Assembly (NCBI GenBank): GCA_024229935.1
Contig: JAAERX010000027.1
Span: forward strand, 62,001-126,000
Origin: Gammaproteobacteria bacterium
GTDB lineage: Bacteria > Pseudomonadota > Gammaproteobacteria > Steroidobacterales > GCA-2729495
Direction: 5' to 3'
DNA length: 64,000 nt
A program made the translations under genes and the position numbers. Positions 1 to 64,000 of this stretch are shown here, piece after piece (positions within the stretch are counted from its first letter, which is position 1; each line of letters opens with the position of its first letter). The notes beneath the pieces were generated by a model. The model made no database searches. It worked only from the letters and a program-made list of their open reading frames with translations, and had not been told where the DNA came from.

Positions 1-540
1 GATCAGACAGCATTACACCGCTGCATTGGAGTAATCTTTCAAGACTTTAATCGCTATCAGTTCACCGTAGGTGAAAATATCGGCGTAGGAGATGTAGAAG
101 GGTATCACGATGAGGGTCGTTGGTTGGATGCCGCCCGTAAAGGTATGGCGATGCCATTTGTTAAAAAAATGCCCTGGGGCTTTAAAACACAACTTGGCAC
201 CTGGTTTAAAGGCGGCAAAGAATTATCTACAGGCCAGTGGCAGAAGATCGCATTATCACGGGCATTCATGCGCAGTAATGCCGAAGTACTGGTTTTGGAC
301 GAACCTACCGCCGCCATGGATGCAGCAGCTGAAGCTGAACTGTTTGAGTACTTTCGTGAACACACTAAAGGCCGGATTGCAGTGCTTATATCACACCGGT
401 TTTCTACCGTACGCCAAGCAGATCGAATTGCAGTTTTAGAAGAAGGTAAAATTATCGAGTGTGGCTGTCATGATGAACTACTAGCCAAAGACGGATTGTA
501 TGCAAAGTTGTTTCTACTACAAGCAGAAGGTTACAGATAA
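1..540 (+). CDS. ABC exporter, ATPase domain (5' partial)
   Basis: The reading frame is open from the first base, so the gene begins upstream; only the C-terminal half of the nucleotide-binding domain is here. Counting from codon 1, a Q-loop (GVIFQDF) lies at 10-16, the signature LSTGQ at 75-79, Walker B with D100/E101 followed by PTAAMDA, and the H-loop SHR with His132. Walker A and the membrane part are missing. The sequence style, with the ATPase domain ending the protein, suits a fused permease-ATPase exporter of the MsbA/McjD type. The substrate is unknown. The gene ends 150 bp before a convergent peptidase gene. Confidence 0.85.
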   Translation, partial: DQTALHRCIGVIFQDFNRYQFTVGENIGVGDVEGYHDEGRWLDAARKGMAMPFVKKMPWGFKTQLGTWFKGGKELSTGQWQKIALSRAFMRSNAEVLVLDEPTAAMDAAAEAELFEYFREHTKGRIAVLISHRFSTVRQADRIAVLEEGKIIECGCHDELLAKDGLYAKLFLLQAEGYR

Positions 541-690
541 GCAATACAAAAATTATCAAACCACATCAGAAATAGCGGAATACTCTTAGGATACAGAGCT
601 TTACCAGCATTTCAGCGCCCAGAGCAGCAAAGTCTATAAACACAACAATCAGATAAATAAAAGAAAATATAACCCTACCTTTTCAAGCCA

Positions 691-1380
691 TTAACGCCGC
701 AGAACTGCAATCCAGCGCCCTAAATTAAGCAAACTAGCAAGAGAACCTGCTACATAGGTTAATGCAGCAGCTTTAAGTATACGACGTGCATGAGGCAAAT
801 CACCCGCTTGCAGGTAATCACCCTCCTCCAGTATGGGTAGAGCCTTACCATAACTAGCATCAAGTTCCACTGGTAATGTAACAAGATGAACCAGCGTACC
901 CATTGCCATTGATGCTACTGCAAGTAATAACATGAGAATACTTAGCTGCGGTAACCGCGCCACAAGTAGCACCAGTGGCGCCATCATTAATATGACCCGA
1001 CCTGCACGTTCACCCATTATGGCAACATTTACCAGCCGTTGCCGGGCATTAAACAGAGCCTCATCACGTGAGTCCTGAAGGGCGTGGCCAACCTCATGTG
1101 CCGCCACCGTTATAGCAGTTAATGAGTAGCCATTAAAATTATTGGCAGACAAACGAACAGCTTTGCTTACAGGGTCATAATGGTCACCTTTGTCTGTTTC
1201 TTCAACCTTCACATCAAGCAATTCAAAATTATCCAGTAAATGGCGAGCCAGCTCCGCACCACTGCCCTCTTTACGATATCGATCGGCTGGTTCACTGTAT
1301 TTTTTAAGCACCTGTTTGACCCAGACACCAGGCAAGATGATGCATGCAAGTAACCCAAGGATGAAAATGACCCATATCAT
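691..1380 (-). CDS. YugP-like membrane zinc metallopeptidase
   Basis: A 229-residue protein with an N-terminal membrane helix, a zinc-protease motif HEVGH (His95, Glu96, His99) and further hydrophobic stretches in the second half. This matches the neutral zinc metallopeptidase family typified by YugP, which has an N-terminal anchor and a membrane-embedded C-terminal half. Its substrates are not known. I chose the ATG at 1380; a TTG six codons upstream (1398) is possible but has no better ribosome site. The gene stands alone, convergent with the ABC gene. Confidence 0.8.
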   Translation of the reverse strand: MIWVIFILGLLACIILPGVWVKQVLKKYSEPADRYRKEGSGAELARHLLDNFELLDVKVEETDKGDHYDPVSKAVRLSANNFNGYSLTAITVAAHEVGHALQDSRDEALFNARQRLVNVAIMGERAGRVILMMAPLVLLVARLPQLSILMLLLAVASMAMGTLVHLVTLPVELDASYGKALPILEEGDYLQAGDLPHARRILKAAALTYVAGSLASLLNLGRWIAVLRR

Positions 1381-1508
1381 CCTGACACTATAGAACAATA
1401 CTATCAGGATGCTGGATATTATTAATGCAGTCCGGCATGCTCATACTTTTTTGAACATCAGACGCTTGGTGCGTCCTAACCTCTAGCACCCTTCTAAGAC
1501 TTTGCATA

Positions 1509-1727
1509 ATGGCAAGTAAAAAAACCAAGCAAGACAAACCAAACCTGATGCAGATGATATTCAGCATGATTGCGGCATTCTGTGGCATACAAAGCAATCA
1601 AAACCATGACCGTGATAATGACCATATAGACAAAGTCGGCTTCATGCCCTATATCATTATAGGAATAGTAATGACCTTTGTACTAATACTTGCTTTATAT
1701 TTAACTGTTCAACTCATACTGACTTAA
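1509..1727 (+). CDS. DUF2970 small membrane protein
   Basis: A 72-residue protein: a lysine-rich N-terminus, a central segment (MIFSMIAAFCGIQSNQNHDRD) that matches the DUF2970 family pattern, and a single C-terminal membrane helix at about 46-70. DUF2970 proteins are short proteobacterial inner-membrane proteins of unknown role. It starts at the first ATG and lies 36 bp before the phospholipase gene on the same strand, so the two may be co-transcribed. Confidence 0.7.
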   Translation: MASKKTKQDKPNLMQMIFSMIAAFCGIQSNQNHDRDNDHIDKVGFMPYIIIGIVMTFVLILALYLTVQLILT

Positions 1728-1763
1728 GAAGCCAGTAAAATTAAGTAAACGGAATCCTTTTTT

Positions 1764-2819
1764 ATGGCATCTTTAAGTAAGAACCACGCGAGCCTAATCG
1801 CCACACTCCCACTATTTCTTATCTGCACTACAGCCCTTGCAGAGCCCGATAACACACTGGTGGAATCAGTCGGCATGCAGACTCAGCTCAGCCCTATGGA
1901 AAAATGCCTTCTGGAAAGCATAAAAACAGCAGCGCCTGATACTGCAGTCAGCAAACTTCAGTCAGAATGTAAAAAAGACATTACAAAAATCACGCATGGA
2001 ATGCCACAAGACACCAAAAATGAATTAATGACACCCATTCAAGAACAAATGCTGGCAGACCAGATTACCTATGAAAGGAGCTTTGCAATAAGTCCCTTTC
2101 AACCAAACTATTTCATTGCATCACATAACAGCGACCCCAATGAAGCACCCTTTGAGGCTTCAACAGGCAATGATGTATCCCTTGATAAAGAGGAAGCAGA
2201 ATTTCAAATCAGTATCAAAGCCCCGCTCTGGCGAAATATGTTTGGCTCAAATAATGATCTGATGGCCGCCTATACACAAAAATCATGGCTACAGAAAAAC
2301 AATGATGATATTTCTAATACTTTCCGCGAAACAAATTATCAACCCGAAATATTCTTGCGTCATTACGGCGGACCTGAAATTTTCGGTGGACAAACAAGAG
2401 TAATGGATATCGGCTTTAATCATGAGTCTAACGGGCATACCGGTGATTTATCCCGCAGCTGGGATCGCGTTATAGGCAGGATGCTTCTTGATTACGACAG
2501 CGTTGCTGTAGACCTTAGGGCCTGGTATCGCATACCTGAAAATGATGCAGATGATGAGAACCCGCACATGCACCGCTACTATGGCTATGGTGATGTCAGA
2601 GTCTCATATGCACCAAATAAAAATACTTTCAGTGCAATGCTACGACCTGGCACAGAAGAAAACGGACTGGAATTAACCTGGAGCTACCCACTCAATAAGT
2701 CTTTTCGACTTTACGCACAATACTGGAACGGATACGGCGAAAGCCTGATTGATTATGATGTTCGCGTTAAACGTATTGGTATTGGCATAGCTCTAAATGA
2801 CTGGTTGCAACGAAATTAA
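1764..2819 (+). CDS. pldA: Outer-membrane phospholipase A (OMPLA)
   Basis: A 351-residue protein with a signal peptide ending at ALA/E (about residue 26) and a C-terminal beta-barrel domain. OMPLA hydrolyses phospholipids in the outer leaflet of a damaged outer membrane. Family landmarks are YTQKSW (170-175), FRETNYQPE (188-196) and NHESNG (219-224), which holds catalytic His220 and Ser222. SRSW follows at 230-233, and YGESLIDY lies near the end. The residue matching the triad Asn of E. coli (Asn156) is Asp234 here. The segment between signal and barrel (27-105) is longer than in E. coli. Tail-to-tail with the PQQ dehydrogenase. Confidence 0.92.
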   Translation: MASLSKNHASLIATLPLFLICTTALAEPDNTLVESVGMQTQLSPMEKCLLESIKTAAPDTAVSKLQSECKKDITKITHGMPQDTKNELMTPIQEQMLADQITYERSFAISPFQPNYFIASHNSDPNEAPFEASTGNDVSLDKEEAEFQISIKAPLWRNMFGSNNDLMAAYTQKSWLQKNNDDISNTFRETNYQPEIFLRHYGGPEIFGGQTRVMDIGFNHESNGHTGDLSRSWDRVIGRMLLDYDSVAVDLRAWYRIPENDADDENPHMHRYYGYGDVRVSYAPNKNTFSAMLRPGTEENGLELTWSYPLNKSFRLYAQYWNGYGESLIDYDVRVKRIGIGIALNDWLQRN

Positions 2820-2861
2820 CAAGTAACTCAAGAATGCTAAGCCAACACCCGCTGCAACCCT

Positions 2862-4955
2862 TTAGCGCAAACGACTTGCGCGCTCCAGCACATAAGCACG
2901 AATTGCCAATGAATCATCTACTGACAACACTTCAGCAAATGATCGCATACCCCTATCCGCCCTGCTGCCAGCTATAACAATTGCCTGCCACTGAGAAAAA
3001 GTTTTTGGGCTCGCATAACGCAGGTCAGCTATTACTCCTCCTGATGTGACACCCAGGCCATGACACATATAGCAATACTGTTCGTATGCTTTTTTCCCCT
3101 GACCAACAAGCTCTTTATCTTCACTCTCTAGAAGCAATTCCTCTGGAATATTGACTACCCTCTGAAGTTGGCGTGCTGCAGGAATGGCTACTGTTCCACC
3201 TAACTTAAATGCAAGTATCCGGTTTTCATTAACCAAACCATTCCAACGCTTACCCGTAGGCCCGCCAACAAGTCCTGAACCACCACCACGCCCTGCTAAA
3301 ACAAGTATGTATTGCTCATCCGCTACCGCATAGCTTACCGGGCCAGCCATAATGGTTGTGCCCGCCTCAAAACTCCATAATTTATTACCGCTATCAGCTG
3401 CATACGCAGAAAATTCACCACTACCAAGCCCCTGAAAAACAAGGTTTCCAGCAGTGGCAAGTGTGCCCCCACCCAGGTCCGCATGCTCAACACGCCAGCG
3501 TTCAGTTTGTGTTTGCGGGTCCCATGCCAGTAAACGTACACCAAAGTGTAGTTTTTGACGCTTCCCCTGAGGGTTTAGTGCACGATAATTTGCAACACCT
3601 TCTTCTATACCCGTATTTTGAAAGCCAGGCTTATATGAATAACTATCATGATGGTTGTAGTAACCCGGCACACTCAGTGCAGGAATATATGCAAGCTTTG
3701 TAAGCGGGCTATAACTCATGGGATGCCAACTATGTCCACCGGATGGACCGGGAACAACTAGTCGACCCTGCTCTTTATAGCGGGCAAATGGGTATTCAAC
3801 TGGTCGCCCTGTTTCTAGGTCTACATGACTGGCCCAGTTTTGGTCTATATATTTTTCAGCTGACAATAACTCACCCGTGGCACGATCAAGCACATAAAAG
3901 AAGCCATTTTTGGGTGCCTGAATTAAAACCTTACGAGGTTGCTCATCAATCATTAATTCAGTCAGCACCATGGATTCCACGGCTGAGAAATTCCATGATT
4001 CACCGGGAGTCGTCTGGTAATGCCAGACGTACTCTCCATTATCCGGGTTTACAGCAATAATTGATGACAGGAACAGGTTGTCCCCACCACCAGGACTACG
4101 TAGCTCACGACTCCACGGCGTGCCATTACCTACCCCGAAATACAGTAAATTTAATTCAGGGTCGAATGCCATTGCATTCCATGCCGTACCACCACCACCT
4201 GTTTTGTACCACTCTTCCCCATGCCAGGTCTTAGCAGCCATTTCAAGTACGGCATTTTCCTGTGGCTGAGCCGGGTCACCGGGTACTGTATAAAAACGCC
4301 AGTCTAATTCTCCGGTATTTGCATCGTATGCTGAAATATACCCACGCACTCCATAATCAGCACCAGAATTACCAATGATGACTTTTCCTTTAATAACACG
4401 TGGTGCACCTGTGATGGTATAGGGCTTCTTACGATCTATAGTTAATGTAGACCAGAGCTGTTCACCCGTGTGTGCATCAAGTGCAAGTAGTCGGCCATCA
4501 AGAGTAGCCGCAAGCACCTTGCCATCCCATACAGCTACACCACGACTGACCGCATCACAACATGAATGGGCAGCCACCCATGAACGTGATGTTTGAGGAT
4601 CAAAATGCCATATCAAATCACCTGTTTGTGCATTGATGGCATAAATAATATTCCACGAACCACTAATATAAATAACACCATCTACAACAATAGGTGTACC
4701 TTCCAGGCCACGATCAGTGCCAAGGTCCAGATACCATGCTAGCCCCAGCTGCTTAATAGTAGAATCATTGATATCATCAAGCAGACTAAAGCGCTGCTCA
4801 TCATAAGTACGGCCATGTACCAACCAGTTTTGTGATTCGCTATCCGCATTGATAACTCGTTGTGTACTAATAGCAGCAACATCTACCGGCCGGGGTTCAC
4901 AGGCTGTTAGTACAGATAGCAATATGCTAATACAGAGTATAAAAACAGATTTCAT
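2862..4955 (-). CDS. Lipoprotein PQQ-dependent alcohol dehydrogenase with heme c
   Basis: A 697-residue quinohemoprotein. The N-terminus is a lipoprotein signal (LTAC, lipidated Cys about residue 19), so the enzyme should be membrane-tethered on the periplasmic side. The eight-bladed propeller contains the vicinal Cys-Cys (AHSCCDAV) typical of PQQ enzymes, the GGGTAWNAMAFDPE region and the GGGDNLFLSSI segment with the catalytic Asp. A C-terminal cytochrome c domain carries CYMCH at about 628-632. Such enzymes oxidise alcohols or aldehydes and pass electrons to the respiratory chain; the substrate cannot be told. ATG 4955 was chosen because it begins the signal peptide; a TTG at 4991 would add 12 residues. 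No PQQ synthesis genes are in the window. Confidence 0.9.
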   Translation of the reverse strand: MKSVFILCISILLSVLTACEPRPVDVAAISTQRVINADSESQNWLVHGRTYDEQRFSLLDDINDSTIKQLGLAWYLDLGTDRGLEGTPIVVDGVIYISGSWNIIYAINAQTGDLIWHFDPQTSRSWVAAHSCCDAVSRGVAVWDGKVLAATLDGRLLALDAHTGEQLWSTLTIDRKKPYTITGAPRVIKGKVIIGNSGADYGVRGYISAYDANTGELDWRFYTVPGDPAQPQENAVLEMAAKTWHGEEWYKTGGGGTAWNAMAFDPELNLLYFGVGNGTPWSRELRSPGGGDNLFLSSIIAVNPDNGEYVWHYQTTPGESWNFSAVESMVLTELMIDEQPRKVLIQAPKNGFFYVLDRATGELLSAEKYIDQNWASHVDLETGRPVEYPFARYKEQGRLVVPGPSGGHSWHPMSYSPLTKLAYIPALSVPGYYNHHDSYSYKPGFQNTGIEEGVANYRALNPQGKRQKLHFGVRLLAWDPQTQTERWRVEHADLGGGTLATAGNLVFQGLGSGEFSAYAADSGNKLWSFEAGTTIMAGPVSYAVADEQYILVLAGRGGGSGLVGGPTGKRWNGLVNENRILAFKLGGTVAIPAARQLQRVVNIPEELLLESEDKELVGQGKKAYEQYCYMCHGLGVTSGGVIADLRYASPKTFSQWQAIVIAGSRADRGMRSFAEVLSVDDSLAIRAYVLERASRLR

Positions 4956-5032
4956 CAAAGCATTATGCCGCGGCAATTCAAACAGAGACAACCAGTAACA
5001 TTTAACTGTCCAAAATAAGTCATAATGCCGCT

Positions 5033-5746
5033 ATGACATTCATTAGTTACAGAAATTTATGGGAACCCACCGAACTGGTGCGCTTCCTCATAACGGCAAA
5101 TGTTGTAATGTTTGTAACCGCATTGCTACTGGCACCAGAAGCAGTTAATACCAGCCTGAACCCAAGCTTTTTTCTGGCCCCACCAACTGCTGTACTCTTT
5201 AAGCTGGGAGCATCCGGCACCCTACCGGTATTTTCAGAAGACCGCTGGTGGACGCTTATCACTGCCAACTACCTGCATGGCAGTCTGCTGCACTTAATAT
5301 TTAATGTATTTGCCTTACGTTCAGTTGGCAAGATCGCCATTGAAATATACGCCCCCAGCCGATTCTTTCTTATCTACTTTCTGGGTGGTGCAATAGCCAT
5401 GGCAGCATCCAGTATTGCGGGGATATCACTGACATTGGGCGCATCCGGTGCTATCTGCGCCCTTATCGGCTGCATGTCCTACGATGACTGGCGCTACAAC
5501 AAAGGCAATCTCAAGATGCGGATCGCCTCAGTCGGTGTGTGGGTAGTCTTTATTGCTGTCATAGGCTTAACCCTGCCAAACGTTAATAACTGGGCACATG
5601 CAGTTGGCTTTGCAAGCGGATTTTTCCTTGGCTTTTGCTTTTGGCCCCGGGTTACTCAGGATGAAAAAACCTTATTCCGTATTGGTGCAGTTGTTTGCAT
5701 GATAGCCACCATCGGCACATTAATATACGGTTTGCTATTCAGTTAA
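5033..5746 (+). CDS. Rhomboid-family intramembrane serine protease
   Basis: A 237-residue polytopic protein with about six membrane helices. The catalytic serine lies in GASG (Ser138) and its partner His189 in HAVGFASG, the HxxGxxxG pattern of rhomboids. An N-terminal LHLIFNVFAL segment matches the conserved His/Asn helix that stabilises the oxyanion. Rhomboids cleave single-pass membrane proteins within the bilayer; the substrate is unknown. It is divergent from the PQQ dehydrogenase, with 77 bp between the starts. Confidence 0.88.
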   Translation: MTFISYRNLWEPTELVRFLITANVVMFVTALLLAPEAVNTSLNPSFFLAPPTAVLFKLGASGTLPVFSEDRWWTLITANYLHGSLLHLIFNVFALRSVGKIAIEIYAPSRFFLIYFLGGAIAMAASSIAGISLTLGASGAICALIGCMSYDDWRYNKGNLKMRIASVGVWVVFIAVIGLTLPNVNNWAHAVGFASGFFLGFCFWPRVTQDEKTLFRIGAVVCMIATIGTLIYGLLFS

Positions 5747-5770
5747 ATAATTAAAAGCCTGATCACTGCA

Positions 5771-6244
5771 TCATATTAACAGGTGTTTCTCTATAGCAAT
5801 AAATTTACTGGCTGCAGTTATAAGCGGATTAGCTGTTAATTTAGGCACTCCATAAACTTCCGAGCGTGTGTTAAAACGCTGCTTGATACGCTCAAGCAAT
5901 ATGGCGAAATCACCATCACCAGAAGCAAGCACTACAGTATCGCAATTCGGCGCAGCCTCATAAACATCAAGTGCAATACCTACATCCCAGTCGGCTTTGG
6001 TTGTCCCATCCTGGCGTGTGAGCATGGGCTTAAGCAGCACAGTAAACCCTATGGCACGCAGAATATTCTGGAACTGCTGCTGCTTTTCATCACCACGGTC
6101 CGTGGCATAGGCAAATGCACTTATAACCTCACGGTTATCTGTAACTTTGGCCCAGAACTTGTTGTAGTCAAAATTAGACTGATAGGTCTGCCGACATGTG
6201 TAGTAAATATTTTGAACATCTATAAAAAGACTTATTTTTTCCAT
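5771..6244 (-). CDS. NYN-domain (LabA/DUF88-like) protein
   Basis: A 157-residue protein that is a single NYN domain of the PIN-like nuclease fold. Acidic residues expected at the metal site are visible: FIDVQN (Asp9, Asn12), DWDVGIALD in the middle and the ASGDGDF segment. These proteins are likely RNases or RNA-binding proteins of unknown target. ATG 6244 was chosen because the domain begins right there; an upstream in-frame start (6319) would add 25 residues that do not look like the family. Convergent with the rhomboid gene. Confidence 0.82.
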   Translation of the reverse strand: MEKISLFIDVQNIYYTCRQTYQSNFDYNKFWAKVTDNREVISAFAYATDRGDEKQQQFQNILRAIGFTVLLKPMLTRQDGTTKADWDVGIALDVYEAAPNCDTVVLASGDGDFAILLERIKQRFNTRSEVYGVPKLTANPLITAASKFIAIEKHLLI

Positions 6245-6634
6245 AACTAATACTTTAGACTGTACTGATTCATGATCTGGAAAACCCAGAGCAAGACAAA
6301 ACATCCCGGCTTTAAACACACATAAATCATCAGTCTTGTTAATGACCCTAATTGGGTTTCAATTGTAACGGCACCAGGGGGGCTGGTTGACAGAATATAC
6401 ATCAGCCATATGAGACCAGAACCAACCAAGACAAGTAAATAAATGGCCTGAAATCAGGCGGCTCTTATTCTTTACTGGCGTAGGGCCGTGCCCCAGGCCG
6501 GCAGGCATTAATTTCTACCCCACATTATCAAGTAAATATATTGGCGCCACCCTTACTCTACTGGGTGAAAGGCTGAAGAAAAGCTATCAACGCATACGTA
6601 AGGCCAGGTAGAGAACATATAAAGACAAAAGAGG
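6245..6634. other. Intergenic region without a recognised gene
   Basis: 390 bp between the NYN gene and the secreted unknown. Short open frames here lack ribosome sites and family features. A GC-rich patch (about 6480-6510) stands out from AT-rich flanks, but no terminator-like T-run follows it. Confidence 0.5.
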
Positions 6635-7102
6635 CTATTCCGGCAGCATTTCACAATCAAGTTCCACCTCAATATCAAAGAGCTTGCGCTCAATAGCTGC
6701 CGCATAGCCCGGTAGCTGGTTTGTACTCACCCTGCCTGTTGCAAGCTCAGCACCAATGGACATATACATAAACTCCCGTTGCTCACGGGTGAACCCAACA
6801 ACCTCTTTCTGGGTCCATTCCTCAAGCTCCATATATTTGTATGCTTTTTGCCCCTGAGCGCGTTCCTGACTCTTGTAAGAAGCATAGTTCTGCACATAGA
6901 GACGCGCATATTTTCTGATACGAGCCTGCGCCTCTTCGGAGGATAAGCCATGCACTATCTGGCTTTCACCAAGTACACAACCACCTTCAACAGGAGGATT
7001 AGAAAATGCTGTCGCAGTAAACAACAAACCAAATAGCAGCATGAATATAAAATGCATGCCTGATTGTAGCAGTACCCATTTGAATGGAACGGTTCCAGAC
7101 AT
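6635..7102 (-). CDS. Secreted protein of unknown function
   Basis: A 155-residue protein not recognised. The N-terminus (about residues 6-34) is a signal peptide or anchor ending FTATAFS; the mature part is charged and mostly helical, with two cysteines near its ends (GGCVLG and ELDCEML) that could pair in the periplasm. Starts are uncertain: ATG 7102 is used, ATG 7057 would give a tighter signal peptide, and TTG 7126 is also open. It follows another secreted unknown on the same strand by 27 bp, so the two probably form an operon. Confidence 0.6.
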   Translation of the reverse strand: MSGTVPFKWVLLQSGMHFIFMLLFGLLFTATAFSNPPVEGGCVLGESQIVHGLSSEEAQARIRKYARLYVQNYASYKSQERAQGQKAYKYMELEEWTQKEVVGFTREQREFMYMSIGAELATGRVSTNQLPGYAAAIERKLFDIEVELDCEMLPE

Positions 7103-7129
7103 TATTAAAAGATTCACTAATGACAAAAA

Positions 7130-7723
7130 CTAGAGTCCACGGGCATCAGAATTTTCAAGTTTTTTCTTGCGACTATCTTCCTGCGCCATCAGTTGCTGAG
7201 TAAGTGACATATTACGCCAGGCTCTGGCTTCTTTAGACCCATACAACCAGCCCAGCGTCATAGAAAGGCGCCATTTAGATTCACCATTATGCATAGCCTG
7301 ATTAATCCGCGTCTGCAGGTTGAAGGGTGGCCTGTCAAAATTAACTTCAATAATATGCATCTGGGCATCCAGAAGCTCTCGACCAAACTCCCAGGTCGGA
7401 TACTTAGCACGCAGCAGTTCCACATAGTGTTTACCAAATTCACGTGCTTCTGCTTCAGTATCAAACCAGCTAGCGGCATTTATATAACCAATCGTTAGGG
7501 TCTCAGCTGTGGCTATAAGTGAGACATCAGTAATATTTTCTGGCTTAACCGGATTTTCTGCACTGATGATCAGATTGCCATTTGTGGCAGTCTGAACATC
7601 AGTAACAGATGTGCGTTTATAGTCACCACCCAATTGGTAACCCATAAATTCACCATTACTGGCATCCGCCATAGCTACACCAGGTAAGGCAACAAGATAA
7701 AGCAGAAGAAACCAAATACGCAT
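7130..7723 (-). CDS. Secreted protein of unknown function
   Basis: A 197-residue protein with a clear signal peptide (MRIWFLLLYLVALPGVAMA, cleavage about 19/20). The mature part begins with NGEFMGYQLGG and has mixed alpha/beta character with no cysteines, ending in a lysine-rich tail. No family recognised. It is probably periplasmic and probably the first gene of a two-gene operon with the gene at 6635-7102. Confidence 0.65.
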   Translation of the reverse strand: MRIWFLLLYLVALPGVAMADASNGEFMGYQLGGDYKRTSVTDVQTATNGNLIISAENPVKPENITDVSLIATAETLTIGYINAASWFDTEAEAREFGKHYVELLRAKYPTWEFGRELLDAQMHIIEVNFDRPPFNLQTRINQAMHNGESKWRLSMTLGWLYGSKEARAWRNMSLTQQLMAQEDSRKKKLENSDARGL

Positions 7724-7807
7724 AACATGTGCCCTCTGATACTTATAAAAACTACCCTAATAGTAAAACTATTGATATCTTAATAGAGAGTTAATGCAAA
7801 ACAAATA

Positions 7808-10093
7808 TTACAAGCACATGCCACCATCAACATGCACGGTAGTACCAGTGATAAAGCTGCTGCGCTCAGAAATCAGATAGGTTGCAGCCTCACCCGCATC
7901 ATGCTCAGGGTCACCAAAGCGTCCAACATGATGTTTGGCTGCGCCTTTCTCCTCAATCATTGGCATAGCCTTCATCATCTCTAATGCTTTCTCTGTCTCA
8001 AACATGCCAAATAACAGTGTATTAATTCGGATTCCCTGCCGTGAATATTCTAATGCTGCTGCCTGTGTAAGCCCCTCCACAGCCAGTTTGGATGCGATAT
8101 AAGGTGCCATACGCATACCTGTATCACGGGTAGCACCTGAACTAATATTAATAATAGAGTAGTTATCCCCAGTTTCGGCACCTTGTGCAAGAAACTGTTT
8201 AATGGCAAATTTCATGCCCAGATAAGTTCCTGTGACATTGGTATTTATTACCTGCTGAAAGCTCTCTAATGATTCATCTGCAAGCAGCTGAAAATCACCC
8301 GGGAATACTGCGTTATTAATGATTGAGTCAAGACGCCCAAATTTTTCTACCGTAAAATTAACAAGGTCTTCATTATCAGTTTCACTGATAATATCCATCT
8401 TAAAGTACGCTACGTCATCAGCTACGCAGCCCGCAGCCTCACGTAAACGACCCAGCGCTGCCTCACCTGTATCATTGTTACGGCTGGTAATAACTACCTT
8501 AGCCCCATACTTGGCAAGCCGTGTTGCCATCCCAAAACCAATACCCATCGTACCGCCAGTAACAATCACTACTTTGCCATCAAGTTCTTTACCGTTTTCC
8601 ATGCCGAGTCCCTCTTTCTCATGTTTAGATAGTTTACGTTTAGCCATTTTTGGCTTGGGTTCACTGCCATCACTACTAGCTGCTGCACCGCCACCATGTT
8701 TTTCCTGTAATTCTTCCATCAATTTGACGGACACAAAATTTGAGCCATCCGCCTTTGCCGCTTTTTCTGCATTTTTAATAATCATGGGCTGCACAAAACC
8801 AGGCGCTTTTTCTACCAATGCTAGTGCAGCATCTTCCCACTCGAGAGTAGCATTGGACTTTGCATCACGCGGTATCACCGGCTCAGACTTACCGTAGTCC
8901 TTGGGCCGGGTTGGCTCTATGCTGTCTATATCAACAAACTTCAGGTCCTTAACCGAAGGTGCTGTGATGTCCTCAGGTGCAATAAGCGGCATGGTTTTAT
9001 ATACCCAACCATCCTTATGCTCTTTGCGGGATGGCGATGGGATAATGCGTACAGCCTTATCCGGAGCCTGCAACTTCGAACGATCAATCTGCCAACCTTT
9101 ATTGCGTAAATTTTCCATTAACCCCCAGTAAGTCAACATGATTCCATCTTCATCATGTGTATAGATACCGTTTGGGTTAGGGCCAGTCGGCGCAACCAAT
9201 GGTCGCTGTGATTCCGCAAGCACCTTGTCCTGATGGATATTCTGCAAATTACGGCGTGTGTGTTCCGTGTTGAAATCTTCTTCCATGCGGTAATTTCGCA
9301 AAAATATATGTCGCATCATGGTGCGGGATTCATCTATAGGTGTAGTGAACTCATAAAAAATATTGAACTCACCCGAACCAATTCCACCAATTTCAACCTG
9401 ACCACGTAAAGTGAAGCCGGGCACAAAATACTTCATGATCGACTCAACCTTGGCTCCCTCTTCACGCATCTCCTTCCAGACACCGGCACTTGGTGAAGAA
9501 TTTACACGCATGACCGACTGATAACCATGTTCAGTAGCAGTAATTTTGTGCTCGGGGGCCTGCACAGGATTTTCATTACCTTGGAACATAATCCCATGCA
9601 CTACTGGCAAATGTACGTAATCAAGATTGGTGAATTTACAGGTATGGTAATCTGCCTCCCAGATTTCTTCGTTAGTGGTGTAGCACCACTGATCATCATC
9701 CCATTCGGGCATATCGAATATAGGTGACGCGGCATCTGGATCATCACCCAGGCAGACCCAGATCAACCCATATTTCTCAATCGTGGCATAGGCATCCGTT
9801 CTCATACCAGGTGCCACCACCTGAACCTCATGGTCACGGCGTGACGGCACCAACGTACATTTGCCATGGCCATTAAATCTATAGCCATGGAACGGGCAAC
9901 TCAAAGTCCCATCTTTATAAAGAATGCCATCAGCCAGGCTGGACCCTCTGTGAGGACAGACATTACTAATACACCGTGGCGTACCATCCATTTCACGAAA
10001 CAGCACCAGATCAGCACCCAACATGGTGACCTTGATGGGCTCATTGGTCAGGTCTTTACTAAAACCTGCTACGTACCAGACATTTATGTACAC
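7808..10093 (-). CDS. Rieske non-heme iron oxygenase fused to an SDR dehydrogenase
   Basis: A 761-residue two-enzyme fusion. Residues 1 to about 400 are a Rieske oxygenase alpha subunit: [2Fe-2S] ligands Cys46, His48, Cys66, His69, then the mononuclear iron site NLDYVHLPVVH (Asp158, His161, His166) with Asp289 as likely third ligand. The overall style is that of the phthalate 4,5-dioxygenase / O-demethylase branch. A charged Gly/Ala/Lys-rich linker (about 430-503) leads to a complete SDR. That domain has TGGTMGIG (512-519), NNA (593-595), Ser651/652, Tyr665 and Lys669. The product of ring hydroxylation or demethylation may thus be handed to a dehydrogenase. The start is GTG at 10093, six bases after GGAG. 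The gene follows a TetR gene by 35 bp. Confidence 0.9.
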   Translation of the reverse strand: MYINVWYVAGFSKDLTNEPIKVTMLGADLVLFREMDGTPRCISNVCPHRGSSLADGILYKDGTLSCPFHGYRFNGHGKCTLVPSRRDHEVQVVAPGMRTDAYATIEKYGLIWVCLGDDPDAASPIFDMPEWDDDQWCYTTNEEIWEADYHTCKFTNLDYVHLPVVHGIMFQGNENPVQAPEHKITATEHGYQSVMRVNSSPSAGVWKEMREEGAKVESIMKYFVPGFTLRGQVEIGGIGSGEFNIFYEFTTPIDESRTMMRHIFLRNYRMEEDFNTEHTRRNLQNIHQDKVLAESQRPLVAPTGPNPNGIYTHDEDGIMLTYWGLMENLRNKGWQIDRSKLQAPDKAVRIIPSPSRKEHKDGWVYKTMPLIAPEDITAPSVKDLKFVDIDSIEPTRPKDYGKSEPVIPRDAKSNATLEWEDAALALVEKAPGFVQPMIIKNAEKAAKADGSNFVSVKLMEELQEKHGGGAAASSDGSEPKPKMAKRKLSKHEKEGLGMENGKELDGKVVIVTGGTMGIGFGMATRLAKYGAKVVITSRNNDTGEAALGRLREAAGCVADDVAYFKMDIISETDNEDLVNFTVEKFGRLDSIINNAVFPGDFQLLADESLESFQQVINTNVTGTYLGMKFAIKQFLAQGAETGDNYSIINISSGATRDTGMRMAPYIASKLAVEGLTQAAALEYSRQGIRINTLLFGMFETEKALEMMKAMPMIEEKGAAKHHVGRFGDPEHDAGEAATYLISERSSFITGTTVHVDGGMCL

Positions 10094-10128
10094 ATATAAC
10101 TCCCAAGCTTATGAAATGAAATACAGAC

Positions 10129-10767
10129 CTAAATAACCGTATCGTTAATCATATTATTTTTTATTGTTTCCTGAGCATTCTTAACAACCCGAGCACCTTC
10201 CTCTGATGCAAGCCCAAGCATACGAAGTACTAATTCCTGAAAACTTTCAGACAAATTATCTTCAGCATCACCATTTAAAATGTCCTGCATAACAGCTAAC
10301 GTACCACCACGAATTATTAGTGCAGCTGTATGAGCATTACAGGCATCAAATCGACCCTGCTCAACACCTTGCTCGATCATATCTACGAGTGGGTCATTGT
10401 CACTGGAAATAACTAATGCACGTAATGTTTCACTTTTAATAAGAATCCAGGTAATAACAGGATCAACAGATACAATAGAAATGGTATGAAAAATATTTAT
10501 TGCAATGGCTTCTGCAGGATCATCAGTAGCTTTAAACACTGCCAGTTTAATCCTGCCATCATTACGAAAGAACTCAGCTGCAATTTCACGGGCTAGCTCA
10601 ACTTTTGAATTAAAATGATTATAGAAAGAAGGTTGTGAAACTTCTGCTGCCCGAACTATTTCAAGCACAGTGGTCGCTTCCACCCCCCGTTCCGCGAATG
10701 CCTTACGACCGCCATCAAGCAGCCGCTGCCGGGTACGTGCCCAACGAGCATCCTCTTTATCACTCAT
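10129..10767 (-). CDS. TetR/AcrR-family regulator
   Basis: A 212-residue regulator with an N-terminal helix-turn-helix at about 15-55 (AFAERGVEATTVLEIVRAAEVSQPSFYNHF split over the helices) and an all-helical ligand-binding C-terminus. ATG 10767 was preferred because AGAGGG lies nine bases upstream; ATG 10776 would leave that site touching the start codon. It is co-directional with and 35 bp upstream of the Rieske-SDR gene, so it probably controls that gene and responds to its substrate. Confidence 0.85.
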   Translation of the reverse strand: MSDKEDARWARTRQRLLDGGRKAFAERGVEATTVLEIVRAAEVSQPSFYNHFNSKVELAREIAAEFFRNDGRIKLAVFKATDDPAEAIAINIFHTISIVSVDPVITWILIKSETLRALVISSDNDPLVDMIEQGVEQGRFDACNAHTAALIIRGGTLAVMQDILNGDAEDNLSESFQELVLRMLGLASEEGARVVKNAQETIKNNMINDTVI

Positions 10768-11002
10768 GGTTTCCATCCCTCTATTTTGCAGACTACTAAT
10801 TAATAAGCAAGTATCTTTTGACAGCCAACAGCCTCTACTTTGCCGGTCACCCACAAATTGCCCAGCCTGGGTCATTTTCCAGGCCTGACGAAGGACCGAG
10901 TAGCAAGCCAGCTAATGGCCTATCAATAGCAGCACTGCCACGCAACAACCCAAGCATATAAACAGCGTAACAAAAGATCAGATTCTACTAGCCAACCCCA
11001 AT

Positions 11003-11029
11003 AAAAAAGCCCGCTAGAGCGGGCTTTTT
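11003..11029. terminator. Rho-independent terminator (bidirectional)
   Basis: An A-run, the stem AGCCCGCT/AGCGGGCT and a T-run form a symmetrical terminator. It lies just past the aldolase stop on the minus strand and can also act on the plus strand. Confidence 0.85.
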
Positions 11030-11052
11030 GCTTCACTTAGACCTAAGTTCAC

Positions 11053-11946
11053 TCAGGTGCTGGAAGCCTCATAAATAGCCTGAATTGAGGAGTCCAGCGT
11101 ACTGTTGAACTCACTATCAGACTGCTGGGCTGATAAGCCTTCACTTAGGGCACGAGAGAAGCTGGCAACCATGCCATTATTTGCAGAGAGCCTGCGATTA
11201 GCTTCCTCACGAGAATAACCACCTGACAAAGCCACAACTCGAACCATGTTTGCATGAGCCTGACACTCAGAATAGAAATTTCCTTCTTCAGGCAGCGTAA
11301 GCTTAAACATGACCAGTTCATCAGCACTTAGAGTAGCCAGATTTACCAATAGCTGCTCTCTTAATAAGGCTTCCGCTTCTGCCTTATCAGGCGCATTAAT
11401 ATCCACCTCTGGCTCAATAATTGGCACCAGGCCTGCTGCACAGATTTGCCTAGCCACTTCAAACTGCTGCTCAACAACCCGGGCGACACCACCAGCATTA
11501 GCGGACTTAATAACTGAACGCATTTTAGTGCCAAACACATTTTTAGATCGGGCTTTAGCCAGTAAATCACCGAGCCCCGGATTCGGGTTCATGATCTGCA
11601 CACCATCCACTTCTTCAGCAAGGCCTTTATCTATTTTCAGGAACGGCACAACATTCTTCACATCCCAAAGGTAATCAGAAGAATTCTTGCCTTCAATTTC
11701 ACGATCCATAGTATTCTCAAAGAGAATGGCACCCAGAATACGTTCGCCCGTAAATGCAGGACTCGTTACAATACGTGTACGCATGGCGTGTACAACCGCA
11801 TACATTTCCTCATCATTACTATAAGCATCTTGACCAACACCATAGAGACCAAGCGCCTTTGGCGTACTGCCACCACTTTGATCAAGTGCTGCTATAAAAC
11901 CGTTTTGTGTACGAACTTTATTAAGTTGTTCTTCCTGTTTAGACAT
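11053..11946 (-). CDS. fda: Class I fructose-bisphosphate aldolase
   Basis: A 297-residue Schiff-base aldolase that splits fructose 1,6-bisphosphate to two triose phosphates. It matches the bacterial Fda type (as in Staphylococcus) across its length: [16 protein letters not shown] at 17-32, [18 protein letters not shown], and the catalytic lysine in MFKLTLPEE (Lys215). [15 protein letters not shown] and SFSRAL form the C-terminal phosphate site. A good ribosome site (AAGGCGGG) precedes ATG 11946. It stands alone with its own terminator. Confidence 0.95.
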
Positions 11947-12067
11947 GATCCCGCCTTATTCTTATCCAATAATTAATTTGGCACTACCCTGACCAAGCTT
12001 CTGAGCCGGCCGCTATAGTAGCAAAAACCACCACCTTGCCCCCGTTATTTAACAAATTGATACCCTG

Positions 12068-12751
12068 CTATTGCACAACCTCAATCAACTCAACTTCAAA
12101 GGTTAGTGCGGCACCAGGAGGGATCTCACCACTACCACGTTCACCGTAAGCAATAGCTGATGGGCATGTAAGCTTGCTTTTACCACCTTCCTTCATCATA
12201 GCTATAGCTTCTGTCCAGCAGGGAATAACACGATCAAGCGGAATGGTTAATGGTTGCCCACGATCTTTAGAACTATCAAATACTGTACCGTCACGCAAAG
12301 TGCCATGATAATGAGCCACAACTGTAGAAGTTGCTGTCGGTTGAGCACCAGTGCCAACCTGCTGCTCAAGATATATCAGACCTGAAGCAGTAGTTATTGC
12401 ACCTTTTTCTGTAGCCATCTTGTTAAGGTAGGCTTTTGAAGCTGCCGCTTCTTTAGATGCAACTGCTGCCATACGTTGCTGCCCTAGCTCATTCAGTTTA
12501 GGCCCATACACAGCATCATCGAGCTTTTCTGCAGTCCCCGCCAAAGCATCGCGCAGCCCCTGGACAACCTGGTCTGCCTCATCTGCAGAAAGATTAAGTG
12601 TCCCAAGGTTACGACTCATAGCTGTTCCCAGGTAATAGAAAACCTTGTCATCTTCACTTTTTGCATCTGCTGCAACAGTACTCAGGGACATCAATAGCAG
12701 AACAGCACCTGTAAATAATGCTGAAGTAATTCTTACAATTTGGACAATCAT
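12068..12751 (-). CDS. Periplasmic FKBP-type peptidyl-prolyl isomerase
   Basis: A 227-residue protein with a signal peptide ending AADA (about 28), a helical dimerisation-type domain (30-110) and an FKBP domain (about 115-227). The FKBP domain shows YHGTLRDGTVFDSS, GWTEA-like PCWTEAIAMM, AYGERG and IPPGAALTFEVELIEV. This is the layout of FkpA/Mip proteins, which speed proline isomerisation and act as chaperones of exported proteins. A strong ribosome site (GAGGAAGG) precedes ATG 12751. Confidence 0.9.
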   Translation of the reverse strand: MIVQIVRITSALFTGAVLLLMSLSTVAADAKSEDDKVFYYLGTAMSRNLGTLNLSADEADQVVQGLRDALAGTAEKLDDAVYGPKLNELGQQRMAAVASKEAAASKAYLNKMATEKGAITTASGLIYLEQQVGTGAQPTATSTVVAHYHGTLRDGTVFDSSKDRGQPLTIPLDRVIPCWTEAIAMMKEGGKSKLTCPSAIAYGERGSGEIPPGAALTFEVELIEVVQ

Positions 12752-13044
12752 TAGCCTTCCTCAATATAAAGCCCGAAAAAACTGAATTTGAGTGTACAGA
12801 GCATACTTATTAAATGTATATCATTTTTTGGGTTTAGGTTGTATTACAGAGAATCTAAGCAAACTAAGTTGCCAAATAGTCATAAGCCAAATCAATTTAA
12901 CAAAAACCGCTCATATATAAACTTTAACAATATCGGGGTGATGCAGAAAATTAGCCTAGTGGTTTATACCAAGTTGAAACATACGCAGTATTTGCTATAA
13001 ATATCATGGAAAATAATATACTGTCTCTATATCGTAACTTTTGA

Positions 13045-13860
13045 GTGAGATTCATTCTGGCTAACCTGACACAAAAAATACAACGACGTTTGGGCAGACT
13101 CTATGCACAACGCCACTACTATTGGCATAAAATTTTCCCCAACAAAGCGCCCGTGCACAACCTGGCCTATCTGCCTGATGGCTTTTCAGTAACCAAAGCA
13201 GGTCAAACAGGAGTCTCAATCATGGACAACTTCTGTACACCTGAAGAGGCTCAGGCAATTATTGAATTTTCAAGGGATAAGATTTCCCCTGCCGGAGTTC
13301 TTGTAGATGGTGAGTTTGTTCCGCATGAAAGACGCCGGTGCGATACCGGGGCTGTATTCGGACCAGGAATAGTAAACCAGGAACTACTACCCATTGCCTT
13401 AAGAGCATCTGCCGTTACCGGCGTGCCTTATACTCATATAGAAGGTGTTTACGTCACTCGCTATCCAGAGGGTGGACTTTATGATGAACATCTTGATTTT
13501 GGTGACCATTTTAAAGTTGACCGTCTCTATACCTTATTACTTTATTTAAATACTGTACCACCCGAACAAGGTGGCTCTACTGTCTTCCCCCAACTCAACA
13601 TTAAAGTTCAACCCCGAGCCGGACGCGCCGTCTGCTGGACCAACAAGAATCCTGATGGCTCACATCATAATGAAACCAGTCATGCCGCTTTACCAGTAGA
13701 GGCCGGTGGAGAGAAATGGTCAGTTCAATTCTGGTTCCATCCCCATAAAATGTTTGACCCCATTAATATTGAAGCCCCACAAATAAAAACAGGGATTCCA
13801 CTTGGTGAAGACGCTGTATTGCCTGATGGAGCAAGTCGCTACGTCAGGGAAGAGTCTTAA
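13045..13860 (+). CDS. 2-oxoglutarate/Fe(II) oxygenase, prolyl-4-hydroxylase-like
   Basis: A 271-residue enzyme with an N-terminal basic extension (1-45) and a double-stranded beta-helix domain. Iron ligands His149 and Asp151 (EHLDFGD) and distal His213 (TSHAALPV) are present, with Lys224 placed to bind 2-oxoglutarate. This is the pattern of prolyl 4-hydroxylase alpha-subunit homologues. The target protein or small molecule is unknown. A TGA precedes GTG 13045 directly, and the next ATG would remove 59 residues, so GTG is the likely start although its ribosome site is weak. Confidence 0.82.
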   Translation: MRFILANLTQKIQRRLGRLYAQRHYYWHKIFPNKAPVHNLAYLPDGFSVTKAGQTGVSIMDNFCTPEEAQAIIEFSRDKISPAGVLVDGEFVPHERRRCDTGAVFGPGIVNQELLPIALRASAVTGVPYTHIEGVYVTRYPEGGLYDEHLDFGDHFKVDRLYTLLLYLNTVPPEQGGSTVFPQLNIKVQPRAGRAVCWTNKNPDGSHHNETSHAALPVEAGGEKWSVQFWFHPHKMFDPINIEAPQIKTGIPLGEDAVLPDGASRYVREES

Positions 13861-14508
13861 GCGTATAAAGACAGTCCATTGTTCGACACTATTGGCTAAG
13901 CTATATAGCCAGTTTCCTCTAAATAGTAGGTTCTCAAGGGATTCAGATAGTTTCTAGAGTCTTGGAAAGCTGATGACCGGTGATTTAGCCATCATTCTGC
14001 CTGTTTTCCACTCAGGTCACTCAATAAATAAGGCACATCTATTGATGCACTGCATCTAAACTATATGCTCATTTGAGGTGCCTAAACTGACAGGCATTTG
14101 GGGCAACAGGATCCGTTAGCTACCCAAATTGATACCGCATCAAATGGTCTGAGAACCAACAGTAGCGAGCACTGGCACTACAGGATAGCAAGGCCTGACC
14201 TCACACCTCTTATTCCCTACGCCCCTTTCCGCTGTCACAGCACCTAAATATTCTATAAATCGCCTGTTTTACAGGTGGCTCAGGCCATATCCGGCTGGTA
14301 TGATTGCGCCCCCGAACGCGGGTGACCGGCTTTTTTGGGCCGACTATGACCGTATGTTTCACCAGCGCCGGCAGAATTCGCACCCACGCTTAGGTTACGG
14401 CGCACTGTTTCTTACAGGGCGCCGTTCGCAAATGTGAAAGACCTTAAATATTCGTGGGTTTTAATAAGTAGCAATTAACTAGATAACTCTAAATAGCAGA
14501 GCAGAATC
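13861..14508 (+). other. Intergenic region and EF-G leader
   Basis: 648 bp without a supported gene. A short hairpin (TGGCTA/TAGCCA, 13893-13911) follows the oxygenase gene but lacks a T-run. Nearer EF-G there is GC-rich sequence, with a 7-bp inverted repeat ACGGCGC (14397-14403) / GCGCCGT (14419-14425), about 84 bp before the EF-G start. This may be a structured mRNA leader. Confidence 0.4.
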
Positions 14509-16596
14509 ATGACGGACCTTAGTAACTACAGAAACATTGGTATTTTTGCGCACGTTGATGCGGGTAAAACCACAACAACTGAACGCATCCTGAAACTCAC
14601 CGGCAAAATTCATAAGACCGGTGAAGTGCATGACGGTGAAGCTACAACCGACTTCATGGATCAGGAACAGGAACGCGGTATTACGATTCAGTCAGCTGCG
14701 ACCAGTTGTGAGTGGGATGGCCATCGTCTGAATATTATTGATACCCCCGGGCACGTGGACTTCACCATTGAAGTGTATCGTTCATTGAAAGTACTTGATG
14801 GTGGTGTGGGTGTGTTCTGCGCATCTGGTGGTGTGGAACCACAATCCGAAACAAACTGGCGCTATGCAAATGACTCAGGAGTCGCCCGTATTATTTTCGT
14901 CAACAAATTAGACCGCATGGGCGGTGATTTTTATCGTGTAGTAAAACAGGTTGAAGATGTACTGGGTGCAAATCCACTGGTTATGGTATTACCTATAGGT
15001 ATTGAAGACGATTTTTCTGGTGTTGTTGATCTGCTTACCCGTAAAGCCTGGGTCTGGGATGACTCTGGCGACCCTGAAAAATATGAAATAATTGATCCGC
15101 CAGCAGATATGGCTGACAAGATTGAAGAATACCGTGAAAAACTAATCGAAACTGCTCTTGAACAGGACGACGATCTACTGGAAGCCTATCTCGACGGTAA
15201 CGAGCCTGCTATAGATGATGTGAAGAAATGTATTCGTAAGGGTACGATTGCTCTGGACTTTTTCCCAACCTTCTGCGGTTCCGCCTTCAAAAATAAAGGT
15301 GTGCAAAATGTCCTTAATGCCGTTGTGGATTACCTCCCCAACCCTACAGAAGTTGAACCTCAGCCTGAGATTGATCTGGAAGGCAATGAAACCGGTGTTA
15401 AAGCTATTGTTGACCCTACCAAGCCTTTCCGTGCACTGGCATTTAAGATCATGGATGACCGTTATGGTGCCCTGACCTTTACCCGTATTTACTCAGGTAC
15501 GGTCAAAAAGGGTGATAGCGTACTGAATACTTTTACCGGTAAAACAGAACGTATTGGCCGCATCGTAGAGATGCATGCCGACTCTCGTGAAGAACTGAAC
15601 TCTGCTGAAGCTGGTGATATTGTTGCCTTCCTTGGCATGAAAAATACCCAGACCGGACATACACTGGCCGACGAGAAAAACCCTGCCACACTAGAACCGA
15701 TGGTATTCCCTGATCCGGTTATCTCAATTGCTATTGCTGCCAAAGATAAAGCCGGTACTGAAAAAATGGGTATCGCACTTGGCAAAATGATTGCTGAGGA
15801 CCCTTCTTTCCAGGTTGAAACTGATCAGGAAACCGGCGAAAGCATCATGAAGGGCATGGGCGAACTGCACCTTGATATTAAGGTCGACATTCTCAAACGT
15901 ACCCATGGCGTTGAAGTTGAAGTAGGTAAACCACAGGTGGCCTACAGAGAAAGCATCACACAGACAGTTGAAGACAGCTACACCCACAAAAAGCAAACAG
16001 GTGGTTCCGGTCAGTTTGGTAAGATCGATTACGTAATTGAACCGCTTGTAGACAGCGAAGAAAGTTATGAATTTGAATCCAAGGTTACCGGTGGTAATGT
16101 TCCTCGTGAATACTGGGGTGCAATTGAAAAAGCCTTTCTAAAAATGATGGATGAAGGCACCATGGCCGGCTTCCCGTTAGTGAAGGTTAAGTTCACATTG
16201 AATGACGGTGCTTTCCATGCTGTTGACTCATCAACCATGGCATTTGAAGCAGCCACACGTAATGCTTATCGTCAGTCAATTCCAAAAGCCAAACCACAGT
16301 TGCTAGAACCCATCATGAAAATTGATGTGTTCACACCTGATGACCATGTAGGTGATGTGATTGGTGATTTAAATCGCCGTCGCGGCATGATCAAAGCTCA
16401 GGAAGCTGGCCCAACGGGTGTACGCATTAAATCGGAAGCCCCATTGAGTGAAATGTTTGGCTACATCGGCGATCTGCGCACTATGACCTCTGGTCGTGGC
16501 CAGTTCTCCATGGAATTTGACCACTACTCACCTTGCCCCAATAACGTAGCTGAGGACGTAATTGCTGAAGTTAAAGCTCGCAAGGAAGCAAAATAA
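14509..16596 (+). CDS. fusA: Elongation factor G, second type
   Basis: A 695-residue translational GTPase that drives ribosome translocation and, with RRF, recycling. GTPase motifs are [15 protein letters not shown] (G1), RGITI (G2), DTPGH (G3) and NKLD (G4); domains II-V follow at normal length. The gene is alone, not in an str operon with rpsL/rpsG/tuf. The sequence resembles the extra EF-G (FusA2-like) of many gammaproteobacteria, with [17 protein letters not shown] in the G domain. Whether a second fusA exists elsewhere cannot be seen. A terminator follows at 16628. Confidence 0.93.
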
Positions 16597-16627
16597 GAAT
16601 CAGACCAGTTCAAGGTCATTTAAATTA

Positions 16628-16658
16628 AAGCCGAATCGGGCACCCGGTTCGGCTTTTT
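16628..16658 (+). terminator. Rho-independent terminator after EF-G
   Basis: Stem AAGCCGAA.CGGG / CCCGG.TTCGGCTT followed by a run of T, starting 32 bp after the EF-G stop. Confidence 0.88.
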
Positions 16659-16720
16659 TATTTGGCGTTAGACTGTGAAATCTATATCCTAAGTACTTGG
16701 TATCTGGTACCGGCAACCTT

Positions 16721-17257
16721 ATGTCCCGTATAGTCCTCTTCAATAAACCATTTCGGGTGCTATCCCAGTTTCGTGATACTGAGAACAAAGTAACATTAAG
16801 CAATTATTTTGATGATCCAAAACTACGGATTGCCGGACGGCTCGACTTTGATTCCGAAGGTCTATTGATACTGACAGACAATGGCCAACTACTACAGAAA
16901 ATTACCCACCCCCGTTATAAATTACCTAAGACCTATTGGGCCCAGATAGAAGGCAAACCTGATCGAGAAGCTATTGGACACCTACGCACTGGTATTAAGC
17001 TCAAGGATGGACGAACCCAGCCTGCAAAGGCAAAGCTTATAGAACAACCCATCAATATATGGAAACGTGACCCACCTATACGTTACCGAGCCTCAATCCC
17101 AACCAGCTGGATTGAGCTGACCATCTCCGAAGGCCGCAACCGTCAAGTCAGACGTATGACTGCTGCGGTTGGCTTCCCTACTTTGCGCCTGATACGCACA
17201 CACGTTGGGGAGTGGGAGTTAGGAAAACTACAACCCGGAGAAAGTTATGAAATATAA
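16721..17257 (+). CDS. rluE: 23S rRNA pseudouridine synthase RluE
   Basis: A 178-residue RsuA/RluB/RluE-family synthase without an S4 domain, as in RluE, which makes pseudouridine 2457 of 23S rRNA. The catalytic motif GRLDFDSEGLLILTDNG holds the Asp nucleophile; KTYWAQIEG and SEGRNRQVRRM are further family blocks. ATG 16721 is used; a TTG at 16697 adds eight residues with no support. The opening MSRIVLFNKPF is the usual start of the domain. Confidence 0.9.
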   Translation: MSRIVLFNKPFRVLSQFRDTENKVTLSNYFDDPKLRIAGRLDFDSEGLLILTDNGQLLQKITHPRYKLPKTYWAQIEGKPDREAIGHLRTGIKLKDGRTQPAKAKLIEQPINIWKRDPPIRYRASIPTSWIELTISEGRNRQVRRMTAAVGFPTLRLIRTHVGEWELGKLQPGESYEI

Positions 17258-17392
17258 ACGTCGGAGTACGAGCAGAGCAAACGCTTGGACGAGGTATTCT
17301 CATTCGAGCATAACCTAACTAGAAAGATGACTTTATTTAAAACGCAGTGAAGCACTGCCATCAAGCAGGCAACCACCTCCATATTAGAAAAC

Positions 17393-19291
17393 CTAAACTT
17401 TTTTACTACGACCGCGAGCAATTGAAATATCCGGATGCCAGGTTGATTCAGCACCGACACCCCGCCTGAGTATAGACGCGTCTATGATATAGGGCCGACC
17501 TTCACGGGTTGCAGCAATTGCACGTTTCATTACTTTCTGTATCTGACCCGGTTTCTCTAGCTTAGAGCCTGCAATTTCAAATCCTCTGGCAATATCAACA
17601 TAATTGATATCCGGATTTCCCAGATAACAAGACATATCTTTCCAGGCATCCTTATTCTCTCTTGCCAGCTGAGAAATCAGTTTAATACGACCGCGTTCTC
17701 CATCGTAACTGTGGTTGTTAAACACAACCATAATGACCGGTATCTCATAACGGGCAGCAGTCCATAATGCCTCGATCTGGCCAAACAACATCGCCCCATC
17801 TCCCACCATAGCGATGACCTGACGATCAGGTTGGGCAATCTTGACGCCAAGTGCAGCACCTATGCCCCACCCCAATGCATAACCTGTAGTTGGGCCTATA
17901 AGCTCTTTCTTGCCTGGAGCAAAATTCATCCATTTTTGTGGATCACGGCCACCTGTCTCGACAACTACAATTGCATTCTCATTAAGCACCTGATCTATCT
18001 CATAACAAAGTCGTTCAGGGGCAATTGGACTGGAGTTCCAGGTTTTTTCAACACGCTTCCGGGCACGCTCTTTAGCCGATATGAAATTCTTAACCGCCTT
18101 TTCCATACGTGGCGCACGAATTGCTTCAAGCTGCGCAGCGGTTGCACTTGATTTAATACCATCAAGCAGCGCACTAATAGTTTCCTGCATACCTGCTGCA
18201 ATAGGAATCTCAGTTGGAAAACGGTTTGCTATTTTTTGGTACTCAACACGTACATCTATAACTTTGGCAGTATCCTTTACTGGCTGAGTAATAATTGCTT
18301 CATCAGGCATCATGGCACCCAGATTCAGAAAAACATCTGCACGACGTACACCACGTGGAAAGCCCATGCCCGCGAAACCCTGGAACAATGGATTTGTAAA
18401 AGGGAAATCACCGTACACGCTATAGCCCTGAGCAACCGGAATGCCCAATAACTCTGCAAGTTCGAGTAATTCCCCATTAGCACCTGCTCGGGTAACTTCC
18501 GGGCCCGCGTTAATAATGGGGCTTTGAGCGTTAATAAGTAATTGCACAGCCTGCTCAATGACTTCAGGCTTCGGCACCATCTGCACAGGCACCTGAAAAT
18601 ACTCCTGCGTATAGATTTTCTGGGTAACCTTATCTGCTGCCAGTACATCACGCGGAAATTTCACATAGGCAGGCCCACCTGGCTGAGTTCCCGCCACCTT
18701 TAAAGCACGCCGGGTCATCTCGGCAATACGATCCGGATGGTGAACTTGCCACTGCCACTTAGTAAATTGATCGGTTAACTCAAGCCAGTTTTCTACCTGC
18801 TGGAAGCCGTCACGCCCTACCTGATCTGAAACCTGCCCATCTGAAAATACCACCAAAGACGAGCGGTCTTTCCAGGCGTTATATAAGTTACATAGTGTGT
18901 TTGGCATGCCAATGCTGGGCATAAACAATGCTGCAGTTCTGCCACTGGCCAGTTCATACCCATGGGCCATACTGGTTGCCTGACCTTCCTGTAAAGCAAT
19001 AATCAGGTTTAACTCAGGGCGTTGCCCGACTGCATCATAAAAGGTCGTCTGGCCGGTAGAATTGGTATCAAATACATACTCTATACCTGCAGCCTTAAGG
19101 CATTCCGCCACTATCTCACCGCCATTACCGGTGAATTCATAACCTATAACTACTTCACCATCAGCCGCTTCTGCAACTGAATGCAATACAGACTGTGCAG
19201 CAGCGGAACTGAAGCCCATTGCAAGCATCGCCTTAGCAAAATCCCTGCGTGAAAGATCCTGATCAAGCAGCTGCTTAATAAGTTGCCTCAT
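17393..19291 (-). CDS. Tat-exported thiamine-diphosphate-dependent enzyme
   Basis: A 632-residue enzyme of the acetolactate synthase / benzoylformate decarboxylase superfamily. A twin-arginine signal, SRRDFAK at 14-20 followed by a moderately hydrophobic stretch to AEAA (about 43), predicts folded export to the periplasm. The N-terminal Pyr domain has the cofactor-activating Glu102 (LQEGQATSMAHGYELASG). The PP domain has the ThDP/Mg motif GDG...NN at 497-526. Its reaction (2-oxo acid decarboxylation, carboligation or oxidation) cannot be chosen. The gene begins four bases after a small cytochrome c, suggesting electrons from its reaction may enter that cytochrome. Confidence 0.85.
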   Translation of the reverse strand: MRQLIKQLLDQDLSRRDFAKAMLAMGFSSAAAQSVLHSVAEAADGEVVIGYEFTGNGGEIVAECLKAAGIEYVFDTNSTGQTTFYDAVGQRPELNLIIALQEGQATSMAHGYELASGRTAALFMPSIGMPNTLCNLYNAWKDRSSLVVFSDGQVSDQVGRDGFQQVENWLELTDQFTKWQWQVHHPDRIAEMTRRALKVAGTQPGGPAYVKFPRDVLAADKVTQKIYTQEYFQVPVQMVPKPEVIEQAVQLLINAQSPIINAGPEVTRAGANGELLELAELLGIPVAQGYSVYGDFPFTNPLFQGFAGMGFPRGVRRADVFLNLGAMMPDEAIITQPVKDTAKVIDVRVEYQKIANRFPTEIPIAAGMQETISALLDGIKSSATAAQLEAIRAPRMEKAVKNFISAKERARKRVEKTWNSSPIAPERLCYEIDQVLNENAIVVVETGGRDPQKWMNFAPGKKELIGPTTGYALGWGIGAALGVKIAQPDRQVIAMVGDGAMLFGQIEALWTAARYEIPVIMVVFNNHSYDGERGRIKLISQLARENKDAWKDMSCYLGNPDINYVDIARGFEIAGSKLEKPGQIQKVMKRAIAATREGRPYIIDASILRRGVGAESTWHPDISIARGRSKKV

Positions 19292-19295
19292 ATAT

Positions 19296-19589
19296 TCATT
19301 CCCCCGTATCTAAAAGATACGCATATAGGGCTGCTATTTCTTCAGTTACAAAGAAACCAGCAAAGTCAGGCATAGTCTCAGTCACACCTTCCAACCTGTT
19401 AGTAAATAACTGCAGATCACCACTATAACCCGTCAGGCCACTTTTATTTTCCCCATGGCATCCTATGCAATATTCCATATAGAGTTCCTGACCCAACTCA
19501 ATCTGCCCCTGACCGGCCTGAACGAGTGATTGATTAGTAAACAATGAGGTAACTATGATTGATACACCGACCCAAATAAATATCCTCAT
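19296..19589 (-). CDS. Small periplasmic cytochrome c
   Basis: A 97-residue protein with a signal peptide (about 1-25) and one heme site, CIGCH. A Met in the MPDF segment is a plausible sixth ligand. ATG 19589 was chosen since it opens the signal; TTG 19613 would add eight residues. Four bases separate it from the Tat-exported ThDP enzyme, so both are made from one transcript and probably work together in the periplasm. Confidence 0.85.
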   Translation of the reverse strand: MRIFIWVGVSIIVTSLFTNQSLVQAGQGQIELGQELYMEYCIGCHGENKSGLTGYSGDLQLFTNRLEGVTETMPDFAGFFVTEEIAALYAYLLDTGE

Positions 19590-19782
19590 TATGGAGCACC
19601 CTGTGAAACACAAATATCACATCAATCAATATAGTAAAGCCATCTGAATAATGAGAATTTCACTACCATAAGAACTGCCAGACGGACAAAACAGTTATAT
19701 AGATTTGTTTGCAGCAACTGGCAGGAGTGCTATTGTCACGGAGACCGGAAAATCCAGCACCACATTCAGCACTGGGGAATAC

Positions 19783-21180
19783 GTGAGCAAACAATCACAG
19801 GGATTTATTACCCGATTGCGTAATCGGCCTACAGGACTGCTACCTGTATCAACCTACATAGGTTATGGCGCTGGCCAGATTGGCGGTCAGATTCTGCGCG
19901 ACACACCTGCTCTTATCCTGCCAATTTATATGACAACCGTTCTCGGACTAGAAGCAGCACTGGCCGGACTTGTTATTATAATTGCCAAAATCTGGGTCGT
20001 TATCGCCGACCCTATTGCCGGAATCATCTCTGACAAAACAGAAACCCGCTGGGGGCGACGCCGGCCATTTATTCTGGCAGGCGGTCTGTTGGCTACCGCA
20101 ACATTCATCATGTTGTTTTTTGCACCCTCATTATCAGGGCAAATAGCATTATTTATTTATATGACAGCGGTATACCTGATTCTAAATACGGGTTATTCGA
20201 TGTTTTCAGTGCCATATCTGACTATGGCATCTGAAATGTCAGATAACCCTAATGAACGCACTACTATCATGTCATTCAGAAACGGGGCACTTGCCATTGG
20301 CCTTATTGTGGGCGGTGCTCTTGCTCCCAAAATTGTTGCCTGGGTCACACAAGAACTGGGCGGTACTCCACGTGAAGGTTATGAATGGATGGCACTCATT
20401 GTTGGTGCAATTATTGCCTGCTCAACCTTATGGGTTTTCTTTGGCACAAAAAATGCTCCCAGCAAATCAGCAACAGAAGCCACCATCACACTAAAAGAAC
20501 AACTGAAAGTTGCCTGGAACAACAAACCTTTTGTCGTATTGATTACCGCAAATATTGTGCAATATATCAGTGCTGGCATTGGTTATGCAGGGGGATTCTT
20601 TTTCTTTGCTTACTCAATGGGCCTTGGCTTTGATGTATTTAATGTTATCCCTATCTGGATCATCATTATTTCAATTGCATCTATAAGTGCTATGCCATTA
20701 CTAGTTTGGGCATCTGCCCGTTGGGGCAAAATGACGGTCTATAAATGGTGCCTGCTTTTATATGCAATCAGCATTCAGTTTTATTTTATGGCCGATGCTG
20801 ATTCAATGTGGATAGTCTGGTTAATTGCCATCGCTATAGGCTTATTTAATGGTGGCTTTATCCTAATGTCATTCTCAGTACTAACCGATACTGTAAATTA
20901 TGATCGCCTCAAATCCGGTATCAGCAGAGAAGGTGCGCTCTCTTCCGTCTATTCTGCTGTAGATAAAGTTGGTAACGCACTCGGTTCTGCAGTTTTTCTT
21001 ATTTTTCTATCCTTAATTGGCTTTATAGAATCAAGTGACGGAAGTCTGCCGCAACAATCAGATGAAGTGCTAAACTGGATCGCGATTGCGTATGTAGTAG
21101 CACCTGCCCTATTACACTCAGGTAGTATCCTGATACTAAATCGATACAAACTGGCTGAATCCAGCTCATATCAGACCTGA
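19783..21180 (+). CDS. GPH-type sugar/cation symporter (MFS)
   Basis: A 465-residue protein with about twelve membrane helices, matching the glycoside-pentoside-hexuronide:cation symporter family. Landmarks are a conserved first helix (IGYGAGQIGGQ) and the loop GIISDKTETRWGRRRPFIL. GTG 19783 is the likely start because GGGGA lies four bases before it; an in-frame TTG at 19705 would add 26 polar residues. The substrate is unknown. It is divergent from the cytochrome c / ThDP pair. Confidence 0.8.
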   Translation: MSKQSQGFITRLRNRPTGLLPVSTYIGYGAGQIGGQILRDTPALILPIYMTTVLGLEAALAGLVIIIAKIWVVIADPIAGIISDKTETRWGRRRPFILAGGLLATATFIMLFFAPSLSGQIALFIYMTAVYLILNTGYSMFSVPYLTMASEMSDNPNERTTIMSFRNGALAIGLIVGGALAPKIVAWVTQELGGTPREGYEWMALIVGAIIACSTLWVFFGTKNAPSKSATEATITLKEQLKVAWNNKPFVVLITANIVQYISAGIGYAGGFFFFAYSMGLGFDVFNVIPIWIIIISIASISAMPLLVWASARWGKMTVYKWCLLLYAISIQFYFMADADSMWIVWLIAIAIGLFNGGFILMSFSVLTDTVNYDRLKSGISREGALSSVYSAVDKVGNALGSAVFLIFLSLIGFIESSDGSLPQQSDEVLNWIAIAYVVAPALLHSGSILILNRYKLAESSSYQT

Positions 21181-21398
21181 CCCTCCAACCTGCAATTTAA
21201 CCGTAGATCCTGATCATGGAAAATCCTGTGACTACCTGATTTTGCATACAACCATTGCAAAGAGTAATACCAACCAGGAGCAGCAACCAATCCGATGAGC
21301 TACCGAACTGAATAAGCAACTTTACCAGCGGCCACAACAGCTTATGTGCGCTCTCTGGATATCAGAGAGGTCAGGACAAACCACAGCAGATCATAGCC

Positions 21399-21896
21399 TT
21401 AGTTTTGCAGTCCTTTTAAATAGGCTGAAATTTCAGCAATGTCTGCATCACTCATCCATGCAAATGATGGCATTGGCACACCGGTCACACTATCAGGTGA
21501 ATCAGGCAAGCGCCCCACTTTAAGGAAAGCCACCAAATCTGTCTGTGATGATCCGGCAATCAATTCAGAGTCGAGCAGGTTAAGACCAAGCCCCTGTACA
21601 CCAGCCGCATCACCACCATGACAACCGGCACAGTTCACATTATAGAGAGCCAGTGTTGCTGTAGCTTCAGTAACTGGCTCAGCTATCACCAACTCACCAA
21701 GCGCAACCGGCTGTTTAGAAGCAAAACCAAAAGGTGCTATGTTACCTTCTGCATCAATAGATGCCTGTTGATTACTGTTGCTTTCAGTAAGCTGTTTAAT
21801 ATCGACTACCGTGTCACTTTCTGGCAACGGTTGTTCACAGGCCATCAGCAATAAAAAAATTAGTGACAAGCCTGTGATTTGTATTACCTTATTCAT
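21399..21896 (-). CDS. Cytochrome c lipoprotein
   Basis: A 165-residue protein with a lipoprotein signal (LLMAC, lipidated Cys20), a low-complexity polar stretch and a cytochrome c domain with heme site CAGCHGG at about 94-100. The segment MPSFAWMSD probably supplies the Met ligand. It is an electron carrier tethered to a membrane; the partner is unknown. The upstream neighbour is ilvY on the same strand (63 bp). Confidence 0.85.
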   Translation of the reverse strand: MNKVIQITGLSLIFLLLMACEQPLPESDTVVDIKQLTESNSNQQASIDAEGNIAPFGFASKQPVALGELVIAEPVTEATATLALYNVNCAGCHGGDAAGVQGLGLNLLDSELIAGSSQTDLVAFLKVGRLPDSPDSVTGVPMPSFAWMSDADIAEISAYLKGLQN

Positions 21897-21959
21897 AATA
21901 TTTAGCTGCTTTACTGATATTGTTAATATTTTGGCATAGTTTTATGGTCAGGTCAGAGA

Positions 21960-22862
21960 CTATTTTAACTGCGACCAAAAAGCATTAATTAATGGACTGC
22001 CAAGTTTCTTTTTCTGTGTAAATAAGCCCACATCATAGGCCTCTAACTCCGGTTGCACATCAAGCACAACAACTTTTTTGGCCAACGGGCTATTATCCAA
22101 AACTATTCTGGGGACCACCCCAACACCAAAACCCAGGCTGACCATACTAACAATAGCCTCATTGCCAGCAACCTGCGCATAAATATCAGGCTTAATACCA
22201 AGCTCACTAAACCAATGATCAACACGTCGTCGGGCAATACCACTCTCTGACAAAATCATCGGTGTTGCCGCCCAGAAAGTACCCTCTTGTTTGCCACGCA
22301 CTAATCCTGCCACCACTTTATTCATCCCAACTTTTTTTCTAGCTGCAATAAAAACTAATGGTGAAACCGCTATTGGTTTAAATGCCAGACTATTGGGTAA
22401 CTGGCTGGGTCGTGCACCAATGGAAATATCTTCATTTCCGGCCAGCACACGAGTAATCGCATGTTCCGGATCACCCGTATGTAATTTAATTTCAATTCGG
22501 GGGTGATCCATGCGGAAACGACTAAGAAGATCAAAAAGGAAACTGTAGCTGGCCGTTACCGAGCAATACATACTGACCTCCCCATACAGTTCCCCGGACT
22601 CCTCCATCAAGGTATTTAGAACGGAATCCCATTGTGTTAATGCATCACGTGCATAAACCAAAAAAAGACCACCTGCATGCGTAAGTGACACACTGCGATT
22701 GTTACGCTCAAATAAGGTTGCCCCAACCTCATCCTCAAGCTGCCGAATACTTCGACTCAGTGCAGATGAACTTACATGACTCACCTCACTGGCACGCCCA
22801 AAATGCAGGCTGTCAGATAAAGCTACAAACTGCTTTAAATTCCTAATATCCACAGGGAACAT
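21960..22862 (-). CDS. ilvY: LysR-type regulator IlvY
   Basis: A 300-residue LysR protein with an N-terminal winged helix (HFGRASEVSHVSSSALSRSIRQ split over the HTH) and a substrate-binding domain. It aligns with E. coli IlvY in many blocks, such as CSVTASYSFL, IEIKLHTGD, NEAIVSMVSLGFGVGVVP and LINAFW. IlvY activates ilvC when acetolactate or acetohydroxybutyrate is bound. Divergence from ilvC supports the call. ATG 22862 is used; a GTG at 22853 aligns better with the E. coli N-terminus. Confidence 0.92.
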   Translation of the reverse strand: MFPVDIRNLKQFVALSDSLHFGRASEVSHVSSSALSRSIRQLEDEVGATLFERNNRSVSLTHAGGLFLVYARDALTQWDSVLNTLMEESGELYGEVSMYCSVTASYSFLFDLLSRFRMDHPRIEIKLHTGDPEHAITRVLAGNEDISIGARPSQLPNSLAFKPIAVSPLVFIAARKKVGMNKVVAGLVRGKQEGTFWAATPMILSESGIARRRVDHWFSELGIKPDIYAQVAGNEAIVSMVSLGFGVGVVPRIVLDNSPLAKKVVVLDVQPELEAYDVGLFTQKKKLGSPLINAFWSQLK

Positions 22863-22863
22863 T

Positions 22864-22911
22864 ATTGCATAAATCGGGATATATTATTGCATTTATATCA
22901 CTTTATGCAAT
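22864..22911. promoter_or_regulatory. Probable IlvY operators
   Basis: An exact 10-bp inverted repeat, ATTGCATAAA (22864-22873) and TTTATGCAAT (22902-22911), with a third half-site ATTGCAT at 22886-22892. The inner pair is ATTGCAT-N12-ATGCAAT. These fit the ATTGCA/TGCAAT half-sites known for IlvY and sit two bases from the ilvY start, so binding would also repress ilvY. Confidence 0.75.
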
Positions 22912-23030
22912 AACGCTACGGAGTTATAGTATTAAATCACTGGTGCGTTTGGGTATATTTACCCCCCCAAACGCTTAACCCAAAGATCGGCAATAGTGAC
23001 TGAACTTAAGTTACAGATTTTAGGGCCTGA

Positions 23031-24116
<1,086 letters not shown>

Positions 24117-24138
24117 ACTTTGCAGCATGTTTGTAAGT

Positions 24139-24174
24139 AAGCCGGTAGCTGCTATTGCAACTACCGGCTTTTTT
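24139..24174 (+). terminator. Rho-independent terminator after ilvC
   Basis: A perfect 10-bp stem, AAGCCGGTAG/CTACCGGCTT, with a 12-base loop and a run of six T. Confidence 0.9.
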
Positions 24175-24194
24175 GCGCTTCTATAATCCAAAAT

Positions 24195-24577
24195 ACTGTT
24201 GCCCGGATACATAGAGATAAACCTGAGGGGATACTTTTTTCCGTTAATCCAGAACATCAGCTTAGTGTGCTTGTGACAGACTGGCCCGCATACCATGAAC
24301 TCTCTCATTTATTTATCCCCTACCCAGACCTAACTGAACTCTGATTTTCTGAAGGGCTGGCAAGCTACTACCAAAATATTTTGCAATTCAGGGCACGGCT
24401 TCTGACCAGTGAACTAACCCCGGTAATGCATCAGAAGCGCACTTTTATACAGTCTACTGGTCAGGTGCGCTGTATTTTCTGAAGGATCGTGAATAGACAG
24501 GCCTGAAGACAGCAGAACAATTTGACCAAATTATTGAAAACTCACTATTGACTCCTTTATTTAGAGCCTACAAGTAA
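24195..24577 (+). pseudogene. Decayed M61-like zinc aminopeptidase remnant
   Basis: Read in frame from 24195, the DNA encodes RIHRDKPEG, then DWPAYHELSHLF with an HExxH zinc site at 24294-24308. After an in-frame TGA (24342-24344) it encodes FSEGLASYYQ, whose Glu (24351-24353) would be the third ligand. The TGA falls where a Trp (TGG) is usual in WxSEG of M61 peptidases. The reading then shifts frame at about 24413 to SEAHFYTVYWSGALYFLKDRE, which meets a TAG (24494), and ends at TAA 24575-24577. The N-terminal part is missing. There is no start or ribosome site. It is wedged between the ilvC terminator and the NmrA gene. M61 assignment is from motif resemblance. Confidence 0.65.
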
Positions 24578-24765
24578 ACCAGAGCTATCCCAGACTACCT
24601 GCCATTGCTTACCTCCCCGGAAATGGACACCATTCTGAGGGGGACTTCAAGACAGGCACTTTGACTGTACAATCACCAGCCCAAATAGCTACATGTCAGT
24701 CTCCACAGTCTTAAATGAATATAAATATGGGGCTGATTCCATATAGTAATTGAAAGGAAACGCAA

Positions 24766-25623
24766 ATGATTTTGCTAACTGGCATCACAGGTAATAATGG
24801 TGGCGCAGCCGCCAATGCATTGCTTGAAAAAGGCATTAAATTTCGAGCCCTTGTTCGGGACCTGGATAAAGCCTCTACCTGGGCTGACAAGGGGGTCGAA
24901 CTTGTACAAGGCGATCTGAATGATCCTGCATCCGTTACAGCAGCCCTAGAGGGTATTGATTGCGCCGTACTGGTTCTTTCAAATGGCCAGGATCAGGAAC
25001 GCCTGGAAGTATCGTTTATTGAAACTGCCAAAAATGCTGGGCTACCATGGATCCTTAAGCTGTCATCACCAGAAGCTGTACGCGGCACCATAAGTCCAAG
25101 CCCACTGGCCCACATTGCTGCAGAAGATGCCATAAAAGAATCTGGGATGAACTGGACTTTTGTCCGCCCAAGCTTCTTTATGCAGAATTTTCGTGGCGCC
25201 GTACCACAGGCAAAAGCTACCGGCACAATGGCAATGCCTATGGGCACTGGCACCGCAGTATTAACTGACTGTGCAGATGCGGGTGCATTTATTGCACATA
25301 TACTGACAGATGAAAATTCTGATCAGCATTATGGTCAGTGCTATGACATTACAGGCCCTGATGGCGTCATGACCTTTGAAGAAATTGCCAACGTAATTGG
25401 TGAAGTTATTGGTAAGGAAGTTAAATATGTAGATGCTGACCCAAAAGCTTATCAGGAAAAGCTTCGCCCATTTGTTTCAAGTGATTGGCATTCAAATGCA
25501 GTGGCCCACTTATTCTCAGAAATTGCAGATGGCACTACCCCTGGCGCTGAAACAAATACATTTAAAGAAATTATGGGTCATCAAGGGACTTCTTTCAGGG
25601 ACTTCTTAAAAACAATTGTTTAA
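24766..25623 (+). CDS. NmrA-like NAD(P)-binding protein (atypical SDR)
   Basis: A 285-residue atypical SDR with an N-terminal Rossmann motif (LTGITGNNGGAAANAL, TGxxGxxG) followed by RALVRD. The C-terminal part matches NmrA/QOR2-type NAD(P)H-binding proteins (FVRPSFFMQNF, YDITGPDGVMTFEEIA). These act as quinone reductases or redox sensors; no closer function can be given. AAAGGAAA gives it a good ribosome site. It is monocistronic. Confidence 0.85.
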   Translation: MILLTGITGNNGGAAANALLEKGIKFRALVRDLDKASTWADKGVELVQGDLNDPASVTAALEGIDCAVLVLSNGQDQERLEVSFIETAKNAGLPWILKLSSPEAVRGTISPSPLAHIAAEDAIKESGMNWTFVRPSFFMQNFRGAVPQAKATGTMAMPMGTGTAVLTDCADAGAFIAHILTDENSDQHYGQCYDITGPDGVMTFEEIANVIGEVIGKEVKYVDADPKAYQEKLRPFVSSDWHSNAVAHLFSEIADGTTPGAETNTFKEIMGHQGTSFRDFLKTIV

Positions 25624-25753
25624 TAACCAAAGCGAGAGCAGGCAATAAAAACTCTGGAATATATTTACTGGCTTTGTTTGACCGTTGATCATCGCCAGCT
25701 TTTTAATTGTTGATGTATTGCAGCCTAAACAGGCTTAATTTTGAATACCTGTA

Positions 25754-27508
25754 TCAAGTTAAGAATTCCGTATCCATATTCAAAATCTGGGCATTAGTTG
25801 CCTGACTGCTCTTAACTAAAACAGTTTCATGCTTTACATTTTCAAACAAATTGGCAATCTCTTTGCCCCATACAGGACGACCAAACAAATAACCCTGTAC
25901 AATATTACAGTCATTTTCACGTAAGAATTCAAGCTGTCGTTTAGTCTCGACACCCTCAGCCACCGCCTCTAGACCAAGACTCTTGGCCAATGAAATAATT
26001 GCCTTACAGATATGATCGCTATCTGCATTAAGCGTAACGTCATCTACAAAAGACTTGTCGATCTTTAGAATATCGATGGGGAATTTTTGAAGGTATGCCA
26101 AACACGAATTACCAGTACCAAAATCATCAACAGATATTTTGATGCCAATAGCTTTTAAACTGGTAAGACATTTCTGAGTAGCATCTGTATCCGCCATCAA
26201 CAGGCCTTCTGTCATTTCCAACTCAATTAACTCAGGATCAATGTTATGAGACTCTAGAATCTCTCCTACCCTATCAGCAAAATCTGCCTGCTGGAATTGA
26301 AGTGCAGATACATTAATAGAAACAGGTACAAGCTTAATGTTCTTGCACTTCCAGTTATTTATGGTTTGGCAAACATCATTAATAATCCAGTAACCCAGCG
26401 GTACGATGTAACCACTTTTTTCTGCTGCACCGATAAAATCAGCAGGCCTGACAAGACCGCGAGTAGGACAATTCCAACGAATTAATGCTTCCATGCCTTT
26501 TACCTGCAGAGTATGTATATCAACCTTTGATTGATATACCAGAGCAAATTGCTTCAAACGCAGTGCAGTCTGAATATCTTCCTCCAACTTATGTTTCCGA
26601 ACAATTTCATCATGTATGTTATCAGTGAAGTATTTAAATTTGTTTTGGCCAGCTTCCTTAGCCTGATACATCGCAATATCAGCATTTTTTAGCAGGACTT
26701 GTGCATCTTTACTGTCATCGGGGTACACCGTAACCCCCACACTAGCTGATGCAACAATTTCACGACCGTTGATAAGAAATGTATCATTAAGTGAATTAAT
26801 CAGTTTTCTGGCAATTGACTCAATCTCTGCGACCTGAGTTAGCCCTTCAACAACTACAGCAAACTCATCGCCACCAGCGCGACACAGTAGATCACCTGCT
26901 CGGGTATGCGAATAAAGTCTCTGCGCCACCTCCTTAAGCAGTACATCACCAATCTCATGACCAAGCTGAGCATTTAATGTTTTAAACTTATCCAGGTCTA
27001 AATAGAACAGTGCAACCTTGTTTTTTTCACGCTCTGCACGTGTAATCGCTGAGTCTAGGTAGCCGGTAAGAAACTCTCTGTTAGGAATTCCTGTTAGACC
27101 ATCATACTGAGCAAAATAATTAAGCCTTCGTTCAGACCGCTTACGTTCTATCGCATAACGAATAGCACGGAGAATGACCCGACCTTTAGTTTCTTGCTTA
27201 ACCAGGTAATCCTGTACGCCCTTATTAATAATACTAACGGCAAAGTCCTCATCACCGTGACCACTTAACACCACAATAGGCATATCAGGGTCTACTGACT
27301 GAACTACTTCAATACACTCCATGCCTTCACCATCAGGCAGCCCCACATCAAGCAAAAGCACATCAAAATCATTTTCACTTAATGCAATCACACCATCTTT
27401 TAAGGTGCTTACATGGGTTAAATCAAGTTCTTCGGCACAACTGGATTTTAATGATGCACGCAAGAAATCAGCATCAGCATCATTATCTTCTATAAAGAGT
27501 ATTTTCAT
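25754..27508 (-). CDS. Response regulator with GGDEF and EAL domains
   Basis: A 584-residue cyclic-di-GMP regulator. The receiver domain (1-120) has phosphoacceptor Asp54 in LLLDVGLPDG. The GGDEF domain (about 130-295) has an intact GGDEF at 212-216 and an RxxD inhibitory site (203-206). The EAL domain (305-560) has MEALIRW with Glu340, DDFGTG and EGVET. Both synthesis and breakdown of c-di-GMP are therefore possible, controlled by phosphorylation. The cognate kinase is not next to it. Confidence 0.93.
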   Translation of the reverse strand: MKILFIEDNDADADFLRASLKSSCAEELDLTHVSTLKDGVIALSENDFDVLLLDVGLPDGEGMECIEVVQSVDPDMPIVVLSGHGDEDFAVSIINKGVQDYLVKQETKGRVILRAIRYAIERKRSERRLNYFAQYDGLTGIPNREFLTGYLDSAITRAEREKNKVALFYLDLDKFKTLNAQLGHEIGDVLLKEVAQRLYSHTRAGDLLCRAGGDEFAVVVEGLTQVAEIESIARKLINSLNDTFLINGREIVASASVGVTVYPDDSKDAQVLLKNADIAMYQAKEAGQNKFKYFTDNIHDEIVRKHKLEEDIQTALRLKQFALVYQSKVDIHTLQVKGMEALIRWNCPTRGLVRPADFIGAAEKSGYIVPLGYWIINDVCQTINNWKCKNIKLVPVSINVSALQFQQADFADRVGEILESHNIDPELIELEMTEGLLMADTDATQKCLTSLKAIGIKISVDDFGTGNSCLAYLQKFPIDILKIDKSFVDDVTLNADSDHICKAIISLAKSLGLEAVAEGVETKRQLEFLRENDCNIVQGYLFGRPVWGKEIANLFENVKHETVLVKSSQATNAQILNMDTEFLT

Positions 27509-28246
27509 TTATACAGATCCATACTATTTACCATTACTTATCAGACTAAGGCGCCCTAAATGGAACACCTCGTAAGTATCAGACTACGTAGTTGAGGATG
27601 TTATGACCGAGACTTTCTTCACATAATAAAAAATACCAATGTGAAGTCTGTCACATTAACGCTGAACACAACTGAAGCCATCAGAATATAAGTATTTCTG
27701 TTGGACTAATGGTGAATTTATATGGTTTCCTACCCCACCTGCCAAAATGAAGATCACCTCAGCCTCAATCAACAAACACATTTAAATTTGCGCAGAAATC
27801 GGTAATTAACTTTAGAAAGAAGAGAATCAGGGCCCTTCTCAAAAATTTATTATTTAAACAGCAAATAGCAGACAAATTCTTAAATAACAGGAACTTCGTG
27901 ACGCCTGCCCCCCAGAATTGCCGCATAACAACAAGTATAATGCATGTTAGAAATACATGATAGACAAAACTTTTACCCAGAATAAGCAGTTGACACCAAC
28001 AACAGTCACATGGGCCGGCCAACCCATTACTTACTATTGAATCATCTGAATACTGGTATTAGGATCAGAATAATGATGATATTTAAAGAAAGTAAATTAA
28101 AGTCTGCCACCAATGTTGGCTAATTATAACTTGCCCAAAAAATCTAATTCATACTACTAAACGGGCTGGACATTTCAGCGGGCTATAAAAATTTAAAAGT
28201 ACCCGGACTCCTTTCGGGATATTGCAACAACTGGAGATAAAAAATC
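27509..28246. other. Intergenic region upstream of the RiPP operon
   Basis: 738 bp with no supported gene; short open frames lack ribosome sites and family features. The last 150 bp should hold the hvfA promoter. TTGCCC at about 28132 followed 15 bases later by TACTAC is a weak candidate. A small CCCG/CGGG hairpin lies just before the hvfA ribosome site. Confidence 0.4.
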
Positions 28247-28522
28247 ATGTCAAAAAAAGCAACTCATAAACCACTAAGCCTTATTCTAGGTGCGGCAGTC
28301 ATCACAAGTCTGGGCGCAACGGGTGCTGCAAATGCTGATACCAGTGAAGATATTTTTTCCATGGATGAACTAACCAGCGGATACCTCACTGCTGGTGGCC
28401 ATGAAAAAACCGATGACAGTGAAGGCAAGTGCGGCGAAGATAAAGGCGGTGAAGGCAGCTGCGGTGAAAAGAAGGATGGCGAAGGCAAGTGTGGTGAGGG
28501 CAAATGCGGTGGTGACTCTTAG
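28247..28522 (+). CDS. hvfA: HvfA-type copper-binding RiPP precursor
   Basis: A 91-residue precursor. The signal segment (KPLSLILGAAVITSLGATGA, cleavage after ANA at 30) is followed by a short spacer (SMDELTSGYLTAGGHEK). The Gly/Glu/Lys-rich core has EGKCG (59-63), EGSCG (69-73), EGKCG (79-83) and EGKCG (84-88). All four cysteines lie in EGxCG units, and one unit (EDKGG) has lost its Cys. In the HvfA/bufferin family these cysteines become thiooxazole or oxazolone-thioamide groups that bind copper. The MNIO enzyme and partner follow directly. GGAG gives the ribosome site. Confidence 0.88.
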   Translation: MSKKATHKPLSLILGAAVITSLGATGAANADTSEDIFSMDELTSGYLTAGGHEKTDDSEGKCGEDKGGEGSCGEKKDGEGKCGEGKCGGDS

Positions 28523-28531
28523 TACAACCCC

Positions 28532-29407
28532 ATGCAATTGACCACATCTAAGGCCCCTGCGCCTAAACAGGATGACCTGGCGGGTGCTGGCCTTGGTCTG
28601 CGGCGGGCTCTTTTGAGCCCGCTGGCAGATCAACGCCCAAAGCAAATAAGCTTCCTTGAAGTCGCTCCCGAAAACTGGATTAATGTAGGAGGTGGTTACG
28701 CCAGAAAATTTTGCAGTCTGCTTGAGACCTATCCACTAGTATGTCATGGGCTCTCCCTTTCTATAGGCAGCCCGGCTCCTTTAGATGAGACCTACCTACA
28801 ACAGTTAAAGGGGTTTTTAAATCAACATCAGGTAAAGCTCTACTCCGAGCACCTGAGTTATTGCAGTGATGATGGCCACCTTTATGATCTGATGCCCATA
28901 CCATTTACTGAAGAGGCTGTACACTACGTAGCAAGCCGAATTCACCGCGTACAGGATATACTTGAACGAAAGCTCATCATCGAAAATGTTTCCTACTATG
29001 CAGCTCCAGCTCAGGAAATGGATGAGATTGATTTCATAAATGCAGTACTTGAAGAGGCAGACTGCGAATTATTACTTGATGTAAACAATATCTATGTAAA
29101 CAGCATCAATCATCACTATGATGCTGAAGAATTTCTATATTCATTACCTACTGACCGTGTCAACTACTTCCATATTGCCGGTCATTACAAGGAAGCAGAA
29201 GACCTGCGTATAGATACTCATGCCGCTCCTGTTATTGATCCCGTTTGGAAACTCCTTGAGAAGGCATATGCTCATTTTGGTCCGGTACCTACCCTACTGG
29301 AAAGAGACTTCAATATCCCCCCACTAGCAGAACTATTAACAGAGGTAGACCAAATAATTGCCCTGCAGGATACAAGGCAAAAAAAACAGGGTACTGCCCA
29401 TGCCTGA
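28532..29407 (+). CDS. hvfB: MNIO (DUF692) RiPP-modifying iron oxidase
   Basis: A 291-residue TIM-barrel enzyme of the multinuclear non-heme iron oxidase (DUF692) family. Candidate iron ligands are visible in the family blocks: His72 (CHGLSLS), Glu106/His107 (YSEHLSY), Glu151 (IENVSYY) and Asp183 ([10 protein letters not shown]). Others are His214/His218 (HIAGH), Asp228/His230 (DTHAAPV) and Glu257 (LLERD). It should oxidise the precursor cysteines with O2. It lies nine bases after hvfA with no clear ribosome site of its own, so translational coupling is likely. Confidence 0.93.
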
Positions 29408-30179
29408 AACAACTAGTCTTAAGGACCAACAATACAAGTTTGCCGCTTATCTACGAGACCCTGATAACCAACCTGCACCAGCAAACATTGAAGACAGGCG
29501 CCTGGCAATCTACCGTGACCTATTTATAAATAACGTCCGTACTCTACTAGCAGGTACTTTCCCAATACTTGCTGAAATATATGGCAACGAACGTTGGGAC
29601 ATGCTAACTAGGGACTTTTACCGTGATCATAAATGCAACTCTCCACTATTCCCTGATTTGCCAAAGGAGTTTCTAAAATACCTCGCAAATGAACGCCAAA
29701 CAGCTAAGCACACTGATATAGAGCCTGATCCACCCTTCCTATATGAACTGGCACATTATGAATGGGTAGAAGCAGGCTTATTACTGGCAAAGGACAGCGT
29801 ATTTAATGGCCATCTCAATCCTGGCGGTAATGTTCTGGATGAAATACCAGTTCTATCCGGAGTTGCATGGTTACTGAACTACAAATTTCCTGTACATCAA
29901 ATCGGCAAGGAGCATCAACCTCAGGAACCTGCTGAGCAACCACTGCATTTTATTGTCTACAGAAATACTGAAGATCAAATTCTCTTTATTAAGCTAAATA
30001 TTGTTAGTGCAAGATTATTTGAGCTGCTTACTGAAAATAATTCACTTACTGGTCATGCAGCACTTGAAATGATCGCACATGAATTACAACACCCCCAACC
30101 AGATAAGGTTATTGCAAGCGGCACCAATATACTTATGCAGTGGGCTGAAAGAAACATCATTATCGGCACCACAAGTTAG
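29400..30179 (+). CDS. hvfC: HvfC/BufC-like partner protein (DUF2063)
   Basis: A 259-residue protein with an N-terminal DUF2063 'putative DNA-binding' domain ([20 protein letters not shown]) and a C-terminal domain. In MNIO clusters this protein acts as the precursor-recognition partner of HvfB rather than as a regulator. ATG 29400 overlaps the end of hvfB by eight bases, the tight coupling usual for this pair. An upstream in-frame start at 29358 is unlikely. No DoxX-type hvfD follows. Confidence 0.88.
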
Positions 30180-30265
30180 CCTGCTTATCTAAACCTGTTC
30201 TTTATTGACAGCAGAAGACACATCAGTATCCATTACTGGATTGCCCAGCACTTCAGGGAAGGTTA

Positions 30266-30487
30266 TCAAGCTATATAAGTAAAGCGGGGTTCTGCTTCAC
30301 CATCTACATCAACGGTGGCAGTAAACATTGTGAGCGGCCGCACCCAATAACCCCCCTTTCCATACAGCGGCACATACAGCACCATTAACTCCTCAGTCTC
30401 TGAGTGCCGTGCAAAACCCACTACACTATAATCAGCGCCTTTAAAATGGCGGTATCGACCAAGCGGTATTGGGGATTCTTTATTCAT
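30266..30487 (-). CDS. DUF1653 protein
   Basis: A 73-residue protein that is one DUF1653 domain: GRYRHFKGADYSVVGFARHSE, then LMVLYVPLYG and WVRPLTMF. Function unknown; the fold is probably a small beta barrel. ATG 30487 is used; a GTG three codons upstream is also possible. Convergent with the hvf operon. Confidence 0.85.
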   Translation of the reverse strand: MNKESPIPLGRYRHFKGADYSVVGFARHSETEELMVLYVPLYGKGGYWVRPLTMFTATVDVDGEAEPRFTYIA

Positions 30488-30832
30488 GCTACACACCTTA
30501 AACCACTAGAAATAGTGTAGTCTAATAGAATATCTATGCACGGACAGAATAAAGATAGGAATACCAACCAAACCAATCTATCTAACAAGAAATAATCAGG
30601 GGGCGCAATAATGGGAGGGCTCACAATATTAGGACAAAAACCTGAAGCTAAATTTCTTGGCTCATTGATACTGATATTAGGCGGCTGAGGAACCATTGCT
30701 CTGAGCCGAATTAATCATAGGTGCGGTACTGGCAGGCATCGTATATGGTTGGCCTGGCAAAAGTTGCCTCTGAACAATCAATATACAGACAAGTCTATTT
30801 TAAGGAAGCTAAATCTGACCGACTGAATACAA
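30488..30832. other. Intergenic region before cfa
   Basis: 345 bp between the DUF1653 gene and cfa. It contains only the small hydrophobic ORF described at 30611-30688. Confidence 0.4.
30611..30688 (+). pseudogene. Short hydrophobic ORF, perhaps a broken small membrane protein
   Basis: A 25-codon ORF behind a strong ribosome site (AGGGGG, seven bases before ATG). It encodes a polar start then LGSLILILGG and stops. In another frame just downstream there is a second hydrophobic stretch (AELIIGAVLAGIVYGW, about 30708-30756). Together they look like a two-helix membrane protein split by a frameshift, but a genuine micro-protein is also possible. No family recognised. Confidence 0.3.
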
Positions 30833-31957
30833 ATGACTACAAATCGTTATCGCAAAAAAGTTGAGGCTATGCTTGCCTCTGCCGACATACTCATTGAAGG
30901 CAATCGTCCCTGGGATGTGCATGTAACCAATGACGACATATACGAACGTGTTGCAGTAGATGGCATGCTCGGCGTAGGCGAAGGCTACATGGATGGCTGG
31001 TGGGAGTGTGACCAACTGGATGAAATGATCTGCAGAGCTTTCAGAGCCAATTTTCATCACGACATTCGCCCAATAAAATACCTGCTGTTCACACTCGATG
31101 CACGCCTGCGTAACTTGCAACGTAAGACACGAGCTTTTCAGGTAGGTGAACAACATTACGACCTGGGTGATGACCTGTTTCGCGCCATGCTCGATAAACG
31201 CATGATTTATAGTTGCGCTTACTGGAAAGATGCCGAAAACCTGAATCAGGCGCAGGAAAATAAGCTAGATCTGATTGCCAGGAAACTGCAGTTTGAACCC
31301 GGCACAAAAGTACTCGACATAGGTTGCGGATGGGGTGGCGCACTCAATTATTTTGCAGAAAAATATGGCATTGAGGGCGTCGGTATAACCATTTCTCGCG
31401 AGCAGGAACAAACAGCAAAAAACCTTTGCCAGAATCAGGCTGTTGATATTCGGTTACAGGACTATCGCGATCTCAATGAAAAATTTGACCGGGTTTATTC
31501 AGTCGGAATGTTTGAACATGTAGGCTATAAAAATTATCGCACCTACATGCAAACGGTATATGACAGTCTAAAACCACATGGGTTATTTCTATTGCATAGC
31601 ATAGGAGACCGATTCTCAACTAACCGTACCGACCCATGGCTTACTCAATACATATTTCCCAATGGCATGCTCCCCTCGTCTGCCCAGATAACAACTGCAT
31701 CTGAAGGCCTTCTTAATATTGAAGACTGGCACAACTTTCCACACGACTACGAACGTACACTGATGTGCTGGTACAACCGTTTTGAGCAGTCCTGGGACTC
31801 ACTAAAAGAGCACTATGATGAGCGCTTTTTCCGCATGTGGCGCTACTACCTACTTGCCTGTGCCGGAGGGTTTCGAGCGGGAGGCAACCAACTCTGGCAA
31901 ATTGTATATTCACGTGACGGTGTACCCGGTGGTTATTCCGCCGATAATATTCGCTGA
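30833..31957 (+). CDS. cfa: Cyclopropane-fatty-acyl-phospholipid synthase
   Basis: A 374-residue SAM-dependent methyltransferase that adds a methylene bridge to unsaturated acyl chains of membrane lipids. It has the family N-terminus (GEGYMDGWWECDQLDEMICR), MIYSCAYW with the active-site Cys, and the SAM site VLDIGCGWGG. SVGMFEHVGYKNY and the C-terminal block (LACAGGFRAGGNQLWQIV) follow. Length matches E. coli Cfa. It is followed by an exported SDR 26 bp downstream. Confidence 0.95.
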   Translation: MTTNRYRKKVEAMLASADILIEGNRPWDVHVTNDDIYERVAVDGMLGVGEGYMDGWWECDQLDEMICRAFRANFHHDIRPIKYLLFTLDARLRNLQRKTRAFQVGEQHYDLGDDLFRAMLDKRMIYSCAYWKDAENLNQAQENKLDLIARKLQFEPGTKVLDIGCGWGGALNYFAEKYGIEGVGITISREQEQTAKNLCQNQAVDIRLQDYRDLNEKFDRVYSVGMFEHVGYKNYRTYMQTVYDSLKPHGLFLLHSIGDRFSTNRTDPWLTQYIFPNGMLPSSAQITTASEGLLNIEDWHNFPHDYERTLMCWYNRFEQSWDSLKEHYDERFFRMWRYYLLACAGGFRAGGNQLWQIVYSRDGVPGGYSADNIR

Positions 31958-31983
31958 ACAGATATCTATAACAGGAATCCGCT

Positions 31984-33003
31984 ATGACTAAACCACTTAA
32001 TCGTCGTCAGATCCTGCAAATAACACCCGCACTAATTGCAGCACCCTATGCAGCCAGCCTTACAGGTTGCACATCAGAAGACCCCCTACGACCTCCCGGA
32101 GTACCCATTAGTCCCTTTGGCGCCAATAGCACCGCTGAAGAAGTAACAGCAGGACTTGATCTGAGTGACAAACTGGTTCTTGTTACAGGCTGTAACTCAG
32201 GTATAGGTTATGAAACCATGAGGGTTCTGGCGCTACGTGGAGCCCATGTGCTCGGTGCAGCGCGCACCGCTGAAAAGGCGACAGCAGCCTGCGATAGCGT
32301 GACCGGCCAAGCCACACCCCTAGTCATCGAACTGACTGAGTTTAATTCCATTGTTACTGCCACTGATCAGATACGCGCCATGGGTAAGCCGCTCGACATA
32401 TTAATCTGTAATGCCGGAATCATGGAGCTACCCGAACTCAACCAGGTCAATGGCATAGAAAGACAGTTCTATGTCAATCACCTTGGTCATTTTGTGCTGG
32501 TCAATCGACTGCTGGCAGAAGTTATAGCTGCCCCACAGGGTCGCATCGTTAATGTCAGCAGTGGCCAGGCAACACGCAACGCGCCTGATGAGGGCATCCA
32601 GTTTGACAACCTGTCAGGTGAACAGGGTTACGACCCTGCCATAGCGTATGGGCAATCAAAGCTGGCCAATGTGCTCTTTACCCTGGAACTTGCAAAGCGT
32701 CTGGAAGGTACTAATGCAACAGCTAATGCACTGCGACCCGGGGTAATACCCACCAACCTGGGAAGACACATGCCCCGCTGGAAGGTTGTTGCACTGGAAA
32801 CCGTTGGCAAACTATTCACCAAAACAATTAGCCAGGGTGCTGCCACGACCTGTTATGTCGCCACTGCACCTGCCTTAAGTGAGACCAGCGGGTACTTTTT
32901 TGATCACTGCAATCCAGTTTTTGCGGGTGGTTATACGGAAGACACTGAGATGGCTAAAGAACTCTGGGCCACATCAGAACAACTGGTTGCTGGCTATATC
33001 TGA
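31984..33003 (+). CDS. Exported SDR oxidoreductase with Tat/lipobox signal
   Basis: A 339-residue SDR. The N-terminus has a twin-arginine motif (NRRQILQ, 6-12) and then a lipobox LTGC (Cys29), so export by Tat and lipidation are predicted. The catalytic domain has TGCNSGIG, NAG, VSSG and YGQSK (Tyr/Lys pair) and resembles the retinol/WW-domain dehydrogenase branch. Exported NAD(P)-dependent SDRs are unusual; Tat could carry the nucleotide across with the folded enzyme. It overlaps the end of the convergent MATE gene by 10 bp. Confidence 0.85.
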   Translation: MTKPLNRRQILQITPALIAAPYAASLTGCTSEDPLRPPGVPISPFGANSTAEEVTAGLDLSDKLVLVTGCNSGIGYETMRVLALRGAHVLGAARTAEKATAACDSVTGQATPLVIELTEFNSIVTATDQIRAMGKPLDILICNAGIMELPELNQVNGIERQFYVNHLGHFVLVNRLLAEVIAAPQGRIVNVSSGQATRNAPDEGIQFDNLSGEQGYDPAIAYGQSKLANVLFTLELAKRLEGTNATANALRPGVIPTNLGRHMPRWKVVALETVGKLFTKTISQGAATTCYVATAPALSETSGYFFDHCNPVFAGGYTEDTEMAKELWATSEQLVAGYI

Positions 33004-34343
33004 AGCTTTTCAGCGCCATGCACACGTATATTTCGGCCCAACCAGAGATAGGCTAAAACACCTACAAGAATATTAGATACTGCTGCAGCCACAAAAATTC
33101 CATTTAGCCCAAGGGACATCACTCCAAGTAAGGCCAGGGGCAGAAAAACCACAAGTGCACGTAGCGCAGAGATAATTACACCGGGGAATGGATAACCCAC
33201 ACCATTAAAAGCAGCACAAACAGACATTACTACACCGTAGCCACCATAACTAATAGACATGATCCACAAATAATCAATGGCAACGGCCTGGATTGATTCA
33301 GTTTCACTAAATAACCCTGTCAATGGGTCAGCAAGTAACATAAAAATAATTGCCAAACTTACTCCATAAGCTATACAAAATTTTCCTATAACACGACGTG
33401 CCTCATCCAAGCGGCTCACTTTTCCTGCCGCAAAGTTCTGCCCCATAAACGGGCTCGTAACAGCTGACATGGCATAAAATGCTATAAGTGCAATTGGTTC
33501 AATCCTAATGGCAACACCAAAACCGGCCACTGCATCAATACCGAAAGTAGCAACCATCGCAACAATAATGGCATTTGAAAACGGCACAATGGTATTGGTA
33601 AGCATTGCAGGCAAACCCACATGCAGCATACGTTTCCATGAGTCCAGAATGTTCACAAAGGCAGTAAAAGGAGTTGCAAAGGCCCGCAGACTTATATGCA
33701 AATAGGTCAGCGTACCTGCCAGCACAATTATATTAGCCGACAGCGTTGCCAATGCGGCACCTGCCATTTCAAGTCTGGGAAATCCAAACAAACCAAAAAT
33801 CATAATTGGATCGAGTATCGCATTAATAATTGCGGCGATAACAATGATCTTTCCTTCAAGCATCGTGTTACCACGTGCACGCATTGAAGCAAGTGCAATC
33901 CAGGAAATTGCTGATGCTGGCACTGACCAGTACCAAATGCTCATGTACTCTGTGACAAGTGGCATCAGTTCATCAGTAGCACCCAGCAGCGGAAATATAA
34001 TGTCAATACTCAATAAACCAAACTGACAAATTACAAACGTAACTATCCCAGCTAACATTGCCGTGTCTGTTGTTTGCCGCCGGGCACTTTGCTGGTCACC
34101 CTTACCTACAGCCCTTGAAACAGTCGAGGCAGCACCCGCCTCAAAACCAATAATGACACTCGTCAATAACCAGAGCACAGGGAAACAGAAGCTAATTGCA
34201 GCAAGGTGCATATCACCTAATTGCGACAGGAAGAATAAATCCACTGCATCAAAAGAAATGATGGCAATAAGACCCAACGCCATGGGCGTAGCCTGACGTC
34301 GCAGATGAGCAGGGACTGGCCCATTAGTCAGGTCAGATGACAA
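32994..34343 (-). CDS. MATE-family efflux transporter
   Basis: A 449-residue multidrug/toxin extrusion protein with twelve membrane helices, starting with the family opening DLTNGPVPAHLRRQATPM. MATE pumps export organic cations against Na+ or H+. I set the start at TTG 34343, preceded by AGGAAA at good spacing, because residues upstream of it (to a GTG at 34433) do not resemble the family. Its 3' end overlaps the SDR gene tail-to-tail. Confidence 0.88.
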   Translation of the reverse strand: MSSDLTNGPVPAHLRRQATPMALGLIAIISFDAVDLFFLSQLGDMHLAAISFCFPVLWLLTSVIIGFEAGAASTVSRAVGKGDQQSARRQTTDTAMLAGIVTFVICQFGLLSIDIIFPLLGATDELMPLVTEYMSIWYWSVPASAISWIALASMRARGNTMLEGKIIVIAAIINAILDPIMIFGLFGFPRLEMAGAALATLSANIIVLAGTLTYLHISLRAFATPFTAFVNILDSWKRMLHVGLPAMLTNTIVPFSNAIIVAMVATFGIDAVAGFGVAIRIEPIALIAFYAMSAVTSPFMGQNFAAGKVSRLDEARRVIGKFCIAYGVSLAIIFMLLADPLTGLFSETESIQAVAIDYLWIMSISYGGYGVVMSVCAAFNGVGYPFPGVIISALRALVVFLPLALLGVMSLGLNGIFVAAAVSNILVGVLAYLWLGRNIRVHGAEKLQI

Positions 34344-34521
34344 GTATATTTCCTCAAGATTAAAACCAGAGCCGATCCAGCCCAAGTGGGTGTATTGTCT
34401 ACTAAATCGCACCAGACCCCAATGGCTGCCCACCTCCCGGACACGCTCGGTTTTACGCTATCGTTAAGTAATATGAGTGGTAGATTAGTCGGTAATGTTC
34501 AAACAGCTGGAGCCATAAGTC

Positions 34522-35523
34522 ATGACAACAATTTCCAAACTGAGTCTGCTGCTAGGAACAGCCACCCTGCTCTTCATTACCGGTTGTGTAACATCAGGAG
34601 GGGCCTCCACCCAGGCTGATGATGTTGCCAAAGGCCGTGAACAAATGATTCGAGCTTTTGATGCCGCCTGGGTCAGAGTCATTGCCAGTGGTAAATACCA
34701 AGAGGTACTAAATGAAGAGCCCGCCTACGAACCTGGGCTCTCTAATACCTATGTAGTACGTATGGCTGACTGCCTGCCCCTGCCGGACCTGACACCTTAC
34801 CCGGAAAACCCTACCGGCCTGCTTAAAAAGGTGCTTGATACCGGCAAAATACGCAGGCTCGGACAGAATGTACCCAGTACCCGTGCAGATTCTTCTTATT
34901 ACTTTTCAGGTATTGGTGACAAGTATTTTCAGGCCATGCTGGATGAAATCGGGACTCACTATGGAGTAAAGATCAGCTATACGACTGTTCTGGCACAACC
35001 CGGCAGACTCGCAAGCACCTCTTATTTAATAGATGATGAAGTGGATATCGTGTCACAACTGAATGCTACGGGCGGTCGCACCCAGAACCTCCGCAGACGT
35101 ATCTCAAGACGCTTTACCTGCACCATGCTCGCCTCTAGTCAGTTTATTCATATACCAGAGAGCAGCACACTGACCAACGAAATAAATAACCTAAGTGATT
35201 TGATAGCCCGACCTGATGTGCGGGTCTGTGCAGGCCCGCTGACAACCCAGACTGCCAAGTCTTTCATGCCAAATCACAAGGTAACCACACGTTATATTTC
35301 TGATATTGCAGAGTGTGATGAACAGGTCAAAAAAGGCAAAGCAGATGTAATTATGAATCCCCTACCGAACCTCGATATGGCAAAGGTACCCGGATATAAA
35401 TCACTGCACACATTAATTGTGGCGGGCACCCCATTGTGGGTAGCCCAAGAGGGTATCGTATGTGATATCCCACCTGCAAGGGGCAAAGGTGAAAATGAAT
35501 GCCGCGAAATAGATCCGCTATAA
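34522..35523 (+). CDS. Solute-binding-protein-like lipoprotein
   Basis: A 333-residue lipoprotein (ITGC, Cys22) with a two-lobe periplasmic binding fold of the family 3 type. Visible features are a long N-terminal helix (AAWVRVIASGKYQEV) and a second lobe with ADVIMNPLPN. No permease or ATPase gene is adjacent, so it may be a sensor or an orphan binding protein. GGAG nine bases upstream sets the start. Four cysteines in the mature part may form disulfides. Confidence 0.7.
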   Translation: MTTISKLSLLLGTATLLFITGCVTSGGASTQADDVAKGREQMIRAFDAAWVRVIASGKYQEVLNEEPAYEPGLSNTYVVRMADCLPLPDLTPYPENPTGLLKKVLDTGKIRRLGQNVPSTRADSSYYFSGIGDKYFQAMLDEIGTHYGVKISYTTVLAQPGRLASTSYLIDDEVDIVSQLNATGGRTQNLRRRISRRFTCTMLASSQFIHIPESSTLTNEINNLSDLIARPDVRVCAGPLTTQTAKSFMPNHKVTTRYISDIAECDEQVKKGKADVIMNPLPNLDMAKVPGYKSLHTLIVAGTPLWVAQEGIVCDIPPARGKGENECREIDPL

Positions 35524-35596
35524 CAGGGCTGGACTTTTTATCCGGTTCTGCAATACTGACCGCATTGTTCAGCAACAACACAAGGAGGTGATCTAA

Positions 35597-35674
35597 ATGT
35601 CTAGTGAGACTGCAAGTGAGTCGTATCAACCTGGGTGCATTGGTCTTATGAGGGAGCAACCTTCTCTGTGCTGA
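35597..35674 (+). CDS. 25-residue micro-protein behind a 12-nt Shine-Dalgarno match
   Basis: An ORF of 25 codons (MSSETASESY start, CIGLMREQPSLC end) with Cys14 and a C-terminal Cys25. It is preceded by AAGGAGGTGATC (35582-35593), which pairs without mismatch with the 3' end of 16S rRNA; spacing from GGAGG to ATG is eight bases. The upstream gene is the solute-binding lipoprotein and a terminator follows 50 bp after the stop, so it can be the last cistron of that unit. No family recognised: signalling peptide, small RiPP or leader peptide are all open. Confidence 0.5.
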   Translation: MSSETASESYQPGCIGLMREQPSLC

Positions 35675-35724
35675 CACACCATATCAGTTGATATAAAAGA
35701 GGTTGAATCGATTCGATCTCACGG

Positions 35725-35750
35725 AAGGCCGCAGTAATGCGGCCTTTCTT
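35725..35750 (+). terminator. Rho-independent terminator
   Basis: Perfect stem AAGGCCGCA/TGCGGCCTT with a GTAA tetraloop and a T-rich tail. Confidence 0.9.
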
Positions 35751-36021
35751 TATTTTATACCTTCTTTTTTATACTGCACGCTGAATAACAGCACTCAACT
35801 TATCGATAATTTGGATAACTCTGAGCAGAGAGCCGTTTTGACCGATACACTCGGTAGTAACGTCAGCCTTAGAATTGTTTTGTTTGCGCTTGGTCATATG
35901 CATTAAGCTACTGTTCCAGCACATCCAACAATACCTCGCCAGTAGCACCAGAAGGTGGTTTTGTTCCAATAGCGGTGGCAAGCATCAATGCTAACAGGGG
36001 CATTTAATAGTTACAGAAAAT

Positions 36022-37002
36022 CTACCTGTACCTGAGACGCTTACAATAGTTCACTTCACACACATCGCAGCGTGCATCTGCAATACAGATATTACTGAGC
36101 TCCTTGTCACCAAAGATACGCAATAGACTCTCTATATAGTGCACACCTTTACCAGACCTTTTAGCTAACTCAAGAATCAACAAAGGCACCTCATCTACTT
36201 GAGGAGTTACATGACGCAGGCCAAAGCGGCCTGGCCCAAACATAATGGCAAGCAATTCATCCGTTACCTCAGTCTTGATTACATCATCACCCGCAGCACT
36301 AATTAAGTGTTTAACATCAACCTTATGGCGCATCAGAGTCTGCTCAATCTGTGCTAAAAGTTCCACAGGGTTGGCCCAAGCCTGATTCGGTCTGAACCAG
36401 TAATACGCCTGCACCATGCCACCACCTACCAGACTGGTCAGATCTTCAAATTCTTCACGGGCAAAAAACCGCTCCTGTAGTTCAGGTGCAAAGAAAGTCT
36501 TAATGGCATCACGACTGACTCGGGTAGGCCCCATCTTGCCATTGGGCTGTCCGTCATAACGCGGATGCCAGTGCAATAACACAAACTCACCATCAGGTGC
36601 CAATGCCTTAAGCACACAGGCACGATAAGCATCATGCCGCACTGTATCCATGTTGTGTAACAAACCATGATCCAGTACTAGGTCGTACTGTACTGGTGGC
36701 TCCCAGTCAGTAATATCAGCAACTACAGGGGTAATAGAAACCCCCGCAGCCTCTGCTCGCTGCTGAGTATACTCAAGTGCTTTAGGTACAAAATCGAGGC
36801 TGGTCACATCCCAACCCTGCTCGGCCAGAAATACTGAATCTGTACCACCACCACAACCTATATCCAGTGCCTTACCTGGCTTACGTCGACGACATATCTC
36901 GGCCAGAAATAAAGAGGGTTCCCCATGTGCCCAGGGCAGATCTTCCCAGCCCTTAGCCCAATCATAGGTTGAGGTAAAGGTGTCTCTCTCATGTGTACTC
37001 AT
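36022..37002 (-). CDS. Class I SAM methyltransferase with C-terminal Cys cluster
   Basis: A 326-residue protein. Residues 1 to about 205 are a Rossmann methyltransferase resembling thiopurine methyltransferases: WAHGEPSLFL, SAM site ALDIGCGGGTDSVFLAEQ, then LDHGLLHNM. The remaining 120 residues are not part of that fold and end in a cysteine cluster, Cys306, Cys312, Cys315 and Cys320, fit for a metal or Fe-S centre. The methyl acceptor is unknown; metals, metalloids or thiols are possible. It is divergent from the exported SDR gene at 37186. Confidence 0.82.
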   Translation of the reverse strand: MSTHERDTFTSTYDWAKGWEDLPWAHGEPSLFLAEICRRRKPGKALDIGCGGGTDSVFLAEQGWDVTSLDFVPKALEYTQQRAEAAGVSITPVVADITDWEPPVQYDLVLDHGLLHNMDTVRHDAYRACVLKALAPDGEFVLLHWHPRYDGQPNGKMGPTRVSRDAIKTFFAPELQERFFAREEFEDLTSLVGGGMVQAYYWFRPNQAWANPVELLAQIEQTLMRHKVDVKHLISAAGDDVIKTEVTDELLAIMFGPGRFGLRHVTPQVDEVPLLILELAKRSGKGVHYIESLLRIFGDKELSNICIADARCDVCEVNYCKRLRYR

Positions 37003-37185
37003 AACCGTACTCGTATAGTTGTTATTGGCAGGCGACTTCTACCTTAGTTTGCCATGTCTGGGCATTCATACGACAAATCTGGCCCACCAATTATGCACAG
37101 AGTGGACAAACAGGACCCTATACTGACTATGTGGACGGCGCTTGATAAGCTGCTGGGGAGCAATAACCTATCAGGGAATCGAACC

Positions 37186-38067
37186 ATGCTGAGCTCTATC
37201 TCTACCCGTCCACTTGCCCTTGTTGCGCTACTCACTGTATTGACCAGCCTGGCATTACCAGACAGTAGTTTTGCTGGCGGCCACAACAAGGCGCCTAAAA
37301 CCAAAAAACCTGTTCAGCTAGACCCAACTCTGCGCAGCGACATTACCGGTACGGTGCTGATCACCGGTGCCAATCGAGGCATTGGTCTGCAACTTGCTAC
37401 CAATTACGCCAAACGTGGCTGGACTGTTATTGCCACTGCACGTAAACCTAAAAAAGCTGATGATCTAAATGCATTAGCCAAGGCTCATGAGAATGTCTCT
37501 GTTGAATATATGGACCTACTCGATCATAAGGGCATCGACAAGCTGGCGAACAAACTTAAAGATATACCCATAGATGTGCTATTAAATAATGCAGCCATGC
37601 TTGGCGATCCAGCTGAACAGGACTTCGGCACACTGGACTACAAATTGATGCAACAAATCTATGCCGTTAATACAGTTGGCACCATGAAGATGTCTGAAGC
37701 CTTCTTCGAACACGTAGCTGCCAGCGAGCAGAAAAAGATTGTTGCTATTACCAGCCTGCAGGCCTCCATAGGTGCCATGCGCGAACCACTCATACCTTTC
37801 TATAAAATGAGTAAAACTGCTCTGAACATGGGCATGAAATCCACATCCAAGCGAGTCAAACGCAAGAAAGTTACAGTAGCTCTGATTTCACCCGGTGCGG
37901 TGGATACACGCATGATGAATTCAGCTCTTGATCATGCAGGCGTTAAAGGAAACTTTCTAATCACGCCTCAGGAAAGCGCAGAAGCGGTCATCAATATTAT
38001 TGACCAGTATAATCTCAAAATGACCGGCACCTTCATGTCACATCGTGGTGATGTGATCCCTTGGTAA
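37186..38067 (+). CDS. SDR oxidoreductase with a Sec signal peptide
   Basis: A 293-residue SDR preceded by a signal peptide (PLALVALLTVLTSLALPDSS, cleavage near FAGG at about 30). The catalytic part has TGANRGIG, NNA and the YKMSK pair. The usual active-site Ser is in ITSLQAS. ATG 37186 was chosen because it opens the signal and has AGGG upstream; a start at 37054 would add 44 residues before it. Export of an NAD(P) enzyme through Sec would be odd; it could instead be membrane-anchored facing inward. An anchored hydrolase follows 30 bp later. Confidence 0.82.
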   Translation: MLSSISTRPLALVALLTVLTSLALPDSSFAGGHNKAPKTKKPVQLDPTLRSDITGTVLITGANRGIGLQLATNYAKRGWTVIATARKPKKADDLNALAKAHENVSVEYMDLLDHKGIDKLANKLKDIPIDVLLNNAAMLGDPAEQDFGTLDYKLMQQIYAVNTVGTMKMSEAFFEHVAASEQKKIVAITSLQASIGAMREPLIPFYKMSKTALNMGMKSTSKRVKRKKVTVALISPGAVDTRMMNSALDHAGVKGNFLITPQESAEAVINIIDQYNLKMTGTFMSHRGDVIPW

Positions 38068-38097
38068 ATAAGTTTTAGAACACCCAAAGAAAACATT

Positions 38098-38841
38098 ATG
38101 AAACTACGTTGGAAAATTTTGCTTGGCATAGTCTTAATCCTCACTCTGGGTATAGGCTATTATTTTACTATCGACAAACAAGACCGGGTCTCACAGGCCA
38201 CATCAGAAGCCCTGGCGGCACTTGAGTCTGATGAACAAGTGACAGTCACCGAGGGCGAATGGATAGTCTTTACACCAAGCACAGGTAAACCTTCCAAGGG
38301 CTTAATTTTCTACCCAGGCGGTGAAGTTGATGAACGTGGTTACGCACTACCATTACATGAAATAGCAGCCGCAGGTTATCTCGTTGTGCTGGTGCCCATG
38401 CCATTGCAATTGGCTATATTCGCACCGGACAAAGCCAGTGAAGTTATTGCTGCTTACCCTGAAATTAATACCTGGGCTATTGCAGGTCATTCCCTAGGTG
38501 GTTCTATGGCAGCACGCTATGCTTTTCATCACCCGGACAATATAGCTGGACTTATTATGTGGGATGCCTACCCGGCTGACGACATGACAGAAAGCACTTT
38601 AGCAGTACGCATGATTCACCGCTCAGATACTACGGGTGCACCGCCTGAGGAATACACGCCCCAACTATACCGGTTACCAAAGCAAACGGATTTTGTACCA
38701 CTGGAAGGTGGACAGCATTTAAATTTTGGTAACTTTATTGCTGGCCGGATGTATCGTAATGAACCGACACCGGAACTTGACCCATCACAGCAACGTATTA
38801 GGGCAGTATCCGCTTCCACAGAATTCTTACGTACTCTATGA
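38098..38841 (+). CDS. Membrane-anchored alpha/beta hydrolase
   Basis: A 247-residue protein with an N-terminal membrane helix (about 5-25) and an alpha/beta hydrolase domain. The nucleophile elbow is GHSLGG and the catalytic His is probably in GGQHLNFGNF. It resembles dienelactone-hydrolase-like esterases. It is probably co-transcribed with the SDR upstream. A related hydrolase lies at 39543-40265. Confidence 0.82.
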   Translation: MKLRWKILLGIVLILTLGIGYYFTIDKQDRVSQATSEALAALESDEQVTVTEGEWIVFTPSTGKPSKGLIFYPGGEVDERGYALPLHEIAAAGYLVVLVPMPLQLAIFAPDKASEVIAAYPEINTWAIAGHSLGGSMAARYAFHHPDNIAGLIMWDAYPADDMTESTLAVRMIHRSDTTGAPPEEYTPQLYRLPKQTDFVPLEGGQHLNFGNFIAGRMYRNEPTPELDPSQQRIRAVSASTEFLRTL

Positions 38842-38857
38842 AGTAAATACAGCTAGA

Positions 38858-39325
38858 TCAGTGGTCATGCTTGTGGCCATGACTATGGCCGTGACTATGG
38901 CCATGACTATCTGATTTTTTGCCTGAATCTTTCTCGGGTTTATCATGTGCATGCGAGTGCGAGTGTCCATGTACATGCTCACGCACTATTTTACCCACCC
39001 CACCAGCCTGCTCATTCTGGCTATGACCATGCCCCTTATCATGTGACTGTTCAGTTGCTGTAGAAGGGCCGTCATGCTTGTGTTCTGCATGCGCGACTGG
39101 TGAATCCAGCGTATGTGCAAACTTTGGCCTGATAAAAGGCTTCTTTGGAGTATCGTCAGAATTACGCCAGCCCTTGCCCTTTAAATGAAACGCGGGTGCG
39201 GACAGCAGTTTTTCTAACTCTGGCTGACCGCACTCAGGACAATCTGTCAGTGGATCTGCACCCAGCTTTTGCAGCATATCAAAGCTATGGCCGCAGGCCT
39301 GGCAACTGTAATCAAAAATAGGCAT
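38858..39325 (-). CDS. FmdB-type zinc ribbon protein with His-rich tail
   Basis: A 155-residue protein. Residues 1-45 are an FmdB-family zinc ribbon (Cys8, Cys11, Cys29, Cys32). The rest is a low-complexity tail with about twenty histidines, ending in repeated HGHS units, which should bind Ni, Zn or Co. In the DNA the end of this tail is a 12-bp tandem repeat, three units at 38875-38910. FmdB ribbons are small regulators of unclear role; the His tail suggests metal storage or sensing. Confidence 0.85.
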   Translation of the reverse strand: MPIFDYSCQACGHSFDMLQKLGADPLTDCPECGQPELEKLLSAPAFHLKGKGWRNSDDTPKKPFIRPKFAHTLDSPVAHAEHKHDGPSTATEQSHDKGHGHSQNEQAGGVGKIVREHVHGHSHSHAHDKPEKDSGKKSDSHGHSHGHSHGHKHDH

Positions 39326-39542
39326 AGGACTCTCAGATCCTTAAATAAAGCCAACATCATTTGTATGGCACTTAGGGTGGAGAAGGATAGCAGCTTTTAG
39401 GTTGCCCTGAACCCCACAAACCTATTCTTTGGCAGCCAAATTGACTATGCAACAGAACTCCAGCATAAGCATCACTTCACTATTCACGTTTGCCCTACAC
39501 AATGCTAGGCTATAATCATCACGAGTACGCATGAGCTAAGTA

Positions 39543-40265
39543 ATGGTTAAAACGCTCTCCTTGTTATTTCTCGGATTATTATCCTGTTGCATCATATTGT
39601 TATTTGTCTGGTATCAGATTGACGGCATCCCTGCCGATAGCTCAGAAAATTACATGTCAGGAGACGGGTTTACCGCCATCAAAGAAAATGATGGCAGCCT
39701 TTTATTTACGCCTGTCACAAGCAATGGTTACGGCATCGTTATTATGCATGGCGCACTCATACTTCCAAAGAGCTATACAAAAAGTGCCGCTTATTTTGCT
39801 CAGCTTGGCTACACCGTTTATGTACCTAATGGTCTGGCCCGCATGTCCATAGCAATCATTGCAGATACAGCAGAAAAAATTAACAACTCTACTATTGAAG
39901 AATGGTTTTTTGTTGGTCATTCCATGGGCGGTATGGCCAGCCTTGAGATTGTTTCCAACCACCATATTGAAGCCAAAGCCATCGCACTATGGGCTACAAG
40001 CATACCCATTGATTACAGTGATATAGAAGCTCCTATCCTGTTTATCTGGGGTGATAACGATGGGCTGCTTCCCGAGGAACGTTTCAGGCACGCCAAAGAC
40101 AACCTTCCACCCTCTGTTGACTATGTCACACTTAAAGGTGCCAATCACAAAAATTTTGCACTATACACACACCAGTTTTTTGATAATGAGGCAACCATTG
40201 ACTGGATGGAACAAATAGATTTTGCCAATGAAATGACTGCTAACTTCTTCTCTGATCACCTCTAA
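39543..40265 (+). CDS. Membrane-anchored alpha/beta hydrolase
   Basis: A 240-residue protein with an N-terminal membrane helix (about 4-26) and a hydrolase domain with nucleophile GHSMGG, acid in WGDNDGLLP and His in LKGANHKNF. It is the second such hydrolase in 1.5 kb and may be a distant duplicate of 38098-38841. The substrate is unknown. An LLM oxidoreductase gene follows on the same strand. Confidence 0.82.
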   Translation: MVKTLSLLFLGLLSCCIILLFVWYQIDGIPADSSENYMSGDGFTAIKENDGSLLFTPVTSNGYGIVIMHGALILPKSYTKSAAYFAQLGYTVYVPNGLARMSIAIIADTAEKINNSTIEEWFFVGHSMGGMASLEIVSNHHIEAKAIALWATSIPIDYSDIEAPILFIWGDNDGLLPEERFRHAKDNLPPSVDYVTLKGANHKNFALYTHQFFDNEATIDWMEQIDFANEMTANFFSDHL

Positions 40266-40375
40266 AGCAATCACAAATTGCCCACTCAATGGGCGCAATT
40301 ACAGCTTTCCCTGCCATACCTCATCAGCTCAATTTATTGTATTCAGCAAGCTACAGCATGCCTGGAGGCACTCCA

Positions 40376-41461
40376 TTGGATATCGACATTATTCTGGAAC
40401 CGGATGTTACTCCGTCACAGGTTGCCGAACTGGCTATAGAAGCTGAAAGGCTGGGCATTCGTGCCCTCTGGTCATCCAACTACCACCAACACTGGGATAG
40501 TTTCCTGTCACTGGCACCCGCAGCAGCTGTCACATCAAAAATAATTCTGGGGCCACTGGCTGTAAGCCCCTGGGAAATCCACCCCCTTAAAATGGCCAAT
40601 GCACTCCTGACACTAAATGAAATGTCGAATGGCAGAGCCATGGTAGCTGTTAGTGGTGGTGGTGGCATTCTGGGAGCCATTGGCTGGCGTGCTGAAACCG
40701 GAGGCACTGTCTGGCCAGGCCATCACCCCATCAAAAAAACCCGTTACCCGGACCGCCGGGTACGTGGTGTACGTGAATGTCTGGAAATACTTATTCAGGC
40801 ACGCTCTGGCAAATTTGCATCCGGTTATGATGGCGGTACCTTTGTCATTAGCCGACCATTTGTCATGAACTGGGCTGAGTCTTCAGACCCACTTATATAC
40901 AGCTGCAGCAGTGGGCCACAAATGATACGCATGGGTGCACGTATAGCCGACGGTATCCAGGTCAGTGACTTCACTGTTGATATGCTGGCCGAGGCAAAAA
41001 CAAATATTGATATTGGCCAGGCAAAACGTAGTTTGCCACCTGCTGATTTCCGCTTTGGAAATTTTTGGGCCTGGCACATTAAAGAGGATCGGGAAGCCTC
41101 CATGTATGAGGCTCGTCGCGAACTAATCTGGCGTGGTGCAGTTATTGGCAAAGAAAAAGAAATTCTGATGAAGTTTCTGCATGACACTACTGAACTCAAT
41201 ATCGTCATGGAGAACTGGGACAACTTTCGCAAAGCATGCTGGACACGCTCCGGCAATATAGAAGGTGTGCCTGAAGACCTGGTTAATCGCTTAATTGCTG
41301 GACTGTCATCAGCAGGTAACATGAATGATTTGGATGCTGAGCTCGAACGGTTCCAACAAATGAAAGCCGGCGGACTTACAGAACTATCCCTGCGCCTGCA
41401 TGATGACCCGATGGACGCCCTGCAGCTAATAGGCCAACATGTGCTTCCAGCACTCCAATAA
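40376..41461 (+). CDS. LLM-class flavin-dependent oxidoreductase
   Basis: A 361-residue luciferase-like TIM-barrel enzyme using FMN or F420 (cofactor not decided by sequence). The start is set at TTG 40376: GGAGG lies seven bases upstream and the product then begins LDIDIIL, matching MEIDIIL of its paralogue at 43783-44790. Shared blocks are LGPLAVSP, HPLKMANAL and FWAWHIKEDREAS. Upstream ATGs (40289, 40358) have no ribosome site. Its stop is directly next to the stop of ygiQ. Confidence 0.85.
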   Translation: MDIDIILEPDVTPSQVAELAIEAERLGIRALWSSNYHQHWDSFLSLAPAAAVTSKIILGPLAVSPWEIHPLKMANALLTLNEMSNGRAMVAVSGGGGILGAIGWRAETGGTVWPGHHPIKKTRYPDRRVRGVRECLEILIQARSGKFASGYDGGTFVISRPFVMNWAESSDPLIYSCSSGPQMIRMGARIADGIQVSDFTVDMLAEAKTNIDIGQAKRSLPPADFRFGNFWAWHIKEDREASMYEARRELIWRGAVIGKEKEILMKFLHDTTELNIVMENWDNFRKACWTRSGNIEGVPEDLVNRLIAGLSSAGNMNDLDAELERFQQMKAGGLTELSLRLHDDPMDALQLIGQHVLPALQ

Positions 41462-43735
41462 CTAATTTTTTCTGTTGCCTTTAGCTTTATCGCCGCGACC
41501 CGCTACTCGATTAATATCTGAACCGTCCTCTCGCGGTGGCAAACCCGTATGCTGAGTCAGTATGTCGCCCTGCTTACGTCTCTGGTGCGGCTTAGCTGAA
41601 TTCTTGCGGCGTGGAGCGCGGTAATTCTTCTTACCCTCATCCGGGCTATAAGCGGGAATAAGCTGTTTCTCACCATTACCAATTAAATCTGCCCGCCCCA
41701 TACGTTTTAATGTCTCCCGCAATAAAGGCCAGTTATGTGGGTCGTGATAGCGTAAAAATGCCTTATGCAGCTTTCGCTGTTCAGGGTCTTTAACCGTTTC
41801 AACATCTTCAGTTTTATAACTGACTTTATGTAGCGAGTTTTTCCCTGAGTGGTACATAGCAGTTGCTGTTGCCATTGGAGATGGATAAAACGCCTGCACT
41901 TGGTCAGCACGAAAATCATTCCGTTTTAGCCACAGCGCCAGGCTCAGCATATCTTTATCAGTCGTGCCAGGATGAGCAGCAATAAAATAAGGGATTAGAT
42001 ACTGCTCCTTACCAGCTTCTTTCGAGAACTTTTCAAACAACTCTTTAAAACGTTCATAGTTGCCTATACCAGGCTTAAGCATTTTTGATAAAGGACCCTG
42101 CTCTGTATGTTCTGGGGCAATCTTGAGATAACCACCCACATGATGGGTAACCAATTCCTTCACATACTCAGGGTCTTCCACTGCCAGGTCATAACGTACG
42201 CCTGAACTAATAAGAACCTTTTTAATGCCCGGTAAATTTCGGGCCTCACGATATATTTCTGTAAGAGCTGAATGATCTGTATTCAGATTACTGCAAACCT
42301 TCGGATAGACACAGCTGGGCCGCCGACAGGCAGCCTCAATTGAACGGCCTTTACAGGCAATACGATACATATTGGCTGTTGGGCCACCTAGATCAGAAAT
42401 CACCCCTGTAAAGCCGGGAATTTTGTCACGGATATCTTCAACTTCTGCCAGAATTGATTCTTTGGAACGATTCTGAATAATCCGACCTTCATGTTCAGTA
42501 ATGGAACAGAAAGTACAACCACCAAAACAGCCACGCATGATGTTGATAGAGAAACGTATCATTTCATATGCAGGAATTTTCTGGTCACCATAGGAGGGGT
42601 GAGGCACACGCTGAAAAGGCATGCCATATACGTAATCCATTTCCTCCGTATTTAACGGAATTGGCGGCGGGTTTAACCAGACATCCACATCACCATGCCG
42701 TTGCACCAAAGCACGAGCATTGCCTGGGTTGGTCTCAAGGTGCAACACCCGGTTAGCATGCGAGTACAGCACCTTGTCATTCCGCACCTTTTCAAAAGAA
42801 GGTAAACGCACAACTGTTTTTGTACGATTCAGCTTTGGCTGTGATTCAGGTTGCAGACTTTGACCTTTCTCAGCATCCCTTTGCTCTGTTTGCACACCAG
42901 CAAGTGCGGCATCTCGACGCTGGCGTTCTTCTGTACTCATTTCTCGAGTATTCAGATACGGGTTTACCACCCGCTCTACTCTGCCTGGCCTGTCTACGCG
43001 GGTAGAATCAACCTCCATCCAGTTCTTTGGGGTATCTTCCCTGATGAAAGCTGTACCACGAACATCTGTAATGCGTTCTGCAGGTTCCCCACGAGCAATA
43101 CGATGTGCAATATCAACAATTGCTCGCTCAGCATTGCCATAGACCAGCATATCAGCGGTTGAATCCACCAATGCAGAACGACGCACACCATCCTGCCAGT
43201 AATCGTAATGTGCAATCCGCCGTAAGGATGCTTCTATTCCACCCAGTACAACCGGCACATCAGGAAATGCCTCTTTACAACGCTGCGCATAGACAAGCAA
43301 ACACCGATCTGGCCGCAGTCCACCCACTCCTCCAGGCGAGTAGGCATCATCAGAACGTACTTTTCGATCAGCCGTATACCGATTGATCATTGAATCCATA
43401 TTGCCTGCAGCAACAGCAAAAAAAAGATTTGGCTGGCCAAGTGCTGCAAATGCATCTTTGGAGTGCCAGTCCGGCTGCGCGATCATACCCACCCGGAAAC
43501 CCTGGTTTTCCAGCAGGCGGCCTATAAGGGCCATGCCAAAGGATGGGTGATCAACGTAGGCATCACCCGTTACAATGATGATGTCACAGGAATCCCAACC
43601 CAATTCATCCATTTCCACACGACTGGTTGGCAGGAAATCAGCAGTCCCATAGCACTCTGCCCAGTACTTTGGGTACTGGTAGAGTTCTGTACGTGGCTTG
43701 GGTATAACTGCTGCGGACATGGTAGTTTTGGGCAT
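41462..43735 (-). CDS. ygiQ: YgiQ-family radical SAM protein
   Basis: A 757-residue protein of the UPF0313/YgiQ family. It has an N-terminal cobalamin-binding-like domain and a radical SAM core with the 4Fe-4S/SAM motif CFGGCTFC near residue 400. A basic C-terminal tail ([16 protein letters not shown]) follows. Further family blocks include [11 protein letters not shown] and [11 protein letters not shown]. The reaction is unknown. It is the first of no clear operon: both neighbours are LLM oxidoreductase genes. Confidence 0.92.
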
Positions 43736-43782
43736 TGGTAACGGCCGCCTATTCTAACCGGATAACCATGCCACTATCAGAT

Positions 43783-44790
43783 TCAAAGCTCAGGTAGCAC
43801 TCGTTCACCAATCAAGCGAATTGCAGCCACAGGGTCATCATGTACACGCAAGCCGATTTCAGTAAGGCCCGCAGCAGCAAATTCACGCAATGAAGCTATA
43901 GCCTGATCAATGGCATCAAGGCCACCAACATAGGAAATATTACTGATCATTTTATGAACTAACTCATCAGGTACATTCTTTATCTGATCACTACCCTGCT
44001 TCCAGGCCTCAAGAAAATCATCAAAATGATCAAGCATGAACTGCAATTCATCCTCTTCCAGAAAGGGCTCAAAATATTGCTTGCCGAGGTAACCACGCAA
44101 GATGAGTTCACGCCGTGCTTCTGCCCATGAAGCATCAACATCCTCTTTAATATGCCAGGCCCAGAAATTACTAATCCGGAAACTATCGCGAGGTCGGTTA
44201 GCTGCATCCAGCTCCATATGAATTTCCTCAATACGCTGGCGCATCAGTGGAATACAAAAATCACTGGTCATTAATCCATCAGCCATCTTAGTCGCAAGTC
44301 GCATTGTTTGTGGGTGGTTTGAAGCAATGTAAATCTGTGGCTTTTCCTGTGTTACCCACTTCAATTTGTAACCCCAAGTGGTATAGAACTCACCGTTATA
44401 ATTCAGATCTTCATCTGCAGACACCTGAGTCATTATTTCCAGACACTCACGTAAATGCCCAACCATACGGTCACTCTTTTTGCCCATGTGTTGTATGACG
44501 CCACCACCACCGCCTACACAAATCATGGCGCGCCCGTTACTGAGTTCATTCAGTGAATGCAGTGCATTGGTCATCTTAAGGGGGTGCAATTCGTAGGGGC
44601 TCACTGCCAGAGGGCCAAGCCTGATATTACTGGTGCGGTCTGCTGCCAGGGACAGCGACATGAAAGGGTCCCAGCCATCACCATAACTGCTGGACCAGAC
44701 ACCCCGCAAGCCATAGCTTTCTGCCAGTTTGCTCAATTCCGCCGCCTCTGCAGGGCTGGCGAATTCATTCAAAATAATGTCAATTTCCAT
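43783..44790 (-). CDS. LLM-class flavin-dependent oxidoreductase
   Basis: A 335-residue paralogue of the enzyme at 40376-41461, sharing LGPLAVSPYELHPLKM, the glycine-rich CVGGGGGV loop and FWAWHIKEDVDAS. The pair probably arose by duplication and now lies on either side of ygiQ on opposite strands. The substrate is unknown. A flavodoxin-like gene starts upstream on the same strand and could supply reduced flavin. Confidence 0.88.
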   Translation of the reverse strand: MEIDIILNEFASPAEAAELSKLAESYGLRGVWSSSYGDGWDPFMSLSLAADRTSNIRLGPLAVSPYELHPLKMTNALHSLNELSNGRAMICVGGGGGVIQHMGKKSDRMVGHLRECLEIMTQVSADEDLNYNGEFYTTWGYKLKWVTQEKPQIYIASNHPQTMRLATKMADGLMTSDFCIPLMRQRIEEIHMELDAANRPRDSFRISNFWAWHIKEDVDASWAEARRELILRGYLGKQYFEPFLEEDELQFMLDHFDDFLEAWKQGSDQIKNVPDELVHKMISNISYVGGLDAIDQAIASLREFAAAGLTEIGLRVHDDPVAAIRLIGERVLPEL

Positions 44791-44842
44791 AAGGACTCAT
44801 ACCTGCACTGATGATGATCAAGTTATACGCTCATACATATCT

Positions 44843-45637
44843 TTACCGAAATAGATTTTGATTGCCTTTACGGGTGGATTTGCGCATCTTTCCCGCTATG
44901 TAGCCTGCCATCACCCGGGCAAAAATATTAATTGGCACTTTATTGTAGTACTCAGCATCAAACCAGCCACGGTCTTCCCAAAATTTGTGGTTGATTGAAT
45001 TCTTCTGTCTATATGCCATATTCTGCATCGCACGGAAATTTATCAGATGCCTGAATTTAGGTGAACCCAATTTACCCTCATTAATTTCTGACACAAAGGT
45101 ATCGGCCACCTCTTCTGCAACAACATCAACCCGTTTTAAATAGGATTCCTTTAGCATCTGGGAACTGGAAATACCCATGCGACTCACCACATCACAACCC
45201 CATGCATTGGCAGTCTGTTCAAGAAAATCCATAACGACCGTATGGCCACCACCGGAAGCAATTGAAGTAACAACCGCTTTCTTGCCAAAGAAGGTTGGCC
45301 GGTTGCGTTTGTACATGAAGTACTCAAAAAAATTCTTCATCAGGCCAGTGACATTAAAGGTATGCACAGGAGAACCCAGAATAATGCCATCCGCTTTATT
45401 TATTTTGTCTGCAATTGGCCCAACTTTGGCATAGTCCGGACACGCACTTTCACCAACATTAACGCACTTCAGACAACCATCACAAAACGGAAGATGTAAT
45501 TTTTGTACAAAGATGTATTCGAACTCTACCGGCTGTATAGCCTGCATTTTCTCTTCAAGAATCCTGATGCTCTTATAGGTCCAGCTCTCCTCATTACGAG
45601 GAGAGCCAACCAGCACCAGTATATTCAGCGGCTGCAC
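44843..45637 (-). CDS. Flavodoxin-fold NAD(P)H-dependent reductase
   Basis: A 264-residue protein whose first 180 residues are an FMN-reductase/flavodoxin fold: LVLVGSPRNEES binds the phosphate, then ILGSPVHTFNVTGLMKNFFE. A cysteine set, CDGCLKC...CP at about 52-67, resembles iron-sulfur flavoproteins. The C-terminal 80 residues are basic and of unknown role. The start is GTG 45637, where the first beta strand begins. It lies 10 bp after the MAPEG gene, so the two are probably one transcript. Confidence 0.82.
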   Translation of the reverse strand: MQPLNILVLVGSPRNEESWTYKSIRILEEKMQAIQPVEFEYIFVQKLHLPFCDGCLKCVNVGESACPDYAKVGPIADKINKADGIILGSPVHTFNVTGLMKNFFEYFMYKRNRPTFFGKKAVVTSIASGGGHTVVMDFLEQTANAWGCDVVSRMGISSSQMLKESYLKRVDVVAEEVADTFVSEINEGKLGSPKFRHLINFRAMQNMAYRQKNSINHKFWEDRGWFDAEYYNKVPINIFARVMAGYIAGKMRKSTRKGNQNLFR

Positions 45638-45647
45638 GCGGGCAAGT

Positions 45648-46016
45648 TCAGGTCACAAATAAAGCAATAGTCATTGCAAAGCCTATACCCCATGAACTGG
45701 AGCGCAACAAAGGCTTATCAGTAATATAAAAAAAACCATAGGCTATCCGCATGAGGATAAAGGCCCCAGCTAATATATTAATAGTCATTTGTGATGGATC
45801 AGTCAGTTGCGCCACAACCACAGCAGCAGCAAAGGGAGGAAATGCCTCATAGGAGTTCTGCTGCGCAGCGTTTGCCCTTTGTGCTCTACCCTCCTGCTTC
45901 GCCATCCAGACCCTTGGGTTTGAATTATCGTAATCCGTTGCACCAATTTTCGAGATACCGGCCCAAATAAGCGGTAAAAACATTGCGATAAATATGCACC
46001 AATAAGCAAATGTCAT
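45648..46016 (-). CDS. MAPEG-family membrane protein
   Basis: A 122-residue protein with four membrane helices and the MAPEG hallmark RANAAQQNSYEAFPPF. MAPEG proteins bind glutathione or lipids; many bacterial ones have no known role. It is between a deiodinase-like gene and a flavodoxin-like gene on the same strand, suggesting a small redox operon. Confidence 0.88.
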   Translation of the reverse strand: MTFAYWCIFIAMFLPLIWAGISKIGATDYDNSNPRVWMAKQEGRAQRANAAQQNSYEAFPPFAAAVVVAQLTDPSQMTINILAGAFILMRIAYGFFYITDKPLLRSSSWGIGFAMTIALFVT

Positions 46017-46045
46017 TTCTTAAGCTCCCAATATTTATAAAGCGA

Positions 46046-46711
46046 TTATTTAAGATATTCATGCAACAACTCACGTAAAGTGTCTGGTTCAACCCAGTCC
46101 TGAAATACACCACATTGGCCTTGTTTATCAATCAACACTGCTATATTTGGTGAGCACCCCAGTGCCTTCCAGGCAGTATTTTCCATGTTATCGACCAGCA
46201 CAGGCACCTTAAGCCCCAATTGCTCACGATATTTTGTTGCCAACGCATTACGCTCATTCTGTTTGCTTGGTTGACGTACTAACAACCCTGCTTCCTGATT
46301 ATCTTTGGTTAACCAATCCGTACCTGTATAAGGACAGGGGGCACCACTGGGGTGCGCATCTATTACATACAGAACTGCCATATTAATACGATCACCAAAT
46401 TCCTCACGCAGGTCATTAATAGCAGGGTTATAGAGCCGGGATAGTGGACAGCTCAGTGAACCTGTAAACAGCAGTACGGGCCGCCCCCTCCAGGTGTCTG
46501 CAAGTCTAAACTGCTCCCCCTCTGGAGTACTTACCTCTACATCATCGATACTGATAGCAAAAGCTTCACCAACAACTTCAGCTATACTGACAGGCCTCAT
46601 GAACTGGCTCAGGTCAGTTGTAGCATTCTCTATATGCCACTGCTCATCAGCACTCCAGTCACGCTGACCGGCCTTATCACCCGTATTCTGCTTTGATATA
46701 TCATCAGTCAT
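46046..46711 (-). CDS. Deiodinase-like thioredoxin-fold protein (Cys form)
   Basis: A 221-residue protein. From about 60 on it matches the iodothyronine deiodinase family, a thioredoxin fold: VLLFTGSLSCPLSR has Cys88 where vertebrate enzymes have selenocysteine. LYVIDAHPSGAPCPYTGTDW matches the conserved EAHxxDGW region, and VPVLVDNMEN follows. Bacterial members may be dehalogenases or peroxidases; the substrate is unknown. It is first in a co-directional run with MAPEG and the flavodoxin-like gene. Confidence 0.75.
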   Translation of the reverse strand: MTDDISKQNTGDKAGQRDWSADEQWHIENATTDLSQFMRPVSIAEVVGEAFAISIDDVEVSTPEGEQFRLADTWRGRPVLLFTGSLSCPLSRLYNPAINDLREEFGDRINMAVLYVIDAHPSGAPCPYTGTDWLTKDNQEAGLLVRQPSKQNERNALATKYREQLGLKVPVLVDNMENTAWKALGCSPNIAVLIDKQGQCGVFQDWVEPDTLRELLHEYLK

Positions 46712-46856
46712 ATCCTGATTTTAGCAGCAGAACCTGCTACTTACAGCATCCAATACTAAGCGTTCATTCATGGTAAATTTAGCCATACCTTAAACCAGTT
46801 TTGGCTTTAGGCCACACAGCCATAGCCCACTCACAACAGACGGAGACAAATTAGCT

Positions 46857-47567
46857 ATGACTGATCTGAAAACCAGCATATTGCCGTTTATAACCACTCT
46901 TTTTATGAGCACGGCTTCTGTGGCACAACCCACAATATTGCCTGACCCCACTTCCACAGACTTCTGTGTAACAGTACAGAAGATTCTGGCTAATACTGAG
47001 ATCACTGGCACTAATGAAATTTTCAACAATATGCCAGATTACCGACATTCCAAACCTGAACCAAATCCACTACTAATCTTTCAGGTTGTTACCTATGACG
47101 AAGTCAGCCCTATACTGGTTTCGTGCAAAGTTAAAACTGCAGACCATTTACAGGCCGAGTATGGCGAAGATGCAGCAGGCCCACAGGTCTATTGCCCTGC
47201 TGTAACCAGCATGGTGCGAGCACAAGCAGTCTCCGAACTAAAAGCCGAAGGTAATGCTGCAGCCGCTACCGCTGCCGAAGGTTTCATACTGGATAACACC
47301 GAGCCCTTCCTGATGGGCAGTGATTACCTGTCAGACTTTGAGCCTGTTTACATAGGCAAAGATGGTGCAATACATATTGCTTCGCCGGGTCTGCAGTCTA
47401 ACTGGGATAGCTGGATCAGCTACATCATGCCAGACCGGTTGCTTGGCCAGACCTACTGTCATCTGACTACAGTCGCTTACATGAAACGTATTGCCAAGGG
47501 TGATGCAGAGCCTGGTAAGACACTGACTACAGAAGATAATGCCCCCGTTAACCCTCCAGAGAGCTGA
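46857..47567 (+). CDS. Secreted protein of unknown function
   Basis: A 236-residue protein with a signal peptide (ILPFITTLFMSTASVA, cleavage before QPT). The mature part has four cysteines, an Ala-rich helix (EGNAAAATAAEG) and a Pro-rich end. No family recognised. A strong terminator follows at 47623, so it is monocistronic. Confidence 0.6.
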   Translation: MTDLKTSILPFITTLFMSTASVAQPTILPDPTSTDFCVTVQKILANTEITGTNEIFNNMPDYRHSKPEPNPLLIFQVVTYDEVSPILVSCKVKTADHLQAEYGEDAAGPQVYCPAVTSMVRAQAVSELKAEGNAAAATAAEGFILDNTEPFLMGSDYLSDFEPVYIGKDGAIHIASPGLQSNWDSWISYIMPDRLLGQTYCHLTTVAYMKRIAKGDAEPGKTLTTEDNAPVNPPES

Positions 47568-47622
47568 TAATTCTTTACAGCGCCTCATTCAAATCTTATT
47601 CGAAGCGCCATGGTAAACACAA

Positions 47623-47662
47623 AAGGCCCGCTACTAGTTCACTAATAGCGGGCCTCTTTTTA
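47623..47662. terminator. Rho-independent terminator (bidirectional)
   Basis: Long near-perfect stem AGGCCCGCTA.TAG / CTA.TAGCGGGCCT with flanking A-run and T-run. It serves the secreted-protein gene and, on the other strand, the membrane-protein gene ending at 47690. Confidence 0.88.
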
Positions 47663-47689
47663 GTTATATGTATTTATAAATAGATAAGT

Positions 47690-48121
47690 TCAGACTGGCT
47701 TTAGCAACATTAATGAAAAGGCTACGATCAACAATAAAACATGACCAATCTGCAGAATACACTGCATACCTGTCTTAATCTCACTTCCGCTTCTTGCAAC
47801 TTCCATACGCGCTGGTTTTGTGATCCGTACAAGAGCAACCATATAAAAAATCATAATCACCAGACTCATCCACAGCCAAAGCTCTGACATTGCCCACGGG
47901 CCCTGTATAGCCAGAACTAAGCCTGTGACGGTTAGAATACCGGCAACTAAATTTTCAATAAAGCCAACTCTATTAGCTGTATTTACAGCCAGTAAATTGC
48001 CCTGATCTTTAGCCGGTTTTACAGCTATCCATACAGCAAGCCCTACAGAAACATGTGCCAATATAAGTAGCAAAATTGCAGAGCCAGCATGAACAGTGCT
48101 TAAAGTAATCGGAAAACTCAT
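47690..48121 (-). CDS. Four-helix membrane protein (CopD/DUF2269-like)
   Basis: A 143-residue protein with four membrane helices and histidines in helix 1 (VHAGSA, LAHVSV) and helix 4 (QIGHVLL), placed as heme or metal ligands. It looks like the CopD/DUF2269 type of small membrane protein. It sits downstream of a b561 cytochrome on the same strand, in the run that starts with the Nod gene. A similar protein is at 55125-55601. Confidence 0.55.
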   Translation of the reverse strand: MSFPITLSTVHAGSAILLLILAHVSVGLAVWIAVKPAKDQGNLLAVNTANRVGFIENLVAGILTVTGLVLAIQGPWAMSELWLWMSLVIMIFYMVALVRITKPARMEVARSGSEIKTGMQCILQIGHVLLLIVAFSLMLLKPV

Positions 48122-48199
48122 AAAAAAACCTTACTTCAGTTACAACAATCTGTCTAACACTACAAAACCAGACAGTAAAATGGTATCAAAAATCAGATA

Positions 48200-48691
48200 T
48201 CAGTCAGATAAGCCTATTATGGTTCTTTCAACACCATGCACGAGCACAAGCACAATAAGCAACCAGGCCATCATGCCATGCATATCCATAAACACAGCAT
48301 GCAGGCGCTCATTGGCATCAGCAAGTGCTGAAATATTAATAAAACCAAATGCACGGACCTCATAATCAATAAATGCGGCATTCAATATGCCTATAACAGC
48401 CTGTATCAGTACCAGCGGGTAGAAAACCCATTGCAAAATCATAGACGGTCTTTTCCACCACCCCGGCGGTACATAGAGTTTATGCGCTCTGCGCCACCAC
48501 CAACGGTACAACATCAGGACAATTATTAAGATGCCTATCCCTGAGTGAATCATGAGATATATCAGCTTTATATTCAATTCAAACCCTCCGAATCTCCATC
48601 CGGACAGCAAATTAAAGGCTATAAAAAATCCTGCAACCCAGTGCAATACTCTGGCAACGGTGTAATTAAATTTTGTATTTGATCCAGACAT
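48200..48691 (-). CDS. Cytochrome b561-family membrane protein
   Basis: A 163-residue protein with four membrane helices and histidines typical of bacterial b561/Ni-Fe-hydrogenase b-type cytochromes: ARVLHWVAGFF, MIHSGIG, ERLHAVFMDMHG and VLVHGVE. It can bind two hemes b and pass electrons between quinol and a periplasmic partner. It lies in the minus-strand run below the Nod gene, but a large terminator at 49499 separates the two. Confidence 0.85.
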   Translation of the reverse strand: MSGSNTKFNYTVARVLHWVAGFFIAFNLLSGWRFGGFELNIKLIYLMIHSGIGILIIVLMLYRWWWRRAHKLYVPPGWWKRPSMILQWVFYPLVLIQAVIGILNAAFIDYEVRAFGFINISALADANERLHAVFMDMHGMMAWLLIVLVLVHGVERTIIGLSD

Positions 48692-48760
48692 GAAATTCGT
48701 TTCTCTTACTTTAGCTTCCTAATAGACAACATCTAAGCTGCTTTAAGCTGATTCTTCTAC

Positions 48761-49384
48761 CTACTCGGGATTTGGAGTCTGCCCCGCAAATTCCACAGCC
48801 TCAAGCATGCCAACACCTATACTAATATTTTCCCTTACTGCTCCCTCTGTCCCGACACGTACTCGATTGGCACCAATAATACCGCCCTCAAATGCTCCAC
48901 CAGTATACGTTGAGGTGATTTTCTCATGCATCAAAGTTGTGTTATCTACCGTACGGTAAAGTGTCCACATAACATCCATAGTGACAGTCATACTTATACT
49001 GAATGAGGGTGCATCAACCTTAATAACCCTGATTTTTAGTAAATATGGAGTGTTACTACTAAGCTCAGTGCTGGGAAAAGCGCCCTTGGCACGAAGCATG
49101 GGCACTATGAGCTCCACCTTCTTAGAGTCATCAATCCCAGAGAAGATGCCACTTTCGATAATCGCTTCTGCAGCAGCCTCAGTAAAGTAATCTGTATTTA
49201 TACCGCTGGATGCACCACTGACAACCAGACCAAGTGGGCCAGGTTTCATCTCTTCAGTTAGTGAGAGGTTATCTGAAGCCTTAGCATCTGTAACCTCCAA
49301 AGCCTCAGATGCCATCACTACAGAGCAGAATGCCAATATACTGCCTGCAATAATGCTCAACATTAAACGCTGTTTCATAGCCAT
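48761..49384 (-). CDS. Secreted protein of unknown function
   Basis: A 207-residue protein with a signal peptide (LMLSIIAGSILAFCSVVMAS). The mature part is beta-rich with a glycine-rich stretch (TGGAFEGGIIGA) that could insert in or coat a membrane. No family recognised; it loosely resembles small envelope lipoproteins but has no lipobox. ATG 49384 is chosen because GGAG lies seven bases upstream; the frame is open further but without a ribosome site. Confidence 0.65.
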   Translation of the reverse strand: MAMKQRLMLSIIAGSILAFCSVVMASEALEVTDAKASDNLSLTEEMKPGPLGLVVSGASSGINTDYFTEAAAEAIIESGIFSGIDDSKKVELIVPMLRAKGAFPSTELSSNTPYLLKIRVIKVDAPSFSISMTVTMDVMWTLYRTVDNTTLMHEKITSTYTGGAFEGGIIGANRVRVGTEGAVRENISIGVGMLEAVEFAGQTPNPE

Positions 49385-49498
49385 TTCAGATCTCCTCAGA
49401 AAGCTTTGTATCATTTTTTCCCTGCACCGGTCATCCGTGTTTAGCACCCGGACATCCGTGATTAACACAATGTATGGCAATGATTCAGACATAAAGAA

Positions 49499-49560
49499 GC
49501 GGGCTCTGCGGAGGGTCATTCAACTCAGTTGAACAAACCCCTACAGAGCCCGCCGTTTTT
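49499..49560 (-). terminator. Large terminator/cruciform below the Nod gene
   Basis: A 10-bp perfect outer stem GCGGGCTCTG (49499-49508) / CAGAGCCCGC (49544-49553) encloses an inner pair AGGGT/ACCCCT and a central TTCAAC/GTTGAA hairpin. T-runs flank it. It probably ends the Nod transcript. Confidence 0.85.
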
Positions 49561-49597
49561 ACCTAACCCCCTATTACAGGGAGCCCGGGAGTCTTAC

Positions 49598-51967
49598 TTA
49601 ACCTCCCAGAGAAGGGTCTTTCTGATGCTGCCAGTCATTCTCATAGACAGTCCATTCACCCTCTTCAACCTCTTCTTCCTTACGACGAAGCTTGGTGCCT
49701 CGAGAAAGGATGAACCACATCATAGGTAGCAAGCCACCCCAGATGAATACGGCGCCACCGATGATACGGCAGGATGTCAAGAATGCGAACACCGGACCCT
49801 CTACAATTTCTGCAGAACGGGCATACCAGGTACCTTCTGTGTAAGCGATCCAAGTCTGATACAACCCAACTGGGAACAGATCAAGGAACATCATCAGTAT
49901 CAAACCAATATTCAAAGACCAGAATGATGTGCGAACCAGTTTTGGATTCCAGGCAGATTTATGGAATAAATGCTGACAGCAGAACAGCATTCCGCCCAGC
50001 GCGATATTACCTTTCACACCAAACATAGCTGCATGAGCGTGGTTACCCGTTAGATAAGTTGCATGCTCATAGTAGTTAACGATAGGCAGGTTAACTACCG
50101 AGCCAAGTACACCAGCTCCAAAAATATTCCAGAAGTTAACGCCCAGGATAAACAACCAGACACCTTCCATAACAATAGTCTGTTTACCTTCAACCACTTT
50201 CTGGTTAGCCAGTGCACCTTCCTGACGCATTTGCCATGCATCAAGAGTAAGCAGGAGTAATGGCAATACCTGAAGAGTTGAGAACACACTACCAAGGGCA
50301 ATGATGCCTGTAGGTTTAGCTATCCAGTAGAAGTTATGAGAGATACCAATCGTTGCAGTAATCAGGAAGAGCATCACAGCAAGGAAGATAACTCGTTCTG
50401 CCATCATCCGGGTGATAAGACCCATCTGAACCAGCATGTAGCCGACGATGACGGTTGTGAATACCTCAAAGGTAACCTCAACCCACATATGTACGACCAT
50501 CCAACGCCAGTAATCAGAGATAGCAAAGTTCATTTCTGGTTGAACTAAAAGACCAAAGAACAGGAACATAACCATGATGCCACTGCCATAAAGCAGCCAT
50601 GATGGAACAGACCAGATATTTCTTCGAGTCAGCCAAGGCTTAACAGCACGGTAGATAATAAAGATCCAGAGGGCAAATGCAGCCAACAGGGTGAACTGGA
50701 AGAAACGACCCAGCTCCATGAATTCCCAACCCTGACTACCGAACCAATATGCCATGTTGTCGCTAAGCATACCGGTGATACCCATGTAGATACCTACGAT
50801 CGCACCAACACCGGTAACGAGACACAGGACAAACAACAGGTTAATCAGTGTCTTTTGACCGGCAGGAACCTTCGAAATCCTTGGCAGGAAGAAGATGGTA
50901 TAGCCAACCCAGCACATAAAGAACCAGAAAATCTGAAGGAGAGTATGGTAACTACGAACAACCTGGAAAGGAATAAGTTCATTCAGATTTATTCCAAACG
51001 GACGAACAAAGTCCATCGCGCCAATAACACCACCCAGAATCTGAACACCAAATACTAGAACCGCCAAAACGAAGAACTTATAAGTAGCTCTCTGAGTAGG
51101 CCGAACATATTCGTTCTCAAGGTCATAGGTGGTAAGTGACTGCCCACCTTCTGCCTCACTAGAATCGAATACATCAACTTCCTGCTCTTTCATCTGACCG
51201 TATGCATACAGAACAACCATCACGCCTACAAAAAGAGCAAAGATTGAAAACACACTCCAGAAGAATGTTGCTGCAGTAGGGCTGTTGCCAGCGTCCTTAT
51301 CACCAGGCCAGTTATGCGTATAACTGTATGTTTCACCCGGTCGATTTGCTCCAGAAACCCAACCACCCCAGTAGAAAAAAGCTGATAAAGCACGAAGGTC
51401 AGCAGGATCAGAAATAAACCCTGTTGGCTCAAATGATTCAGCATAAGTAGGGTCATTAAACATCCGTGTGTAATGGTCTGTCAGGTCAGCATAGGCTGAA
51501 ACCTGAGCATCATTAAGACGAATAACACCCGCTTCTTCATCATATCCGTTGTTATGAATTTCACGTATTACACGAACCGCAATTGCATCATGATCATGTT
51601 GGGACAGCTCTCCAGCTGAACGCCCAAGCTCACGAGCATAATGTGCACGCATGCCCAATACAGTTCTATGCAAAGCATCAGCCGTAAAATCGGGCCCACG
51701 CTCTCCGCCATCACCCCAGAAGGAGCCATAATTCATCAAACCACGGATATGGAATAGTTCCTGTCCACGTTTGATTTCTGCTCTTGAAAACACAGTTTCC
51801 CCTGTGGGGGATACATAAGTTTCCAACGGAGGAGAACCCATATAGGTTGCACCACCGAGATAAATCAACCCAGCGATACATATCGCAGAGACGATCATAA
51901 AGTGCGTTAGCCAGTTTTTCTTATTAACCAGCCATAACGCCATGTTCTGGGGACTAGAGTCACTCAT
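49598..51967 (-). CDS. nod: Putative nitric oxide dismutase (Nod, qNor-like)
   Basis: A 789-residue protein with the qNor layout: N-terminal helix, a periplasmic cytochrome-like domain without heme c (about 45-230), then about thirteen membrane helices. Ordinary qNor binds FeB with three His and a nearby Glu. Here FeB His493 and Glu497 (HMWVE) are present. The His-His pair is His544-Asn545 (SHNFYW), the active-site Glu is Gln566 (STLQVLP), and the quinol-site Asp is Gly738 (RIIGGAVF). Heme ligands His643/His645 (NHAHAAMFG) remain. These changes are those described for NO dismutase of Methylomirabilis and strain HdN1, proposed to convert 2 NO to N2 + O2. GGAG precedes ATG 51967. Confidence 0.9.
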   Translation of the reverse strand: MSDSSPQNMALWLVNKKNWLTHFMIVSAICIAGLIYLGGATYMGSPPLETYVSPTGETVFSRAEIKRGQELFHIRGLMNYGSFWGDGGERGPDFTADALHRTVLGMRAHYARELGRSAGELSQHDHDAIAVRVIREIHNNGYDEEAGVIRLNDAQVSAYADLTDHYTRMFNDPTYAESFEPTGFISDPADLRALSAFFYWGGWVSGANRPGETYSYTHNWPGDKDAGNSPTAATFFWSVFSIFALFVGVMVVLYAYGQMKEQEVDVFDSSEAEGGQSLTTYDLENEYVRPTQRATYKFFVLAVLVFGVQILGGVIGAMDFVRPFGINLNELIPFQVVRSYHTLLQIFWFFMCWVGYTIFFLPRISKVPAGQKTLINLLFVLCLVTGVGAIVGIYMGITGMLSDNMAYWFGSQGWEFMELGRFFQFTLLAAFALWIFIIYRAVKPWLTRRNIWSVPSWLLYGSGIMVMFLFFGLLVQPEMNFAISDYWRWMVVHMWVEVTFEVFTTVIVGYMLVQMGLITRMMAERVIFLAVMLFLITATIGISHNFYWIAKPTGIIALGSVFSTLQVLPLLLLTLDAWQMRQEGALANQKVVEGKQTIVMEGVWLFILGVNFWNIFGAGVLGSVVNLPIVNYYEHATYLTGNHAHAAMFGVKGNIALGGMLFCCQHLFHKSAWNPKLVRTSFWSLNIGLILMMFLDLFPVGLYQTWIAYTEGTWYARSAEIVEGPVFAFLTSCRIIGGAVFIWGGLLPMMWFILSRGTKLRRKEEEVEEGEWTVYENDWQHQKDPSLGG

Positions 51968-52573
51968 TTGTCAGCTCCTTCAATTAAACGGCTCCCAAAT
52001 GGCCGCTAAACTAAGCTTAGGTATATTAATACTGATACCAACTATAAATAACGAGTTACCCACAGCACTGGCACCAGCCATATGACGAACATTTACTACT
52101 TACTGATACTTATTTCAGAATGGAAAAATAAGTTATTTCAAGCAGCTGTGATATAAGTATTAGCGCGTAATGGCGATTTATTAGTACCTAGAAGTAAGTA
52201 CAAGTACCTACATTAACTTATGGTCTGAGCACCTCCTTCCCCTCTTGTGAAGCAGTATGCTGCGAAGCTCACCTTTGATTTCACCTCTCTCAGCTTATAT
52301 TTCTCCTGACAGTAGATATTTAAATCTGCCATAAGCACGCAAGACAGCAATTTTGTGGCATTTCATAAAGCCAAATATTTTTTCCTTCCAGATATACGGC
52401 ATCTCCGCAATAGAATCATGGTCTGGGTTAGGGGTAGACTTCCCTGCTGAAAGACTCGAGGCATCATTAATGCATATCATTAGTAAATGCTGCATCACAG
52501 CTTTCACAAGCCTGTCAGATCCAGTAATGCATCAAATGCAATGCAAGCAGAAGCAATAAACTAGAGCATATAA
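51968..52573. other. Intergenic region between nod and the MORN genes
   Basis: 606 bp. It should contain the nod promoter on the minus strand. Two pairs of direct repeats are seen: TTATTTCA at 52110-52117 and 52133-52140, and AGTACCTA at 52183-52190 and 52203-52210. No FNR-type TTGAT-N4-ATCAA site was found. A short open frame on the minus strand (52295-52507) has no ribosome site and is not called. Confidence 0.45.
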
Positions 52574-53461
52574 ATGGCGACTAACCCCTTTTCATGGTTT
52601 ACCTCTCTCTTTACAAAGGCTAAAGCTGATGGCCCATATGAGGTATTTCATAAAAACGGTCAACTAAAATGTCAGGGTACTTATAAAGACGGTCATAAAG
52701 ATGGCCCTCACGAGTCATACTCCAAAAAAGGCCATTTAGAATCCAAAGGCAACTATAAGGACAACAAAAAAGAGGGCTTATGGGAAAGTTATTCTGCAAC
52801 AGGTGACGTATTGTTCTCAGGCAGCTATATATCTGGACAACCTGATGGTACCCACAACCGATTCCATAATAATGGCCAGTTACGAGACAAGCAGTCCTAT
52901 ATAAACGGCAAAAATGAAGGACTCTGGGAACTCTTTTATGCAAATGGCCAATTAAAATCCAGGGGTGACTATAAAAACGGTAAACGAGAAGGTTCCTTTG
53001 AGATTTACTACAACAATGGTCAGCTAAGATCTAAAGGTAGTCATCATAATGATAAACGAGATGCTCTTTATGAGTCATACTTTGAAAATGGTCAGCTAGA
53101 ATCTACAGGTAGCTACAAGGACGGCAATAAAGATGGGCCATGGAAAGAATTTTATGAATATGGTCAGTTAAAATTTTCAGGGTCCTATATAGATGGGAAA
53201 CAAGATGGTTTTTGGGAAATCTTACATGAGAACGGTCAGCTGAAATCTGCTGGAAGCTATAGGAATGATAAGCAGGAAGGTCCCTTTGAGGAATTCTCTG
53301 AGAGCGGTCAATTATTGGTTAAAGAGCATTATGAAAACGGTCAGAAGCATGGACCATATGAGTCTTATGAAGACAATGGTCAATTGAAGTCCAGAGGAAG
53401 CTTTAAGTACGGCAGACTCGATGGGTCATTTGAACTATATAAAGATGGAGTCCTTCAATAG
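52574..53461 (+). CDS. MORN-repeat protein (11 repeats)
   Basis: A 295-residue protein made almost wholly of 24-residue MORN-variant (PF07661-type) repeats: eleven full copies from about residue 18 plus a partial twelfth. The consensus is DGPWExYxxNGQLKSxGSYKDGK. There is no signal peptide or enzyme motif. Such YwqK-like proteins form elongated beta sheets; some are immunity partners of toxins, most are of unknown role. A second MORN gene starts 47 bp downstream, so the pair is probably one transcript. Confidence 0.85.
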   Translation: MATNPFSWFTSLFTKAKADGPYEVFHKNGQLKCQGTYKDGHKDGPHESYSKKGHLESKGNYKDNKKEGLWESYSATGDVLFSGSYISGQPDGTHNRFHNNGQLRDKQSYINGKNEGLWELFYANGQLKSRGDYKNGKREGSFEIYYNNGQLRSKGSHHNDKRDALYESYFENGQLESTGSYKDGNKDGPWKEFYEYGQLKFSGSYIDGKQDGFWEILHENGQLKSAGSYRNDKQEGPFEEFSESGQLLVKEHYENGQKHGPYESYEDNGQLKSRGSFKYGRLDGSFELYKDGVLQ

Positions 53462-53508
53462 AGGAGCATGAGAGCAGCGATAACTCAAAGCCTCATCAAC
53501 TATTTATT

Positions 53509-54120
53509 ATGAATTCTAAATCTCGTTTTTGGTACAAAATTATAAGTCTGCTCCCAGACGGCCCCTGGATGTGGGGTCTAAAAGCCAGACAGCTGGACTC
53601 AAAAGGCGGCTATAAGGATGGAAAACAGGAAGGCCCCTGGGAAATGTACTACGAAAGTGGCCAGATTGAATTTAAGGGCCACTATAAGTCCGGAAGGCGC
53701 CACGGTCCTTGGGAACTGTTCTATGAAAATGGGCAGTTAAGAGTTAAAGGGAAATCCAAGAATGGCAGACCTGATGGCTTTTTTGAAAAGTATTATGAGA
53801 ATGGCCAGCTAGAAGAAAGGTACAGCTGTACAAACGGGGAACAATTTGGCTCATTTGAAAAATTTCATGAAAACGGCAGATTAAAAGAGAAGGGATACTA
53901 TAACAATGGTTATAAAGACGGCCTTCTGGAAGCCTACCATGAGAACGGCCAGCTAAATAAAAAAGGACATTACTTGGGCGGTGGTATGGATGGTCCCTGG
54001 GAGTACTACTATGATAATGGCCAGCTGGGAAAAAGAGAAAACTATAAAGACGGTATGCTTGATGGCCTTTGGGAATATTTTGATGAAGACGGCCAGCTAA
54101 AAGAACGACGAAACTACTAA
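53509..54120 (+). CDS. MORN-repeat protein (about 8 repeats)
   Basis: A 203-residue companion of the gene upstream, with about eight 24-residue repeats of the same type (EGPWEMYYESGQIEFKGHY as one copy) after a short basic, slightly hydrophobic N-terminus (KIISLLPDGPWMWGLK). It is more diverged than the first protein, so the duplication is not recent. No toxin domain is seen in either protein or next to them. Confidence 0.85.
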   Translation: MNSKSRFWYKIISLLPDGPWMWGLKARQLDSKGGYKDGKQEGPWEMYYESGQIEFKGHYKSGRRHGPWELFYENGQLRVKGKSKNGRPDGFFEKYYENGQLEERYSCTNGEQFGSFEKFHENGRLKEKGYYNNGYKDGLLEAYHENGQLNKKGHYLGGGMDGPWEYYYDNGQLGKRENYKDGMLDGLWEYFDEDGQLKERRNY

Positions 54121-54172
54121 GTTAGTCGTGCACACAACCCTTTTAAGGGTATCTACTTAAAGTTTAAATTCT

Positions 54173-54496
54173 CTACCTACCTATTCGCCCGGGATCCGGA
54201 GTAACCTCTGGCTCTCGCATGTCGGTTGCAATTGCTCTGGCAAAACTCCAGTCACCACCAGAATTCGTATACAACCAAACATCCTGATGCATTTCCTTAT
54301 CCTCGGGCTTTTCATAGTAGATATGACATTTAACACTATCTACAGACCCATCACTTGAACCAACATCAAAAATTTTATAGGTAGGATTCTGTGCAGAAAA
54401 ATCGTTCTTAACCAAAATATTGCATGGGTCCTGCAGAAAAACATAGTAAAGAACCGCCATAAAAATTAGAAATAGAAAAAAATAATATTTTGACAT
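54173..54496 (-). CDS. Small anchored protein of unknown function
   Basis: A 107-residue protein with an N-terminal membrane helix or signal (YYFFLFLIFMAVLYYVFL) and a polar domain with two cysteines (DPCNIL, VKCHIYY) that could pair outside the cytoplasm. No family recognised. It follows fdxA on the same strand by 62 bp. Confidence 0.6.
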   Translation of the reverse strand: MSKYYFFLFLIFMAVLYYVFLQDPCNILVKNDFSAQNPTYKIFDVGSSDGSVDSVKCHIYYEKPEDKEMHQDVWLYTNSGGDWSFARAIATDMREPEVTPDPGRIGR

Positions 54497-54558
54497 CTTC
54501 TCAACCCTTAAAACTTTAGGACAATTGTTAGGCGCACATTAACAGCAGCCAAAACCAT

Positions 54559-54882
54559 CTAGCGCTCTAACAGCTTCAGTTTATCTGGCACGCCATCCCA
54601 TTCCTCTGCATCTGGTGGTGATGATTGTTTTTCTGAAATATTAGGCCAAATAGCAGCCAGCTCTTCATTTAGCTTGATAAACCCACGCTGTCCCTCAGGA
54701 ACCTGCTTATAGTCCATAATCGCGTCCACTGGGCATGCTGGCCTGCAAAGCGCACAGTCTATGCACTCACTTCCATCGATCACTAAAAAATTGGGCCCTT
54801 CATAAAAAGCATCAACCGGACAGACATCTGCACAATTTGTATGCTTGCAGTTTATGCAATTTTCTGTAACAACAAATGGCAT
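54559..54882 (-). CDS. fdxA: 7Fe ferredoxin FdxA
   Basis: A 107-residue ferredoxin with one [3Fe-4S] and one [4Fe-4S] cluster, formed by Cys9, 12, 17, 21, 40, 43, 46 and 50 in the pattern CxxCxxxxCxxxCP...CxxCxxCxxxCP. The C-terminal helix ([17 protein letters not shown]) is typical of the proteobacterial FdxA type. It is a cytoplasmic low-potential electron carrier. It lies between MORN genes and the nirS region. Confidence 0.95.
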
Positions 54883-55124
54883 TATTAAAGTGCTCGTTGT
54901 ATTTCTTTCTGAAGTTCAGCGACTGGTTTAGGCTACTTCTCAGACTCTATTTTATTTCTTCTACAAAAGAAATAGTTAATATCCAACAGAAAAGCAACAC
55001 AAAACCCTTGTATTTCTACTTATAAGAATTTCTTGAGACAGACTTCACCGTGACAAAGTAGAACAACCCTGCCCGCTTTCATAAAATCAGAGAACTGTTC
55101 AAAATTATTCAAAGCTATAAGAAA

Positions 55125-55601
55125 TTAGAGCCACAGCCACCCATGACTACCCGCAACAGCCCCCGCAATGGTTACCAGGCTAAACATCAACATTACCCAA
55201 TGCATCCAGTTAATATGCTGAAAGGCTGTCTGTGGTGCCACCTTTATAGCGTTTGCAAACCATCGATGCAGAAACAACGGCTCAAGAATAAATAACATGA
55301 GCGCAAATACAAGCCAGACGAAAGACATGGAAAAAAGCCACCAGTAACCAGCCCTTAGGAACAAAGCCCATGAGTCAGTTACATACAGCATATAAGTTCC
55401 TGACAAGCCAGTCAGTAGAACGGCTGCCCGTGCCTGCAACGAAAATCGGGACTCAAGGCATTCAAATAACTCTACACTATCCTTATCACAACCCTTCTCA
55501 ACAACACTTGGAATAATGATAGTGGTAACAAACCAAACCCCACCAATCCAGATCACCACACCAAGTACATGTACAATACGGGCAAATGCAACTGCTTCCA
55601 T
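55125..55601 (-). CDS. Four-helix membrane protein (CopD-like)
   Basis: A 158-residue protein with four membrane helices and helix-1 pattern ARIVHVLGVVIWIGG, as in CopD-like proteins where the His binds heme or copper. More His residues sit in the last two helices (FLHRWF, WMHWVM). ATG 55601 is used because AGGAGG lies five bases upstream; GTG 55607 would add two residues. It is divergent from the hemerythrin-like gene and similar in layout to 47690-48121. Confidence 0.65.
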   Translation of the reverse strand: MEAVAFARIVHVLGVVIWIGGVWFVTTIIIPSVVEKGCDKDSVELFECLESRFSLQARAAVLLTGLSGTYMLYVTDSWALFLRAGYWWLFSMSFVWLVFALMLFILEPLFLHRWFANAIKVAPQTAFQHINWMHWVMLMFSLVTIAGAVAGSHGWLWL

Positions 55602-55691
55602 AGGCACCTCCTGCCTTAAGTTTAGTGGGATTTCTTCTTCATATAAAATGCAAATGAAAATCTATCTGCTATTACCCAAAAAGCCCTGATA

Positions 55692-56228
55692 ATGCCTGAT
55701 AATGACAAACTAACTGAAGCAATTACCCTGTGCCATCAAGGGCTTGATGAATATTTTCTGCTGCACCAGGAAGCTGTTCTACTGGGGAAATTTGATGATG
55801 CCAGTCAAATATTAAATTGCTTTAAGGTGCTGCATAACCTGCACATGCGCTTTGAAGATGAGCTATTAATCCCCAAGCTCACCGATTTGGGTGATAAAGG
55901 CCGTTGGCCTGCTTTTCTCTATACGGCAGAGCATGCCAAAATCCAGGAATTACTGGAAAAAACCACAAGAAACCTGCAGTTACTTAGTAATAAGCAGCTA
56001 GAGGGAAATAGCTTAAGAAGGAGCATTATAGCTTTCTTGGATAATGAAAAGGTTTTCAAAGGCGTATGTGAGCACCATCAGGAACGAGAGGAAGCAGGCA
56101 TACTTCCAGAACTAAATAAGCAAACCGATAAGACGTGGCGTAGAAGCATTATTAAGCCATTTCTTAATGAATGGGAGCGCTGCATGGAACAGAATATGCA
56201 GGTAATAAATAAAATAGACTGGCTGTAA
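55692..56228 (+). CDS. Hemerythrin-like (HHE) protein
   Basis: A 178-residue four-helix-bundle protein. Candidate di-iron ligands are HNLHMRFEDELLIPKL, AEHAKIQELL and CEHHQEREEAGILPEL, the HxxxE spacing of HHE domains. Such proteins bind O2 or NO; one type (NorA/DnrN-like) guards against NO in denitrifiers. Its position between the Nod and NirS genes fits a role as NO or O2 buffer, but this is inference. Confidence 0.75.
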   Translation: MPDNDKLTEAITLCHQGLDEYFLLHQEAVLLGKFDDASQILNCFKVLHNLHMRFEDELLIPKLTDLGDKGRWPAFLYTAEHAKIQELLEKTTRNLQLLSNKQLEGNSLRRSIIAFLDNEKVFKGVCEHHQEREEAGILPELNKQTDKTWRRSIIKPFLNEWERCMEQNMQVINKIDWL

Positions 56229-56451
56229 TAACCCGCTTATCCAACTAGTACTGAGCCATAACAAATCAAATCACATGGTGCCCTGCATTCCTGAACAAGA
56301 TGATTTACTTGCTTATACCTTTGAGAGAGAATAGCAGTCGTGCCAGGTCAATAATTTCTAGCACGCTATATCAGAATGGGCAGTCTGAGCTTAATAAAAA
56401 CATTCAGCATGCCTTAGGGATGCACCAAAGGCGTTACTGAGAGGAATTATC

Positions 56452-56757
56452 ATGCAAACATTTGGTCTCAACTACGAAGTAAAGCCTGACCGTGTCGAAG
56501 ACTTTAAAAAAATTCTGGCTGATCTTATTGCAGAAATGGAGGCTTGTGATGGTCACGAGCAAACAATACTTTTTGCAGATGTGACACAACCCAACTTAAT
56601 GATGATTTACTCAAATTGGGGGAAGAAAGCTGAATTTGCTGATTTTGTTAAATCAGACACCTTTATGAATGCTATTACTAAAGCCACAGAGATGCTTGAA
56701 AGCCACCCATCCCACTTTGCAGGCCAGAACATTAGGCTCATAAAACCTCCCGGGTAA
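56452..56757 (+). CDS. ABM-like monooxygenase-fold protein
   Basis: A 101-residue protein with the dimeric ferredoxin-like fold of the antibiotic biosynthesis monooxygenase family: YEVKPDRVEDFKKIL opens the domain and YSNWGKKAEFADFVKSD follows. Members include quinol monooxygenases and heme-degrading proteins. GAGGAATT gives a good ribosome site. No partner gene is evident apart from the nearby nirS. Confidence 0.75.
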   Translation: MQTFGLNYEVKPDRVEDFKKILADLIAEMEACDGHEQTILFADVTQPNLMMIYSNWGKKAEFADFVKSDTFMNAITKATEMLESHPSHFAGQNIRLIKPPG

Positions 56758-57077
56758 AGCCATCGCTCTAAGCACATATCCCTAAATAACAGTGCCGCAT
56801 ACAGGCAACTTATACAGCCCTAAAGTTTTATGGTTTTTTTTCGTAGGCCCTTAAAAAACCATCCGCACCTCTTTGCAACATACTTCATGTTAACCAGAAC
56901 TACGGCCCACACAAAATCAGGTTAACAACCAATAAGAGCTGCCTGGCATGAACCCCTACCTTCTCAAATTACCATTCTGGGCAAATTAAGCCTCAGGCAA
57001 CTAATCAGGCACAAATAAAAAAGCCCGCACAAAGTGCGGGCTAAGGTTCATCTGAGAGATCAGATAAGTATTACTAA
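56758..57077. other. Intergenic region after the ABM-like gene
   Basis: 320 bp with no gene; it contains the nirS terminator at 57012-57042. Nothing else is supported. Confidence 0.5.
57012..57042 (-). terminator. Rho-independent terminator of nirS
   Basis: Perfect stem AGCCCGCAC/GTGCGGGCT with an AAA loop and, on the minus strand, a following T-run. Confidence 0.9.
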
Positions 57078-59591
<2,514 letters not shown>

Positions 59592-59930
59592 ATGCCCGTC
59601 TCAGTGGCTATAATGGAATTAGCGCCGTGGTTACCCAACCTGCTGCCATGCTTAGCCGATGATGCAAAGCTTGATGGCTTCTGGGAGTACCAAAGTGAGG
59701 CTAGTATTAAGTGTGAAAAAAGTCTTATTAATTTTCACTCCCACAATGCTAAGAGGGTAACGAAATTACACAATGGCATTAAGATCAGCCAGAGTAACTG
59801 GGATGTCCTTACTAGCAGCATTAAAGCAATACTGAGAACATTCGATCCGCCCGATCAGAAACGTAATCACGCACTGGACTTTATTAATAGTATGGCCACA
59901 GTCATAGTTGAGAAACACCAACCCAGGTAA
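59592..59930 (+). CDS. Protein of unknown function
   Basis: A 112-residue soluble protein, not recognised. It is mostly helical by composition, with two cysteines, and has no signal peptide. An alternative ATG at codon 8 (MELAPW) gives a slightly shorter product. It is followed 42 bp later by another small unknown gene, so the two may be co-transcribed. Confidence 0.45.
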   Translation: MPVSVAIMELAPWLPNLLPCLADDAKLDGFWEYQSEASIKCEKSLINFHSHNAKRVTKLHNGIKISQSNWDVLTSSIKAILRTFDPPDQKRNHALDFINSMATVIVEKHQPR

Positions 59931-59972
59931 GGGTAAAGGCTGCCACCTCAGTACTTACCCTGAAAATTAAAT

Positions 59973-60296
59973 ATGGAAAAAAAACCTTTTTCAGAAGATC
60001 AAGCAGCCCGATATGCTGAGTTGTTTCTACTAACACACCACCAATTATTCTGCATACAGAAACAATTGGGGCCTGGTCAGAGCGCCTGGGAGCGCTGGCG
60101 TTTCCGTTCGCGTCACCGATATATTCAGCAATCACTTAAAAAATTGCTGATAATTAATGGCGGCGACAATGAAGAATCAAGAGAATCCATTAAAAAAGAT
60201 TTAAAATTTATAGGCACGGGCAAAAAGGGCTGGTTCTATATATCTGCTGGCGAAATTGAATATCTGGAAGGCCTGCTAGAGGGAGTTTCCTTATAA
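59973..60296 (+). CDS. Protein of unknown function
   Basis: A 107-residue soluble, basic protein rich in aromatic residues at the centre (WERWRFRSRHRYIQQ), with no signal or known motif. The basic patch might bind nucleic acid, but this is a guess from composition. It is convergent with the secreted unknown at 60341. Confidence 0.5.
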   Translation: MEKKPFSEDQAARYAELFLLTHHQLFCIQKQLGPGQSAWERWRFRSRHRYIQQSLKKLLIINGGDNEESRESIKKDLKFIGTGKKGWFYISAGEIEYLEGLLEGVSL

Positions 60297-60340
60297 AAAT
60301 ATACCAGGAACTGTCGTTTTTTTAATTGAAACGATAATCT

Positions 60341-60691
60341 TTATAAGACTACCGTTGATATTGAACCATCTGACTTCTTAATTTCTTTTTTTACCTGCTT
60401 CCCATCTTCATCATAAAAATAGGTTTCGGAAAATTCAACAACACCCTGTGTAAATGCCTTAAAAATCACTATCTGTTCCTGAGAGTTAAAAACTGCCTCA
60501 TAGTAATTATAGTTTTGATAAACCTCTTCAAAGTTCTTTTCCTCACCAAGCTCGGCAATATCATTACTAATTGAATATTCATCAGAATAGTAAGACATAC
60601 CAGCTTCAATCAGGTAAGGCTCAAACTCACCTGCATAAAGTACGGCAGGTGACGCAAGAATAAAGCATATAGACCGGATTAACTTTTGCAT
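60341..60691 (-). CDS. Secreted acidic protein of unknown function
   Basis: A 116-residue protein with a signal peptide (KLIRSICFILASPAVLYAG) and an acidic, Tyr-rich mature part with FYDEDGKQVKK near the end. No family recognised. It lies 21 bp after the ferredoxin gene on the same strand and may be the last gene of the molybdoenzyme operon. ATG 60691 is chosen over a TTG three codons upstream. Confidence 0.6.
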   Translation of the reverse strand: MQKLIRSICFILASPAVLYAGEFEPYLIEAGMSYYSDEYSISNDIAELGEEKNFEEVYQNYNYYEAVFNSQEQIVIFKAFTQGVVEFSETYFYDEDGKQVKKEIKKSDGSISTVVL

Positions 60692-60712
60692 AATTAGCAA
60701 ACCTTTAAGTCA

Positions 60713-61009
60713 CTAAGATTTGTCTTCTGGTTGGCGCTGTTTCATATCTATTGCATCAACCGGGCAAATGCCAAGGCAATCACCACAACCAGTACATTCA
60801 TCTGCAACAATTACAGGCACAGGCAACTGACCTTCTGCTTGTATAAAACGTATGGCATTTAGCTCACATAAATTGCCACATATTCGGCAGGACTCCCCAC
60901 GAATAGGCAAGCAGGTGCGACCAATTTTGGCAATAACCTCAGATGATGGGGGTAAGGGCGCTTCTTGCCAGCGACCTCTTAGAAATTGTGCACGTGTTAT
61001 CTTTGCCAT
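60713..61009 (-). CDS. NapF-like ferredoxin
   Basis: A 98-residue iron-sulfur protein beginning MAKITRAQFLRGRW, the usual NapF opening. It has one full 4Fe-4S motif, CTGCGDCLGICP, and a second cysteine group, CLPIRGESCRICGNLC, that can hold another cluster. NapF is longer (three or four clusters), so this is a short relative. NapF-type proteins help mature or feed periplasmic molybdoenzymes. It follows the pentaheme cytochrome, supporting a role with the molybdoenzyme upstream. Confidence 0.82.
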   Translation of the reverse strand: MAKITRAQFLRGRWQEAPLPPSSEVIAKIGRTCLPIRGESCRICGNLCELNAIRFIQAEGQLPVPVIVADECTGCGDCLGICPVDAIDMKQRQPEDKS

Positions 61010-61111
61010 GATCAGAGACCCTAGCACACTCCCTGGAGCACAGCCCATGGTTTGCTAATATTCAAATATCTTTAGCTGCACCCATAGAGTAAAAATATAC
61101 GTTTTTTCTAC

Positions 61112-61828
61112 TTATCTCTTTGCAGACTCTTCGCTTACAACCTTATCCTTTACAACAGCTGTTGAGTCCGGCTCCTTCCATTTTACTTCTTCATGAACGA
61201 GGTTGTAATGGCACTGGATACAGGTCTTTTCTGTGGCCTGATGCCGCTTGATCTTATTAAACCACTTGCTCTCAGTCTTATGACAAACCTTGCATTTGGC
61301 ACTGTTATCTTCAAGCATTTGACCACGTACTTTATGTGCAAGTACCGGACGCAATTCTTCCCATTCCGGAATGTCACGCAGACCACTGGAGATCACATGG
61401 AAAGGGCTCTCACCAAATGTGCCTTTATTAATATAAAAGAACTTCCAGACCAGAAACTCCTTGACACTGTGAGGGTTGTGACAGCCTAAACACCCGGCTT
61501 TAATCCCCTGCTCATTATCATAATGAGCAGATTCTCGGTACTCCTCATAGGGGTAGGCATGACACTCAGCACAACCTACCGTCATATTAAAGTGCCCCAA
61601 ATCAATTTCTCTATTGGGCCTGAAGTCTTCTATGGATTCACTTAATGGGCTAGTCTGTTTGTACTCTTCATACTCAACAAATACCTCATGACAGGTAGTA
61701 CAGACATTTGCCCGGGTAAAGCGAGTATGGCTCCAGCTCAGAATACCAATGGCGAGAAGCAGACCAAATACCACAACAATGGTTATAACTCGCCCTATTG
61801 TTGATTGAAGGAACTTTGGAAATTTCAA
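61112..61828 (-). CDS. NapC/NirT-type pentaheme cytochrome c
   Basis: A 238-residue membrane-anchored cytochrome with an N-terminal helix (about 12-32) and five heme sites: CTTCH (43), CAECH (86), CLGCH (113), CKVCH (179) and CIQCH (203). NapC/NrfH proteins normally have four. They oxidise membrane quinol and pass electrons to periplasmic reductases. The start is TTG 61828, eight bases after GGAGG. It lies 40 bp after the molybdopterin oxidoreductase, its likely electron acceptor. Confidence 0.9.
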   Translation of the reverse strand: MKFPKFLQSTIGRVITIVVVFGLLLAIGILSWSHTRFTRANVCTTCHEVFVEYEEYKQTSPLSESIEDFRPNREIDLGHFNMTVGCAECHAYPYEEYRESAHYDNEQGIKAGCLGCHNPHSVKEFLVWKFFYINKGTFGESPFHVISSGLRDIPEWEELRPVLAHKVRGQMLEDNSAKCKVCHKTESKWFNKIKRHQATEKTCIQCHYNLVHEEVKWKEPDSTAVVKDKVVSEESAKR

Positions 61829-61868
61829 TCTACTATTCCTCCACTATACTGCGGCTTGTTATCCATGC

Positions 61869-64000
61869 TTATCCCTGTGAATCCTTATAAACAGCAAAGT
61901 GCTTGGTATTATCAACTTCAATATCACCATACTTATCGCCTGGTTCAGCTCTGGAAAGCGTTACCACTGAGTCATTCCATATCTGCGCACCCGTTTCCGG
62001 GTCTATAGCTACCGGCATAATGTCATTAGGGTTAACTCCGTTATCCCGCCACCAGAGGTTATGCTCAATATCCGGGTCCTCTTGCTCATGACGGGCATAA
62101 GAAGGCGCGTGTGCATGTGGATTAGCCTGAGCCACACGACCATAAGCAGTACGTCCCACTGAAGTACTCATGCCGAGTGTCTGGGGATGAATGCCTGAGG
62201 TCAGCCATGCCTTGGTAACCATATAACCAGCTGCGGTGGTCACTCGCACCAGATCGGCATCACCAATTTCAAGCCTTAATGCCGTCTCCCTGTTAACCCA
62301 AAGTGGATTGGCATGCCACAGTTCCGACAGATATTTTAGATTTGAGGTCATAGAAAGAGAGTGATTCGCAACCTTGAAAGTGGTCAGCACAAACTGATTA
62401 GATTGAAGGTCTGCATGTTTTGGATTTTCACTCCAGGCAGGCTTACGTAGTTCAATTTTTCCTGATGGAGTGGGAAAACCAGCTGAGCGATAGGTATTGT
62501 ATTCGGCCTCAGCTAATACACCCTTTTTAACAATCTGTCGTGTTGCAGGATCTATTTTTCCATACGATGGCCATACGCCCTTAGATTTTAATTTCTTATA
62601 GGTTTTCTTCTCCGTTCCTGATGTCGCCTTAACTACCTGCTTGGTCCATTCTTCGACATCAGCAAATTCCCAGTAAGATCGCATGCCACGACTGCCATCA
62701 GGGTCGATGGTCTCAATCACCTGCTTTAGCGTCATCCGCACATCCTGGGCCTGTCCCCGCGGTGAAACTTTTGGGTAGCTCATGCCAATCCATGGCCAAA
62801 GTGCCGTTGGGCTACTGGCTACTTCATGACGCTCTACATCAACTACATCCGGAAGGATAATATCAGCCAGCTCTGCTGTCTCACTCATAAATGGACTAAA
62901 ATCAACAAGATAAGGAATCATCTCTTCATCCTGTAAAACCTCCCGCCAGACGCTTGCCGCCGGAGATGAGTAACCAGGATTACTCATATGATTGATGAGT
63001 AAGGCAACCTGACGGGAGCCATCCATTACTTCAAAGGGAAACGTCGGGTTCAACTGCTTTGACTGACTACCTGCCAACTTTGGTATTGGCTCAGGTGCAG
63101 CAACATCAAACTGGCGTGGCAGACAATAACCACCCTCGTTATCAATATTACCTGTAATAACCGCAAGGGTCAGACAGGCCATCTCCGCATTAATTCCATT
63201 TTGATGCCAGCTAAGACCATTTTGACTCATCACCGTTGCCGGTTTTGTCTTGGCAAATTCAACAGCTATCTTCTTAATAGTTTTGACTGGCACCCCACTG
63301 GCTTTCTCAGCTATTTCTGGGGTAAATTTTTCTAACTCTGCAGCCAGCTTCTTACTTGAATAGTTAGTCCAGGTATTAATAAATTTCTCATCCATTAATC
63401 CCTTCTGCATGATGATATTGGCCATCGCCAATGCAACGATGCCATCACTGCCTGGAAATACAGGAATCCATTCATCACTTCTACCAGCGGTATTGGACAT
63501 GCGAACATCGAATGTCACCAGCTTCAAGCGACTATTAACAACACCATCAGTCAACCTCTGTGCCAAAGGCGGAGCAGTTTCCATGATGTTGGCACCAAAA
63601 TTCAGAATATATTTAGTATGTTCAAGGTCGGGGAGCATACTTGTAAAACCAACAGCCTCTTCAAGTGCGATCTGTTTTGGCGCTGTGCCTATAGAAGGCA
63701 GCCGACTACGAATAACTGACTGGGAGCCTATAGTATCCATGAACCGGACACTCCCCCCCTCCTTGAAACCACCCTCGTTGAGGACAATGCTATTAGGGTC
63801 ATCTAATGCTTCCAACACCTTGGCTGAAAGTTCTGCTATAGCTTCTTCCCAACTGATTTCCTGCCATTGTCCGGCACCTCGCTCACCTACACGTTTTAGA
63901 GGAGCCAGTATCCTGTCCGGGTCAGAGGCGCCAAAGAAAGAGGCAAGACCCTTGCTGCAAAATTTACCGCGGGTGGCAATATGGTCCGGGTTACCCTCGG
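61869..64000 (-). CDS. Molybdopterin oxidoreductase, DMSO-reductase family (5' partial)
   Basis: The C-terminal 710 or so residues; the frame is open to the window edge, so the N-terminus with the Fe-S and signal regions is outside. Visible are RGKFCSKGLASFF near the edge (last Fe-S Cys) and the bis-MGD site blocks (VTFDVRMSNTAGRSDEWIPV). The C-terminal cofactor domain reads LSELWHANPLWVNRETA. It looks closest in style to polysulfide/thiosulfate/tetrathionate-type reductases, but the substrate cannot be fixed; nitrate is not excluded. With the pentaheme cytochrome and NapF-like ferredoxin it forms a periplasmic respiratory operon. Confidence 0.88.
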   Translation of the reverse strand, partial: EGNPDHIATRGKFCSKGLASFFGASDPDRILAPLKRVGERGAGQWQEISWEEAIAELSAKVLEALDDPNSIVLNEGGFKEGGSVRFMDTIGSQSVIRSRLPSIGTAPKQIALEEAVGFTSMLPDLEHTKYILNFGANIMETAPPLAQRLTDGVVNSRLKLVTFDVRMSNTAGRSDEWIPVFPGSDGIVALAMANIIMQKGLMDEKFINTWTNYSSKKLAAELEKFTPEIAEKASGVPVKTIKKIAVEFAKTKPATVMSQNGLSWHQNGINAEMACLTLAVITGNIDNEGGYCLPRQFDVAAPEPIPKLAGSQSKQLNPTFPFEVMDGSRQVALLINHMSNPGYSSPAASVWREVLQDEEMIPYLVDFSPFMSETAELADIILPDVVDVERHEVASSPTALWPWIGMSYPKVSPRGQAQDVRMTLKQVIETIDPDGSRGMRSYWEFADVEEWTKQVVKATSGTEKKTYKKLKSKGVWPSYGKIDPATRQIVKKGVLAEAEYNTYRSAGFPTPSGKIELRKPAWSENPKHADLQSNQFVLTTFKVANHSLSMTSNLKYLSELWHANPLWVNRETALRLEIGDADLVRVTTAAGYMVTKAWLTSGIHPQTLGMSTSVGRTAYGRVAQANPHAHAPSYARHEQEDPDIEHNLWWRDNGVNPNDIMPVAIDPETGAQIWNDSVVTLSRAEPGDKYGDIEVDNTKHFAVYKDSQG

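Follow-up and report, generated by a model that had tools for sequence, protein, structure and literature searches.

The open reading frame at 49598-51967 (minus strand) of the 64-kb window, by which we mean the whole stretch of DNA analysed here, is, as judged from its sequence, a genuine new member of the known nitric oxide dismutase (Nod) family and not a new kind of enzyme. We consider it most likely, at a probability of roughly 65%, that its product acts as a dismutase converting 2 NO to N2 and O2, with NO coming from NirS encoded on the same contig and O2 passing to haem-copper oxidases. The gene lies in a genome (G000) of 2.71 Mb in 189 contigs that is 99.5% complete. The features on which the analysis draws are as follows.

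49598..51967, minus strand: nod, putative NO dismutase of 789 residues (Pfam, residues, tree, model against 3ayf)
50333..50338, minus strand: His544-Asn545, the FeB histidine kept and the adjacent FeB histidine replaced by Asn (alignment and codons)
50270..50272, minus strand: Gln566, replacing the catalytic Glu581 of quinol NO reductase, qNor (alignment and codons)
49754..49756, minus strand: Gly738, replacing the quinol-site Asp746 (alignment and codons)
51002..51016, minus strand: Met318 to Arg322, replacing the quinol-site His328 and Glu332 (alignment and codons)
52574..53461, plus strand: MORN1, MORN_2 repeat protein of 295 residues, divergent from nod (Pfam, linkage, model)
53509..54120, plus strand: MORN2, MORN_2 repeat protein of 203 residues (Pfam, linkage)
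54559..54882, minus strand: ferredoxin gene (Fer4, DUF3470), the second copy in the genome (Pfam, tree; the other copy is on C76)
57078..59162, minus strand: cytochrome cd1 (NirS-type) with two c-type haem motifs, a possible NO source (Pfam, motifs)
48761..49519, minus strand: protein of unknown family directly downstream of nod (no Pfam match)

The nod frame is open from its ATG to its stop codon without internal stops, and Pfam places a NorB_cytochrome_c-like domain at residues 50-221 and COX1 at 294-739. Among solved structures the closest in sequence is Geobacillus qNor (3ayf; phmmer E 2.2e-128), to which residues were matched by MAFFT and whose numbering is given first here. His508, Glu512, His559, His651 and His653 are kept as His493, Glu497, His544 (CAT, 50336-50338), His643 (CAC, 50039-50041) and His645 (CAT, 50033-50035). 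At the FeB site, two of the histidines, His508 and His559, are thus retained, and the third, His560, has become Asn545 (AAC, 50333-50335). The catalytic Glu581 is replaced by Gln566 (CAG), and in the quinol site His328 has become Met318, Glu332 has become Arg322, Phe336 faces a gap and Asp746 has become Gly738 (GGC). The protein therefore has neither the three FeB histidines with catalytic Glu nor the His328/Glu332/Asp746 quinol site that mark a qNor; it has the marks of a Nod, namely Asn for the FeB histidine, Gln for Glu and loss of the quinol residues. Changes of these kinds were given for putative Nods by Ettwig et al. 2012 (PMC3413370). The preliminary description of this gene had read it as a qNor-like gene carrying the Nod-defining changes, with HH turned to HN, Glu to Gln566, the quinol-site Asp to Gly738 and the haem ligands His643 and His645 intact, and the residues it named stand where it placed them, to the codon. 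Because the phmmer alignment to 3ayf has no gaps at the HN, Gln and Gly738 columns, the lost qNor residues are not displaced there, and neither phmmer nor MAFFT found the FeB His, the Glu or the quinol Asp at shifted positions.

An AlphaFold2 model of the protein (pLDDT 81.4, pTM 0.85) superposes on 3ayf with a TM-score of 0.87. By the NG86 method, comparison with the relatives at loci L029 and L031 gave dN 0.09 and 0.11 against dS 1.37 and 1.91, corresponding to dN/dS of about 0.06-0.07 in these two of five relatives, dS being without a value for L030, L034 and L032. These rates indicate that the sequence is under purifying selection, and a pseudogene is ruled out by the open frame together with the low dN/dS in the two pairs with computable dS.

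Relatives were collected by scanning named genome contigs with six search peptides, and the best 80 of 95 loci (L numbers) were kept. The alignment and tree comprised 93 rows of stop-to-stop frames, 82 on the Nod side and 11 qNors (two from the PDB, nine from the same bacterial family). The residue alignment excluded L001-L016, L019, L027 and L028 (nod itself, duplicates of named loci, and fragments) as well as frames shorter than 700 aa, and L052 was omitted from alignment A1. HN and Gln occur in 82/82 Nod-side rows, an HN count that is partly selected because one of the six search peptides contained HN, whereas HH and Glu occur in 11/11 qNor rows. Asp746 is changed in 81 of the 82 Nod-side rows, with L099 as the exception, and the quinol-site His328 is retained in 12. 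His341, His493, His544, His643 and His645 are invariant in 29/29 aligned Nods, which supports dismutation.

In the 93-row tree, whose long branches meet at the qNor/Nod split, the 11 qNors separate from the Nods at SH-aLRT 100. The G000 Nod pairs with L029 and L030 (support 98) inside a group of nine rows (100), and it falls together with that of strain HdN1 in a 17-row gammaproteobacterial set at a support of 91, which lies under the tool's star. Removal of eleven diagnostic columns left the split at 100 and the nearest rows unchanged. Placement inside the qNor clade, named in the preliminary description as evidence against its proposal, was thus not obtained, since the protein lies outside all 11 qNors with or without the diagnostic columns. 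The signature residues and this position among the Nods, away from the qNors, are grounds for reading the gene as a dismutase. As side observations, L099, from a Myxococcota MAG, is an HN and Gln Nod that retains both His328 and Asp746 and is possibly an intermediate, and second Nod-like frames were seen within single loci: two full copies in L100, one cut by the locus end in L066, and a partial one (38%) in L064.

Among the systems compared, the putative Nod of HdN1 (FP929140, L062) is 66% identical to that of G000, shares HN and Gln, and has a MORN pair and ferredoxin beside its gene; it differs in its quinol-site letters (W, K, gap, I against M, R, gap, G) and in the strand of the ferredoxin gene. 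HdN1 is a cultured alkane oxidiser (PMC3413370), whereas G000 has no AlkB-family or P450 match. The Candidatus Methylomirabilis Nod (L066) is 62% identical and also carries HN and Gln, but it stands on the opposite side of the main Nod split, has no MORN match and is accompanied by the second Nod-like frame. Alphaproteobacterial Nods of low-oxygen marine waters (L037-L039) share 71-72% identity, HN, Gln and Gly738, and differ in a T at the 318 column, an Rrf2-family gene beside nod and the absence of a MORN match. With qNor 3ayf, the G000 protein has in common the fold, the haem ligands and two FeB histidines, while His560, Glu581, His328, Glu332, Phe336 and Asp746 are all absent from it.

The best 80 of 95 Nod loci span eight phyla by their tree labels (Pseudomonadota, Bacteroidota, Acidobacteriota, Planctomycetota, Myxococcota, Bdellovibrionota, Methylomirabilota and Thermodesulfobacteriota), and 66 nod genes have been reported in lake MAGs (PMC13386854). 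The earlier statement that Nod is known from few lineages is therefore outdated, and rarity is no longer a ground for interest in the family. Further nod genes are described in two Scalindua MAGs from oxygen-deficient zones (PMC10359470) and in groundwater MAGs (PMC10264387). Closer to G000, nod is patchy: in its bacterial family (f1, 40 genomes) a Nod or a piece of one occurs in 18 genomes, 13 of them at full length, with fragments in G025, G031, G033, G036 and G026, where the contig ends inside nod after residue 74. One of the five genomes of the genus carries it, and at E 1e-200 it is found in 13 of 296 genomes of the order, all 13 in f1. This pattern suggests loss or transfer.

The surroundings of nod in G000 are rich in genes of nitrite reduction. 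The cd1 gene at 57078-59162 (minus strand) encodes 694 aa, lies 5.1 kb from nod and has CxxCH motifs at residues 43 and 197. Its product shows an extra N-terminal c-type domain, and cd1 frames of about 700 aa or longer occur in many f1 genomes, some of them lacking nod. Just outside the window (L121) follow a 529-aa NirS, 49% identical to the 694-aa cd1, an Rrf2-family regulator, and a predicted NorC and NorB; the last two are named from sequence, NorB also from its COX1 match, and this NorB retains HH and FSALE. The nod contig therefore encodes two nitrite reductases of the cd1 type as well as an ordinary NorBC. This placement of nod within a nitrite-reduction region would, if it holds, be new. 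Ferredoxin-like, NapC-like, molybdopterin oxidoreductase, FeS and NrfD-like genes at 60713-64000 (minus strand) and L121:240-2010 (minus strand) adjoin the cd1 genes. Directly downstream of nod, the gene at 48761-49519 has a relative near nod in eight of the best 80 of 95 loci (L029-L036), and the nearby cytochrome b561-type gene at 48200-48691 (minus strand) has one in six of these 80, HdN1 included.

Across f1, cd1 is present in 17 of 18 nod genomes versus 6 of the 22 others (Fisher p 1.5e-5, with kinship not corrected, so that the p values in f1 are too strong); the presence sets for these tests were compiled by hand from presence searches. The corresponding counts are 9/18 versus 1/22 for qNor and 3/18 versus 1/22 for NosZ. 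Linked arrangements recur in some relatives, as NorB, NorC and Rrf2 genes lie less than 9 kb from nod in L030, a molybdopterin/NapC/NrfD group is near nod in L031, and in G015 one contig carries nod and a cd1 gene about 10 kb apart. In the flanks of the best 80 of 95 loci, however, cd1-like matches occur in only two (L046 and L059, at 22-26% identity), so a cd1 nitrite reductase adjoining nod is not general. With regard to other partners, G000 encodes two further COX1 proteins (E 1.4e-163 and 7.4e-161) that are possible O2 sinks, it has no NosZ match to TIGR04246, and searches of two families of O2-using enzymes returned neither an FA_desaturase/AlkB-family protein nor a P450. Above the TIGR04246 cut-off NosZ was absent from all 40 f1 genomes, matches at E 0.001 occurring in 27, four of them long (G009, G014, G015 and G031); NirK was likewise absent from all 40 above its family cut-off, with weaker matches in 33, that of G000 at 4.5e-8.

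A second feature of the locus is the group of genes on the other side of nod. MORN1 and MORN2 read away from nod, and the ferredoxin gene stands two genes on from the pair. Of the best 80 of 95 loci, 16 carry this MORN and ferredoxin group next to nod; they make up every named locus in the 17-row gammaproteobacterial set, that of HdN1 among them. L035 and L036 have a single MORN ORF in place of two. In the other 64 named loci no MORN match was found (phmmer E 1e-8; flanks of up to 8 kb, several contigs being shorter), which rules out MORN as a general Nod partner. At E 1e-6, 18 of the 40 f1 genomes carry a MORN1 relative, and nod and MORN are concordant in 38 of the 40 (Fisher p 3.5e-9, kinship not corrected). 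Both exceptions are cut by contig ends: in G036 nod is truncated by a contig start on the side facing MORN, and a G032 contig begins with the MORN genes, on the side facing nod. At the same threshold MORN is absent from 21 of the 22 f1 genomes lacking nod, the remaining one being G032. Fifteen of the 18 nod genomes show the two side by side; G025 and G033 have them on different contigs, broken at this point, and G036 lacks the MORN side. The counts from named loci and from f1 overlap and are not independent, because ten of the 16 loci (L029, L030, L031, L034, L042, L044, L045, L048, L051 and L054) have the same lengths as contigs of f1 genomes and so seem to be identical with them. At the level of the order, MORN matches at E 1e-15 occur in 33 of 296 genomes, 15 of them outside f1 (best 7.2e-44), so MORN is not exclusive to nod carriers.

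In a tree with long branches, a partial L032 sequence and unlinked copies sampled from G000's genus only, the 17 ferredoxins linked to nod split off (support 100/99) from seven others of that genus, which include the other copy of G000. AlphaFold2 models MORN1 confidently as a beta ribbon (pLDDT 94.1) and adds a short, low-confidence helix at the N terminus; Foldseek matched the model to protist Morn1 and junctophilins by partial superposition (TM 0.3-0.4). Trp8, within a short conserved N-terminal stretch, is invariant in 16/16 aligned MORN1 rows. Our literature search found no paper joining MORN or YwqK with NO dismutase or denitrification, and the main text of PMC13386854, which discusses nod neighbourhoods, does not name MORN, YwqK or ferredoxin; PMC6636425 gave no match to the residue terms, and PMC7618691 held nothing of use on NOD. 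The linkage thus seems unreported, and the tracking of nod by this group in the gammaproteobacterial set would be new, if it holds. Plain co-inheritance of neighbours within one clade could also produce it. The loss or absence of nod and MORN together within the family favours a link, but genomes without nod may just be missing this entire region. We tentatively put forward, as an idea that could well prove wrong, that the gammaproteobacterial Nod works in a conserved unit with the MORN pair and a dedicated ferredoxin as its obligate partners, for example as a cytoplasmic membrane-side scaffold holding Nod beside its NO source or an O2 user; linkage and fold are what this guess at a scaffold draws on.

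Taken together, these observations point to a qNor-derived membrane enzyme that retains five of six haem and metal histidines but no longer has the catalytic Glu, one of the FeB histidines or the site where quinol electrons enter. Such an enzyme would disproportionate 2 NO to N2 and O2, the NO being probably supplied by the NirS-type nitrite reductases of the contig and the O2 presumably consumed by the cell's haem-copper oxidases; the MORN proteins and ferredoxin, which belong to the nod locus in the gammaproteobacterial set, may serve it. Dismutation is favoured by the two cd1 enzymes and the association of cd1 with nod in f1, by the NorBC that already serves NO reduction, and by the lack of a NosZ match beside two candidate COX1 sinks. 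Against it stand the lack of an FA_desaturase/AlkB or P450 match as a dedicated O2 user in G000, the rarity of cd1 beside nod elsewhere, the presence of NorBC, through which Nod is not the only NO sink, and the upstream region, in which no FNR/DNR- or NsrR-like site stands out. Moreover, no Nod has been purified: according to PMC13386854, NOD has not been isolated or biochemically characterised, and results for and against dismutation are cited there. O2 formation by any Nod is unproven, and the earlier label of an oxygen-making enzyme stands as the proposed activity of the family, not as a shown one.

The alternative that survives best, though we regard it as unlikely, is a Nod-family protein that still reduces 2 NO to N2O with electrons from a non-quinol donor, for instance the linked ferredoxin or a periplasmic cytochrome. 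The qNor fold, the retained Glu497 and five of six histidines, and the linkage of a ferredoxin gene all suit such a reductase, and the authors of PMC8115048 leave reductase or dismutase activity open for a NOD-like NorB in oxygen-poor waters, a viral protein 59% identical to that of HdN1. The loss of His560 and Glu581 in 82/82 Nod-side rows and of the quinol Asp in 81/82 speaks against it, as does the NorBC that G000 already possesses.

A still less probable proposal is an NO-binding or NO-detoxifying protein of another kind, acting in sensing, storage or slow decomposition without a useful O2 yield, and here the regulatory sites are of interest. In G000 they gave no signal: FNR-like sites in the window numbered 44 against 48.7 expected by shuffling, upstream of nod the best match to FNR/DNR had 7 of 10 letters (98/100 shuffles did as well) and that to NsrR 11 of 21 (100/100), and no promoter or terminator was detected on scanning 51900-52640. 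In L042, L044, L045 and L054, FNR/DNR-like palindromes of 8-9 of 10 letters lie 106-118 bases upstream of nod, with 20, 9, 0 and 1 of 100 shuffles as good, respectively. The nods of L037-L039 each have an Rrf2-family gene 248-280 bases away, and when scored against what we take to be the NsrR consensus, L038 and L039 have NsrR-like sites of 18 and 20 of 21 letters about 140 bases upstream of nod (0/100 shuffles each), and L037 a weaker one of 15 of 21. These genes and the sites of L038 and L039 would fit a role in detoxification, as would the lack of an FA_desaturase/AlkB or P450 match in G000. A similar picture is given by PMC13386854, in which nsrR is near nod in a Steroidobacterales lineage and similar stress regulators are near some nods. 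Regulation cannot separate the two readings because dismutation also detoxifies NO, and the strict conservation of haem and metal ligands argues for catalysis. Finally, an ordinary quinol NO reductase with chance substitutions shares the fold and has 33-36% identity through the true qNors of the family, but it is ruled out by the residues, the tree placement and the far higher identity to the HdN1 and Methylomirabilis Nods.

Dismutation thus remains our preferred reading. Since nod lies in a nitrite-reduction region with NorBC present and no NosZ match, G000 offers a natural test of the fate of NO, as N2O or as N2 and O2. The MORN and ferredoxin linkage suggests specific candidate partners for an enzyme yet to be purified, and these proteins may possibly aid its production by co-expression. 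If Nod makes O2, the G000 bacterium could respire internally made oxygen without light.
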